A stretch of DNA of 64,000 nt. It comes from Diphasiastrum complanatum. Its lineage: Eukaryota; Streptophyta; Lycopodiopsida; Lycopodiales; Lycopodiaceae. Below, piece by piece: positions 1 through 64,000 of this stretch (its first letter is position 1; every line of letters begins with the position of its first letter). The notes beneath the pieces are model-generated. The model did no database searches. It saw only the letters and a program-made list of their open reading frames with translations, and was not told the origin of the DNA. The translations under genes and the position numbers were made by a program. The stretch is taken from assembly GCA_029204225.1 (NCBI GenBank), contig CM055095.1, positions 18,389,483 through 18,453,482 on the forward strand, read 5' to 3'.

Positions 1-354
1 TAGCTTGGTCCTTTTCCCTAAGTTAGCTTCCATGTGTGCTGACCTGCGTGTGGACTGTTATGCAGAAAAATCCGAAGTACCCGGACTTTAAACATAATAT
101 TACACATGAGCGTTTTTGGGTTAAAGGTTGGCTAAACATCCCCTGGGTTAAAGCTAGAGTGGCCACTATGGCATTGGGTCAAATACCGTCTGGTGGTGAA
201 TTGAGACCGCGGTATGGATTTAACCATTTACGGACTGTTGAGCTCTAAGGCTGAGAATAAAGGATGCCTTTGTTGTTGTTCTTCTATCAAAATCTCCAAG
301 GTGAAAAACTTTCTCATATTTCTTAGTAATCGTTATGTGAAATAATTACTCAGG
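1..354. other. 5' flank of the PPR gene
   Basis: No coding signal is recognised. A pyrimidine-poor AG acceptor-like sequence (TTACTCAG) lies directly before the ATG at 355, so a short upstream exon cannot be excluded. Such an exon could supply the organelle-targeting peptide that the annotated frame lacks. Confidence 0.3.
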
Positions 355-2712
355 ATGCCAAATTTCTTGGGTTATGTTGGGAATGTGAACCAACTATGTC
401 AAGAGGGACGGTTAAGAGAGGCGCTGCATATGGTGGAGCATATGACTCAGCAAAATATTCAAGCTCCAATCAACACCTATGCCTGCCTTTTGAAGGGGTG
501 CACGAGAAGGAAAGCCCTGGTGGAGGGCAAACGAGTGCATGCCATTATTGTCCAAATGGGACTTAATTCAAACATTTATCTAGGGAATACCCTTGTCAAC
601 ATGTATGCCAAGTGCGGTAGCGTGTTGGATGCACGACAAGTATTTGATTCAATGCCTGAACACAATGTGTTTTCATGGACTAATATCATTACAGCATATG
701 CCAATAACGGACAAGGTGAGGAGGCTATCAATCTTTTTCAGCGAATGCAACAGAGAGGCATACCACCAAACAAGGTTGCATTTGTTGTTGTCCTAAAAGC
801 TTGCGCAAGGATCCCTGCCCTGGAACAGGGCAAGCAGCTCCATTCGGACATCATTATAAGAGGCTTTGACTCAGATGTGATTGTAGGCAGCACCCTTGTT
901 GACATGTATGCAAGATTCGGGTGCATAGAGGATGCACGTCAAGTGTTCAACAACATGCATGATCGAGATGTGGTGTCCTGGAATGCGATGATTGCAGGAT
1001 ATGCACGGCATAGGCTTGGCAAGGAGGCCCTTAATCTGTATGAGCAAATGAAACAAGGTGGTGTGCAGTCCAACAATATCACCTATGTTCTTCTCCTAAA
1101 AGCATGTGCCAGCATTGCAGCTATAGAACAGGGCAAGCAGCTCCATTTAGACATGAGTAAAAGCGGCTTTGTGTCGGATGTGATTGTAGAAAATGCCCTT
1201 TTTGACATGTATGCAAAATGTGGATGCATAGAGCAAGCGAGGCAAGTGTTCGACAAAATGCATGAACGTAATGTGGTATCATGGACAGCGATGGTTGCAG
1301 GATATGCGGGGCAAGGGCTTGGCAAGGAGGCTCTTGCTCTGTATGAGCAAATGAAACAGGAAGGTGTGCAGCCCAACAATGTCACGTATGTTGTTCTCCT
1401 GAAAGCATGTGCCAGCACTGCAGCCTTGGAAGTGGGAAAGCAGCTCCATTCAGACATCATCAAAAGGGGCTTCGAGTCGGATGTGATTGTTGGGAGCACC
1501 CTTGTCGACATGTATGCAAAATGCATGTGCATAGAGAATGCTCGGCAGGTGTTCAACAGCATGCATGAAAGGAATGTTGTGTCATGGAATGCAATTATTT
1601 CAGGATATGCACAGCAAGGTCTTGGCAAGGAGGCTCTTGCCCTATATGAGCAAATGAAACAGGAAGGTCTGCAGCCTGACGTCGTCACATATTTGGTACT
1701 CCTGAAAGCATGTGCTAGAACTGCAGCCCTGGAATATGGCAAGCGGCTCCATTTAGACATCATCAAAAGTGGCTTTGAGTTGGATGTTAGTGCAGGGAAC
1801 ACTCTTATTGACATGTATGCCAAGTGTGGGCACATGGAGGATGCATGGAAGGTGTTCAACAACATCCAAGAACGCAATGTGGTGTCATGGACAGCAATAA
1901 TTGCAGCATATGCAGAGCGAGGGCTTGGCAAGGAGGCTCTTGCTCTGTATGAACAAATGAAACAGGAAGGTGTGCAACCCAACAAAGTCACATACATTGT
2001 TCTCCTGAAAGCATGTGCCAGCGTTGCAGCCCTGGAAGTGGGAAGACAGCTCCATTTGGACTTCATCAAAAGGGGCTATGAACTGGATGTGATTGTAGGG
2101 AGCACCCTTATTGACATGTACGCAAAATGTGTATGCATAGAGGATGCACGTCAGGTTTTCAGCAACATGCATGAACGGAATGTGGTGTCATGGACAGCAA
2201 TGATTGCAGGATATGCACAGCATGGACTTGCAAAAGAGGCTCTGAAACTTTTGGAACAAATGCAAAGGGAAAATATCAAGCCTAATGAGGTTACTTATCT
2301 CAGTGTTCTGTCGGCATGCAGCCATTCTGGCCTAGTAGATAAAGGTCATCATCTCTTTAATTCCATGTGTAAAGATCATGCTGTCACACCAACCATGGAT
2401 CACTATGCCTGTATGGTCGATCTTCTGGGCCGTGCAGGGTGCGTAGCTGATGCTGAGGACTTGATCAGGAAAATGCCAATCCAGCCTAATTCTGTGGTAT
2501 GGATGACTTTGCTCAGTGCCGCCAGAAACCATGGCCATGTGGAAATAGGAAAACGTGCCTTTGACTGTGTTATGAAATTGGAACCAGAAAATCCTGCAGC
2601 TTATGTGCTTCTATCAAACATCTATGCAGCCGCTGGTCAAAAGGATGAGTTAGCAAAGATAAGAAAAGAAATGAATGATGCAAGAGTGAAAAAAGTACCT
2701 GGGTGCAGCTAA
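355..2712 (+). CDS. PLS-class pentatricopeptide repeat protein, E-type (no DYW)
   Basis: PPR proteins bind single-stranded RNA in plastids or mitochondria. PLS-class members specify C-to-U editing sites. The 785-residue frame holds about six L-S-P rounds of roughly 101 residues each, marked by six V(V/F)SW(T/N) motifs, then the E1/E2 tail (HYACMVDLLGRAG ... YVLLSNIYAAAG). It stops at PGCS, exactly where a DYW domain normally follows (PGCSW). The first residues already read as repeat sequence, so no targeting peptide is visible; a leader exon may be missing. Reading residue 5 and the last residue of the S and P motifs gives, by the published PPR code, roughly Y-A-n-G-Y-n-Y-A-n-A-U-n-Y-A-n-A-A (n = L motif). 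The repeats are similar at DNA level with a 303-bp period. PLS-E proteins can act with a DYW protein supplied in trans, so the gene may be functional. Confidence 0.9.
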   Translation: MPNFLGYVGNVNQLCQEGRLREALHMVEHMTQQNIQAPINTYACLLKGCTRRKALVEGKRVHAIIVQMGLNSNIYLGNTLVNMYAKCGSVLDARQVFDSMPEHNVFSWTNIITAYANNGQGEEAINLFQRMQQRGIPPNKVAFVVVLKACARIPALEQGKQLHSDIIIRGFDSDVIVGSTLVDMYARFGCIEDARQVFNNMHDRDVVSWNAMIAGYARHRLGKEALNLYEQMKQGGVQSNNITYVLLLKACASIAAIEQGKQLHLDMSKSGFVSDVIVENALFDMYAKCGCIEQARQVFDKMHERNVVSWTAMVAGYAGQGLGKEALALYEQMKQEGVQPNNVTYVVLLKACASTAALEVGKQLHSDIIKRGFESDVIVGSTLVDMYAKCMCIENARQVFNSMHERNVVSWNAIISGYAQQGLGKEALALYEQMKQEGLQPDVVTYLVLLKACARTAALEYGKRLHLDIIKSGFELDVSAGNTLIDMYAKCGHMEDAWKVFNNIQERNVVSWTAIIAAYAERGLGKEALALYEQMKQEGVQPNKVTYIVLLKACASVAALEVGRQLHLDFIKRGYELDVIVGSTLIDMYAKCVCIEDARQVFSNMHERNVVSWTAMIAGYAQHGLAKEALKLLEQMQRENIKPNEVTYLSVLSACSHSGLVDKGHHLFNSMCKDHAVTPTMDHYACMVDLLGRAGCVADAEDLIRKMPIQPNSVVWMTLLSAARNHGHVEIGKRAFDCVMKLEPENPAAYVLLSNIYAAAGQKDELAKIRKEMNDARVKKVPGCS

Positions 2713-2997
2713 ATTAAAGCTGGCTGGCAACCAGGTACCATGGCGATTCAGGTCGCCTTGGATTGATTGGTGGGGTTGTGAGCTCTTGTGCTGCATGATG
2801 TGGAGGTTGAGAAAAGGAGAATATTTTGTGTGAACTCAGTGACAATCCAATCATTGCTTTTGGTCTCATCAGCTGGTCTCCTGGGACACCTACCTACATC
2901 TAGCACTCGGATATGTGGTTTGGAACTGGCTATTGAGCTAGTTGCAATTCTACTTCTCAAAAATTTTCCAATCTCCACAAGTTGCAAGAGCTCTTAG
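2713..2997 (+). pseudogene. Degenerate DYW deaminase-domain remnant 3' of the PPR frame
   Basis: After the PPR stop, the stop replaces the Trp of PGCSW and the next codon is Ile, as in intact genes. From about 2788, in the PPR frame, comes LHDVEVEKRR, matching the DYW-family LHDVEEEEK. Shifting frame downstream gives IIAFGLIS.SPGTP and then RICG, as in the family's AIAFGLIS.PPGTP and R(V/I)CGDCH. About half of the segment between PGCS and LHDVE is missing, and frameshifts and stops are present, so the deaminase is dead. The zinc-binding HxE and CxxC residues are not recoverable. A long 3' UTR carrying these relics is the alternative reading for an E-type gene. Confidence 0.7.
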
Positions 2998-5173
2998 CTG
3001 ATACTCAAGGTGTGTTGATGCCTGTAAACTATGTAGTGTATTTTTTGTTGCTGTGTATAAACTGCTAAGTGCCAGTTCTGAAAGTATCACAATGTGTAAT
3101 TTCACATTTTCACCCAGTTAAAAATGGGAAAAACGTTCCAAAAGGTTGGACAAATCTTCCAAAAGTTAAAGAAAAATGTCAAATTTAAGTGTTTTTGGAA
3201 TGGTATTCATGCTTGATAGTTTTTTCATTGGTAAACTGAAGAGAATACAAGCCAAATGGACATTCTCCATTGAAATGATGATGCATATTTGGGCAAGAAA
3301 GTTGCCTTTTGGATCCCATGTGCTTCACAAAACTTAATAAGATCTTTGGAAATACCTCCCGGATCTCAATACCTTGATCTTCTTGTTGATTTAGTTCTCT
3401 GTTGTGCAAGAAAAGTGACAATCTAAGTGTACTAGTTGAAAAGGCTTCTTGGATCTTGATGTAGATCTTGAATATTTGCAAAGCAATGTCTAAATACTCA
3501 ATAAGAAATTGAGGACATGTCACATATACCTTTTGTGAAGTGTTATAAAAAGTTAAGTAGACAAACTTATTCAAGTACTATTCCTAAATAGTCAAGATAG
3601 CCGCTAGGGATGTGTGCCCAACTTATCTTTCATTATTGAGCTAGGTGGCCCATAGGTGTCTGCTAACAATAAGGGGAGGACTTTTGGCGAGCTTTTTGAG
3701 GTGAGTTCTTTTTTCACTTGGAATGTGTTTCTCTAAAACTTTTGAAAACTCAACATGATCATTATTGAGATGCTATACCAAAACTGTGCTACTAGATTGA
3801 CTGCCATTGTCAAGAACCTAATACGACACCCAAATAGATGATATCAAATATTTTACCCATCAAACAGAAAGTACACAAATTCACATCAATTATCAAGTGT
3901 TTTGGATATCTCCAGAATACTACTAAGCTGATTTGTGCGCTCATGCACATGCCATTCTAGCTGAGAATCTCATGCATTCTTGGGTTTTGAAGGGTGCTCA
4001 TTACTTCATGTATCTGTTTGCCGGAAATCTGAGACTCCTCTGAGCTTTAAGTTGAAATACAAGCTATCTACACTAGAAATCTAAGAGCTATCTATTCAAG
4101 CTATGAATGAGTGCGCTGTGAACCTGCTGTCTGAGCCAATCCTCTTGAGATCCTCATTTCACTAGAGAAGGCTTTTTGTTGATAGCCATCCAAATCTGCT
4201 GAGTAGAAGTTACTTTACAACTTCATCTATCAAGCTGTGTATGTGGATGTCTTTTGGAAGCTTTTTCCAGTTTGAAAGGAAATTAAGAGCTAAAAGAGAG
4301 TCAAAGCGAGTGAAGAGAGTGTTATCAGAAAGGAAAAGTCTTGCACAATATTTCTAATTTGTTTAGTGCATGGTTTGGAATATGAGTATGAAGTTGTGTT
4401 CGAGTCTGAAAGGAGTGATCGTCAATCCAAAGAGAAATTTTTGTCAATACAAGAAGTAACATATCTAATTACAATGATCCCCTAGATCTATGACGAAAGT
4501 ACCATAGAGAGAAATCCTTAGAAATATATGAGATAGACCATGAGTGTCATGGCTTACATCTCTAGCCCTAGAAGGTATTGTCACGTCATCAAAATTGTTG
4601 GTTAGACAATAGTAGAATTGATAACTCTAGACATCACCATTGGTGTTGTGAGAACGGGTGATCTATATGAAATTGTAAAAGCCATCTATCTTGAGGTTTG
4701 GGGGTCCTCTTTCCAAATCACTCATTGTACACTTATAAATAAGTGATTAAGCCAATTTTGGAAGTGTATTAGCTTGTGGTAGTGTAGGCTAGTGACACTT
4801 GGCTTGATGCTAAAGGATTAGTGACATAGCACCTCTTGATCTCATTTGTCAATTTGGGCCAATCATATTGTGAGGTGCACCAAAATGGTCCAATCATTGT
4901 AAGAGGTGGCATGTAGGAGGTCCAATCAAAGTAAGAGTTGGTATTTCTAGAGGTCCAATCAATTTGCTTCATCTCCATTCTCTTGGATCTCGAGCTACTA
5001 TGAGTGGGAGTGAGGATGAGTCCATGCTTAGTTTTTTGTAGCAAGATTAAGGGATAGCAAGCTCCAACACTTAGTTTTTATCTTACATTCTCTCTCTACT
5101 CGAGAGCTCCATGTTGCATTCTCTCTCTACCCAAGAGCAAGCCAAATCTACACAAAGTTTGTCATGGAAAGTA
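2998..5173. other. Intergenic, no recognised gene
   Basis: Mostly A/T-rich single-copy-looking DNA. A 129-codon minus-strand frame (3185-3574) has no motif I recognise and no coding context. The part near 5080-5160 (CATTCTCTCTCTACTCGAGAG and a second similar copy) resembles sequence at about 41940-42010 inside a Copia LTR, so the right edge is probably LTR-derived. Confidence 0.3.
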
Positions 5174-5290
5174 TCTGATACCATGTGTATTTTTCACACG
5201 TGTGAGGACTTCTCAAACAATGTGAATGATCTCCTAACAGTGTGTGATTGCACATAGATCAATCTAGTTTTGGAGGGTGTAGTTGCGTCT
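5174..5290 (-). repeat. LTR fragment with reversed primer-binding site
   Basis: TCTGATACCA at 5174-5183 is the reverse complement of the initiator Met-tRNA site TGGTATCAGA, and the sequence to its right starts TGTG like an LTR edge. The following bases, including CACACGTGTG at 5195-5204 and GATCTCCTAA, align in reverse orientation with the LTR end at 42115-42206. It therefore points away from the plus-strand Copia that follows. The right limit is not defined. Confidence 0.4.
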
Positions 5291-5818
5291 CGATTTCTAT
5301 CATAGGGATTTTTGGATCAAGAGGGGTCTAAATCATCTTGATTGGATCCATACTGGTACTATACAGAATTCAATGCTCAGACACGTGTGAGATCAGCCCA
5401 CTTTGACTTAGTGGTGCATCTCCAAGGTTGATCCAAAATTGGAGTATGATAGTATTTGATCAAAAAACTCATATTCTAGCTTGCCAATCTTGTCTAGGTG
5501 CAATCTAGGTGTGATTTTGTGTCCAAAGCCACCTAGATTCATTCAAACCAAGTATATTTGAGTCTTTTGTGGTGTCTTTGAGCTCTTCACACGTGCCAAG
5601 AAGAAGGTGGATCAAAATCTTGTTGTGCTTCATTCTTGAAGTGGAGCTAGATCTAGATTTAGTAAGATTGCCATAGCTATTGAGATTGTACTCTCAAGGT
5701 TGTTGCAAGATCTCAACTTGGTTTTGGTTGGACACCATTATCAAAGCATCTTTTGAGAGAGAAGCAACATTTGTATCTGTTTTTTTAGTTCCATTACAAT
5801 TCAATTTCTCAAGAGATT
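5291..5818. other. Leader-like region before Copia gag
   Basis: No gene is seen. The position directly before a plus-strand gag suggests an untranslated leader or LTR remnant. No plus-strand primer-binding site could be found. Confidence 0.25.
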
Positions 5819-6451
5819 ATGGCATCCATGGGATCCTTTCTCTTGGAGCAAGGTGAGAGATTGAACACCTCCAACTATTCTATTTGGAAGGTGAGGATGG
5901 AATTAATTTTGATTCTCCAAGATGTGATGGATATTGTACTTGGAATTGAGGACGAGCCTCAAGTACTCCAAGAAGTACAAAGGTACAATATAAGGGCAAG
6001 AATAAATTTCTTCAATGAAGTATTGAGAGAGATTAGTGGTTGCACCTCGGCCAAAGAGGCTTGGGACACCCTCAAAGCCATTTATGAGGCCAAGAACACT
6101 TCTAGATTGCTCACTCTTAGGAACCAAATCTTCCAAAGTTATCAAAAGAGTGATGAGAGTGCCTCAAATTTTATCATGAGAGTAAAGGATCTTCATAGAG
6201 AGCTTGCATGCATAGGTGATCATCTTAAGCAAAGTGAATTAGTTCATGTCATCCTTAATGGATTGAAGGATGAGTTTGAAAACATTGTTCAATCCTATGC
6301 AATCAAGGAGGAGCTTCCAAGTTTGGAGGCACTTCAAGGAGTCCTCATTTTTGAAGAATGTAGGCAAGAGAACAAGCTCTTGAAATTCAACAAGCTTTCA
6401 TTGAAGGATGGTGGAGAGGACAAAGCTTTATTCACCAAGGACAAGCCATAG
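5819..6451 (+). pseudogene. Copia Gag, N-terminal part
   Basis: The 210-residue frame begins LLEQGERLNTSNYSIWKVRM, the Copia Gag opening, and carries CTSAKEAWDTLKAIYE and LTLRNQIFQ, typical of the UBN2/retrotran_gag_2 domain that assembles the particle. It ends early in a lysine-rich stretch. Coding traces continue to about 6530 and a frameshift falls inside the zinc knuckle (KCFF in one frame, CGKKGHYASNC in the next at 6580-6620). In an intact element this would be one polyprotein. Confidence 0.85.
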
Positions 6452-6573
6452 GGGAGGAGCAAAGGACGACAACAACATTTCAAGAAGGACAAGGACAAAG
6501 ACAAAGCCAAGGATGGAGATGAAGACCATTGATCTCAAACTTTAACATCTAATGGGAAATAGAAGAAGATTAA

Positions 6574-7287
6574 GTGCTTCTTTGTGGCAAGAAAGGCCAC
6601 TATGCCTCTAATTGCTTCAAAAAGAAGAACCAATTCAAGCAAGCTAACCTCACTAATGAAAAAGAGAGTGATGCTATTGAGAGTGATAGGGAGGATTCTC
6701 TTATGATGTCTAGTTTTTCTTCCTCTTCTTTCAAGAATGATGATTTGTGGTGGATTGATAGTGGGGCTAGTTCCCATATGTCTAGTTCCAAGAATTCATT
6801 TTCTAGTATCAAGCCTTATGAGGGTGCCAAAAAGTCTATCTATACTGCAAATGATGTTAAGAGTATTATTGAAGGAATATGGAGTATACCTTTGGATGTA
6901 GCATCATCAAAAAAATTGTGTCTCAAAGATGTGCTTTATGTGCCAAAACTAACAAAGAATCTCATTAGTGTTGGTCAATTGTTTGAAAATGGTCTTGATG
7001 TCAAGTTTGATATTGACACATGTATGATCAAGAGTGAGGATGAGGTGATAGCTAGAGGATCTAGATTTGGTAGACTCTACAAAATAGATTCTAGTGAGAG
7101 TACTAACATTTGTGATGTTGCCTACAAGACCAAGATCTCTCAAGAAGATTTGTGGCATAAGAGATTGGGCCATTCCAATTTCAAAGCCATGACATCCATG
7201 GTCAAAGATGGAAAAGTTATTGGATTGCCAAAGACTATATCAAAGGAGCTTTTACCTTGTGTAGCTTGTGCTATTGCTAAGTCTTAA
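6574..7287 (+). pseudogene. Copia zinc knuckle, aspartic protease and pre-integrase domain
   Basis: The frame holds the second half of the knuckle (CGKKGHYASNC), the protease active site WWIDSGASSHMS near residue 60, the DVLYVPKLTKNLISVGQ segment and the GAG-pre-integrase signature LWHKRLGHSNFKAM near residue 190. It stops just after CVACAIAKS, where the integrase zinc-binding region should continue. From about 7340 the sequence is unrelated to Copia. Confidence 0.85.
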
Positions 7288-7339
7288 TTGAGGCCTTTTC
7301 CAAGATCCAACATCAAGTCTCAACTTCCTTTTGAGCTAC

Positions 7340-7850
7340 TACTCGGGGCCTTGGCATTTTGCAAGTTTCTTTTTTGCCATGATTCAACAAAAAGATAGCA
7401 CATGGTGTGCTATCTTTTTTACGCTACTACTTCAATGTTTTTTATTAAGAATGTGATTTTGGTACATAGTTAAAAATGTATCAAAATACAAAAAATTCAA
7501 ATTCAAATTTTTTTTGCAGCCTCCAAACCTTCTTGTTTTTTTTTCTGGTTAGGCCGTGCATGCCAGCATGCTAGGTTTGGAGACTACATTTTTTTTTTTC
7601 GGGTTGTCAGACCGTACACTCGGCGTGCTAGGTTTGGAGGCTAATTTTATTTTTCCTCATTTCATATAGCACACCAGCATGCTATCTTTAAATGTTACAA
7701 CTTTTTTTTTTTGTGTTGTTTTACTTAGCACGTCGGCTTACTATGTTTGGAGAAATAATGTTTTTACTCAAAATTTGATTCTCAAATGTGTCAAAATAGC
7801 TTTTCTATTTTATAATTTACTCGGCTAGCACACCGGCATGCTAGTGAAAT
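7340..7850. repeat. Palindrome-rich insertion inside Copia fragment 1
   Basis: About 500 bp replaces the integrase. It repeats an imperfect palindrome of the form TAGCAC-NCCGGC-ATGCTA: a perfect 9-bp inverted repeat GATAGCACA/TGTGCTATC at 7394-7414, then versions near 7557-7575, 7612-7631, 7666-7685, 7725-7743 and 7824-7843. Several are followed by (A/G)GTTTGGAG and a T-rich run. AGCCTCCAAACC near 7519 is the inverse of GGTTTGGAGGCT near 7630. No ORF is present. Confidence 0.6.
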
Positions 7851-7971
7851 CGGGGTCAAGATCAAAGCAACTCATGGAGTTTCATCTATTATCAATCTTG
7901 ATGCTAATCAAGATGTTAAGGGATCGAGGCTTGAGGAGGAGCATCTTTAAGCTATTAGACCAAGAAGATCT

Positions 7972-8277
7972 ATGAGAGAGAGATTCAAACCAAGGAGGCT
8001 CACATATGTGGAGAAAGGCAAGCAAGTGGAGGATGGCACCTCATATCATGCATTTTTCATCTCTCATGATGAGCCAAGCAATGTCCAAGATGCACTCCAA
8101 TCAAAGGAGTGGTATAAAGCCATGTCGAAGGAGTATGAAGCCTTGATTTCTAATCACACTTGGGATCTCGTGGATCCACCCATCAACAAGCATGTTATTG
8201 GATGCAAATGGGTGTTTAGAGTGAAGTACAATTCAGGGTACAAGCAGCTCCAACTCCAGATGGAGATTTTTCTGTGA
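7972..8277 (+). pseudogene. Copia reverse transcriptase N-terminal fragment
   Basis: About 90 codons match the linker and first part of the RVT_2 domain: RRLTYVEKGKQ, then DEPSNVQDALQSKEWYKAMSKEYEALISNHTWDLVDPP (key words DEP..., W..AM..EY, NHTWDLVD) and CKWVFRVKYN. The match ends abruptly at about 8236, before the catalytic residues. The rest of the frame is unrelated. Confidence 0.8.
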
Positions 8278-9120
8278 AGTCAAAACCTCCAAAGGTGCAA
8301 AAGCCATCTGTTGCTGCATAGAGGAGTCAAATTTCATATGCATTCCTCCTCTTCTTTGGGATCGTCCGATTTTGTACATATTCGACAACATAAAATTTTT
8401 GCATTCGAGCTATATCTCGTCAATGGTGCGGCACTGTTTGACAACACTAATGACACAACACAAATTATGTCTCATTGTTCTATTCTTGGAGCAAAACATC
8501 AAAGGAGTCAAAGGGAGCCTAATGGCAATGCATGACGTATGGTCCTCAATTTTTGAGAGATATAACGAGAACACGACCCACTTGAGACAGGGCAATGTTT
8601 CAGTTCAAAGGTGAGCCAAACGATATAAGTGCCCGTGTGCACAACAAATTTAAGTTCCTGAAATTATGTTTTGGCGATAGTAAAAAATGCTCAAAAAATT
8701 ATGTGATGTGCAAGTCATCTCACAAAAAAAGAGCAAAGCATTGGAAAGGCATGAACATCATTGGTGAGTCCTTTTCTGCTCCGGATTGGTCAATGTGTTT
8801 ATATCAGCTATCTTATAGCCCCATTGCTAAATGTCGGTGGCCGAAACATTGTATCGATCGACACTCCAAAAAATACAAATCTTACTAAAGCTTATATGGA
8901 GAATATGAAATGTTTGGAATCTGGTTCAGATGGTCAACCTTCTGAAGAATTAGATGATTCCAATACCCGTGTTACATGTGATGTAGATATAGACTTAGAT
9001 ATTGAAGACATGTAGCATATTGGTGCTTGGCCCCGCCAATCAATGTAAATATTTTGTAATGGCCATTTGCCAATTCATGTATATATTTTGTAATACTTTT
9101 TATAAATAAAGATATCTTGC
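8278..9120 (+). pseudogene. Unrecognised decayed coding-like segment with possible 3' end
   Basis: Overlapping short frames run through this stretch. The best is the tail of 8761-9015, which ends in an acidic run (DVDIDLDIEDM) followed by a stop, A/T-rich sequence and AATAAA within TATAAATAAAG near 9105. That looks like the last exon and 3' UTR of a gene or DNA transposon. I cannot assign a family. It may be only chance frames. Confidence 0.25.
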
Positions 9121-10638
<1,518 letters not shown>

Positions 10639-11249
10639 TTACGACAGTATGAAGTCCTCACTTTTTAGAGGATAAATCCAACAATATTTACTAAAGTCAT
10701 CAATGCAAGTTACAAACATCTTTGCTCCTCCATTACTCAAAGCACTAGTACAATGCACATCCAAATGTACTAAATGGAAAGGCATCTTAGATCTTGAGCT
10801 AGATCTAGAATAAAACAACCTATGTGACTTTGACATTGAACAAAGCTCACCAACTTGATTCTTTGTCTTCAAACCACCATGGTTAGAAACAACATATCCA
10901 AAAAGTTTGTAGAGCTCACCTTGTCTCTTGCCCTTGACAATCAAGGTTCCATTCCTTTTGATCAAGCAAGAATCACCAACAAACTCCACCTTAAGACCCT
11001 TGTCAAAAGCATGTGACTGACACTAAGAAGGTTATTAGTGATGATTGGAATGAACAAAACATTCTTTATATTCACATTCCTATTAGTAGAGAGAGAAATA
11101 TGAATTGTGACAATCAATTTGATTGCATATCCATCATCATTGGCCATGTAGATCACCTTCTTGTCACCTTCAAATGCCACCAATGATGAGTAATACTCCT
11201 TCCACCAATGATCAATATCTCCATGATTAGCCAACAAGCAAGAAGACAT
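10639..11249 (-). pseudogene. Copia protease/pre-integrase/integrase remnant
   Basis: The right-hand frame (10962-11249) keeps the post-protease part: HWWKEYYSSL, where DSGASSHM should stand, then FEGDKKVIYMANDD and NVLFIPIITNNLLSVSHM. The left-hand frame (10639-10989) keeps RQGELYKLFG, an integrase zinc-region remnant ending LCSMSKSHRLFYSRSSSRSK and the integrase opening HLVHLDVHC ... GGAKMFVTCIDDFSKYCWIYPL. The catalytic DDE core beyond this is missing. The protease active-site Asp is not recognisable. Confidence 0.8.
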
Positions 11250-11799
11250 AACAAAAGATTCAATTGAATTTTGTTAATCAACACCATTCTCATCTACAGT
11301 TAGATTGCTTTGCTTCTCACTTTGATCTCTTTTCTTCTTGAAGCAATCACTAGAAAAATCTCCTTTGACTCCACAACAGAAAGATTTTAGCTTTGATCTA
11401 TCTTTTTTCTTTCCAACAAAAGTAGAAGGCTCACATTCATCTTGCCCTTTAGACCATTTGCATTTGCCCTTGCTCTTGAATTTGCCTCTTGATAAAATAG
11501 CTTCCTCTTCTCCAACTTGAGATGTAGAAGATGATCCTCCTCTTGCTTGGAGTCTTGACCCACCAAGACCTCTTACAAGTCCTCCATGCTTGGTAAGGTC
11601 TTTTGAATAGCAAAACTTTGCACCAAGTTAGCATGTTCATCCAATAAGCCATTAAGTACTACTTGCACAAGCTCAACATCCTTAATACTTTCTCCCATGC
11701 ATGCTAATTCATCATTCAAAGCTTTAACTTCAAAAAAAAGAAAAACATGAGCACTTGCATTCTTCTTTTGAAGACATTGAAAGATTTTCCTCCTAAAGG

Positions 11800-12000
11800 T
11801 TAGGACCCTTGTTGTAGACTCAAAACTTCATTAGAGACATTCATCTTGATATAGTAAAGAGCCATTCTAGCTCTTTTCTTGTACCTTTGGACTTCTTGAA
11901 GCACTTGTGGCTCCTCCTCAAGTCCAAGGACAATATCCATTACATCTTGGAGGATTAGAATTGACTCCATCCTTGTTGGCTTGGATGTTGATGCCAATTG
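11800..12000 (-). pseudogene. Copia Gag fragment
   Basis: About 65 codons of Gag are recognisable (MESILILQDVMDIVLG, EEEPQVLQEVQRYKKRARMALYYIKMNVSNEVL). The extreme N-terminus is replaced by unrelated sequence and the frame breaks after NEVL. Confidence 0.8.
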
Positions 12001-12096
12001 GTAAAACAAATTCCTATTAAAGGATCTCAGATTACTTGGAGAATGGATATTAATGAGCTGCTCTGATGAGAGTATCAGTATAGGTGTCTTAGACAA

Positions 12097-15000
12097 CCAT
12101 TCAAATAAGTTGCGAAAACTATTAGGCGTCTCACGTCCAATTCTTATTGTATATGGTTTGGATGTCCATGGCTAAAAGTAGCCAAAGTGAAGCATGCATG
12201 AGACTAAAAAAAATAAATTACCTTTGAAAATTGAGGTTGAGTAGTAAGATCCTAACACATGGGAAATCAAGCTGACAACACAAAGAGCTGAGCATGATAG
12301 ATTGTAATCACAAATCATACTATCGATCAAACCCCCAAACAAATTTACAAAAATAGCAACTACAATAATGAAGACTATAATGTTGCTGTAATTGATTAGA
12401 TAGAAACCCTTGCTACGATAGATTGCTTTAGCTCTAAAATAGAAGAAAAATGGTTTGCAACACCTTAATATTGCCATCGAGAAAGGGGATAGGAAATTGA
12501 AGGGTCTTATTGATAAAGAAAATCAAAAATGTTTTTGTGTACACATGGTTGAGCTCGCTCGGATGCCTTAGGCTTAATTTATCTGTGTGAAAGAAGGATT
12601 ACTTCCATGGTGCACAATTGTGACATTAAAAGATGTCAAGTATCTAGATGAGCGAACTTTGAGATACTTTAGTCTTGATAGATATTGTAGGAAGAATTTC
12701 TAGAACCAGTCACCCAAACTAGTACCTCTATCTACTACCTCATCCATGTCGACATTGCAAGAATCAGTACCATATTTTCGTAACAAACCATATTATTGCA
12801 TAAAGAGACCTAGCCTAGAATGGTAGGAAGAATTCATGTTTGCCACTCAATATGGGAGCATCCCAATACTTGTGATAAAAAAATACAAATCATTTAATAA
12901 TGTTCCATGCACCTTTTCTTCTGTATCAGGCCATGCACTTGATGATGGCATTGCCTCTTAGATAGCTTCAATTGATGCACTATACCTAAGCTCGTAAATC
13001 CTACTACTTGAGACAACGATCTTGTTTGTACTACCCACTGGAAATACTATTTTTTCTTAGCTAAAGGGTGTTACAAACTCGCATTACTTTTTATTGAAGT
13101 TTTAGCCTATTCATGATGGACAAATTAAACTTATTTGACATTATGGGACCAAAGATTAACAAGCCTAAAGTGGATGGGCCCTTAGTAGAGCTCTAGTGTT
13201 AAACACATTTAATTTACGACCATTGATAAATTTGTAGTTTTTGTGCAAATCTTGATGATGACTCAAATTTTTTTTCAAACAATATTATAATAAGGATTTA
13301 ACAAAAAGTGCAACGATCACAATATCTTTTTTCTCAACTATGGTGCATTTGCTCAACATGTACTCACTTCAAATTAAGTGGTTATAATCTTATAAGAATT
13401 GTGTAGACTGGGCAAGTTTTCTAATAACTACATACTTTTAAAAGGTTTAACACCTACTTTGCAATCAAATGATAATAAATTCCATTATACAAAGTACTTA
13501 TCAAAAGATGGTTAAGTATTCCAAATTCATGATGAGACATATTTTGGATACGTTGCATTTGATCAACAAATGAACATTTACAAAAAAATGTGTTTTTGCT
13601 TCTAGAAATATAAGTTATGATATCTTATATGGATGTTAGCACATTATATTATATGTATAAGCAAAACCGAATAAACAATCCGCACTTCTACAAAGATAAT
13701 GCCTTTCTCCTTGACTATGTACACTTTTTTTAAATCTTTGGAAAAGATAGAAAACTAAAAAGTAGGTATCACTAAAAAGTGGTCTGGTTTTTCTTTTGTC
13801 TATGTACAAGTTGTTTCTATTAGAAACTATGTAGTGTATGTACATATTTTCTTATCAAATCCATAATGATGAGGCTATCTAATCTAAATGACATGGCCCT
13901 CATTAGACTAGTATTATTATAACTACACATATTCTTTTTAATTTCATTATCTAATCAATAATGTGGTCAAACCTTCGTAATGTCTTTTTCCATCATGGGG
14001 TGTACAAGCAAGTTGTGTGGTGCAAAATGTTTTGAAGGCCAATTGAATAAAATGGACAATTTATGTATGCTTGTACATGTGATGTAGATATTGTTCTAGA
14101 AGTTTGGTGAGGGTTGTAATGTATGTGTACATAAATTGTGTGGGCCATATTACATTTACCTTGAAAGGAGAGATGCTTATGTTGTAATACATGTGAATGA
14201 AAGATTAAAGATGAGGTTTTCATATGTGGCTCATAAGTAGCTGTTTAATGGTAGCAAGGTGACTAAAACAATCATTCGGTGGGAATAGAGAAGCAACTTT
14301 AAAATTGATATTCTTAACGGTGATTAGGAACATATGATTAATGATGATATTTGGCTGATTTGACTAAGAAATGTTATTGTCATTGCATGATGTGACTTGT
14401 CACAGTTAAGTATGGCTCTATGCCAGTCTTTATTTCTTTTGTATATGTTTTTCTGAGGTGGTACATTTGCATATAATATTACTAGTATGGCCCTTCAAAG
14501 AAAATATATTTCTTGATATTGATTTGTACTTTTGTCATCTATCAAATATATAATCTTAGTAGAAGCTTAAACAAAATCTTTTAAGAAGCCTTGTAATATA
14601 ATATTGAGATAATGTTTACCTAATATTTTTTATATTACATAATTATAAAAAAGAGTGATTCTAAATCACAAGTACCAAAGAAAGCATTCACTCTATGCAT
14701 TTCTATTTTTGCACACATTGCACACAATTTTACATCCCATAAATAAGGTATTCAATATCAATGTCTCCTATACATGCCCAGTTGTGCACACAGTAATGTT
14801 AGAGAACATAAGTTTAATAGTTGTTAATGTCAGAAAAGTTTGGACTTACATATAAGCCTGCATTTCAATAATATCCACTGCCTCATTGAAGAAAATTTAT
14901 TTGCAAATGACATGTCGAACAATGAGCACATCAAACATGCCCTTGTCTTAATTGCAACTACTGCTTTGGTTGTGGGTTTTGATGGTTGATTTTCCGTTGA

Positions 15001-15315
15001 AGTTGTAATTGTTGGTCTCTTTTTGAATTGCCTCCACTGAAAGCTTCAAGGAGTGAAGACCCGAGGATGACGGTTAAACGTTTGTTGACTAAAGGATACC
15101 TGAAAGTGAAGAAGAAATGTTCGTGGACCCAAAAAAGCCCAACGGCGAGGACGAAAGACGAAGAAGACACGAAGACTGAAAGGCGGCGGATCTTCACGCT
15201 TCAAAGTACAAGGAGGACGTCACCCTCCACGAACAATATGGATACCATTAGGACGTGCTTAATCAGCCATTCTTGTAATGTCAGATCAGATTAAACCTTC
15301 TTCTCTCTATCCATC
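12097..15315. other. Long A/T-rich intergenic region
   Basis: No gene assigned. A 101-codon hydrophobic minus-strand frame (12172-12477) and several shorter ones have no recognisable motif and look like chance frames. The right end, from about 15000, is probably the beginning of a Copia LTR or leader (see the TATA-like site at 15316). Confidence 0.3.
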
Positions 15316-15323
15316 TATATAAA
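15316..15323 (+). promoter_or_regulatory. TATA-like box of a presumed Copia LTR
   Basis: TATATAAA lies about 430 bp before a primer-binding site and a plus-strand gag, where a U3/R promoter would be expected. No paired LTR is present to confirm it. Confidence 0.3.
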
Positions 15324-15752
15324 CAGATTGAGGACGAGGGAACAGGCTGAAAATCACATAGATGTCTTGAACATCCATTTGATTGAAGGTCATCGATGTC
15401 CAGAAGTCCGCTAGTAAGCGAGACAACTATATACAATTCGTGAGAGAGATAATGCCTCTTATGCCGACGCACTATGTGGGTTTGTCACAACAGCGCTCAA
15501 GAGATTCACTGTTGATACAGTAGATGTTATGTAGATGATTTTTTTGTCTTTAAATGTTATTGAATGCTTGATTGTCCGATTGTTATCTGTTCGTAATCAA
15601 CTGTTTACTATTTCTTCCGCACATTGGTTTCATCTTGTTAAATGCACAAACAAATTCTAAAGTAGATTAGCAGTGTCTCTGGAGGATTGTAGATCTGTCG
15701 TAAAAGGCAGTAGACCATCAAACAGAATCGAACTCACATCCAGAATTCAATT

Positions 15753-15812
15753 TGGTATCAGAGCGTTTGACGTTCTAGACATCAAATCTTCGTCATCAGT
15801 GGTATCAGAGCC
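15753..15812 (+). other. Tandem primer-binding-site-like motifs of Copia element C
   Basis: TGGTATCAGAGCG at 15753 and TGGTATCAGAGCC at 15800 both match the site complementary to initiator Met-tRNA; a weaker ATATCAGAGTGCTGATAT follows at about 15820. Gag starts about 100 bp downstream. Only one site is needed for priming. Confidence 0.6.
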
Positions 15813-15912
15813 TCAGGCTCATATCAGAGTGCTGATATAGCTTAAGAGCTATTAGATCCAGGAGACAAGCATTCAAAATAAGAGACCAAGAAAAATAGAC
15901 TGAAGAACAGTT

Positions 15913-16330
15913 CATGGCAATGGCATCAATAAGCAACATGCAGTCAAAGATCTGCACAATTTTTTACTCAACAAGGTCCAACTTCCTAGCATGAAAGGTG
16001 AAGACCTCTCTCATACTAAAGGGAGAAGGGCTATTTTCCTGGGTAGATCGCACCAAAAAAATGCCTACAACCACCAGGAAAGAGCTACGAGAATGGAGAG
16101 AGAAGAACGACAAGGCAGTAGCTCTGTTGTCATCATCCATAGAAGATAGCCTAACGCTTGACCTCACGACACTCTCCAACGCAAGAGAGATATGGAATAC
16201 ATTGCTTACCAGATTTCAGACGAAATCATGCAGCCAGATCATGTTTCTTGAAGATCAGCTGACAAACCTGTGATGGAATGACAGAGACCTCATCTTCTTT
16301 ATCAGAAAGATGAAGGATCTGTTCCTCTTG
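15913..16330 (+). pseudogene. Copia element C Gag fragment
   Basis: It begins MAMASIS, like the MASISSIQSN Gags at 35287 (minus) and 61500 (plus). After a frameshift it continues SLILKGEGLFSWVD, ELREWREKNDKAVALLSSSIEDSLTLDLTTLSNAREIWNTLLTRFQTKS and QIMFLEDQLTNL. The frame reads through a TGA and fades at KMKDLFLL near 16325, where element D's LTR begins. The remaining element C sequence is not seen on the far side of element D. Confidence 0.8.
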
Positions 16331-16331
16331 T

Positions 16332-16928
16332 TGTTGGGTTATTCTCTTTCTTACTAATCGACTAATCGGTTTTAATCCTCATCCATTGTTTATCTAGTTC
16401 TACGAATTTTCTCGTATTTTTATACAGTCTGCAGAATTACAAGTGTTTTTACACAGTCTATAGAAATACATGGAGTTTGACAACAATGTCGCATTTTCTC
16501 TCTCTACAATCCAAACAGTGTCGCCTGTCAAGAATTACGAGTAAATTACAATGTCGTATTTTTTGCATTTTTGCGACGCTATCACTTGTCAAGAATTATG
16601 TTTAAAAATGCAGTGTCATCTTTTTTGCATTTTTTGCCTGTCACAAATTTAGCTACCCCAATATTAAGGAAATGAGATTTTATGACACTGTCGTTTTTTT
16701 GCAAAAAGCCAACATTGTCGTCTTTTTGCGACATTGTCGCTTGTGACAATTTTAGTTCATTTCATCAGAGTGATAGTTTTAGTTCATTTATGCAGACAGA
16801 CTGTTTACGGCCAATTTCCACTGCTTATCAACAATGAATTTCTAAAAAGGAACTGGATGAATGCCAACGGAGTCATGCATTGGAAGTAGGAAGTTTCCGC
16901 TGTTACATTATCTATTCTATTTTCGACA
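16332..16928 (+). repeat. Probable 5' LTR of element D
   Basis: It starts TGTTGGGTTA and ends TTCGACA immediately before TGGTATCAGAGC. Between about 16480 and 16760 it repeats a TGTCG(C/T)-T-rich-TTTTTGC motif six or seven times, like a U3 enhancer array. No second LTR is present to confirm the edges. Confidence 0.55.
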
Positions 16929-17025
16929 TGGTATCAGAGCTTACCTATATGGTATCAGAACATTTTTCCATAGTATCAGTGCTAGATCACTACTTCTTTA
17001 TCTGAAACGTCACGGTATCAAACCT
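16929..17025 (+). other. Primer-binding site and three degenerate copies
   Basis: TGGTATCAGAGC at 16929-16940 abuts the LTR and is the likely priming site. Degenerate copies follow: TGGTATCAGAAC near 16950, TAGTATCAGTGC near 16971 and CGGTATCAAACC near 17014, about 20-40 bp apart. Confidence 0.6.
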
Positions 17026-17217
17026 GTGACCTCTATCAGGACCTAATACTATTTTGATATCTGAGCGAAAGCTCTAATACTTGATATCTTTTGCGATATC
17101 ACATTGATATCAAACTCTTCAGTTCCTTTCATCCTTTTAGTATCATAGAATTAATTTCCTATTGTTGGCACTACTACATCTTAGCGTCATCGATACAATC
17201 GACAGACTAAGTTCCAA

Positions 17218-17880
17218 ATGGATTTTCAAAGTAAAGTTGGTCTTATCACAGACAAGCTGAATGGATCCAATTATCATTTGCGGAAATTTAAGATGAAGAC
17301 CTTGCTGATCACTAATGAGTTATGGGATGTTGTTACAAGTACAGAAGTAAAACCTAAAGACGACATAGAAGACTCAAAGTGGAAATCGCAGGATGGTAAA
17401 GCTTTCGCGCTTATTATCCTCAATATATCAGATACACAGATTGGACACATAGCTGAAGCTAAAACTTCAAAAGAAGTTTGGGACATCTTGAACTCACTAT
17501 TTGATGTGAGGGACATAACTACTAAGTTACATCTACAAAGGAAATTCTTCACATTCAAGATGTCTAATGGTGATTCTCTTTAGAGTCACATTAACCAGTT
17601 TAAGAATCTCTTGCAATAAATGGTCGTTGTCGGATCAATCATAGATGATCAAGACACAATTATGACATTGCTTTCAAGCTTGCCCTCTACAATATGATTT
17701 CTGTGTGATGATCATATCGACACACTCAGTTTTAACTCTTACTAGAGTTATCACTATGTTGCTGCAAGAAGACAATAGAAGAAGTCAAGACACTTTGTCT
17801 ACTTCCTCCTCTCAGACTCTATATGTCAACAAAGACTCTAAGTGACAGAAGCAGAAAAGCTCCAAGAAGGCTGCAACGAA
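17218..17880 (+). pseudogene. Element D Gag
   Basis: It starts MDFQSKVGLITDKLNGSNYH, the Gag opening of the 'KLNGSNY' Copia type, with KMKTLLITNELWDVV and TSKEVWDILNSLFDVRDITTKLHLQRKFFTFKM. Two stops (after GDSL and after NLLQ) break it, and a frameshift near 17700 moves the rest (LQEDNRRSQD, lysine-rich) into the pol frame. MTLLSSLP marks the usual Gag C-terminal segment. The same Gag type occurs in the minus-strand element at 49-51.4 kb and the relic at 44.6 kb. Confidence 0.85.
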
Positions 17881-17887
17881 TCAGAAG

Positions 17888-20425
17888 TTGATTCGAAGTC
17901 AAGGACAATCATCAAATTCACAATCGAAGAAGAAAATGTTTTGCAGGTATTGCAAGCGCAATAACTATGAGATCAAGGATTGCCAAATTCTCCAAGCGAA
18001 GAATGCAGCCAAGCAACCTGATCAACAAGCAAACATAGTTTCATCATCTCTCCAGATCGAAGTGGACGAATGCGCATTTATGGTCAAAGACCAAAGCACA
18101 TTTTTTGATGATTCATGGTTTCTTGATTCTAGAGCAACTCAACACATGACCAATCAACGTGAGATTTTCAACTCCTACACGCCTTACAACACGAAGAAAT
18201 TTGTTCATCTTGGTGAAAATAATACTCACACTATTGAAAGTGAAGGTACCGTAAGATTGTGATTCTATCATGATCAATTCAAACTACTATTAAAGGTTTT
18301 ATATGTTCCTAAACTCTCTACAAATTTGTTATCAGTAAGTAGAATTACAGATTTAGGTCATAAGGTAGAATTTGAATTTAATCAATGCAAAATTATTGAT
18401 AGGAGTAATAAGATCCTTGCACTCAACAAGAGGCAGAGTTACTTATATAGATTGGCAAATTGTTATTCTGAGTCCATTCAAATCTTGAAAACCTCTATTC
18501 TTGTCAATAAAGCATTACTATGACATCATCGCTTAGGACACTTGAATTATGTATTTGTTTTGAACATGTCCAGACAATCCATGGTTCTTGATCTCGACTA
18601 TCCTTTTGGTAAAGTCGATCTCCCTGTCTGTCATAGCTGCATCTTTGGAAAGCATACTAGGATTCCTTTTAGATCAAGTCATAGGCATGCAGCAAAAGGT
18701 CTGTTAGATGTTGTTCATACGGATATATGTGGACCTATGCAAACTCCATCATTGTTAGATGAAAAGTATTTCATTACTTTTATTGACGAATTCTACAGAA
18801 GAACAGTTGTTTATTTCATTAAATAGAAATCAGAGGCTTTCATCAAATTTAGACAATTCAAAGAGCATGCTGAGAATCAAATTGGCAAACAAATCAAAGC
18901 ACTGAGGTCAGATGACGGGGGAGAATACATCTCCACTGAATTCAAGGAGTATTGCCTTAACAATGACATTGAACAACAATACGTTACCTCCTATTCGCCT
19001 CAGTCAAATGGTCTTGTTGAGAGAAAGAACAGAACCTTAGTCGAATCGACAAAGTGCATGTTATCACATGCAATACTTACGAAGTCCTTCTGGGATGAAG
19101 CTGTTTCAACAACAACCTATATTCAGAACAGATGTCCTACTATAGGTCTCTTAGACAAAACACCATTCGAAGTTTGGACAGGTACCAAACCTTCTCTATC
19201 AAACTTACGAGTTATTTGATGTACTGCTTTTACGCAGATACCTCGTGATCTCAAGAAGATGCTTGAATTCCAGAGTATCAAATGTATTTTCATTAGCTAC
19301 ACTACTTCAGATCAAGCCTACAGGTTGTTTGATCCCATCGAGTTGAAGATATTCACTAGTCGGGGTGTGACCTTCATCGAAGATCAATTTCAAGACCTCA
19401 AAGGAAAAGGCAGTGCCCCTGTAGCTGACCTGTCAAATTCTCCTGACATATTAATTTTTTCAGTTCCTGAGTCGACTATTCTCATTAAGGGTCCAAGCTC
19501 ATCTACTCTTGACAAACAACAAATCAATGGCGAATCAGAAGATGATGATGTTGCAGTTCAGCAACTACAATATGATGGAAATGATCAACTGCCTTTATTA
19601 CCCAGAACATCTTCAAGAGCAAGCAGACCACCTAACCGGTATATCGATGAGTTTGTAGCCTATCTTGTTCATGAGCCGACGTCTATCGAAGAGGCACTCA
19701 GTCAGCCTGATTCAGATCTCTGAAAAGAAGCTATGGATAAAGAGTATTCATCTCTTATCAAGAACCAAATATGGACAATTGTCAAATTACCTGCTAGCAG
19801 AAACGTAGTTGATTGCAAATGGATTTTCAAAGTCAAGTACAATACAGATGGAAGCATCAACAGGAGAAAGGCACGACTTGTTGCCAAAGGATTTTCTCAG
19901 ATATACAATGTCGATTACATTGAGACCTTCAGTCCAGTAGTCAAGCATTCTTCTATTCGACTTTTATTATCATTTGCCGCTACAGCAGATTTGAAAATAC
20001 ATCAAATGGATGTACAGACAACATATCTCAATGGAGTTATTGAAGAGGAAATTTACATGGTGAAACCCAAAGGTTATATTATCGAGGGTAAACACAATCA
20101 TGTGTGTAAACTCCATAAGGCACTTTATGGCTTGAAGCAATCTGCTCGAGCATGGTTTCAAAGGATCAATACTTCCCTTATTGATCATGGCTACACACCT
20201 AGCTCTTCAGATTCTAATGTTTACTTCAAAGCAGTGTAGCAGTCTTTTATAATAATCACTCTATATGTGGATGATACATTGCTTTTTAGCAACATTACCA
20301 ATCTGATAAAAGAGGCCAAGACAATGCTATCTTCCAAATTTGACATGACCGATCTGGGCGAAGCTCATTTCTGCCTTGGTCTCGTACTATACCAGCAAGG
20401 TGAATATAGATTTTGTAGTAAATAA
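17888..20425 (+). pseudogene. Element D Pol: knuckle, protease, integrase, RT
   Basis: One reading frame runs from 17888 to 20425 with six internal stops and no frameshift. In order: zinc knuckle CRYCKRNNYEIKDC (His replaced by Tyr); protease WFLDSRATQHM (Gly of DSG replaced by Arg); HHRLGHLNY; integrase DVVHTDICGPM, FITFIDEF, LRSDDGGEYIS and SPQSNGLVERKNR giving the D-D-E triad; linker; RT with CKWIFKVKYNTDGSI, RLVAKGFSQ, ETFSPVVKHSSIRLLLSFAA, MDVQTTYLNG, LYGLKQSARAWF and TLYVDDTLL. All six stops are TGA or TAG; four fit single C-to-T or G-to-A changes. It is dead as a protein source. Confidence 0.9.
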
Positions 20426-21213
20426 TGTTGAACCCTCAGAGGATAACATTTTAAAGTTATGTATTTGGTACAATTATGACTTATTTCGAATGAATTGGAT
20501 TCGAGAGTTATTCTGGTTGTCAACAGACATTAGAAAGTAACCAATATCACAACAGATGAATAAGATAGTTTTAAGACAGTTCTTTAGAGCATATTTACGG
20601 ACATACAACAAACGACTGTAATGCGCTAGAGAGTCTGTCTGACCAGAGAGTAATTCATGTAATGCAGTAGAGATTGCTAGTAGACCCAGGATCACTCACA
20701 CTCAATAGTGTGGAGAACATAGATAAGAGAGAATAATTCTCAACACTCTATTCACTTCTTCAATCTCTCACAAATATATAAACTCTTCCTCCCTCGATGA
20801 TCAAAACTGAAGCGTGTGATCAATATATGTTCTACGGAACGAACAAACACACCTCTAAAGGCTACAAGTGCATCGCTACCGTGAAAAGGTCTAGTTAACA
20901 ATTAAGTTGAATGTATGTTCAATTATACCATAAGAGGTATATTTAACTAAGAGTTGAAATTACTCTAGTTTAATATGTTGATTCATATTTAGTCGTTTCG
21001 TGTAGATGGCCTAGTAAAGGCTATCCAAGGCAACGTTTCCCTTCTAGAGGTCTTGCTCTTAAAAATACAAGGCAAGTCTTTAGGAGATATATTCTCGAAA
21101 AATGATATAGGCCTATTCATGATTTATATTTATCCAGCTCATATCTTCATATTTGAGTATATCATGCCATATTTAGGTTGATATTTCATATTTAGCAATT
21201 TTGTGGCATCACA
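20426..21213 (-). repeat. Probable 3' LTR of Gypsy element 1
   Basis: The block runs TGTTGAACCC ... GTGGCATCACA and directly abuts a purine tract on the minus strand, as expected for a 3' LTR of a minus-strand element. It also cuts off Copia D, so it was probably inserted into D. The partner LTR is not in the window, so the limits rest on TG/CA ends and the tract only. Confidence 0.5.
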
Positions 21214-21232
21214 TATCCCCTTTCTCAAATGT
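21214..21232 (-). other. Polypurine tract of Gypsy element 1
   Basis: The minus strand reads GAGAAAGGGGATA just before the presumed LTR. This is the expected primer site for plus-strand DNA synthesis. Confidence 0.5.
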
Positions 21233-21842
21233 GAAACGTCCTCGTGAACATAGAATCTTTATTTCAAGGATCATTCACGAATCATTCTGTTCTTCATATA
21301 TTCGTTAAGGTGAAAAGAAATTTTTTCATATGTTCCTTCCTTTAGATATTTCTTCTGCTTTAGAGAATATATGACTTACTGCTTCCTGGGAATCGAACTT
21401 CAAAACATCTTCAGAACTTCAAAGATCAGGATTTAGCATCACATAGAAACATCACCATTACATAGACAAGAATGAATATTTATGATGGATTCAATTCTTG
21501 ATGTAATCTTTGGGCTAACTCCAAGTTCTGTTGAGCCTCGTACAACATCAATGTTTCATGTGATTGCGTATAATGGCCAACTGGTAGGTTGCCAAATTCT
21601 TCAAGCTTAACAGGGAGCAATGTTCCATCAAACAGCTCCTGAGTTAACTTTTCATCTTCATCTGAATCACTGCGAAGTGTGATTTCTTAACAAACGCGAG
21701 CTAAAAATCTTATAAAAGAACTTTTAACATAAAAATTCTATACAAAAAACAAAGTCTTTGTTGCAAAAGTTCCATACTGCCAAAACAAATATGTACAAAA
21801 GTTTTTATAACGTATTGACTTTCTTCAATCTTGTAGATTGTG
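21233..21842. other. Untranslated part of Gypsy element 1
   Basis: No clear coding frame between the extra ORF and the polypurine tract. Confidence 0.3.
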
Positions 21843-24121
21843 TCAAATTTCTGCAAAATAGTCAAAAAAATTTCGCTCCCAATCCACGTAAAGAGGGAAA
21901 AGTTCAGGATACGCCATATTTACATTGATAAGCAGACCCGCATCATCAAAAGCACCCATATCCGCAACGTCTTTTGGTTTATACAACTGGAACTGCAACT
22001 TTCACTTCCAAACTTGTCGCTTATTGTCTTCGTTTCGCAAAAAATGATATTCTTTAATACAAATGTATTCTAAGGCATACATAGCAGAAGAGCCTAGGTA
22101 TAACTCAGCTGATCCGAAAGGCTCGACTGTAAATTTTTCCTGAATTATGCCCCAGCAGAGACATCCTTTCTGCTCGATAGATAATTGGGCCCATAACCAG
22201 ATAAAGTCGTCCTTTTCTCATGGTATCTTCCAATAATCGAAGGTGATGCCTATTGCGCCTGGTAGCATTTCAATGTTAAAAGCTTGTGGACACCACTTCC
22301 AAAATCGATCAGCAAATGCATTGAACCTTTCAGCACATACCTTTGACTAGTTTCGCCGTGGTCGCTTTGTCTGAGTAGTTGTTGTTGCCATGTCTTGAGT
22401 TTGTAACTTGGCAGCTAACTTTTGATCTTCCAACTACTACTTGAGATCAGACAACTCTTGTTCAAGCTTGTCGATCTTCGCTACTGTCTCCAAATATTCT
22501 AGATGGTCAACAACTCTCGAACATACAGGAACAGACTTAAGTTGCTGTGTTAGATCATCAATTCTCAACAGGGTCTGTAAATATTCGTCATGAGAGTCCA
22601 GCCTGCTGCATGTCTGGGTGGCTTCAATAGAGAGCTCCTTTAGCTCCTCCAACTCTTCTTCGACTAGTGTCTTCTCATCTTCGAGTGGTTGTAGGAACTC
22701 GACTCGAAAATTATCTAGCATCTGGCCTTGGAACTAGTTCAGTTTCGAGAGATCTATCATGATAGAACCTACATTGCTACACAGAGCAAGAGCTGTTTTG
22801 GCCTTTATTCTTGTCACTCGTTCCTCCTGCAAATGTTTTTGGAGGGTGAGATTGTTCTTTTAAAGAATCAATGGTAGTCTGATAATTTGAAGCCTTGGTC
22901 TCAATCGTCTTATTGATTTCCTTCAAAGAATCAGCTTCTTTTGTTGCGGTGTGAAGCTATTTTATGAGGGAACGATTTTGGTCTATCAGCTTCATGTTGT
23001 CTAATTCAAGCAAATCAATCTTCTCATAAGACTATTTGAGAGAGTTTTGAAACTTTCGCTCTGCTCCTATCAGGTCCATGATGTTCTTCTTATTATATCC
23101 ATCAAATTCATATATGTCAGCAGCTAAATTCTTGGCTATACTGGTCGTGGAGGTGGTTGTCAGGTTCATCATCATCTTTATCAGCTGTCCTAGTGTCGCC
23201 TACTGCAGCTGCTCAAGCCTTGTCTGAAGTGTCAGACTAGGTTTCGTCTTCGTCCGAGGCCCTTGAGTTCTTCTGTTTCTGTGAGGTTGAAGCAGAGGCT
23301 GGCTTTGTTGATTCAGTAGCAATAGGTCCATCTGTGTCCATGGCAGTGGTAGTATCTGTGTTTATTTGAGAAGCTGCACCATCAACATCCATAGCAGTTA
23401 TAGCTACTACTTGGATTGGTGGCACAAGTGCTGCTATGGCGGTTGTGACAGGTGTGGTCAGAAGACTAGATAGGTCAACTGGTGTTGGGGGCAACAGTCT
23501 TCACATCAACAAACTTTTCTCCTGGTCGCTTAAGGCTCCACAATGCTCACACAGATGCGAAACATGCGCTCCTACTGCCAAAATTTTTTCGTGTTTGATC
23601 CACCTCAAAAATGCCTTATATGCAATGATGCCAAAGCATACAAGATTGCCGGCTAGAGCATCCAATAAATATCCAAAATTTTGCACCAAAATAGTAGCAT
23701 CCGCATCTGTCAAAAAGATAACTTGATTGGCGTATTTACAAAACACCTTCAATGTGACATCCTTGATCATAGAAATTTTATAGCCCTTGGTAGGTACAAA
23801 GCAGTTGTTTAGAAAATAGGTGTCTTCATCCATTGCATCTCTGTTTGTAGAAATAATTTTACCATCGAGTGGTAATCCCAGAGCTGTGAAGAACACTTTC
23901 TCAGAGATGGTAAAGAACTTGTCTCGCACATGAACTTTAAAATCCGCATCAAATACTAAGTGGATGGAATTCACGAACTCAGTACTGACTTCAGAAAGGA
24001 TGACTAAAGGTTCCACTTTCAAGCTTCCCAACCTGCATTGATCCACAAGATACTGGATTGATTCTAGCCGGATTCATGCGCGTGCTTTCCAAGTAATAGA
24101 AGAGGTGGATCTAGAAGCCAT
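21843..24121 (-). pseudogene. Decayed extra ORF downstream of Gypsy pol
   Basis: A coherent coding signal runs right to left from an ATG at 24121 (MASRSTSSITWKARA, then a TGA). The first ~270 codons contain VHVRDKFFTISEKVFFTALGLP, ... DEDTYFLNNCFVPTKGYKIS and an FGYLLDALAGNLVCFGIIAYKAF segment, reminiscent of the 'R-G-K-x-h-x-h-S-x-x-h-x-x-h-L-G-L-P' opening of plant transposon-associated mobile-domain proteins. A Thr/Ala/Pro-rich linker and a coiled coil (22437-22721, LEQELSDLK) follow. The C-terminal part has FNAFADRFWKWCPQAFNIE, WAQLSIEQKGCLCWGI and PLYVDWER. Most breaks are TAG/TGA, with at least one frameshift. Ty3/Gypsy elements of the Tat/Athila type are known to carry extra ORFs here; a link to them is inference. 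Confidence 0.6.
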
Positions 24122-24299
24122 TTTGTCGAATAATTGACAAAAGCTCCGTAGATCGCAATAGGTCGTAATAGAATGCTTGATCGCAAAGATAGTGATCGTA
24201 AGTAATGTAAGAAAGGATAAAAAACGCAAGAAGAAAGTGTGAGGAGAAAAATAGAAAATGACTATGATCTACAGTGGCGGTGTGGAGAAGAAGGTGACG

Positions 24300-25135
24300 T
24301 GACATCTATCATTTTTTTTATTAATGGTGTGCATGGCTCATAGTTTCATAATATGATTTGTCAGATCAATCTTAATGATGGTAAGATCGTTTATAAAATG
24401 GAAATGATAAAAAAAGAAATAAAAAATAAATCCGTTTTTACGTGTAAGCGTAAACACGTGGGAGTAATGATGACAACGTGGCCATCATCTTAAATAGATG
24501 GATACAAAAAGTCCGTAAAAAGATTTTCGAAAGATTCTCAAAAAGATACTAGAAAGCATCTAGAAAATGATCCGCGAAAATTATAACAAGTTTTTTTTTA
24601 AATTTGGTGAGTCTCAAAAGATTTTCAAAAGATTCTCGAAAATTTCTCAAAAGATTTTGAAAGGAGTCTAGAAAGATTCTTGAAAATTTCTTAACAATCT
24701 TTGGAAAAAGTCTAGAAAGATTTTCGAAAAGATTCCATAACAGTCTTGAAAAATTTTCGAAAAGAATCTCGAAGAGATTTTAGAAAAGATGATAGAAAAA
24801 AAAAACTCGCAAAAAAATTCTTGAAAAAGATTTTTAGTAAAATGCTAGAAAATTTCTCAAAATATTTTTGGAAATAAAAATATAGTAGAAAAATTCTTCA
24901 AAAAATTGGAAAAAGATGCTAGAAAAATTGGAGAAAAATATAGTAGAAATTTTTTCGAAAATGGGAGAAAGATGCTAGAAACTTTCTCGAAAAGTTGGAG
25001 AAAAATTCTAGAAAAATGCTAGAAAAAAAAATGTTAGAAAGTGGTAGAAAATTCACGAACAATTTTAGAAAAGATAGGAGAAAAGTCGTGAAAAATTTCA
25101 GAAAGATCCTAGAAAAGAACAATTTTTTTTTTTTG
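24300..25135. repeat. Degenerate TTC/GAA-rich array
   Basis: From about 24500 to 25130 the sequence is an irregular array of short A-rich units such as GATTCTCGAAAA, TCTAGAAAGATT, TTTTCGAAAAGATT and ATGCTAGAAAAAT. GAA and TTC blocks alternate at short spacing, including several TTCTAGAA and TTCTCGAA cores. It lies between the Gypsy integrase and the extra ORF. The Phe/Leu-rich frame 24919-25224 on the minus strand is a by-product of it. 24300-24500 has no signal. Confidence 0.6.
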
Positions 25136-25139
25136 GTCA

Positions 25140-26082
25140 AAGATAATGTTTCTTGAGTTTGGACCCAGTCACATTCGTGTCGGTAATAGTTCGTCTTCAA
25201 GTGATTGGAGTTGAACATAACCATTTTCGAACACCTCTATAACTTTATAAGGTTCGAGCCATCTCATATGAAGTCTTCTATGGAACTTTTGATGTTGACT
25301 ATCATAGATCAGCGCAAAATCATCAACTTTAAGATCACTTTTCCTGATACGACTATCATACTTTTTCTTTCGTTGTTCTTGGATTTCCTCCGTTATTTTT
25401 TTGTGAATTTGCACGAGCTTCAAATAGTTCTTCAATAGTCATCAACCTTTCGTTAATACATTCTGCATCTGTTCGTTGAGCTTGAATATGAAAAGTTGTC
25501 ACCTCAAATTCAATAGGTAAAATAGGATGCATACCATAAGTAAGAAAATATGGTTTTTGCTTCGTCGTGATCTTCTCTGTGTTTCAATAAGCCCAGAGAA
25601 TTGAAGGTAATTTCTGATCCCAATCAATTGCATGTGCAATAGTAATCTTGTTCAGGATCTTGCAAAGTATTTCATTTGCTCTCTCAGTCAACCCGTTTGC
25701 TTTTGGATTATAAGAGATTGTCTTTCTGTGTTTAATCAAAAAATACGTTGTGAGCAGCCGTATTGTGTCATTTAAAAAATGTGTACGACGGTCACTAACT
25801 AATTCAAGAGGACAACCATATCTTGTGATTATAGATTTGAATAAGAACGTTGCAACAATTTTCGCATCATTTCATTTCGTCGCTTCTACTTCAACGTACT
25901 TTGTAACATAATCCGTTGCAACAAGAATATACTGACACTTAGTCTGTCGAGTCACGGGTTTGATTGGACCGACAAAGTCAATTCCCCACTTCTCAAATGG
26001 TGCAAGAGGTAGGATTGGTGTCAACGGCCAATTCATTGATTTTGTTGGCTTTTTAGATCTCTGGCATGGATCACACGAACAT
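25140..26082 (-). pseudogene. Ty3/Gypsy element 1 integrase
   Basis: On the minus strand, starting at 26082: the second half of the zinc finger (CSCDPCQRSKKP), FEKWGIDFVGPI and YILVATDYVTKYVEVEA (first Asp), GCPLELVSDRRTHF (second Asp), then NPKANGLTERANEIL carrying the catalytic Glu, KLPSILWAY, and a C-terminal module DSRIRKSDLKVDDFALIYDS, RRLHMRWLEPYKVIEVFENGYVQL. That module is typical of the Ty3/Gypsy GPY/F-like end. Two TGA/TAG-type stops and a frameshift near 25224 are present. The left half of the zinc finger and everything upstream (RT, PR, gag) are cut off at 26083, where a Copia LTR piece starts. Confidence 0.85.
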
Positions 26083-26218
26083 CTAACCTACATTAGGATG
26101 GGTTTCCCATGTGGCATCATGGCCTCACATGTGTGGGACCCACTTGTGTACACAATTTACACTATTCTACATGGTTTTTTATCAAGCTAGATTTGCCAAT
26201 TTTTGGCAATTCTTCACA
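26083..26218 (-). repeat. Truncated 3' LTR of element A
   Basis: It matches 29955-30090 over the same length with one mismatch (GGTTTTTTATC versus GGTTTTTGATC). The remaining ~565 bp are missing, and the sequence switches to Gypsy integrase at 26082. The adjacent tract at 26219-26230 reads GAGGAGGAG on the minus strand. Confidence 0.85.
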
Positions 26219-26686
26219 CTCCTCCTCAAATTTAGCTTGATCTATTTACAACTCTCTTGATAGATGAATGAAATCTTTTAGAAGTGTCTAAAAAATCCAG
26301 CTACAAACAAGGAACTTTTGAGACTCCAATAGAGAATGATGTCCATGAAGGATCTTTCACCACCTCTTAGAGGATCCCTTACAAGATGTTCCATAAATGT
26401 GTCTATATACATGTAGCACACTTCAAAACGAAACATCATGCCAAGCCATGGATTCCAAGGCATTTTGTGCACTTGAAGATACATCAATTAAAATATTAAG
26501 TGCATAAATAATGTTGCCAAAGACAACATGCCTTGCTTGATCCATATGATTGAGCCTTGATGGCTCTATCTTGTACTCAAGATTCTTCTTGGAGTCCTCG
26601 GGTCTTGAGCTTGATCCTCCACTTGACTTGACTCCAAAACATCAATGAATTGAATAAGGTGTTGATCCAAAGGTGCTTCTTCAAGT

Positions 26687-27658
26687 TTACAAATCTTCCT
26701 CTTGAAAGATCACATTTTCACCATTGACAAATTCTTTGGTTGAAAACAAGTAGATTCTACAATCTCTACTTGAAGAGCAAAACACTACCATTATTCCAAT
26801 CATTGAAATATGATAATCTTTGGTCCTTACATTGGAATGATCATGCACAAAGCATGTGGACACAAAGATTTCCAAAGCAAATGATGTTTCATCTTTCATG
26901 ACTCTATTCAAACTATTACAAAAATAGCTATCCAATGAAATTGCTTTATCAACAACAAATGTAGATTTCAAAGCATCCCATTTCATTGTCTTGTCATACA
27001 AAGTAATAAACACCATGAATCTTAAAGATAAGAAACAAGTCACCTCATGTCTACTACTACTTTCCAAAAAGTATTCAAAGATAGTAGACTCTCCAATGCT
27101 CACCACCCTTGCAAGATGCACACTTGAATGGACAATTTGCATGCAATTTGATGACTCGGCCATTGTCATTGAGGACTCCCTTGGAACTCTCATGCTTTGA
27201 GGCTGATCCTCAAGATCTTCCTCCTTTTGATGCTCCTCCTCAATGCAAGCAAGATCACAGTTTGCCAAGATATCCTCTTGAGTGATCTCCTCCTTTGCCA
27301 AGCTCATTCTTTCAAAAGCAACATTAGCTTCCAACTTAAACAATCTTCCATGTTTAAATCCCTTTGCAATGCAAACATCATTCTTCAAGATGAAGCAAAC
27401 ACCATGCTTAAAGTGGACATCCAAACCACTTTCTAAGAGTAGACCAACACTAAGCATATTCTTGGTGATTGACGATACATAAAGGACATTTTCTAGATCC
27501 ATGCATTTTGAGGATTCTAGACACAAAGAGATGGTGCCAACACCATCTATCCTACACTCTTCATCATTTGCAGTAAAGACAAACTTTTTAGCAGCATTGA
27601 AAGAGTGTAAGGTTGAGAAAAAAGTCCTTTTCACAAGACATGTGGGAGCTAGCCCCAC
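26687..27658 (-). pseudogene. Element A protease tail plus non-pol segment
   Basis: The right part continues the protease/pre-integrase region in a frame shifted from gag by one T in a homopolymer near 27625: SFNAAKKFVFTANDEE, LENVLYVSSITKNMLSVG, LESGLDVHFKHGVCFILKND, GRLFKLEANVAFE. Instead of LWHKRLGH and the integrase, an unfamiliar ~200-residue stretch follows (FLESSSRHEVTCFL, ALEIFVSTCFVHDHSN). It ends in CRIYLFSTKEFVNGENVIFQEED, which resembles the end of a Copia integrase C-terminal region (Y.VFNP.T..V..SRDVIF.E). The middle stretch also occurs in the relic at 46.2-46.9 kb. Its origin is unknown. Confidence 0.7.
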
Positions 27659-28583
27659 TGTCGATCCACCAATTGTCTCTTGAATTGCTATTGCTTGTTG
27701 GTGAGGATGTAGATGCCATCAAGTATACATCTACTTCATCCTCCTCCTCCTCCTTTGCAAGGTTTCCTTGTTTGTCCTCCCCCACTTGTGCTCTTAGCCT
27801 CTTGTAGCATTCAGATGCATAATGCCCCTTCTTTCCACAAAAGAAGCATTTTTGCTTTGACTTGTCCTTTGAGCTTGATGCATCATCCTCTTCTTTGGCC
27901 TCCTTTGGATGCTTCTTCTTTCCATTGGTCTTCTTTTTGCCCTTGAATGAGAAATTGGCTTTCTCATCACCATCCTGCAAAGACAAGGAACTCATCCTAG
28001 ATTTTGCATGGAGCATCCTACACTCTTCAGCCACTAATATACTGTGAAGTTTTTCTATAGTTGGCAAAGTGTCTTGGATGGCAAAACTTTGGACCAAATT
28101 TGCAAAGTCATCTCCTAGACCATTAAGGACAATTTCTACAAGCTCTCCATCATGAATCTTCTCTCCAATGGAAGCCAACTCCCTATTTAGAGACTTGATT
28201 CTGAGTACATAATCCTGTGCACTCTCCTCACTTCTCCTCATGCTTTGCAAAATTTGATTTCTAAGCATAAGAACTCTAGAAGTGTTGCTACACTCATAGA
28301 TTGATTGTAAAGACTCCCAAGCCTCTTTAGCATTAGTACAAGCTGATACTTCTCTCAAAAAATCATTGCTCACATTCATCTTCACATAATGAAGTGCAAG
28401 CCTAGATCTCTTCTTGTATCTAGCTAACTCCTGTGCACCTAAAGGTTCATCTTCATCTTCAATCAAGAACTCATAAAGGTCTTGGAGCACCAAGAGTGAC
28501 TCCATTCTAACCTTCCAAATAGCATAATTTGTAGAATTCAACCTCTCACTAGCTTCTAGAAGGTATGCTCCAGCAGATCCCAT
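27588..28583 (-). pseudogene. Element A Gag and protease start
   Basis: The ATG at 28583 (MGSAGAYLLEASERLNSTNY) matches the start of element B and is preferred over an upstream in-frame ATG at 28607. Gag carries WKVRMESLLVLQDLYEFL, SACTNAKEAWESLQSIYE and LMLRNQILQSMRRSEE, then a lysine-rich stretch, an intact zinc knuckle CFFCGKKGHYASEC and the protease active site WWIDSGASSHMS. The frame breaks just after the active site (CEKDFF). Gag itself looks intact, so particles could form. Confidence 0.9.
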
Positions 28584-29376
28584 CTTACTAGTGACCTCTA
28601 CAAACAAGAAATAGATTTGATTGACTTGAAACTCACAAAGGTCTCACACTTGCAGTGTTTCACTCAAATTTGATTTCTAATCCAACAAATGGACTTATAA
28701 TCACAGTTCTATCACTGCCTCACAAAGCTGGAATGAAGATAAGATGAAGTGAAAACTACTTTCAAACAAATCTTGCCAAGAAATGGATTTGATTGTCTCT
28801 AGAAACTCACTAAGGTCTCTCTCTTGTAGTTTTTCACTCAAATTAGATTTCTAATCCAACAAATGGACTTATAATCTTAGTTCTAGCACTCCCTCACAAA
28901 GTTGGAATGAAGATAAGATGATGTGAAATCTACTTACAATCAAATCTTGCCAATTTTGGCTATTTTTGGACAAAAAAATGACTTAATCTCTTTCTTCCTT
29001 CTTGGTGTACTTTCAAGACCTGTTTTTAACCTTAATAGGACTTGAACTCAGACTAGATTAATTAGATTCCATGAAATAAATTCAAATCTAATCAATGGCA
29101 AATGATCTTGGTAGATTATCCTAGGATCTCCACCAAAAATTACACCAACAGCTCACAAATTGAATTTTTTTTGGATAAAATGAATACCATGCATTAAATG
29201 CAGGTTCAGAGGTGCCCACACATGTGGACAGTACGGATTTGGACCCCTACCAAGTTTGGGATCAAATCTCCTCACCAAAATCAAGATTCTAGCTTGCCCT
29301 CTCAATACTAGTTTTTAGCACCAAAACTTGCTAAAAATGGATTTGCATTAGATCAATGGCTTATGCTCTTGTACTT

Positions 29377-29389
29377 GGATCTGATACCA
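29377..29389 (-). other. Primer-binding site of element A
   Basis: The minus strand reads TGGTATCAGATCC directly inside the 5' LTR edge and complements initiator Met-tRNA. Confidence 0.85.
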
Positions 29390-30090
29390 TGTGAAAGTAC
29401 TGTACTTTAGGACCATAAATGGATCTACAAAAGATCCACAAGAGTGATTGGATGCTTGCTTAACAATCTATCAAAAAACTAGACACAAAAAAGTTGATCT
29501 AGATTGGCAGTTTGACAAACAACAAGCATTAACAATCAAAAGCATTGATCAACATTGAAATCCGAGCCCACACGTGTGTAATACAGGCTGTAGTACGTCC
29601 TTCAACCTGAGAAACAAGTAGAAATTGATTTGGTTTCATTTGGATCACAAAAACTCAATGTACATAGTGAACTAGCTTGAGATTGCCAATGAGCTCCAAA
29701 AATTTTCTATCTTCTCACTATGGAGAGAGGGAATACATAGCAAATTCGACTTCCTTCTTGAAGTTAGGTGGATTTCCAGCATGTAATAAGGAAGTTAACT
29801 CACTCTCCTTGACCTAAAATGAAACCCTAGTCTATTTCCTAGAGTTATGCTTGGTAGGTAGCTAGTTGGTCAAATTTTCACCTTAAACTTAGGTGTAGGT
29901 CCTATAAAGTAGGGATGACCACCAAAGAGACATGACCAACTCTCTTGACTTGACCTAACCTACATTAGGATGGGTTTCCCATGTGGCATCATGGCCTCAC
30001 ATGTGTGGGACCCACTTGTGTACACAATTTACACTATTCTACATGGTTTTTGATCAAGCTAGATTTGCCAATTTTTGGCAATTCTTCACA
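29390..30090 (-). repeat. 5' LTR of element A
   Basis: 701 bp, with TGTGAA/TTCACA inverted ends. It contains a CACACGTGTG palindrome at 29569-29578. Its sequence is related to, but distinct from, the element B LTRs, and a ~200-bp piece of it recurs in inverted orientation at 48706-48905. Confidence 0.9.
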
Positions 30091-30151
30091 CGGCACACCT
30101 ACCCCTCCTTCCCCGTTGACCGTTCATACCCTCGCTCCCTCCTTCACGTCA

Positions 30152-30312
<161 letters not shown>

Positions 30313-30340
30313 GACTTGTGAGGCTAGAGACCTTCCGCAC

Positions 30341-30405
30341 ATGGAATATTCCAAAGAATATTCCACGTGAATATTTGGAGACAGAATATTCTCTGGAATA
30401 TTATT
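30341..30405. repeat. GAATATTC palindrome cluster
   Basis: GAATATTC occurs at 30344-30351, 30356-30363 and 30384-30391, with near copies at 30369 and 30396. An ACGTG core (CCACGTGA) sits between the second and third. Confidence 0.7.
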
Positions 30406-30716
30406 TCTTTTGACTCTTCTCCATGCCCGAGAAAGAAAAATAATTTCGATTTCTTTTCAAAAAAATTTCACGGCTCTTGATTTCTTTACAAGCACATGAT
30501 TCACAAAAGTAGGATCTTTTGGCTCATTTACAAATGAGAGAGCTTAGCTCCTTCTTTGTGAATGTGAGCCATGAAAATAGAGCTTTCTAGGTCTCATGTG
30601 CCCAATCCACATGGTAACATATCCATTGCAACCCAAATAAAATAATTTTGCCATTGGGCCTTAGGAATTCCAACTACAAAATTCATAGATATGCTTTTTC
30701 ATCTCTTAAGGAATAT

Positions 30717-30938
30717 CTAAGGGATGAACAACCCTCCAGCCTTTAAGCATTCTACTTTGGCTAGTTGACAGGGTCTAGATTTGATCACATTATATGGCTT
30801 GAGTTTTGGCCAATAAAACTCTCTTATGACCAAGTCTAAAGTCCTATATATACATGGATGACTTGCAAAGGGTACGTCATGACATTCAATGGATTTGTTT
30901 TTTAATCTCATCATCCTTAGGCACCAAAACTTTTTCAT
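30717..30938 (-). pseudogene. Gypsy 2 integrase zinc-finger region
   Basis: The HHCC module is visible: ECHDVPFASHPCIYRTLDLVIREFYWPK (two His), followed by SRPCQLAKVEC (two Cys). A decayed integrase core continues leftward to about 30600 (VVHPLDIP) with stops. RNase H-like traces lie to its right, toward 31300. Confidence 0.8.
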
Positions 30939-31306
30939 TTTGAAAAGTAATTATTCTGAATGGCGAATTGTTCTAATTTTTTTTTTCAGACCACTGAGAT
31001 CTTTGTGAATCCATCTCAATTCCACTCTCATTCATTTTGATCTTTGCCGACTTTCATATTAGACCAGAATGAGAATTGTTTCCATACTTTCCTCTCAATG
31101 AAAGACATAGATCTGCGGAAATATGGGTGAATGAAAGTTCATTTACTTCACCAATCCAACTAAGAGAATTTGAAACTTAGTTAAAGCTATTTTTGACATA
31201 TCAAATGTCATGAATGCTATCGGTCTATCATTTTGCAAAAGAACTGCTCCAATCGTTGAATCGCTTGCATCGGTTTAAACAACATAGGGCAATCTAGATT
31301 CGTGAT

Positions 31307-31864
31307 TCATAAGACATGAGCTAAGACAACCATACTTTTGCACTTCTCAAAACATTGGTTCAATTTTTCATTCCATTCAATAGGTAGACTAGGTTGATCT
31401 CTCTTCTTTTTCTTATCAATTGTGTCTTTTGTTGACTTGTTAAGAGGTGCTACAACTTTTGCATAATCCTCTATAGATCTCCGAAAGAAATAATAAAACC
31501 AAAAATTGATGACTTCTCTAACTATTTTTGGTATCAGCCACTCAAGCACTACCTTGATTTTATGTTCGTCTCTCTTCAACCCTTTTGGGCTGATCTTATG
31601 ACCAAGATATAATAGTTCATGCTTAAAGACTTCACACTTTGACTCTTTAGTAAAAAGTTTTCTTCTTCTGAGAATCCGCAAGACAATCTTGATAAGATTA
31701 ACATGCTCCTTAGGAGTTTTGCTATAGATGAGAATGTAATCTAAAAATACAACTACAAGTTCGAGCCATCCAATAAGTATAGTTGCTCTATGTAAGTCTA
31801 AGATTAGAGTGATTAAGCATCTACAACTAATCAGGGAATTACAAGAGTGGCAGATTAGCCACAA
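31307..31864 (-). pseudogene. Gypsy 2 reverse transcriptase fragment
   Basis: The palm end VVFLDYILIYSKTPKEHV shows the F-x-DD box with the second Asp replaced by Tyr. It is followed by LLYLGHKISPKGL, DEHKIKVVLEW, SIEDYAKVVAPLNK and WNEKLNQCFEKCKSM, typical of the RT thumb and connection before RNase H. The first ~40 residues are unrelated to RT, consistent with a deletion join to gag. Confidence 0.85.
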
Positions 31865-31885
31865 CCTAGGGAGTATCTGCTAACG

Positions 31886-33041
31886 TCATGCCATCAGATC
31901 AGATTTTTGTACTTCTAGGTACTTGCGTGATCTTTGCTGGTACTCTTGCATTTGTGAAACAAACTGGTTGTGAGGCTGATTCCTCGGGTTATAATAGCAA
32001 TAAAGTGAGGTATGTCCCATAAAGTCACAGATGTCACATTTGATCAATGAAGTATCTGGGACCGGTTGGTATGAAGGGCACTCATTGCCAGTGTGTGCAC
32101 CTCGACAGTGAGGGAACCATGTGTTCTCTCGTCTATGGTGGATTTGGCCAGTGGGTAACTGACCTAGCATCGAACTCTGGATAGATTTAAGAGTGTTTTG
32201 AAACTCTTTCGTGAGTTTCTCCATCTGTTGTTGGTGTTGCTGATTAAGCAACTCCATCTATGTTTTCCACAACTGTTCTCGTGTTTCCTCGTTCAGTCGA
32301 GCTTCTTGGACAGCACAATGTGCTCTCCGTTTACGTGGCTCATCGACATCGATCCCTCGTCTTCTTCCCAATTGGCATCAGACATGGCTTGTTTCAATGA
32401 TGTGTATTCATCATTGGAGCAAAATTCACGTCGTATCCATCAACGAGGAACCAAATTATGAGCATAGACTCAGTGGGTTGCTCTTGTACCTGACTTTTTA
32501 ATCTTTAAAATCGTTCAATGTAGTCACATACTTTCTCATCTTTTGTCATTTTGATGTTACTTAGCTTGACAAAAAGACTTTCGATCAAGTGAAATGGCTT
32601 GAAGCGTTTGATAAATGCCTCCTTCAAGAGTGATCAGTCTCGTTTATCTTCACGATCAAGGTTAAAAAACCATTCTCGTGCTCAATCGATTATGGTCATC
32701 GAGAAGAGTTGTACCATGGCGTCTGGTGATGTCTTGCCATAGACATCACATGCATTCTCAAAGACTTGAAGAAATCTTTGAGGATCAGTGTTATCGTCGT
32801 ACTTAGGTGAATATAGCTTTGGAGTACGTTTTTCAGTATGCCGAACATTATTTGCAAAAGCTCCGTTTAAGTGAGCTCGTGCATGTGAAGATTCTGTAGC
32901 ATGAAAGTGTGGTTGATCATATGGAACTTCAAAACGCATGGGTTCCCATCTATCAAATGGGTTGGTGGATGGCTCTTGGACTTGGGATTTTTTTCTAGAA
33001 TATCTATTAAATCGAGCCTGTTCGGTAGATGGGAAGACCAT
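31886..33041 (-). pseudogene. Gypsy 2 Gag
   Basis: The right frame (32682-33041) has RTPKLYSPKYDDNTDPQRFL and FENACDVYGKTSPDAMVQLFSMTI, the retrotrans_gag opening. After a stop the domain continues in pieces (WSLLKEAFIKRFKPFHLIES). The left frame (31886-32257) is Gln-rich, then carries two zinc-knuckle-like modules: CRGAHTGNEC and the regular CDICDFMGHTSLYC. Gag binds RNA and builds the particle. Several stops separate the pieces. Confidence 0.8.
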
Positions 33042-34739
33042 CTCTGGTGGATAGTCCTCTGTGGAATCTAGATCGTAAATATATAATAACTCTAGAGTAC
33101 CTTAGGATTGGGTAAATAGGCCTCTTGGACTTTTTGGTAACTTGACTGGTGTTTGTGTTTTTTTTTTTGAACTATTAATCAAAGACTACTATGGTGGTGT
33201 CCAAATGGCACAGTTGTGTTGTGTTTTTTTTTTTGGTGTTAGGGCTTTGCAATAAAGTTGGAAAGAACTTTGGTATTTGGCAAACACTGAGACCTAGTCA
33301 AATAAGAAAGTTGATTTTGTCTGCAAGTTAACTTGGTTCAGGTTGAAAGTCAAAGCTCTCGGTTGAGAGTTGATAGGCATCGGTCGAGATTTGAGAGGAG
33401 GCGTCGGTCAAGATCGAAGAGGAGGCGTCGGTCGAGATTTGAGAGGAGGCGTCAGTCGAGATCTGAGAGGAGTCAATCGAGATTTGAGAGGGAGTCTCTG
33501 GTTGAGATTTTAGCAAATGGTCTGGGTGAGATTTCAATGTAAAGGCTCGGGTGAGATCTGATCGATGAGCATCGGTTGAGATTTAACTTAGGACTTGACA
33601 GGATATTGCGAGTAGTGGTGGTCGAGAGTGAGTGCGTAGTTTGAATAAGTTAATGAAACAAGGTTTTGTCTGGTCCAGACGAGAGTCGTGGAACTCGGCT
33701 AGGGAAGGAGTGTGAAGTCTCGGTTGAGAACTGAGCTGAACGGCGGTCGAGATGAAAGTGACGAGCTTGGTAATGAAACGTGGTGGAGACTTCAGAGCTA
33801 TGGTTTTGCAGCACAGATTGAAAATGTTTGGCTTGGTTTAGTGTCTGTGTAGCTATGGAAATGGTGTCAAATGTTCACAGATTCCCACTAAATCTGTGAA
33901 ACGATTCTTTTACATTCATTCTTCTTTTGTTACTTCTGTTGGTTACAGTTCTTTACGGTTTGGTCTTCTTATTAGGACGGTTTCCATGCAGAAGTATTTC
34001 TCATATTACAATGTGTATTCCCAGCCTGTCAATGGGGAGAGACGGATGCGTTACTCAGCTACATGCATATACAAGCCATGTAACCAATCCTAGCTTAGTA
34101 TAGATCAACAATCTGAATCAGAGAGCAAATCTACAATTTATCTACCAAAATCAAGGAACAATGCAATAACAAGATTAAGCCTACTCAGCAAGAAACAAGA
34201 AACAAGAAAGCTAGCATCCTAACAGCATTCTAACAGCCCAACGATCAAGAAACACCCATTTTTTGATGCTTGGAATGCCCAAGAACAATCAAGGACAAGA
34301 TTGTTAGAGAGTATGCAAATCAGATCCACAATCTCAGCCTTTATAGTTTACCTACATGCTGAAACTACAAAATCAAGAAACGAGAAAGTTAATCCACATC
34401 TACATTCCACAAAACAAGAAAGTAAGTGAGAGATCTAATTAATCCACAAACACAAAAGGAAATCAGAATATGCTCATAGAAATTTCACTCAAGAAGATTG
34501 CCATGAACAAGGAGCTTTACAATCATCAAGAACTCGTGGAAAATCTTCTTTATTCACTCAAGAAAAATTGACAATACATCCAAAGCTCCCTCACAAGAGA
34601 GGGGGCCCCTTAAATAAGCAAGAAGGCTGCCCATGTGGAGCCCAAGTGGCAATTCCACTAATTTGGAAAATTCAAGTAGAATTTGCCCTTCCACTAGAGG
34701 TCACCATCAAAAGGTGGCTCACTCTAAATTATGATGTCA
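33042..34739. other. Intergenic / presumed Gypsy leader-LTR region
   Basis: No gene. CGGT(C/T)GAGA-like motifs recur about ten times between 33340 and 33770, densest in the 24-bp minisatellite. The rest, including 33800-34700, shows no recognised feature. Confidence 0.3.
33376..33492 (+). repeat. 24-bp minisatellite, about 4.9 units
   Basis: The unit GGCGTCGGTCGAGATTTGAGAGGA is 24 bp (start GGCGTCGGTC, end TTGAGAGGA) and starts at 33376, 33400, 33424 and 33448, with a shortened fifth copy. Because 24 is divisible by 3, both strands stay open: Arg/Ser-rich forward, SQISTDAS repeats backward. These frames have no other support as genes. Confidence 0.9.
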
Positions 34740-35287
34740 ATGATAGCCTTTTCAAAATTCATGTTAGGATCTTTGGCCAGTAGAGTCCAGGTAGTCTGGA
34801 AACATCTTGGTAGAGCTCGTAGAAGGTACGTGAGTTGCTTCTCTTGTGAGACTGCATGCTTTGCTCCAACATTGTGTAAAGACAAGAGCAGATTCTTCAT
34901 CTTTTTGATGAAGCTCGTGAGATCTTTGCCATCCCATCATAGATAGGTAAGCTGATCTTCCAGATGCATGATCTGATTACGTGACTTGGTTTGAAACCTT
35001 GTCATGAGTGCATCCCACATCTCTCTTGCGTTAGAGATAGATGCGAGGTCAAGAGTGATGCTATCTTCGATGGAAGAGGATATCACAACTATTGCTTTGT
35101 CATTCTTTTCTTTCCACTCGCAAAGCTCTTTGTTGTGCTGGCAGGCATCTCTTTGGTGTCGTCCATAGGGCCATAGAGCTTCTCCTCTCAATATGAGAGA
35201 AGTCTTGACTTTCCAGGCCAAGAAATTTGATCCATCTACATCAAGAATTGTGCACATATTTGATTGGATGCTACTGATGGAAGCCAT
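34740..35287 (-). pseudogene. Copia Gag relic of the MASISS type
   Basis: The ATG at 35287 begins MASISSIQSNMCTILDVDGS, then FLAWKVKTSLILRGEALWPY, ELCEWKEKNDKAIVVISSSIEDSITLDLASISNAREMWDALMTRF and IMHLEDQLTYL. A TGA-type stop follows, and coding traces continue to about 34740. It is close to the Gags of element C (15.9 kb) and element E (61.5 kb). No pol is present. Confidence 0.85.
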
Positions 35288-35301
35288 AGTTTGAATAAAC
35301 A

Positions 35302-35314
35302 GGCTCTAATACCA
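35302..35314 (-). other. Primer-binding site of the 34.7-35.3 kb Copia
   Basis: The minus strand reads TGGTATTAGAGCC, one mismatch from the usual TGGTATCAGAGCC, just upstream of the gag ATG. Confidence 0.7.
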
Positions 35315-35315
35315 C

Positions 35316-37648
<2,333 letters not shown>

Positions 37649-38660
37649 GTGGAGCAAATGGCAGGATCGCAACCTGGTTTGTTAGGTCTTAGACCTCAAG
37701 CCTTCGATGGCACTGGGTATGAGAGCTGGAGTCAAATCATGGGCCTCTATCTCAGGGGTGAACTTGTCTATGAAGTGGTAGATGGCAGTGAGATACGGCC
37801 TGTTGTAACAGATGAAAGGAATCAAGCACAGCAGAAAGCCCTTCTCGACTAGAAGCGGAAAGATAACCGTGCATTGCAATGTGCTTGACAAAGCCCCTGC
37901 TGCAGATGTTCAAAAAAGATTTGGATAACAGTAGAAAACACCTATGGGATGCCATACGAGAAAGATTCGGATCAAAATCTGAATTTGACATCATGGGAAT
38001 CGAATTGGAGCTCGATTACCTGCGTTTCCAAGAGGGAGACAGCCTTGAAGAGCATATTACCAAAATGGAAAAGTTTTTTGGCATGCTTGCTGATATCAGA
38101 TCAGATCATGCTCTAAATGATATACAGAAAAAGCTCAAACTTTAAAAATCCCTCCCAAAGTCATGGGAAGGTACGGTGCGAATGCTAATGGCTGCAAAAG
38201 GCAAGTAATCCTGGAACGAAGTTGTGGGAACTATGCTGGACTTTCAAAAGATGAGCAAAAGCTCAAAAGTGTCCTCAACTCCTAAGCAAGCCCACTTTTC
38301 AAAAGGGAAGAACAAATTCAAAAAAGATAAATGTCATTTTCAGTCACTGCCCGATTCCCAACAGAACAAGGAAATTTAAAAGGAGCACAAGAATGCACAA
38401 GAAGTACAGCCAAACCAATGTCGTTATTGTCTAAAATTTGGACATTATTAAAGGTAGTGTCGCAAGAAGAAAGCCAAAGAAAACGAAAAACAAATGGAAG
38501 CCCATGTGGCAGAGGCTTCTACCATCACAGAAGAAACATACCTAAGTGAGGAGATAGCATATGCTTCTCAAAACAAGGCGACCTTAATAGTAGACTCTGG
38601 CTGCACTTCTGTCATGGTGAATGACAAGGAGCTTTTGTCCAACTTGGGATAGATGCAAAA
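37649..38660 (+). pseudogene. Element G Gag, zinc knuckle and protease
   Basis: Gag opens FDGTGYESWSQIMGLYLRGE and continues in another frame with LWDAIRERFGSKSEFDIM, LEHITKM-like EEHITKMEKFF and SLPKSWEG. The zinc knuckle CRYCLKFGHY is followed by two stops before its last Cys. The protease motif is LIVDSGCTSVMV near 38590. Frames change at least twice. Confidence 0.85.
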
Positions 38661-38699
38661 GCATGCATTGAGGGGACAGGGACATTTCAACTCTCACTA

Positions 38700-39748
38700 A
38701 TGCATGGATGCACAAAGGAGATGGCTGGTTCTCTATATATACCAAGCTTACGAAAAAAATTGTTATCAATTTCTCGTGCTGCAGATTCAGGATTGGTATC
38801 CATTTTTTATGATCAAAAGGTTACCTTCTACAAGAAGGGTATACAAGTGATAGGAGAAAAGGCAGCCCAAGGAAAGCGTGTTGGGAAGCTTTATAAATTT
38901 GATGTGGAGGTCAACCCTCAAGCATTATTGGCAAGGGATAGCCAAGAATTCATGTGGCATAGAAGACTCGGGCACCTAAACTTCAAAGCCATGGAGCTTC
39001 TACGACGAGAAGAACTTGCAACCGGACTACCTACCATGGAGTTGGACGGAATTGAAGGGCTTTGTGAACCTTGCATGCAAGAAGACCATATGTAGCAGTG
39101 GGGACACGAGCAGATTCTCTTCTAGAGATCATCCATTTGGATATATGCGGATACATGGAAGTTACTAGCCACACAGGAGCAAAATATTTTATCTCTTTTA
39201 TAGATGATAAAAGTAGAAAGACCTCTGTTTTCTTTCTTAAAAACAAAGGGCAAGCATTGGAGGCTTTTAAAATCTTCAAAGCCCAAGCTAAGAATCAAAC
39301 TGACTGCAAAATAAAAAAGCTAAGGACTGACGGGAAGGGTGAATATTTGAGTAATGCCTTCAAAGAATTTTGTCAGCAAGAAGGCATTGAAAGGCAACTC
39401 GCCACTCGATACACTCCACAAAAAAATGGAGTGGCAGAGAGGAAAAACAGAACCTTATGTGAGACAGCCAGGAGCTCGTTGTTGGGGCAAATCTTGGCAA
39501 AAGTTTTTGGAAAGAAGCAATTGCCACAACGGTCTATTTACAAAATAGATTGCCTACAATTGCAGTGCCTAATTCAACTCCTTTTTGAAGCATGGATAGG
39601 GAAGAAACCTGGTCTAACACATTTACATGTCTTTGGATGTGTATGCTATGTGCAGGTCCCAAAGGAGCTGAGAAAGAAGTTTGACCACAAAAGCATAAAG
39701 TGTCAGTTTATGGGCTATGCTACTAAGCACAAAGCCTATAGATGCTAA
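38700..39748 (+). pseudogene. Element G pre-integrase and integrase
   Basis: The first frame has LYIPSLRKKLLSISRAADSG, MWHRRLGHLNFKAMELL and LCEPCMQ. After a frameshift at about 39090: LLEIIHLDICGYM (first Asp), YFISFIDDKSRKT, KKLRTDGKGEYLS (second Asp) and YTPQKNGVAERKNRTL (Glu), so the D-D-E triad is kept. The C-terminal part includes HVFGCVCYVQVPKELRKKFD and CQFMGYATKHKAYRC, then a stop. Confidence 0.9.
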
Positions 39749-40882
39749 TGAAAGAAAAATGCTTATTAGTTCATATGTGAAGTTCGATGACTACCCAAAT
39801 AATGAAGAAAGTGCTAAGTTTATAAATGATCAACACTTGATACATGATCCACTGCCTATTGAGACAAAAAAGCTTCCTACAGAATTTGAAGAAGAAGACA
39901 CCATTTCTGATGCAGCTGAACTAGAAGAAGAGGTGGTTGAAGACCATGAGCATGCTCAACCACAAAAGAGGGTTCTACCTCCGAGAACCAGGCAACCTAG
40001 TTTGAAAGTAAGGAGAATGCAGAAGCCAATAACATGGAATGGTGTTGTTTTCCTCATGATGATGAGCCAAAGACAATAGAGGAAGCACTTGATAGTCCAA
40101 AAGCTGAGAAGTGGGAAGAGGCAGCTAGAGCAGAGTTGAAGTCCATGAAAGACAATGATGTATGGACTCTTGTAGACTTGCCACCTAACAAGAACATAGT
40201 GGACTGCAAATGGATATTCACAAAAAAGTTTAACTCAGAAGGGGAATTGAAGAGGCATAAATCGAGGTTAGTTGCAAGGGGCTTCACCCAAATACAAGGA
40301 GTTGATTTTGATCTTCTCGTCTGTTATTCACATGGATACTTTGAGAACAATTGTAGCCCTAGCAGCAATGGAGGACCTAGAAATGGAACACATGGATGTC
40401 GAAACAACATTCTTGAATGGGAGACTAAAAGAAGAAATCTATATGAGGCAACCTCCAGGATTTAAATGTCGAAAGTATTCAAAGAAGGTATGCAAACTCA
40501 ACCGAGCCCTTTATGGACTAAGGCATCAACAAAAGAGTGGAATTCAGAATTTGATTCCACAATTAAAGACTTAGGATTCGAATCATCCATTGCAGATCCT
40601 AGTGTCTATGTAAATCCTGAAGGTCAAGATCTTATTATCTTTTTTTTTAATGTAGATGATCTTTTTCCTATTGGAAAGAATAAGAGTAGAATTGAAGAAG
40701 TAAAATCCCTTTTGTGTGAAAAGTTCAGAATGAAAGATTTAGGACCTGTCAAATGCTTCTTAGGAATTAAGATCACACGAAATAGAGAAAAACGAACGAT
40801 TCACCTTAGTCAAGAAAGATATGCTAGGCACATTCTAGAAAAATTTGGGATACTGACTGTAAAACCAAATTCATCCCTATAG
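39749..40882 (+). pseudogene. Element G linker and reverse transcriptase
   Basis: An acidic linker is followed by DEPKTIEEALDSPKAEKWEEAARAE, NDVWTLVDLPPNKNIVDCKWIF, RLVARGFTQIQG; then in a second frame MDTLRTIVALAAMEDLEMEHMDVETTFLNG and IYMRQPPGF; then KSLYGL-like RALYGLRHQQKSG. In a third frame FFFNVDDLFPIG stands where Y-V-D-D is usual. KDLGPVKCFLGIKI and RYARHILEKFG close the domain. Two frameshifts split it. Confidence 0.9.
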
Positions 40883-41577
40883 ATACAAATCTGAAGTTAT
40901 TCAGAGATGAAAATGTGATAGAGAAATCGTTGAAAAAGGTTCCCTATAGGCACCTCATCGGTAGTATGATATATCTCATGACTTGCACGAGATTATACCT
41001 GTGTTATTCAAGAATCGTTCTAGGTCAATTCAATGACAATTTTTCATAATATCATTGGCTACTATGCAAACAGATTTTGAGGTATTTGCAAGGTACCATC
41101 GCCTATGGCATCTATTATTCCTCAACTGAAAACAGTAATTTGAATTTATTTGTCGATGCAAGTTTTGGAACAAACAGTTAGTACAAATCAACAATTGGCT
41201 ACTGTTTTATGCTATATGGAGGAGCAGTTAGCTGGACAAGCAAGAAACAATCATGTGTTACAGTTTCTTCAGTTGAGGCAGAATACCTTGCATTGTCTTA
41301 CGACACTAAAACATTGGTAAAGTATTTCAAATTGCTTGAAGATGTTGGACACAAGGGGAAGCGACCTATTCTAGTTTTGGTGGACAATCAAAGTGCCATG
41401 AAGATTGCTCAAAATCCAAGTTTTCATTCAAGAACAGTGCACATTCCAGTTCACTACCATTATGTTCGAGAACAGATTAATGAAGGCTTCATTGAGTTGA
41501 AGTATATGCCTACAACTGAGATGCTTGCGGACATATTCACCAAAGCTTTACCACAGGATAGTTTTGAAAGAGTTTGA
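40883..41577 (+). pseudogene. Element G RNase H
   Basis: After remnants of the RT connection region (HLIGSMIYLM and nearby), the frame 41209-41577 gives VSWTSKKQSCVTVSSVEAEYLAL, LVDNQSAMKIAQNPSFHSRTVHIPVHYHYVREQ and ADIFTKALPQDSF, the full C-terminal Copia RNase H signature. Confidence 0.9.
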
Positions 41578-41617
41578 GAATTAATGGGAGTTCACGAAAG
41601 TCCTAGTTAATCAAGTT

Positions 41618-42206
41618 TGAAGGGAGAGTGTTGAATATTCAACCTTGATTCAACCAACCAACCCTCTAACTCAGCCAACCGTTGGTTGGTAGTAACTTAC
41701 TGGAAATCAGCTCATTGTCAACAACAGCCCACTGTTAGTTAGTGATAACCTGCTACAAATCAGCTATAAACCTTTGATGTTAGTTGACAAAGATTAGTAA
41801 AAGTAAAGTGAGAAAGAGAGCAACGTAGATTGTAGCATGATAGCATATTGAAGCAAGTTAGTATGACTGTGCTGGCTGAGTGCATATGCTCTCATTTGCC
41901 AAGCTTTATTGCTTAAGTTTTCTCTTCTGTGCTACTTGTATTGCCTTCTCTCTCTACTTGAGAGCAAATTGGTCTATTCTCTCTCTACTTGAGGAGAGGA
42001 GCTTAATTTGCCTTAGTTTTTTCATGAAGCATTTTTCCCTCATGTGAAACTACTTTGGTTATGAATGTATGCATGTAGATTTGCCTCTTTGCCTTAGAAT
42101 TTGACATTGATCTTGGTTTTCAATCAATAGTTGATCTAAAGTGCAAAAGTTTTGCTTAGGAGATCACATTCACACATTAGGACATTCTCACACGTGTGAA
42201 TTTTCA
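41618..42206 (+). repeat. Polypurine tract and 3' LTR of element G
   Basis: AAGGGAGAG at 41619-41627 precedes the LTR start TGTTGAATATTCAACC at 41629. The LTR runs to about 42206 (CACACGTGTGAATTTTCA). The last ~90 bp align in reverse to 5184-5290, supporting the right edge. Confidence 0.7.
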
Positions 42207-43593
42207 TAGTATGCGCATGCCTATCTGAACTAATTTAAAGACCTACATATCAGTCAATCTTCGAAGCTTTCAGTTTGAACTCTTGTCTAAGATGAGTGAT
42301 GATCTCACTCAGCCAATCTGATGATTTTTCTCTTGCAGCTTTATATCCATCCAATATAAATGAATGGGAGCGAAGTGGATCTCTTGAGGTGTGTTAGATG
42401 TAGTACACACTGATATTGGACAATTGCAATATAGAGGTAGACCTGCAAAAGATCTTGCTGATTGTGGAATCTTTTTTTATGAATCTATGTACATTCTTGA
42501 TATAAAAGGAGATTTTGGGCGATAGTACCAATTCCATTACCTCTTTTTGGAAGTGATGAGTAGATTGCTCCTTGTGCTGCAGTTTTAGAATCATTCCATT
42601 GCAAGCTATATAATGATGTAAAAACTTCATTAAAGATATAGATCAAAAACAGTCCAATTAAGTTGGTTTATTTCTTTGAATATATTTGTGGATTTCTTTT
42701 CAAGTGTCAACATATGCAAAACCCCAACAATGTTTGTATGCAAAATTTTATTAGATATTTTATTATTTGAACTTATGGATGAAGGCTGGGACAAAAAATC
42801 AGATTGGAATATAGAATGCAAAATTAAAATGTCTTCCATGTGCTTTCATTATCAAATAGAAAAGCAAGCTTATGCTTCCATTATCAAAGATGCAAAGATA
42901 TCAAAAGTAAATGGGTGCCACTCGATCAAGACTTGGTAGCCAGTGGACATTCTGAATGAAAAAAATATAGAAATAATATACAATGATGCACTTTTGACAT
43001 GAGTTGAGGTGGAAGAAGATTGGAGCCTAAATTACATCAGACAAGAACTGTTGCTCCTACAATATGATATACCTTCAGACTTTAGATTCATTTCCAATGG
43101 TAAACTAGTAAGTAACTGTAAATACTCTATTCTTTATGAATAGTTTCTTTCAAAAATTGCTCGTATAATCTTTATACTAAATGTAACATACTTTGTGTTA
43201 AATTTATGCAAGTATGTAAAAGACATGAGGTCGAGATCAAATGTAGAGATATTGGCAAAACCATCCAACTGATGGAAGAACACTAAGATTTATTATCAGA
43301 GACAACATGTCCATCATCGTTATTGAAGATGAAAACAAGAATCTTGTTTTTTACCAATCTAGAAAATTGCAGTGACAATATTGTACAATGGACACAACTT
43401 GATTGTAACAATCTATATTGATATCAATAAAAATCACATAAATAGACACATTTATGTACATTTGAAATCCTATTCAGTAAGTTTTTCTTTATTTGCTATA
43501 TCAGTATCAGGAGCCGTATAGGCAACAATCTCCTGTCCTATTATTTCACCTTCCTCTAGCAAAAATACGAAAACCTCGAAGGTCCGTGTGTTG
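42207..43593. other. Intergenic
   Basis: No gene assigned. Short frames (for example 42676-42939 plus, 42394-42839 minus) carry no motif. Confidence 0.3.
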
Positions 43594-44524
43594 CACATTT
43601 TTCCGAAAAAGACGAAAAACTTGAAGGTCAGTGAAAATAGTGTTCTAAGTTATTTTAGACTAGTGTCGCATTTTTCAGAAATGTGAAAAGGCCGAAAGCC
43701 CATAGGAATATGCTCTAAGTCATATTTTGGCCATGTGCGATTTTTCGAGAAATGTGAACTGTGTGAAACACCTTTCAAATATGTAGGTTGTGCGAAACTT
43801 TGTTCAAAAATACAGCAGTCTAAAAAATTGCAAGGAAACAAACATAAATGCAAAAGCTTTGACACTTAGAAACTTTCGGTTTCTTCAACAATAAATCAAT
43901 AACAAAATAGATATGATTTATATCAGAGAAATTGAGTCAATAATCAGTGGTAGTATGAATCAAGGTTCCTCCGTGAACTCTCTTGTTTCAGACTATTTGA
44001 TTCCATAGGATCAGAGATTTTAGAGAGAGTGAAAGTAATTCAAGAAGTAGAGATAGTATTCAATCTATAACCAGCATAGTAAGATCACAGCACATAGTGC
44101 GCTACTATTGTGATCCATTCTCGGGCACAGGATTGTGATCTTATTGTTGTATTCACAATAGCTTAATACAGATTTTCATTATTCTTATGTGTATTTGCAC
44201 TGTCAAATGCTTTCTGATAAATCCTTTCTCATGTCCTAATACTCATTCCACGACTCATTTGGAATATCTCATTCAAAGGAAGCATGGTTGTCATATATGC
44301 CTAATTGTTTTCGCTCCCTTCATGGTTGTCTTCGACACCTATAAAGATATTCCTCTGGTCGATCTAAGTAATAGTCTAAATCAACAAATTAGTAAAGATC
44401 TTGTCATAATTTAATGTTGAGTTTTTTCTTTGACTAAATATCGCATTTAGCGAGGGTAGTCTCAGAGAGCTAATATACAATATATTCAAACACAATAATT
44501 CTATTTCATATAAATCCAACGGAG
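43594..44524 (+). repeat. Presumed LTR of Copia relic H with ~72-bp tandem repeat
   Basis: Three related units begin CACATTTTTCCGAAAA (43594), CGCATTTTTCAGAAATG (43667) and CGATTTTTCGAGAAATG (43738), 73 and 71 bp apart. Such arrays are common in U3. The block ends at a primer-binding site; the outer LTR edge is not defined. Confidence 0.5.
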
Positions 44525-44537
44525 TGGTATCAGAGCC
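44525..44537 (+). other. Primer-binding site of relic H
   Basis: TGGTATCAGAGCC, 58 bp before the gag ATG at 44596. Confidence 0.85.
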
Positions 44538-44595
44538 ATAGGTCCAAACTGTTACAGTATTCACAACTATTTTACAATTTCTTAGATCATTCACT

Positions 44596-45536
44596 ATGGA
44601 AGGAACATCTTCAGAGATCCGCTTGATCAATATGTTCAACGGTGATGATTTCCACATGTGGAGATTTAAAATGAAGATGATACTCATTGAGAAAGAACTT
44701 TGAGAATACGTCAACGATTCAATAGCCAAGCCGACTGAACCTAACATGCTGACCACTTGGAAAACTAAGGATGGCAAAGCTCTTGTCATTGTATTTCTAA
44801 TTCTTAAAGATTCAAAAATAGCTCATGTAGCAAATTGTTCATGCTCCAAAGAAGCATGGGACATTCTTTCTAGTCTATATGAAACAACAGATGTATCGAC
44901 TCATCTCTTCTTGAGAAAGGAGTTCATATTGCTCAAGATGAGTGAAGGAACTTCAGTCACTGATCATCTGAATGAATTCAAATAGCTGTTCAATCAGCTA
45001 GCGAAAATAGGTTCACCAGTACCGGATGAAGATGCTAACATGTCTCTTCTATCCAATCTTCCTCCCTCTTAAATTCGAAGTATTCGAAGAATATTTACTT
45101 TAGTGACTCCAACACACATCAAATCGAAGGCCAAGGTTCCATACATCTTCATCTTCCAAATGGTAATTCAACATTGCTTAAAAACGTACTTTATGTACCT
45201 AAGCTAACAAAGAATTTACTTTCTATCAGCAAGCTCACAGATCAGGGCTGCAAAGACTTGTCTAATTCAAAGCAATGTACTATTTTGGATAAAGATCATA
45301 ATGAAATCCTCTCTGCTGACAGAGAAGGTAACTTGTATATTCTAAGTCATGAGTATGCACTTTCTACCAATGTGAGTACTTCAAATGCCCAGTTATGGCA
45401 TCAAAGATTAGGACACTTAAACATGATATCTATCTTGTACATACATCATAACAATATGGTTAAGGACTTAAATATTAATGTTGTCTCCACTAACATTCGA
45501 CTTTGGTCCATAATGAAAACCCTACTATTTTTGTGA
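44596..45536 (+). pseudogene. Copia relic H: Gag and pre-integrase remnant
   Basis: MEGTSSEIRLINMFNGDDFHMW is a Gag opening; KTKDGKALVIVFLILKDSKIAHV, CSKEAWDILSSLYETTDVSTHLFLRKEF and DEDANMSLLSNLPP follow with two stops. Zinc knuckle and protease are deleted, and the sequence resumes at about 45120 with GNSTLLKNVLYVPKLTKNLLSISKLTDQG and LWHQRLGHLNM, then loses similarity. Integrase and RT are absent. Confidence 0.85.
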
Positions 45537-46174
45537 CAGATTCAATGTATCTACTACTCAAATTGAATCTCTTCAAAACTCGTGTTCTATAGTTTCCCAA
45601 ACTTTCCAAAAGTTTTTATTCAAATGCTTTTAGAATTAAAACTTTGAAAAGTCAAGCTCTAAGTCTAATATAAAAATTGGTCTCAATTGCCAAATATACA
45701 AATATGACCAAAATAGCAAAACTAGTTGAAATCTTTCACACAATTTGCCACCATAATCTCCTCCATGCTTGATGATGATCTTGACTTAAAAGCGCCACTT
45801 GCATGAAGATGGCTACAGCATAATGTGAGAAATCCAAGGCTTCCATGCCTCATAAAGATCATAAAGATCAAGATCATAAGATGAGCAAATGTGATGATTA
45901 TCAAGATTTTCAATTCTAGCTTGACTAGTCCATATACTATGAACTTTTTCATGATGAATCTAATCTTGAAATCAAACACTATCTTGATCTTCTTGAGGCT
46001 AAATACTTGCTCAAGGATGTAAGTGTCCTTCAAGGATGATTCACTTAATCTCAAGAGAAGTTTATAAAATGCCTCATAACATGTAAAAACATGATTTTTC
46101 AAACTATGAGTAACAAACTCATTCTTGCTCTTACTAGATCCAAGAGCATACATTTGATGACACAACCTCTTGCT
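45537..46174. other. Intergenic with dispersed repeat
   Basis: 45590-45745 resembles 37021-37170. A 147-codon minus-strand frame (45722-46165) is hydrophobic in its second half but has no known motif; it may be the tail of the neighbouring minus-strand element. Confidence 0.3.
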
Positions 46175-46900
46175 TTAAAAAAATTTTGGAAACATATCTA
46201 AGCCATTAGAGACAAGAAATATGTCCATACAAAAGACATCATACAAGATTAGTATTGCCTTACTCCAACTTTGAGATGTAGATATCTCAACAAAGCAAGA
46301 TGGTACATCAAATAATGGAAGAGAAGCATAAGTGAATGTGTTGAAGTAGATACAACCTAAAAAAATTTCCCTCTTTGCCATTTATTGTGAGCCACAAAGA
46401 CTCGGCCTTGAATCTTGAAGATCCCCTCGAAACCATGTGTTGAGAAGACTCCTCCTCAAGCCTTGGCAAATCTCCATCATACACTTGGATTTTTGGTAGA
46501 TTTGAGAATCCTACCATCATCCTCTTGATTAAGGATTAGATCCTCTTTATTCCTTACTTTTACTGCAAAGGAATATTGACAAAGCATATGGATCTAAATA
46601 TTTCCAAAGTATTTACCATTGCATACTTCATATCAAGCACCATTGATAAGAGATACCTTCAATTGAAGTCTTCAAGTAAGAAGTCACATGAAATAGCACC
46701 ATCTTTGCTTCTACTTGATGAAACAAGATCATCCACATGAACAAGATGAGAAAATTGATGAAAAGTAGACCTCCTTGGCAATAACTCTCCATGTGCTTTT
46801 GCCAAAGCACCCTCTTCATGAGCCTTACCATTTTGGAACATAGGTTGAGGTAGATCACTTTCCTTCTCCTCCTTGAGATGATCCAAGCTCCTCTTGGCCA
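46175..46900 (-). pseudogene. Non-pol segment shared with element A
   Basis: Frames here are broken, but HVDDLVSSSRSKDGAISCDFLLED aligns with element A's FEYFLESSSRHEVTCFL region. A stretch near 46560-46620 reading TLEIFRSICFV aligns with ALEIFVSTCFV of element A at DNA level too. The left part (KIQVYDGDLPRLEEESSQHMVSRG and beyond) has no match elsewhere in the window. Confidence 0.5.
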
Positions 46901-47479
46901 CACTTCCCAAGGATTAGCATGAACCTTGAAAAGACTACCACATCTAGTCCCACTTTCTACCACATCACCATCCTTCTTCTTCAAACAATTAGAAGCAAAA
47001 TGCCCCTTCTTACCACAAAAGAAGCACTTCTTGTTGGATTTGCAACTTGTTGATGTTGTGATTACTCCTCATCACTCTCCTCCTTTGATTTGTCCTTATT
47101 GAAATGTTGATATTGCTCTTTGCCCCCTCCTCTTGGTTTTTCCTTCTTGAATTAAGCTTTTACCTCTCCATCATCCTTCAATGTTTTCTTTTCATAGATG
47201 GATTTCAATTTGTCCCAAGCCTCCTTGGATGAGGTGCATGAGCCAATGTCCCACAACACTTCATTGGAAACATTTATTTTGATGATAAAAGGCCATCCTT
47301 GCTCTCTTCCTGTACTTTTGGACCTCTTGGAGCACTTGAGGCTCCTCCTCAAGTCCTAGCACAATCTCCATAACATCTTGGAGCACCAAAATGGAATCCA
47401 ATTTCACCTTCCAGATAGCATAATTGGATGTGTTCAATCTCTCACCATGCTCCAACAAAATGGAATCTAAAGAAGTCAT
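46901..47479 (-). pseudogene. Derivative I Gag and zinc knuckle
   Basis: The ATG at 47479 gives MTSLDSILLEHGERLNTSNY, AIWKVKLDSILVLQDVMEIVLG and EEEPQVLQEVQKYRKRARM; after a frameshift INVSNEVLWDIGSCTSSKEAWDKLKSIYEK. A large deletion removes the rest of the UBN2 domain. The knuckle CFFCGKKGHFASNC is present near 47000, followed by KKKDGDVVESGTRCGSLFKVHANP. Confidence 0.85.
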
Positions 47480-47639
47480 CTTCCTTGAGAAATTGTCTTG
47501 AAATGGATCAAAAGGTGTTTCTCTCTCTCTCAACAATGGATTCAGAAAAGGTGTATTGCCACCTCCAATATGAGATCTTGCAACTAGGTGTGAGACCTGT
47601 CTCACTAGCTCTACCAATCTCTCTCAATATAGATCAAAC

Positions 47640-48403
47640 TCTCATCCCAAGATGGAGCAAGGACAAATTTTGGGTCAAATTGACTCAATCCTGACAAAAG
47701 CACTCAAAAACATCCAAAAATGACTCAAATACAATCAGATTGCATGAAACTATGTGGCTATGACCTCAAAAAATTGTCTAGATCTCAAATACACAAGATT
47801 GGTAGCTTGAGTAGTGTCTTTTGGCACTTTCAAAATGCCTATTTTTGGTACTTTTAGTCTGCGGGTTTGGTACTTTTAGTACCCGTTTTTGGTACTATTG
47901 TTTGGTACTATTAGTATCATTATTCGATAGTTTGCTATTGTCATTTATAGTCATTTTGTGCATCTAAGAGTGTGTCTCCATTCCCACAACAATATCTAAC
48001 ATTTCAATCATGCTATATAAACAAAAATTTTAGCTCAGAACAAACCAATGAAATTCAAAGCTGCTCAAAAATGAAATAACCATTCAAATGTCTCAATATA
48101 TCATATATTGATTTTTACAGTTTTTTGTATATGTAACATGTATAAACATGAGTTCCAGCCAAAGATGGGTCGTTCAATTCTAATATGTAGGGGGATTGAG
48201 GTGATACGAGTACTCTTTTACCTCAACAAAGGAGTTCACAACCAAAGGGGACACATCGTCCTCACAATCATACAACAGGTTTCTTCTACAAAAGGAAATT
48301 GGGATTCGAGCTTGGACCTAGCCCATGAGCCACGGGTACAGAGTTTCCTTCAGATACCATGGGGCCTTTTCAGCACTGCACTCTATGGAAGGGTCGAAAG
48401 ACT
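47640..48403. other. Intergenic with GGTACT repeats
   Basis: No gene. About 47849-47927 repeats TTTGGTACT(T/A)(T/-)TTAGTA four to five times, including the inverted repeat GGTACTTTTAGTACC. Confidence 0.4.
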
Positions 48404-48712
48404 TTATAGCCAAGCAATTTCATAGTTATTTTTTAATGACTTGTAGCGTTTATCGTCTACAAGTATAGTGTTTGATGACTTGCACTCTGGCCATATTTTC
48501 CATATCTCCCACAAGTTCTTCAAAAAAACTAACATTCCCCCAGGCCTCATAAAACAATAGCACTTATCTTGCACTTGAATTATGTCTCTTTTAAAGGATT
48601 CTACAAGAAGGCCATCCGATTTTGTTCTGTAAGTGTTCAACAACACCCCATTTAGATCGAGGACGACCGGTCCTAGCGAGTCAAGAGAGTTGGTCATGTC
48701 TATCTTCTCCAT
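48404..48712 (-). pseudogene. FCP1/NLI-type HAD phosphatase gene fragment
   Basis: The 102-residue frame has VVLDLNGVLLNTY at residues 16-28, the DLNGVL variant of the DxDx HAD nucleophile motif used by plant FCP1-like CTD phosphatases; MRPGGMLVFLKNLWE near residue 55; and NTILVDDKRYKSLKNN near residue 81, resembling the family's C-terminal acidic motif. The middle of the fold between LWE and NTI is missing, so the product cannot be a working phosphatase. The ATG codon lies within sequence of an LTR fragment that starts at 48706. This suggests a host gene piece joined to a retroelement. Confidence 0.7.
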
Positions 48713-48905
48713 AGTGAGAAGATAGAAAATTTTTGGAGCTCATTGGCAATCTCAAGCTAGTTCACTATGTACATTGAGTTTTTGTGATCCAAATGAAACC
48801 AAATCAATTTCTACTTGTTTCTCAGGTTGAAGGCCGTACTACAACTTGTATAACACACGTGTGGGCTCGGATTTCAATGTTGATCAATGCTTTTGATTGT
48901 TAATG
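48706..48905 (+). repeat. Fragment of element A-type LTR, inverted
   Basis: The block is the reverse complement of about 29520-29720: CTCCATAGTGAGAAGATAGA, GAGCTCATTGGCAATCTCAA, CACACGTGTG at 48854-48863, and CAATGCTTTTGATTGTTAATG. Both LTR ends are missing. Confidence 0.85.
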
Positions 48906-49296
48906 CTTGGCGTCAAGGGCCCTAGTCGTCGTTGGAGTCTAGTCTTTTATCCACCAAGAGGTGGGTGCTACAAACACATAAGAACAAGAAAATGACATCA
49001 CCATAATGAGATTCACATGGAGCAACAGAAAACATTGCAAAGAGCGGTGATACTGATCACTCAGTGAATTTGGTCACACTTCATAACATGATAGGTAGCA
49101 TTATTCTATATTGAGTGCAATAGAGTGTGCATATGTTACATCTTGCATGCATGAGGTTTAATGGTATAGGGTCTAGAGCTCTTTATCTTTTTAAGGGGAT
49201 AGAACTCTGCTAACAGAGTATCATCGCACAAATCTTCACTTGTCTCAGGTGCAGAAGTGTGTAGAGTTTCACCCTTCCCTACCCTAGCCTCCTCCC
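48906..49296. other. Intergenic
   Basis: No feature recognised. Confidence 0.3.
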
Positions 49297-50276
49297 TCAT
49301 TGCTTTTCATTTCTGAGGCCCTTTAGCTTCATCACCTTCTCCTTCAAATGCCACTTAACAACATCCCTTGCTTCGGCTAGGGTCTCTGGTTCTTCTGATG
49401 AAGTCCTGAATGATTGAGGTGTATACCTCTCAAGAATTGTTCGAGTCAATGAGGATTTGCAAACATTTAGTTGACCAAAATGTGATGGTGCTTCTTTTTT
49501 AATTTGTTCAGATCTGCTCGAGCTAGCTTGGTCTGGTCTAGTGACAGGTATTGTTGGCTGCTCGGGTTCTGTATCTGTAGTTGCAAGTCCTATAGAAGAA
49601 ACATTATTGTTGGAAGATTCCATGCTGCGTAAAATAGAATGAAATGACACATCATCATTTATCGATGGTTGCTTGAAATCATAATATGTATGTTCTTAGA
49701 AGATTACATCCTTAGAGACAAATGCTACATTAGTGGATGAATCATAAACTTTGTAAGCTTTATGTTCATCGAGATAGCCAATGAAAATACATTTATTTGT
49801 CCTATGATCCAGTTTCTTTCTTAGTTGTTTAGGAATGTGAACAAAACATACACAATCAAAGATTTCTAGATGGTTGACACTAGGCTTGTGCCATACTTCA
49901 TAAGGAGTTTTATTGTTGATGGCTTTAGTGCTCGATCTGTTCTGTAAGTAATAGGCTGTGGCAGTACTTCTACCCAAAACTTTGCAGGTAGGTGTGTTTG
50001 ATGTAGCATAGATCTGGCTGAGTTGAGAAGCGATCAATTCTTCCTTTCTGCAATCCCATTTTGTTGAGGTGAATAGGAAGTTATAAATTGTCTTCAAATG
50101 TTGTGCTCAGCCAGGTAGTCGGACATCTCATTGGAGATGTATTCGCTGCCACCATCATTTCGGCGTGCTTTCACCTTGTAAGATGTTTGGATCTCAACCA
50201 TGGCTTTGAATCTCTTGAAGCATTCAAGGCTTCTGATTTATGCTCTATGAACATGATTGTAGACCATCTAGAATAA
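49297..50276 (-). pseudogene. Element J integrase and linker
   Basis: The core is decayed in the right part: VKARRNDGGSEYIS carries the second Asp region, and SYSPQQNGIAERKN with the Glu is readable through frame changes near 50090. The frame 49696-50097 has STATAYYLQNRSSTKAINNKTPYEVWHKP, CVCFVHIPKQLRKKLDHRTNKCIFIGYLDEHKAYKVYD and FVSKDVIF. The frame 49297-49650 is the Ser/Pro-rich linker (PEQPTIPVTRPDQASSSRSE) that normally leads to RT; it ends before RT motifs. Confidence 0.8.
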
Positions 50277-51400
50277 TCATCTATGAAGGTGATAAAATAA
50301 ATTGCATCTCCTAAGGATGGAGTTGGCATTGGACCACAAAGATCGCCATTTACAGGATCTAATACATGCTTTGAATATGATCTTGACTATCCCTTTGCCT
50401 TCCACGCGAATGGTGCCTGACTCTCTGAGGTAGATGAATTGATCTCTGCTATAAGCTGTGTACTGAGTAAACCATTCCTTGCAAGAAGTCATGTGTTGGG
50501 TAGCACCATTGTCCATGTATCAACTACCATAGTCTTCATTGCTATAGTTGTAAGCCCTTAACAGGTGTGATGGTTTGTGTCCATTAGAGTCTTGCTCCTT
50601 GAATTCTGCCATATTGGAGGAGTCTGGCTGCTGCTGTTGTTGCTTATTTGCCTAGATGCAGATTCGACATTCCTTGATGTCGTGATTAGCTCTCTTACAA
50701 TATTTGTAGAAGAGCTTCTTCTACAATCCACTATTTTGAGCTTGAGTATGAGGCTTCTGCTACTGCTGCTGCACTTGATTCTTGCCCTTGGAATAGTCTT
50801 TCTTCTTTGTGCATAGAGCCAGTGACTTGACTTTGATGGACAAACTGTTGGTCTTTCTCCGTATTTCTTCTTGAAGAAGATGGCTGATCACCTTTTGAAG
50901 AGTGAGGTCAGGTTGTGTGGAGGTCATTACAACAAAATGTTCATAGGACTTAGGTAAAGAAGAAAGCAAGGTCATAACGACATCATCATCTTGAATAGCA
51001 CATCCTAGGGCTAACAACTGATCCATTAAAGATTAAGTGTGAAGAATTTCCTTCTAAGGTGTAACCTGGTGGTTACATCTTGAGTCTCATATAGATTCGA
51101 TAATAAATCTAGTGCTTCCTTAGTGGATTTGCACATGGTAACATGGGATATTTGGGAGTCGGCCAGATTGAGCATGATCGACGCTAAGGCCTTCTAATCT
51201 TTGATCTTCCATGCCTTCGCTAATTGATGATCACTCTCTTCTAGTTTCAGGTCAGAATGTTCTACAACATCCCAAAGATCTCTATCTATCAACATCATTT
51301 GGAGTTTTAACTTCCAGATATAGAAGTTAGATCCGTTGAACTTGTCAATGATTCTAACTTTGTTGGATGAAGAAGATAAAGAGTTATCGATAAGAGACAT
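50277..51400 (-). pseudogene. Element J Gag, zinc knuckle and protease
   Basis: The ATG at 51400 gives MSLIDNSLSSSSNKVRIIDK, FNGSNFYIWKLKLQMMLIDRDLWDVVE; stops and a frameshift follow. The frame 50760-51026 has DDDVVMTLLSSLPKSYEHFV and LLQEEIRRK. A knuckle lacking its first Cys (YKYCKRANHDIKEC, with Phe before it) and the protease site YMDNGATQHMTS (Ser of DSG replaced by Asn) lie to the left, then KEWFTQY. Confidence 0.85.
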
Positions 51401-51445
51401 GTTGACAATAATACAAATAGAATAATCTCTTAGTTTATTGAGCTA

Positions 51446-51458
51446 TCCTCTGATACCA
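51446..51458 (-). other. Primer-binding site of element J
   Basis: The minus strand reads TGGTATCAGAGGA, three bases inside the LTR edge. Confidence 0.8.
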
Positions 51459-51461
51459 ATT

Positions 51462-52059
51462 TGTAGGAATAGGGTGAGAGGACGCAAATGGAGGAAGAGA
51501 GAAGAAAATAGTTTGTGGAACAACTCTCCCATTATTACGGGCTGCTACAAGCAAGAACAGTCTAAAAGATTGTTGTCGCTGAAGTAGACTCACAGCTCAA
51601 GCGTAGGTTGCATCTATTCCTAACAACTATGGACTTAATTTCCAATAGCAAATTTGCCTTTATTAGAAGAAGTCCGGTCTATCAATGTATAGAAGACACT
51701 GCTAAGGAGTCTGTTGGATTAGCTTACAAGATTTGCTTAGAGGCAATAACGGATTAATTTGTTAGAAATTTTTTCCGTTCGTGACATATGTATTGTTGAG
51801 CTGTCAATTTGATTAAATCAGCTTTTGAGAGTTGGCACTGACATTGACTTTTGAAGAAGTCAGATAGTCGACATCGGAGCTTTGACACGATGTTGAGGAA
51901 GTCTATGATGTGGAAGTTCGACAAACTTCGATGTCAGACTTAGAAGTCGGACAAGGCTGAGAAGTCAAAGAAGTCACAAACTTCGGACAAGTCAAAGACT
52001 TCGGATAAGTCGACTTTGGCTCAGGCTCAAAACCAGAGTTGTATCTCATTTTGCCAACA
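51462..52059 (-). repeat. 5' LTR of element J
   Basis: On the minus strand it starts TGTTGGCAAAATGAG and ends CCTATTCCTACA. AAGTC occurs about seven times between 51857 and 52015, so the coding strand carries repeated TGACTT, a W-box-like core, in the U3 position. No partner LTR is present. Confidence 0.65.
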
Positions 52060-52817
52060 GTTCTACATGAAAGCAATGAATAGATTCTCATTACCAGTTG
52101 AATTTAAGAGAAATTTCAATAGGTTTCAAGCGTGGATGTACAAATGAAGGATGCAACATAGAAAAAGTCACTTGAAAACGATATTAAACATAGACATTCC
52201 AAAAATCCTATGAAAATACGCACCAGAAATGATGAATTTATAAAAGAAATTTTACACATGTGGAATCCGATCAAATGACATGGTCGTTCAATGGTTCATT
52301 GAGAATATTCTTCGTACATCGAATGATTGATGCAACAGTTCTCACATGCAGAATGACACATGTCGATATCCGATTCAACCACATGTTTGCACCCACGTGT
52401 CCCTAACCAATACGCCATAAATACCTATATGGATGGACACGTGGACCACTGAAATGCTGCCATGTGGCATCGGCTATTTTTCACACGTGCAAAATTTTTT
52501 TTACATATACTCTCCATGAAAAAGTCATTTTTTCATGCAGATTTTTAGCTTCTCTCCGATATCGCTCTCAAGCATATGCACTTGTCATCCTTTGTCCACC
52601 AACACCCCCCATACTCGAGACCAATACTACAATCTGTCCGATATTGCTTTTGAACGTCTTTCTGTTATTTTTGAAGTGTTACACTGCTCTCAAGACCGAT
52701 ATTCAATCCTCAAGTGCATTTCTTGTGCAAAAACTTTTTGAATCCTTTTTGTAAACTTGGATGCGATATTCCAATTTTGGTTTTTTTTTTTAAGTTTGTC
52801 TTTTTTTTTTTAACGTG
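52060..52817 (+). promoter_or_regulatory. Presumed promoter region of the H3-like/Ulp1 unit
   Basis: No ORF of note. Three ACGTG cores cluster within about 90 bp: CCACGTGTCC near 52402, GACACGTGGACC near 52437 and CACACGTGCA near 52484. Such G-box-like elements are typical of plant promoters. A T-rich stretch lies just before the ATG at 52818. Confidence 0.4.
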
Positions 52818-53170
52818 ATGGCTAGGACTAAATCCACTGCCCATACCAGAACCTCTGTACAGTCTTTCCATGCCCGTGTCCCTCCTAGAACTGGCTGACG
52901 ATGTGGTAGGAAGCAGGTCTAGTTGAGGGAGATCAAGAAACTTCAGAGATCAACTGAATTGTTGATTCTGAAAGCTCCCATTGGTCGATCTGTTAGGAAT
53001 GTCACCCTATCTCTCGGGCTTGATGTTCATTTTGTTGTCACAACCATGCAAGCCTTACAGGGTGTTGCAGAGAACTATCTGTCTCAATTTTTTGAGGATT
53101 CCATTCTTTTGGCTGTGCATGGTAAGCGTGGTACCATCATGTCCAAGGATTTCATAATTCTCAAAAGACT
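52818..53170 (+). pseudogene. Histone H3-like part of the fusion
   Basis: Eukaryotic H3 pairs with H4 in nucleosomes. Here the globular fold is complete by alignment, but tail residues after MARTK are not conserved (the K9/S10 and K27 contexts are absent). TGA at 52896 and TAG at 52920 interrupt the segment just before LREI. CGRKQV stands where RPGTVA is usual. Divergence is too great for a canonical H3 gene. Confidence 0.75.
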
Positions 53171-53559
53171 TCGGGACCGCTATCCAGATCTTCATGTGGA
53201 TAACGCTAGCACCTCCAGAGATATGCCTTTGGATAGATCAAACATGCCGACTACCTCAATGAAGAAGAGAAAGCAGGCTGTCCCTAGAAAACCTGGATCT
53301 CGTAGGCCAACTACTTTCCTTTCTCCGAGATTTATCCTTGCACAGTGAGCCCATATCGTCCTAACCACTAAATTAGTATCTTCGGACTCTAAATCAGACT
53401 CAGAACTAGATTCTCCTCCTCCTATTACTCGTCAACCTCCTCAGAATATTTCTTTATCGAAGCTGGAGATAACCCAAGAGGAGCTTGACAAGATAACAGA
53501 AAAAATTGTAAATATTGTCTCGACATCTATTTTAAGCCCCGTACATAACTTTTTTATAA

Positions 53560-54788
53560 GAATCCCATATGATCCTCTGCAGACATATTTTGATTCTGAC
53601 CATTATAATGAATATGAATCTTACTCAGCCAATAGAATTCATGTGCTCGGCAAGATTTTTGATTTTTTTCTTCCAGATTCAAATAGAAGCTTTTGATCAG
53701 GTCCCAAATTTTGTATAGAGCTTAAAGATAAAACTTCAGATATCACAGATACAATTGTAGAAGCCGGCCAAATTTTTTTGCAGCACAATATCAGTCTCGA
53801 TTCCATAGGAGACATTTTTGTTGTTAGTTGTTTTTTTATGTTGACAGTGAAGGCAAAAGAGGCCACTTTTGAAAGGGTTGTATATTTCATCAACTGTAGT
53901 CCAGTGGCCAAATTCTATTTGATTCCATATGAGAATAAGTAAGTTTTGCTAGTTTGGTGTTGATGCCTTTTATTTTGATAATTATACTCCTGTCAAAATT
54001 GATTCTAATTGCATTTTGATTGTTGCAGTCGACATTGGAGCTTAAATATTCTTTCTGTGAGAATAAATAAGGAGGGTGTATCAAATTTTCTATGTGTAAA
54101 ACTAAACTCAGCTAAAAATACACATAAAGAATTTGATTCTCTACTTCATGATGTCGTTCGAAAAACACCAACAATGACAAGTTCTATTGGGGAAATAAAC
54201 ATTAAATCTCTCAAGGTATATACAATTTATTGCTTATATGCATCTTTTTTTTTAGTGTAAATCTCTCTTCATAGCATGAATATATTATATATCATAATAT
54301 TAACAATTTTCGTTCAAAATCTGTAGTATGTACAACAAAAGGATGCTTTTAGTTGTGCATGGTTCGTGATGTACAATACAAAGCTTTTTTTTAGTGGTAT
54401 AATTTACAAATGGATGTTGATATTGACAAGGTAATATTTTGTTCATTTGTTGTTCTTTTCATTCTAATTCTTATTTCTTTAGTGTGATTGTTAGTAATTT
54501 GCTCATTCACCTTGTTTGTGATGATAGTTTACTCTTGACCCATACAATCCCGACAAAGTGTATAGATTGTGGCAAGAGTTGATCAAAAAATTTGTATTGA
54601 ATGGTGTAAGTTTAGAAGTCCTTCCTAAGACACACATTGCCAAAATGACTCAAAACACTTTTCCTGCTAACCTTCACATTTTTCACATTTTTAAAAATGC
54701 GACATCAACCTATTTTTTTGGCTTTCACAATTTTGAACTGGCACAGCGTGAAGAGCTGAAAACGGCTAAGGCACGGAAGAAAGTGTGA
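53560..54788 (+). pseudogene. Ulp1 (C48) protease part of the fusion
   Basis: Ulp1-family enzymes cleave SUMO precursors and conjugates. Related proteases are also carried by some plant DNA transposons. His, Gln and Cys of the active site are present; the Asp is Asn. Exon 2 (54029-54215) joins in phase with exon 1 through a split Asn codon. Exon 3 (54327-54430) is one base short of phase, probably in a T run at about 54387. Exon 4 (54528-54788) encodes a basic C-terminus (AKARKKV). Confidence 0.75.
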
Positions 54789-54990
54789 AGCAATCAGAAG
54801 TAGTTGCAATTAAGCATAATGTGTTCTTTTGATTAAAGCAGATTAGCTTATTTCTTAGTTTTTACATATAGGATCAACAAGAGAGAGTATACACATGTAT
54901 GCACTGTGATGCACATACAAACATATATAGCAAAATGCACAACAGTGACATGCAGAAGCAGAAAACTAAACATAGCTAGTAGTAGCTAGT

Positions 54991-55133
<143 letters not shown>

Positions 55134-55190
55134 ATACCTCTCTTGCGCTAACATGTTGATCTGAGAAACAGACAGCGCTCAAAGATCATT

Positions 55191-55881
55191 TGTGAAAAGT
55201 ACAGTACTAAGGACCATAAATGGATCTTTGAATGATCCACAAGATGATTGTATGCTTGTTAAACAATCTATCAGAAACTAGTCATCAGAAAACAAGATCT
55301 AGTTTAGCAGCTTGATAGGAAACAAGTAGAGACAATCAAAGCATTGATCAAATAGTCTAATCCAACTCCACACGTGTGGAAATAAGGCTGTACTACGGCC
55401 TGTAGACAATGTTTACAAAGTTCCAAAGCTGGGTTTCATTGGAAAAATAGAGTAATCACCATACAATGAGAGGAAACTCGAGTTTCTCCTTGAGGCTCCA
55501 AAAAGTTTCTATCTTCTCACTATGGAGAATGGAAATACATAGTAAAACACACTTCCTTTGCAAAGTTAGGTGAAAATCCAGCATGTAATAAGGAAGTAGA
55601 CTCCACTTTCTTGCCCTAATGTGAAAACCCTAGTCTAGATCCAAGAGTCATGCTTGGTAGGTGCATGGTAGGTACAAATCTCATCATAAATCATGGTCTA
55701 GATCCTACAAAGTAGGAATCACTACCAAATAGACACAACCACTCCTCTTGAATCGTGGTAACCTACTTTAGGTGTGTATGTACAAGTGGCACTTTTGCCA
55801 TTCAAGTAACCAACAAACAATATTGACAAAATGTACAATATTCTACATGGCTAGATTTGCCAATGTAGGCAATTTTTCACA
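55191..55881 (-). repeat. 3' LTR of element B
   Basis: 691 bp with TGTGAA/TTCACA inverted ends. Contains CACACGTGTG at 55379-55388. Confidence 0.95.
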
Positions 55882-56343
55882 CTCCTCCTCAAATCTAGCC
55901 TTGGAGATCACAATGCTTTTATCAATAACTCCAATTGAAGATCTAAGCTTGACAAATGAATCTTTAGGTAAAGGTTTAGTAAACAAATCAGCCAAGCAAC
56001 TTGATGATGGCACGTGTTGGAGCTTGATCTCTTTAGCTTGCACTTTTTCCCTCACGAAATGATGAGCAATTTCGATGTGTTTGCTCCTTGCATGGAATGT
56101 AGGATTAGTTGCAAATGATTGGGCTGATTGGTTGTCACAATAGATGATAGGGATCTCCTCCTCCATGACATGAAGCTCCACCAATAGCCTTTTGAGCCAC
56201 AAGACCTCCTTGCATGTTGATGTCAAGGCCTTGTATTTGGATTCTGTGGAAGATAGGGAGATGGTATCTTGCTTTTTGGAAAGCCATGATACTACTCTAT
56301 CACATAGAAAGGTGGCAAAGGCACTTGTTGATCTTCTATCCAC
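55843..56343 (-). pseudogene. Element B RNase H, frameshifted from the polyprotein
   Basis: DRRSTSAFATFLCDRVVSW, SLSSTESKYKALTSTCKEVLWLKRLL, YCDNQSAQSFATNPTFHARSKHIEI and LADLFTKPLPKDSF give the complete C-terminal Copia RNase H. It continues the polyprotein but lies in another frame; a single-base loss just after the SDSDFA motif (near 56345) explains the split. The frame runs through the polypurine tract and ends 39 bp inside the LTR. The Met at 56343 is not a real start. Confidence 0.9.
55882..55893 (-). other. Polypurine tract of element B
   Basis: The minus strand reads GAGGAGGAG next to the 3' LTR, identical to element A's tract. It also encodes part of the RNase H C-terminus (FEEE). 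Confidence 0.8.
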
Positions 56344-59300
56344 TTTGTCACTGCAAAATCCGAGTCACTATAGGCTCTTAAGCCAAGATTAGTTCCTCTA
56401 TACAAAATACCAAAATTCTTAGTGAATGAAATGTATCTAAGAACTCTTTTGGCCATCTTCCAATGTGAAACTAGAGGACTTTGCATGAATTGGCTTAACT
56501 TTCCAACACTATAACTAAGATCAGGTCTAGTTATAGTTAAATAGATCAAGGAGCCAATAAGCCTTCTATATAATGTGATGTCCTCAAAGGATGCTTCATC
56601 ACAACCAATAGATGCTTTTACATGTTGCTCCATTGGTGTCTCAATGCCTTTACAATTCTTCATTCCAAATCTATCTAGGATGGATGTAGCATATTTAGAT
56701 TGACAAATGAAGCTAAAATCACATCCTCTAATAACCTCTATTCCAAGAATGAAGCTCAATAGGCCGAGATCTACCATCTTAAACTCTTTTGCTAAAGCAA
56801 TTTTTACATTTCTAATTCCATCTAGATCATTACCACTCAAGATAATGTCATCTACATACAAAACAAGAATAATGATCATGCCATCATGAAAACTTATATA
56901 CAATGATGGATCATAGGCACTCATTACAAAATTGATGGAAATGAGAAAAGAGTTTAGCCTAGAGTACCATGCTCTAGGTGCTTGCTTGAGCCCATAAAGG
57001 CTCTTCTTCAAAAAACACACCTTTCCTTCATGCTTTGCCTTGATGAAGCCCTCGGGTTGCCTCATGTATATCTCTTCCTCCAAATAACCATTGAGGAATG
57101 CATTTGTTAAGTCAAGTTGGAATAGCTCCCAATTGAAGGTTGTAGCAAGACTAATGATCAACCTGATAGTAACAAGCTTAGCCACAGGAGCAAAAGTCTC
57201 ATCGTAGTCAATGCCTTTGGTTTGTAAAAAACCTTTGGCAACAAGCCTAGATTTATGCTTGCTTATTGATCCATCTTGATTATACTTCAATCTAAACACC
57301 CACTTGCAATCAAGAGGTTTCTTCCCTTGAGGAAGATCCACAAGATCCCAAGTATGATTCTCAATAAGAGCATCATACTCTACTTGCATAGCATCCATCC
57401 AACTTTTAGACTTACAAGCATCTTCATAGCATGTTGGCTCATCTAACATTGAAGTAAGAAAGGTGTAAGATGTGAAAGATGATGAGCCTTCCCTTTGATC
57501 ACCTTGACCATCATAGGTGAGCCTCAATGGCTCGGATCTTGCCCTTGTAGATCTTCTTGGAGTTCTTGGAGTTCTTGCATCTTGAGGTGGATCCTCAAGT
57601 TCTTCTTCACTTGGAAGCTCCTCCTCCATCCTAGCATGATCCTTGGCATCAAGATGATTAGTAGCATTATCATCCAAATCACAAGCATGTCCTTCAAAAA
57701 TAACATCCCTACTCACTATCACCTTGCTAGTGATGGGATTGAAGACTCTATAACCTTTGCTATTCTCACCATATCCCACAAAGATGCCTTTGATGGATGT
57801 TGCATCATCCTTCCTTCTCTTATCCAAGGATTGGTGTACATAGCAAGTGGATCCAAAAACTTTGAGATCTTTGAGATTGGGCTTCTCTCCAAATAGAGCT
57901 TCAAATGGTGTGATTCCTCCAATGGCTTGGTTTGGCAATCTATTGCACAAATAATTAGCACAAGTTATTGCTTCACCCCAAAATGGTTTGGATAGAGAAG
58001 CATCTAGCCTTAAGGCCTTAGCACACTCACAAAGAGATCTATTTCTTCTCTCACTCACTCCATTTTGTTGAGGGGTGTATGGACATGACAACTCCCTCTT
58101 TATGCCATTAGAAATACAAAAGTCAATCAACTTATTGGAGACATATTCACCTCCATTATCACTCCTTAATACCTTAATCTTGGTACTAAGTTGATTTTCT
58201 ACCAAAGTCTTGAACTTTACAAAAGAATCAAACACCATTGATTTGCTAGACAAGAGGTACATCCAACAAAATCTAGAATAGTCATCAATGAAGATTACAT
58301 AGTACTTGGCACCACCATTAGACTCATGTGAAAAACTATGAACATCCGAATGGATGAGTTCAAGAGGAGAGTTTGATCTTGATGTAGATCTTGAGAAGGG
58401 TAGCTTGTGAGCCTTTGAGAGGCTGCATGCTTCACATCTCTTCCCACACTTTGACAAATGCTTGGGGAGTCCAACTGCAAGCTCCTTTGTAGTCATAGAT
58501 TCCATGGCTTTGTAGTTGGGGTGGCCCAACCTTTTGTGCCACAGTTCCACCTTTGATAGCTCCACCTTTGCCAAGTTAACACTCTCCACTGCAATATTAG
58601 CATCAAGCTTAAACAATCTACCTTGCTTAAAGCCTTTGGCTATACATTCATCATTTCTAAGGATGGAACAAACTCCATGCTTAAATTGTACATCTAGGCC
58701 ATTATCCATTAACTGGCCAACACTAAGCAAATTCTTGGTTAACTTAGGAACATAAAGAACATTATCTAGATTCATCCTTTTGGATGATCCCACATACAAG
58801 GGAATTGTTCCTATTCCACTTATCTTACATTCTTGACTACTTGCAGTATAGATTGATCTATGTAAGTCATTGTAAGAAAGTAAGGTGGAGAATATGTCCT
58901 TTTGATATGTCATGTGGGAATTTGCCCCACTATCAATCCACCAAGAATCATTGGTGTTGCTCTTGGATGATGGTGGTTTGTTGTAAACCATCAAGGATGA
59001 CTCTTCATCCTCCTCTTCCTCCTGATGTGCAATGTTGCTTTGTTTGCTCTCTTGTGCCTTCTTCTTCTTGAGACATTCTGATGCAAAATGTCCTTTCTTT
59101 CCACAGAAAAAACATTTGTACTTGGACTTGTCTTTGATCTTGCCCTTTGAGCTTGAAGCCTCATCCTCCTCCTTGGTCTCCTTGAAGTGCTTCTTCTTGC
59201 CATTGGTCTTCTTCTTGCTTTTAAATGAGAAATTAGCTTTCTCATCACCATCCTGCAGAGAAATAGCATTCATTCTTGCATTGGTATGCAACATCCTACA

Positions 59301-59861
59301 CTCTTCAACTACTAATACATTGTGTAGCTTTTCTATAGTAGGCAAAGTGTCTTGGATTGCAAAGCTTTGGACCAAATTTGTAAAGCCACTCCCTAGACCA
59401 TTTAGGACAATCTGAACAAGCTCACTATCTTGAATCTTCTCTCCAATGGAAGCTAACTCCCTATTAAGAGACTTGATTCTTAGCACATAATCTTGTGCAT
59501 TCTCATCACTCCTCTTCATGCTTTGTAGAATCTGGTTCCTAAGCATGAGAACCCTCGAAGTGTTACTAGACTCATAGATAGATTTTAAAGATTCCCAAGC
59601 CTCTTTAGCACTCTTACATGATGATACTTCCCTTAAAAGATCATTGCTTACATTCATCTTAATACAGTGAAGTGCAAGCCTAGACCTCTTCTTGTATCTC
59701 ACTAATTCTTGTGCACCTAGAGGTTCATCTTCATCATCTATTAGAAACTCATAAAGGTCCTGGAGCACCATTAGTGACTCCATCCTCACTTTCCAAATAG
59801 CATAATTGGTAGAATTTAACCTCTCACTAGCTTCTAGAAGGTAGGCTCCCACTGATCCCAT
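56292..59861 (-). CDS. Element B Gag-Pol polyprotein (1189 codons)
   Basis: One open frame encodes Gag (MGSVGAYLLEASERLNSTNY to about 240), zinc knuckle CFFCGKKGHFASEC (Cys250, Cys253, His258, Cys263), protease DSGA (310-313), LWHKRLGHPNYKAM (440-453), integrase with Asp506, Asp568 (LRSDNGGEY) and Glu604 (NGVSERRNR), a Ser/Arg/Pro linker, and RT (CKWVFRLKYNQDGSI near 852, LDLTNAFLNG, LYGLKQAPRAWY, YVDD at 1002-1005, KMVDLGLLSFILGI). RNase H starts with SDSDFA (1165-1170) and then runs out of frame. All catalytic residues are present. The product would assemble as a cytoplasmic particle that copies and integrates the element. The start is chosen because the same MGS.GAYLLEASERL opening occurs in element A. 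Confidence 0.95.
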   Translation of the reverse strand: MGSVGAYLLEASERLNSTNYAIWKVRMESLMVLQDLYEFLIDDEDEPLGAQELVRYKKRSRLALHCIKMNVSNDLLREVSSCKSAKEAWESLKSIYESSNTSRVLMLRNQILQSMKRSDENAQDYVLRIKSLNRELASIGEKIQDSELVQIVLNGLGSGFTNLVQSFAIQDTLPTIEKLHNVLVVEECRMLHTNARMNAISLQDGDEKANFSFKSKKKTNGKKKHFKETKEEDEASSSKGKIKDKSKYKCFFCGKKGHFASECLKKKKAQESKQSNIAHQEEEEDEESSLMVYNKPPSSKSNTNDSWWIDSGANSHMTYQKDIFSTLLSYNDLHRSIYTASSQECKISGIGTIPLYVGSSKRMNLDNVLYVPKLTKNLLSVGQLMDNGLDVQFKHGVCSILRNDECIAKGFKQGRLFKLDANIAVESVNLAKVELSKVELWHKRLGHPNYKAMESMTTKELAVGLPKHLSKCGKRCEACSLSKAHKLPFSRSTSRSNSPLELIHSDVHSFSHESNGGAKYYVIFIDDYSRFCWMYLLSSKSMVFDSFVKFKTLVENQLSTKIKVLRSDNGGEYVSNKLIDFCISNGIKRELSCPYTPQQNGVSERRNRSLCECAKALRLDASLSKPFWGEAITCANYLCNRLPNQAIGGITPFEALFGEKPNLKDLKVFGSTCYVHQSLDKRRKDDATSIKGIFVGYGENSKGYRVFNPITSKVIVSRDVIFEGHACDLDDNATNHLDAKDHARMEEELPSEEELEDPPQDARTPRTPRRSTRARSEPLRLTYDGQGDQREGSSSFTSYTFLTSMLDEPTCYEDACKSKSWMDAMQVEYDALIENHTWDLVDLPQGKKPLDCKWVFRLKYNQDGSISKHKSRLVAKGFLQTKGIDYDETFAPVAKLVTIRLIISLATTFNWELFQLDLTNAFLNGYLEEEIYMRQPEGFIKAKHEGKVCFLKKSLYGLKQAPRAWYSRLNSFLISINFVMSAYDPSLYISFHDGMIIILVLYVDDIILSGNDLDGIRNVKIALAKEFKMVDLGLLSFILGIEVIRGCDFSFICQSKYATSILDRFGMKNCKGIETPMEQHVKASIGCDEASFEDITLYRRLIGSLIYLTITRPDLSYSVGKLSQFMQSPLVSHWKMAKRVLRYISFTKNFGILYRGTNLGLRAYSDSDFAVTKWIEDQQVPLPPFYVIE

Positions 59862-60479
59862 CTTACTAGCAAGATTCTACACACAAGATATAGATTTGTT
59901 TGGACCTGAAACTCACAAAGGTTTCAAACTTGTAGTGTTTCACTCAAATGTTGACTTCTAATCCAACAGATGGATTTGTAATCACAGTTCTATCACTCCC
60001 TCACAAGCTGGAATGAAGATAAGATGAGATGAAAACTACACTCAAGCAAATCTTGCCAATCTTGGCTATTCTTGGACAAAAACTGACTCTATCTCTCTCA
60101 TTCACTTTGATGTACTTTCAAGACCTGGTTTCCACTTTAAGAAGGTCTGAAATCAGCCTAGATTAATTATTTTTCATGAAACAAATTCAAAACTAATCAA
60201 TGGCAAGTGATCTTGGTAGCTTATCCTAGGATTTGCACCAAAAATTACATCAAACTGACACCATATGAATTTTCTATGATCCAATGAATATGGGTTATTA
60301 AATGCTGGTTCAGAAATTCCCACACGTGTGAACAGTACGGATTTTGATCCTGAAAAAGTTTGGGATCAAATCCCCTCACCAAAACCTGGATACCAGCTCG
60401 CCCTTCCAATACTAGCTTTTTGCACCAAAACCTGCTAAAACTGGATTAGATTCAAACACAGATCAATGGCCTTGTACTT

Positions 60480-60492
60480 GGCTCTGATACCA
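60480..60492 (-). other. Primer-binding site of element B
   Basis: The minus strand reads TGGTATCAGAGCC immediately inside the 5' LTR, complementary to initiator Met-tRNA. Confidence 0.92.
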
Positions 60493-61171
60493 TGTGAAAA
60501 GTACAGTACTAAGGACCATAAATGGATCTTTGAATGATCCACAAGGTGATTGTATGCTTGTTAAACAATCTATCAGAAACTAGTCATCAGAAAACAAGAT
60601 CTAGTTTAGCAGCTTGATAGGAAACAAGTAGAGACAATCAAAGCATTGATCAAATAGTCTAATCCAACTCCACACGTGTGGAAATAAGGCTGTACTACGG
60701 CCTGTAGACAATGTTTACAAAGTGCCAAAGCTGGGTTTCATTGGAAAAATAGAGTAATCACCATACAATGAGAGGAAACTCGAGTTTCTCCTTGAGGCTC
60801 CAAAAAGTTTCTATCTTCTCACTATGGAGAATGGAAATACATAGTAAAACACACTTCCTTTGCAAAGTTAGGTGAAAATCCAGCATGTAATAAGGAAGTA
60901 GACTCCACTTTCTTGCCCTAATGTGAAAACCCTAGTCTAGATCCAAGAGTCATGCTTGGTAGGTGCATGGTAGGTACAAATCTCATCATAAATCATGGTC
61001 TAGATCCTACAAAGTAGGAATCACTACCAAATAGACACAACCACTCCTCTTGACTCGTGGTAACCTACTTTAGGTGTGTATGTACAAGTGGCACTTTGGC
61101 CATTCAAGTAACCAACAAACAATATTGACAAAATGTACAATATTCTACATGGCTAGATTTGCCAATGTAGG
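60493..61171 (-). repeat. 5' LTR of element B, outer end lost
   Basis: 679 bp matching the 3' LTR with four differences (near 60546, 60723, 61053 and 61098). The last ~12 bp, including the TTCACA end, are replaced by unrelated sequence from 61172. Confidence 0.93.
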
Positions 61172-61499
61172 ATATAGATGGTTTTTGCACCTCTTGCCTA
61201 AAGTGTACAATCTTGAATGCCTAATGCTTGTTCATTATTGTTATATGTGCAGTTATTATTTTCTATTTTTCACAAAGGGCTCATTTAATGCATGCTTATA
61301 ATTTAGAATCAGAACGAGAACGTTCGTTTCAAGCTTGGAAGAGAATAGGCCATTGTTCATAGCAGTAGTTGTGGCTAATTGGCTCGACTCTATCTAAGCA
61401 CATTCGTTAGGAATCAGAGTGCAAAATTGCCATCGGATTCCATCAATGGTTTATTTGAACCAAAGAGTCTTAATTTAAGTTGATACATTGTAAGCCACA
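61172..61499. other. Spacer between elements B and E
   Basis: No gene. Expected to hold the LTR end and primer-binding site of element E, but no TGGTATCAG-like motif was seen. Confidence 0.3.
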
Positions 61500-62312
61500 A
61501 TGGCATCAATCAGCAGCATTCAATCAAATATATGCACTATACTAGAGGCATATGGGTCAAACTACTTGGCCTGGAAGGTGAAGACTTCCCTCATCCTAAG
61601 AGGAAAAGCTTTATGGCTATAGGTGGATGGGACCGAAGAGAAGCCAGCCAACACCGACAAGGAGCTTCGCGAATGGAAGGAGAAAAATGATAAAGTGGTA
61701 GTTGTCATATCCTCCTCCATAGAAGATAACATTACACTTGATCTCTCATTGATCTCCAATGCAAGAGAAATGTGGGATACATTGATATCAAGGTTTGAGA
61801 CCAAATCACGCAGCCAAATAATGCATTTGGAACATCAACTCACCTATCTTAGATGGGATGGTAAAGATCTCACAAGCTTCATCAAGAAGATAAAGAATTT
61901 ATTCCTTTCTTTACACAACGCTGGAACCAAACACGTTGTCTCACAGGAGAACCAACTCACATACCTTTTATGTGCGCTACCAAGATCATTCCAGACAACA
62001 TGTACTGTATTGGCTAAAGATCCTATGATGACTCTTGAAAAGGCAATAGCTGAAATCAAAGAAGAAGTTGAAGCAAGAGAGCATTACGACGACAAGCATG
62101 AGCCTAATCAAGCTCTCTATAACAACAAGGAACAACGAAAGAAGAAGCTTCCACCTAAGAATGAGTCCTCTCAAAGGTCAAATCATAACCAATAGAAAGA
62201 AGCAGACAAAGAAGGAAGATGGAAGTCAACTACCAGGCATAAACCACAAGGTAGTGACAAAAAATCTTACATCAGATGCAGATGCGAAGATCATACCATT
62301 GATACATGTTGG
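61500..62312 (+). pseudogene. Element E Gag
   Basis: The ATG at 61500 begins MASISSIQSNICTILEAYGS, then YLAWKVKTSLILRGKALWL and a stop. The frame continues from 61623 with ELREWKEKNDKVVVVISSSIEDNITLDLSLISNAREMWDTLISRF, IMHLEHQLTYLRWDG, YLLCALPRSFQTT and EKAIAEIKEEVEAREHY. A lysine-rich tail and a first Cys/His cluster (CRCEDHTIDTC near 62280) follow after a frame change. Confidence 0.9.
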
Positions 62313-62887
62313 TTGAATCCAAGGATTGAGTGCATACACTATCATAAGAAAGGGCATGCAGCCATGGATTGCTGTCAAAATCCAAGGAACAAAAAGGCAC
62401 AAAGCAAGAAGCAGACCACAAACAGCTCATTGTATGTAGAGGAGCCAGAATCCTCGAAGATGGTTGAAGAGAGAACAAACAACAATCCATCTGCTTATCT
62501 ATGCACCGATGTATGTGCCACATCACAGGCTGATACACAGGAAGTATTTTTTGATTCGGGAGCAACATCACACTTTGTGACATCAAAGCAGATGATACCT
62601 GATTATTGCCAGATAGACTACTCCAGATATATCATTCGGGGAGATGGCTCACGACACCAAGTTAGTGGAACAGGTGCACTATGGCTGTATACCAATGGCA
62701 GAGGAAGGTTGATGATGTGCTCAATGTACCAATGCTCCATAAGGATCTATTATTTGTCGCGAAGTTAGTTGATGCAGACATGAATGCCACTTTTATAGAT
62801 GACTTATGTGAAGTGAAGGAAGCTAACACCACTCACCTTATCATGCAAGGGAAGTGCAAAGGAAACTTGTATCACCTGAAGGGCTGA
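62313..62887 (+). pseudogene. Element E second zinc knuckle and protease
   Basis: CIHYHKKGHAAMDC is a knuckle whose second Cys is Tyr. VFFDSGATSHFVTSKQM is the protease active site. A frameshift near 62690 leads to DDVLNVPMLHKDLLFVAKLVDAD and GNLYHLKG, after which LWH-type pre-integrase is gone. Confidence 0.88.
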
Positions 62888-63310
62888 AGCAGTAGCTACA
62901 GCCACTACCTGTAGAACAGGACAAGTAAATCAAGCGTTCCTCACACTACTCCACATGAGGCGTGGTGGGCCAATCAACAAGCCAACTCTGGCTCACATAC
63001 GCATCTTTGGATGTGTAGCATACGCACACATTCTAGATCATAAGCAAAAGAAGCTGGATGAAAAAGTTGACGAAGGCTTTTTTGTTGAATATGATGTACA
63101 CTCATCATACTATAGGCTCTACATGCCAAAGACGATGAAGATCAGTTTGACGAAGCTAGAATGATGGCTGATGGAGACTCTATTGGCTACAGGATTCTAA
63201 GCAAGACATATTATGATCTGCCCACATTGACAGAGGGAGCAGATGCTGAACACTTGGATCAAGATGTTCACTTACCACATGAGTTGAGTGACGACTCAAA
63301 AAATGAGTAG
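62888..63310 (+). pseudogene. Element E integrase remnant (core deleted)
   Basis: From a few codons after YHLKG the sequence jumps to TTPHEAWW-like and KPTLAHIRIFGCVAYAHI, KLDEKVDEGFFVEY and YRLYMPKT, which is the C-terminal end of the integrase region. None of the D-D-E residues remain, so more than 150 codons are missing. Confidence 0.8.
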
Positions 63311-63319
63311 GCTGTAGAC

Positions 63320-64000
63320 ATGCCTAGAGCTATAACACCGACTACCCACAACGGTTCCACACCTAGTCGTAAAGACAAAGGGAAGGCAATAGTAGCACCC
63401 GAGCAACCTCTACGAAGATCCGCAAGAGAGCACAAACCACCTGTCAGATATGGTCCTGACAGTTTATCTTCTATGATGGAAGAATTTTGTGGATTCAGCG
63501 GTGAACCACAAAACTATGATGAGGCTATCGATAGTCTTGATAAGGACATATGGATAAAAGCAACTGAGGAAGAAATACACTCCATGGAGTTGACACTTGA
63601 ACCAGTTTTGGATGACAAAAAGAAGACTATTAAATGTAAATGCATCTACAAGTGTAATTATGGAGCTGATGGCAAGGTATTATGATACAAAGCAAGGCTA
63701 GTAGCTAAAGGCTTCTCACAGAAGTATGTTGTTGACTACACTAAGACTTTTTCTCCAATCATCAAGCATACCTCCATACATTTGTTGATCGCATATGCAG
63801 CAACATACAATCTAAAGATCCACATTGTGGATATAAAAAAAAGCGTGTTCCTACATGGAGAACTCAAGGAGGAACTCTATATGGATCAGCCGCCAGGTTT
63901 TATCTGTAACTCGTATATTGACTACACATGTAGGATGCACAAAAGCATCTACGGACTGAAGTAGTCCGTCAAACAATGGTATAAGAAAAAGGATCATGCT
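63320..64000 (+). pseudogene. Element E reverse transcriptase, partial
   Basis: The linker (STPSRKDKGKAIVAPEQPLR, RRSAREHKPPVRYG) leads to PQNYDEAIDSLDKDIWIKATEEE, KCIYKCNYGADGKV, a TGA, then ARLVAKGFSQ, KTFSPIIKHTSIHLLIAYAATYNLKIHIVDI, ELYMDQPPGFI and KSIYGLK followed by a stop where Q is usual. The YVDD box would lie beyond the window end. Confidence 0.88.

Follow-up and report, generated by a model that had tools for sequence, protein, structure and literature searches.

The window analysed here – a 64,000-nucleotide stretch of the genome of the clubmoss Diphasiastrum complanatum – carries at 52818-54788 the remains of a gene in which a histone H3-like part is joined in one reading frame to a protease-like half. 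The frame opens with the ATG at 52818, runs through exon 1 (1121 bp) and across three short introns of 90, 111 and 97 bp, all with GT-AG ends, and closes with a stop ending at 54788 (Table 1). Four in-frame stops interrupt exon 1, where 1000 dinucleotide shuffles gave a mean of 21.7 and a minimum of 9; exons 2 and 4 have none, and exon 3 contains a one-base shift at or near a run of eight Ts. A previous reading of this DNA from its letters alone (the sequence-only reading) had proposed a single frame leading from MARTK through an H3 fold and a linker into a protease, with GT-AG introns, four stops and a one-base shift. The shuffle test of stops confirms the frame, and the introns and each of the lesions are present as described.

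Several other features lie in the window. A stop-to-stop open frame of 788 aa at 346-2712 encodes a PPR protein with an E motif, and the CpG observed/expected ratio reaches its maximum for the window, above 1, at 24001-26000. A long GA microsatellite (54994-55132) separates the relic from a copia-type LTR element on the minus strand (55191-61171), which begins 400 bp downstream of the relic and has LTRs that are 99.4% identical; CpG observed/expected is 0.10 in this element versus 0.47 in the fusion gene. A 17-base near-repeat (94%) is shared between the upstream region (51866-51882) and the start of exon 2 (54027-54043).

Table 1. Coordinates of the fusion gene, its upstream region and the two further genes of the element (window positions unless a copy is named)
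Feature	Position	Strand	Evidence
Exon 1: H3 tail, H3 fold, linker and start of protease-like half	52818-53938	+	frame and stop analysis
H3-like tail, short and divergent, begins MARTK; stops at 52896 and 52920	52818-52922	+	
Histone H3 fold, residues 36-120	52923-53177	+	PF00125, PDB sequence matches, model
Linker, basic, then acidic and Ser/Pro; stop at 53346; resembles P0118 and other copies	53178-53486	+	
Protease-like half, first part; stop at 53694	53487-53938	+	
Intron 1, GT-AG	53939-54028	+	
Exon 2: His 54033-54035; family-wide Asn 54105-54107 (catalytic-acid position)	54029-54215	+	
Intron 2, GT-AG	54216-54326	+	
Exon 3: Gln 54336-54338, Cys 54354-54356; shift at or near T run 54385-54392	54327-54430	+	
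Intron 3, GT-AG	54431-54527	+	
Exon 4, C-terminal region	54528-54788	+	
Upstream stretch, ~68-69% identical to the element's promoter region	52312-52573	+	blastn against L062, L063
CACGTG x3 (52394, 52438, 52484), remnant of family motif array	52394-52489	.	
Second gene of the element, points away from fusion gene, several pieces	L062 3199-1524; L063 2933-1763	minus	
Third (left) gene of the element, with stretches like HICTLHAEMRIIEKI	L063 769-1350; L062 799-1221; L070 725-1342 (minus)		

Genomic copies and the mobile element

A search of the D. complanatum genome with the H3 and linker region gave 150 scored matches, all of them either the window itself or one of 149 others at 70-79% identity, with the weakest still at 1.7e-57. 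This number is a lower bound, there being 6742 further unscored candidates, and some of the matches are near-identical duplicates. Thirty loci were examined, and setting aside six near-duplicates left 24 distinct copies. In 16 of these, as judged by eye, H3, linker, exon 2 and exon 3 are collinear on one strand (one of the 16 has exon 2 in part only); at the DNA level the two halves are thus not always separate genes, the arrangement that the sequence-only reading had set against a fusion. Most copies bear stops or gaps. Its call for an intact paralogue was right in spirit, since less damaged copies exist: one of 26 aligned copies is stop-free over 494 compared codons, with 3 codons gapped, and the exon-1 frame of L061 is uninterrupted for 397 aa.

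Among public proteins, the full-length query has eight matches, all with an annotated histone domain, and the protease-like half as query matched none. Apart from protein P0118, the best 120 of 164 protein matches listed are histone-domain proteins only. P0118, which resembles the linker of the window copy, was at one stage taken for a relative from another species; it is a D. complanatum protein and in all likelihood one more copy from this genome. A viral origin was also considered, and three scans of viral contigs confirmed no relative.

Comparison of 8-20 kb stretches around eight copies shows the fusion gene to be embedded in a longer sequence common to the copies. The better preserved elements are about 9 kb long, have inverted terminal repeats CATTAGAGAAA and contain two further genes. 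Beyond the right end, GGGCTCTAAGTTTCTCTAATG, six fetched copies run into unrelated DNA. The same boundary recurs in 13 more stretches; two of these differ in the last base, and a few have changes preceding it. The left end, CATTAGAGAAAATATGGGCCC, is sharp in three copies (one with a changed base), and in a fourth it lies at position 7413 of the C16 stretch, where it was recognised as an inverted match to the right end; an earlier placement at C16 7506 was abandoned because eleven other copies extend further left. The two ends are inverted repeats over 11 of 11 bases and imperfect beyond. The C16 copy is 9,230 bp long and the C2 copy about 8.8 kb, assuming that both its ends belong to one insertion, and no target duplication is visible in these two copies with both ends (the same assumption applying to C2). 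A small GC-rich hairpin lies near each element end (L095-L097 and L071-L082), the left one seen by folding and the right one by inspection. The right end had been read as that of a Helitron, with hairpin, CTAA and T, until the left inverted repeat appeared.

Both further genes lie to the left of the fusion gene; one of them shares its strand and the other runs in the opposite direction. The opposite-strand gene has no Pfam match. A genome search with part of the left gene gave 150 matches among 150 scored, the others at 87-95% identity, and 17 of these sit 1.3-4.1 kb upstream of one of the 150 H3 and linker matches, on the same strand, as counted by eye. No credible family match was found for the left gene, matches to BLYB and to coiled coils being taken as chance, and none to Pfam transposase, Mutator transposase, DUF1985 or Tnp2 families was found in the pieces scanned, with exons pieced together by eye. 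Because of its position and copy number, the left gene is possibly the transposase of the element. Because copies of the fusion lie repeatedly within an element bounded by inverted terminal repeats, the gene at 52818-54788 is, on the evidence of these sequence comparisons, a gene of a high-copy TIR DNA transposon; the sequence-only reading had proposed a former host or transposon gene, of which the transposon is retained and the host gene dropped.

The window copy is about 76% identical to the copies compared, and in those comparisons it matches the element only at 52312-52573 and about 52801-54611. A search for element ends around it found none, and no convincing terminal inverted repeats or flanking repeats were seen, such as the sequence-only reading had suggested looking for. 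It is a decayed, diverged relic of an older or separate branch.

The two halves of the protein

The H3-like part is confirmed. It matches PF00125 with an E value of 4.3e-20 in the read-through translation and 4.9e-17 in its stop-free part, scoring 72.6 bits against a cut-off of 26.4, and among PDB sequences it is closest to histone H3 chains, with 85 residues aligned gap-free, as the sequence-only reading had proposed for the H3 fold. The predicted structure has four helices in H3-like order, at modest confidence (pLDDT 61), and the best PDB fold match of the model is a nucleosome complex (E 3e-3). Canonical H3 has the same gap-free fold, to which this part is about half identical, but the fusion protein differs in having a short, divergent tail and some 430 further residues attached. 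In the window copy 35 residues precede the fold, 14 fewer than in canonical H3, and tail position 9 is a lysine in one of 23 copies with an alignable tail (counted by eye, L021 being excluded as unalignable). A short tail without K9 fits a protein that would sit with histones yet be unable to carry the H3K9 mark.

An origin from CENH3 is not favoured. Some residues of the fold are CENH3-like, for example LLIP.APF in most other copies, but loop 1 has the length found in H3, and the scores against CENH3 are lower than against H3: alignment to four H3s needs zero or one gap, and to two CENH3s at least four gapped positions.

The second half is probably Ulp1-like. Its exon-joined core of 123 residues, in the native frame, matches PF02902 with an E value of 5e-4 at 20.4 bits, just under the cut-off of 20.7; this is the only family below E 0.1, and the reversed core, used as a control, matches none. 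Longer versions of this half give PF02902 at E 0.006-0.012, the longest also matching YpjP at 0.045. Of six other copies, four match PF02902 (E 0.005-0.023; 14.9-17.1 bits), all below the cut-off, and two do not. A profile built from seven family sequences has no match among PDB sequences, and hhalign against Ulp1/SENP sequences did not beat shuffles: it aligned the motif around the Cys, yet a higher score was reached by 4 of 60 shuffles. A genome-wide search for PF02902, exon by exon, returned three places, none a recognised copy of the family.

The exon-joined core carries HW and Q-x5-C, the arrangement of Ulp1 proteases (Peptidase C48), and the spacing of its His, Gln and Cys is like that of Ulp1. 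Across readable copies the His is kept in 16 of 17, the Gln in 15 of 16 and the Cys in all 16. The Ulp1 domain of the sequence-only reading is partly confirmed: residue spacing and best Pfam match agree with it, and the score falls short of the cut-off. Differences from Ulp1/SENP enzymes, apart from the sub-cut-off score, are an Asn where Asp is usual and, in most copies, an Ala directly after the Cys. The Asn had been regarded as damage to the triad; it is present in 16 of 17 copies, with Lys in the other, and so is a family trait. The conserved Asn and the Ala after the Cys may mean that the enzyme is inactive. Cys-His-Asn triads are active in papain-type enzymes, so the family's Asn may be compatible with activity.

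Selection, upstream motifs and a putative role at chromatin

Estimates of dN/dS used rows with at least 70% coverage and 50% identity per region, which retained 23, 24, 24, 20, 17 and 16 of the 24 copies for the tail, H3 fold, linker, first protease-like part, exon 2 and exon 3, respectively. For the window copy against the others, the values in the same order are 0.36, 0.14, 0.54, 0.25, 0.31 and 0.22, and among the other copies 0.62, 0.39, 0.72, 0.56, 0.65 and 0.34; all are pooled and approximate, being taken from shared codons of related and mostly decayed copies. The linker is just mildly below 1 in both comparisons. With dN/dS below 1 in both halves, the view that each evolved under purifying selection is supported; the copies thus show signs that the fusion was kept by selection, perhaps for helping the transposon to act on chromatin.

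The non-coding DNA upstream of the fusion gene, roughly 320-1200 bp from it, contains an array of CACGTG motifs with a density of up to eight per ~230 bp, and in several copies the array stretch is repeated about 500-630 bp further upstream. There are 164 CACGTG motifs in 33,474 bp upstream of the 24 copies, where 7.8 would be expected at the rate of the window, and 22 of the 24 have at least two in their upstream DNA. Because the copies are related, the shuffle test on single copies is the one to trust: one copy has 8 motifs within 300 bp, a number not reached in any of 2000 shuffles, which average 0.19, and the three motifs in 200 bp of the window copy exceed all 2000 shuffles. CACGTG is common, too, as a binding site of host transcription factors. 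We infer that the array would either mark the DNA acted on or drive expression via host G-box factors.

We consider it probable, at roughly 0.6, that the locus is a decayed copy of the H3/Ulp1-like fusion gene of a high-copy transposon, with a putative accessory role at chromatin. As to what that role might be, the available text of the relevant papers describes VANC, a protein of Arabidopsis VANDAL elements, as binding short tandem motifs in the non-coding DNA of these elements (PMC5735166) and removing silent marks from them (PMC5735166; PMC10398659); in some VANC genes a Ulp1 domain has been captured, and its function is given as unknown (PMC13317346). Given the VANC-like layout of the motifs and a Ulp1-like domain joined to a histone, an anti-silencing or otherwise chromatin-directed accessory role is held to be likeliest, ahead of target choice and protein processing, although our preference for it is tentative and short of even odds. 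The fusion would place an H3-like protein of the element's own making within or beside the chromatin that covers it, and there the protease-like half could strip a SUMO-type mark or otherwise hinder silencing, in a manner akin to VANC proteins freeing VANDAL elements. A more specific version, which we think rather unlikely, is that a transposon-encoded H3, without lysine 9 in nearly all copies and joined to a module resembling a SUMO protease, is concentrated on the element via the CACGTG array, replaces host H3 there and yields chromatin that could not be silenced.

Other explanations account for parts of these observations. The fusion could aid target choice or opening: its H3-like part would dock the complex that carries out transposition onto nucleosomes or H4, and its protease-like half would be structural or involved in processing. 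The domain and copy evidence also supports this, as does a second high-copy gene, a candidate transposase, that accompanies the fusion gene. This explanation leaves the CACGTG array unexplained, no transposase has been recognised in the pieces scanned, and we regard it as unlikely. Proteases of self-synthesising elements mature element proteins, and the protease-like half could do the same here, the H3-like part being a DNA binder or a passenger. Retention of His, Gln and Cys in nearly all readable copies would suit such a function, but the H3 fold is the most constrained part of the protein (dN/dS 0.14) and the element has three separate genes instead of a polyprotein, which was not seen, making this account distinctly doubtful.

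The fusion might, conversely, have no function, the transposon having multiplied captured H3 and Ulp1-like pieces without using the protein. Plant transposons are well known to pick up pieces of genes, as the available text of PMC13317346 sets out, and most copies have stops or gaps. We nevertheless judge passive capture very improbable: dN/dS is below 1 in every region and lowest in the H3 fold, and the exon order, introns and catalytic residues are conserved across copies that are 24% apart. Hardly credible is the proposal that the halves are neighbouring genes that merely look fused, for a single exon, in one frame, runs from H3 through the linker into the protease-like half, unbroken in L061, and the in-frame order recurs across copies.

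Relation to known transposon systems

DNA transposons that bear a Ulp1-like accessory gene are already known, and it is the histone part that differs here. As far as the available texts describe them, VANDAL elements with VANC or Kaonashi (KIU) in Arabidopsis resemble the clubmoss element in being DNA transposons that carry an accessory gene, some VANC having Ulp1 (PMC13317346), and in having short motifs in tandem array in non-coding DNA (PMC5735166). Carriers of KIU are described as non-TIR MULEs, whereas the clubmoss element has TIRs, and the word 'histone' has no occurrence in the main text of PMC13317346, whereas the clubmoss fusion has a histone part. A further difference from VANDAL is that neither Mutator transposase nor DUF1985 was recognised in the pieces of the clubmoss element scanned. 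The CACTA-ULP elements of grapevine and rice are plant DNA transposons that likewise contain a Ulp1-like region (PMC2528002); they differ in their end sequences, in the Tnp2 that has no match in the scanned pieces of the clubmoss element, and in the histone part, 'histone' having no occurrence in the available text of PMC2528002.

No histone encoded by a transposon came up in the searches made of open-licence PMC papers, and the clubmoss element may be the first DNA transposon known to carry one. A histone partner of a Ulp1-like domain, in a lycophyte and with both under apparent selection, offers a handle on what the Ulp1 domain does in transposons; the H3 fold as partner points that question towards nucleosomes. 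The element also lends itself to a natural test of the idea that mobile DNA might furnish its own chromatin, and a self-supplied, unsilenceable H3 would, if true, be an anti-silencing device of an undescribed kind.

In the last exon of the fusion gene (L063 6460-6816; window 54528-54788), several other copies diverge strongly from the window copy after about 30 residues, and the C-terminus looks as if it had been exchanged.
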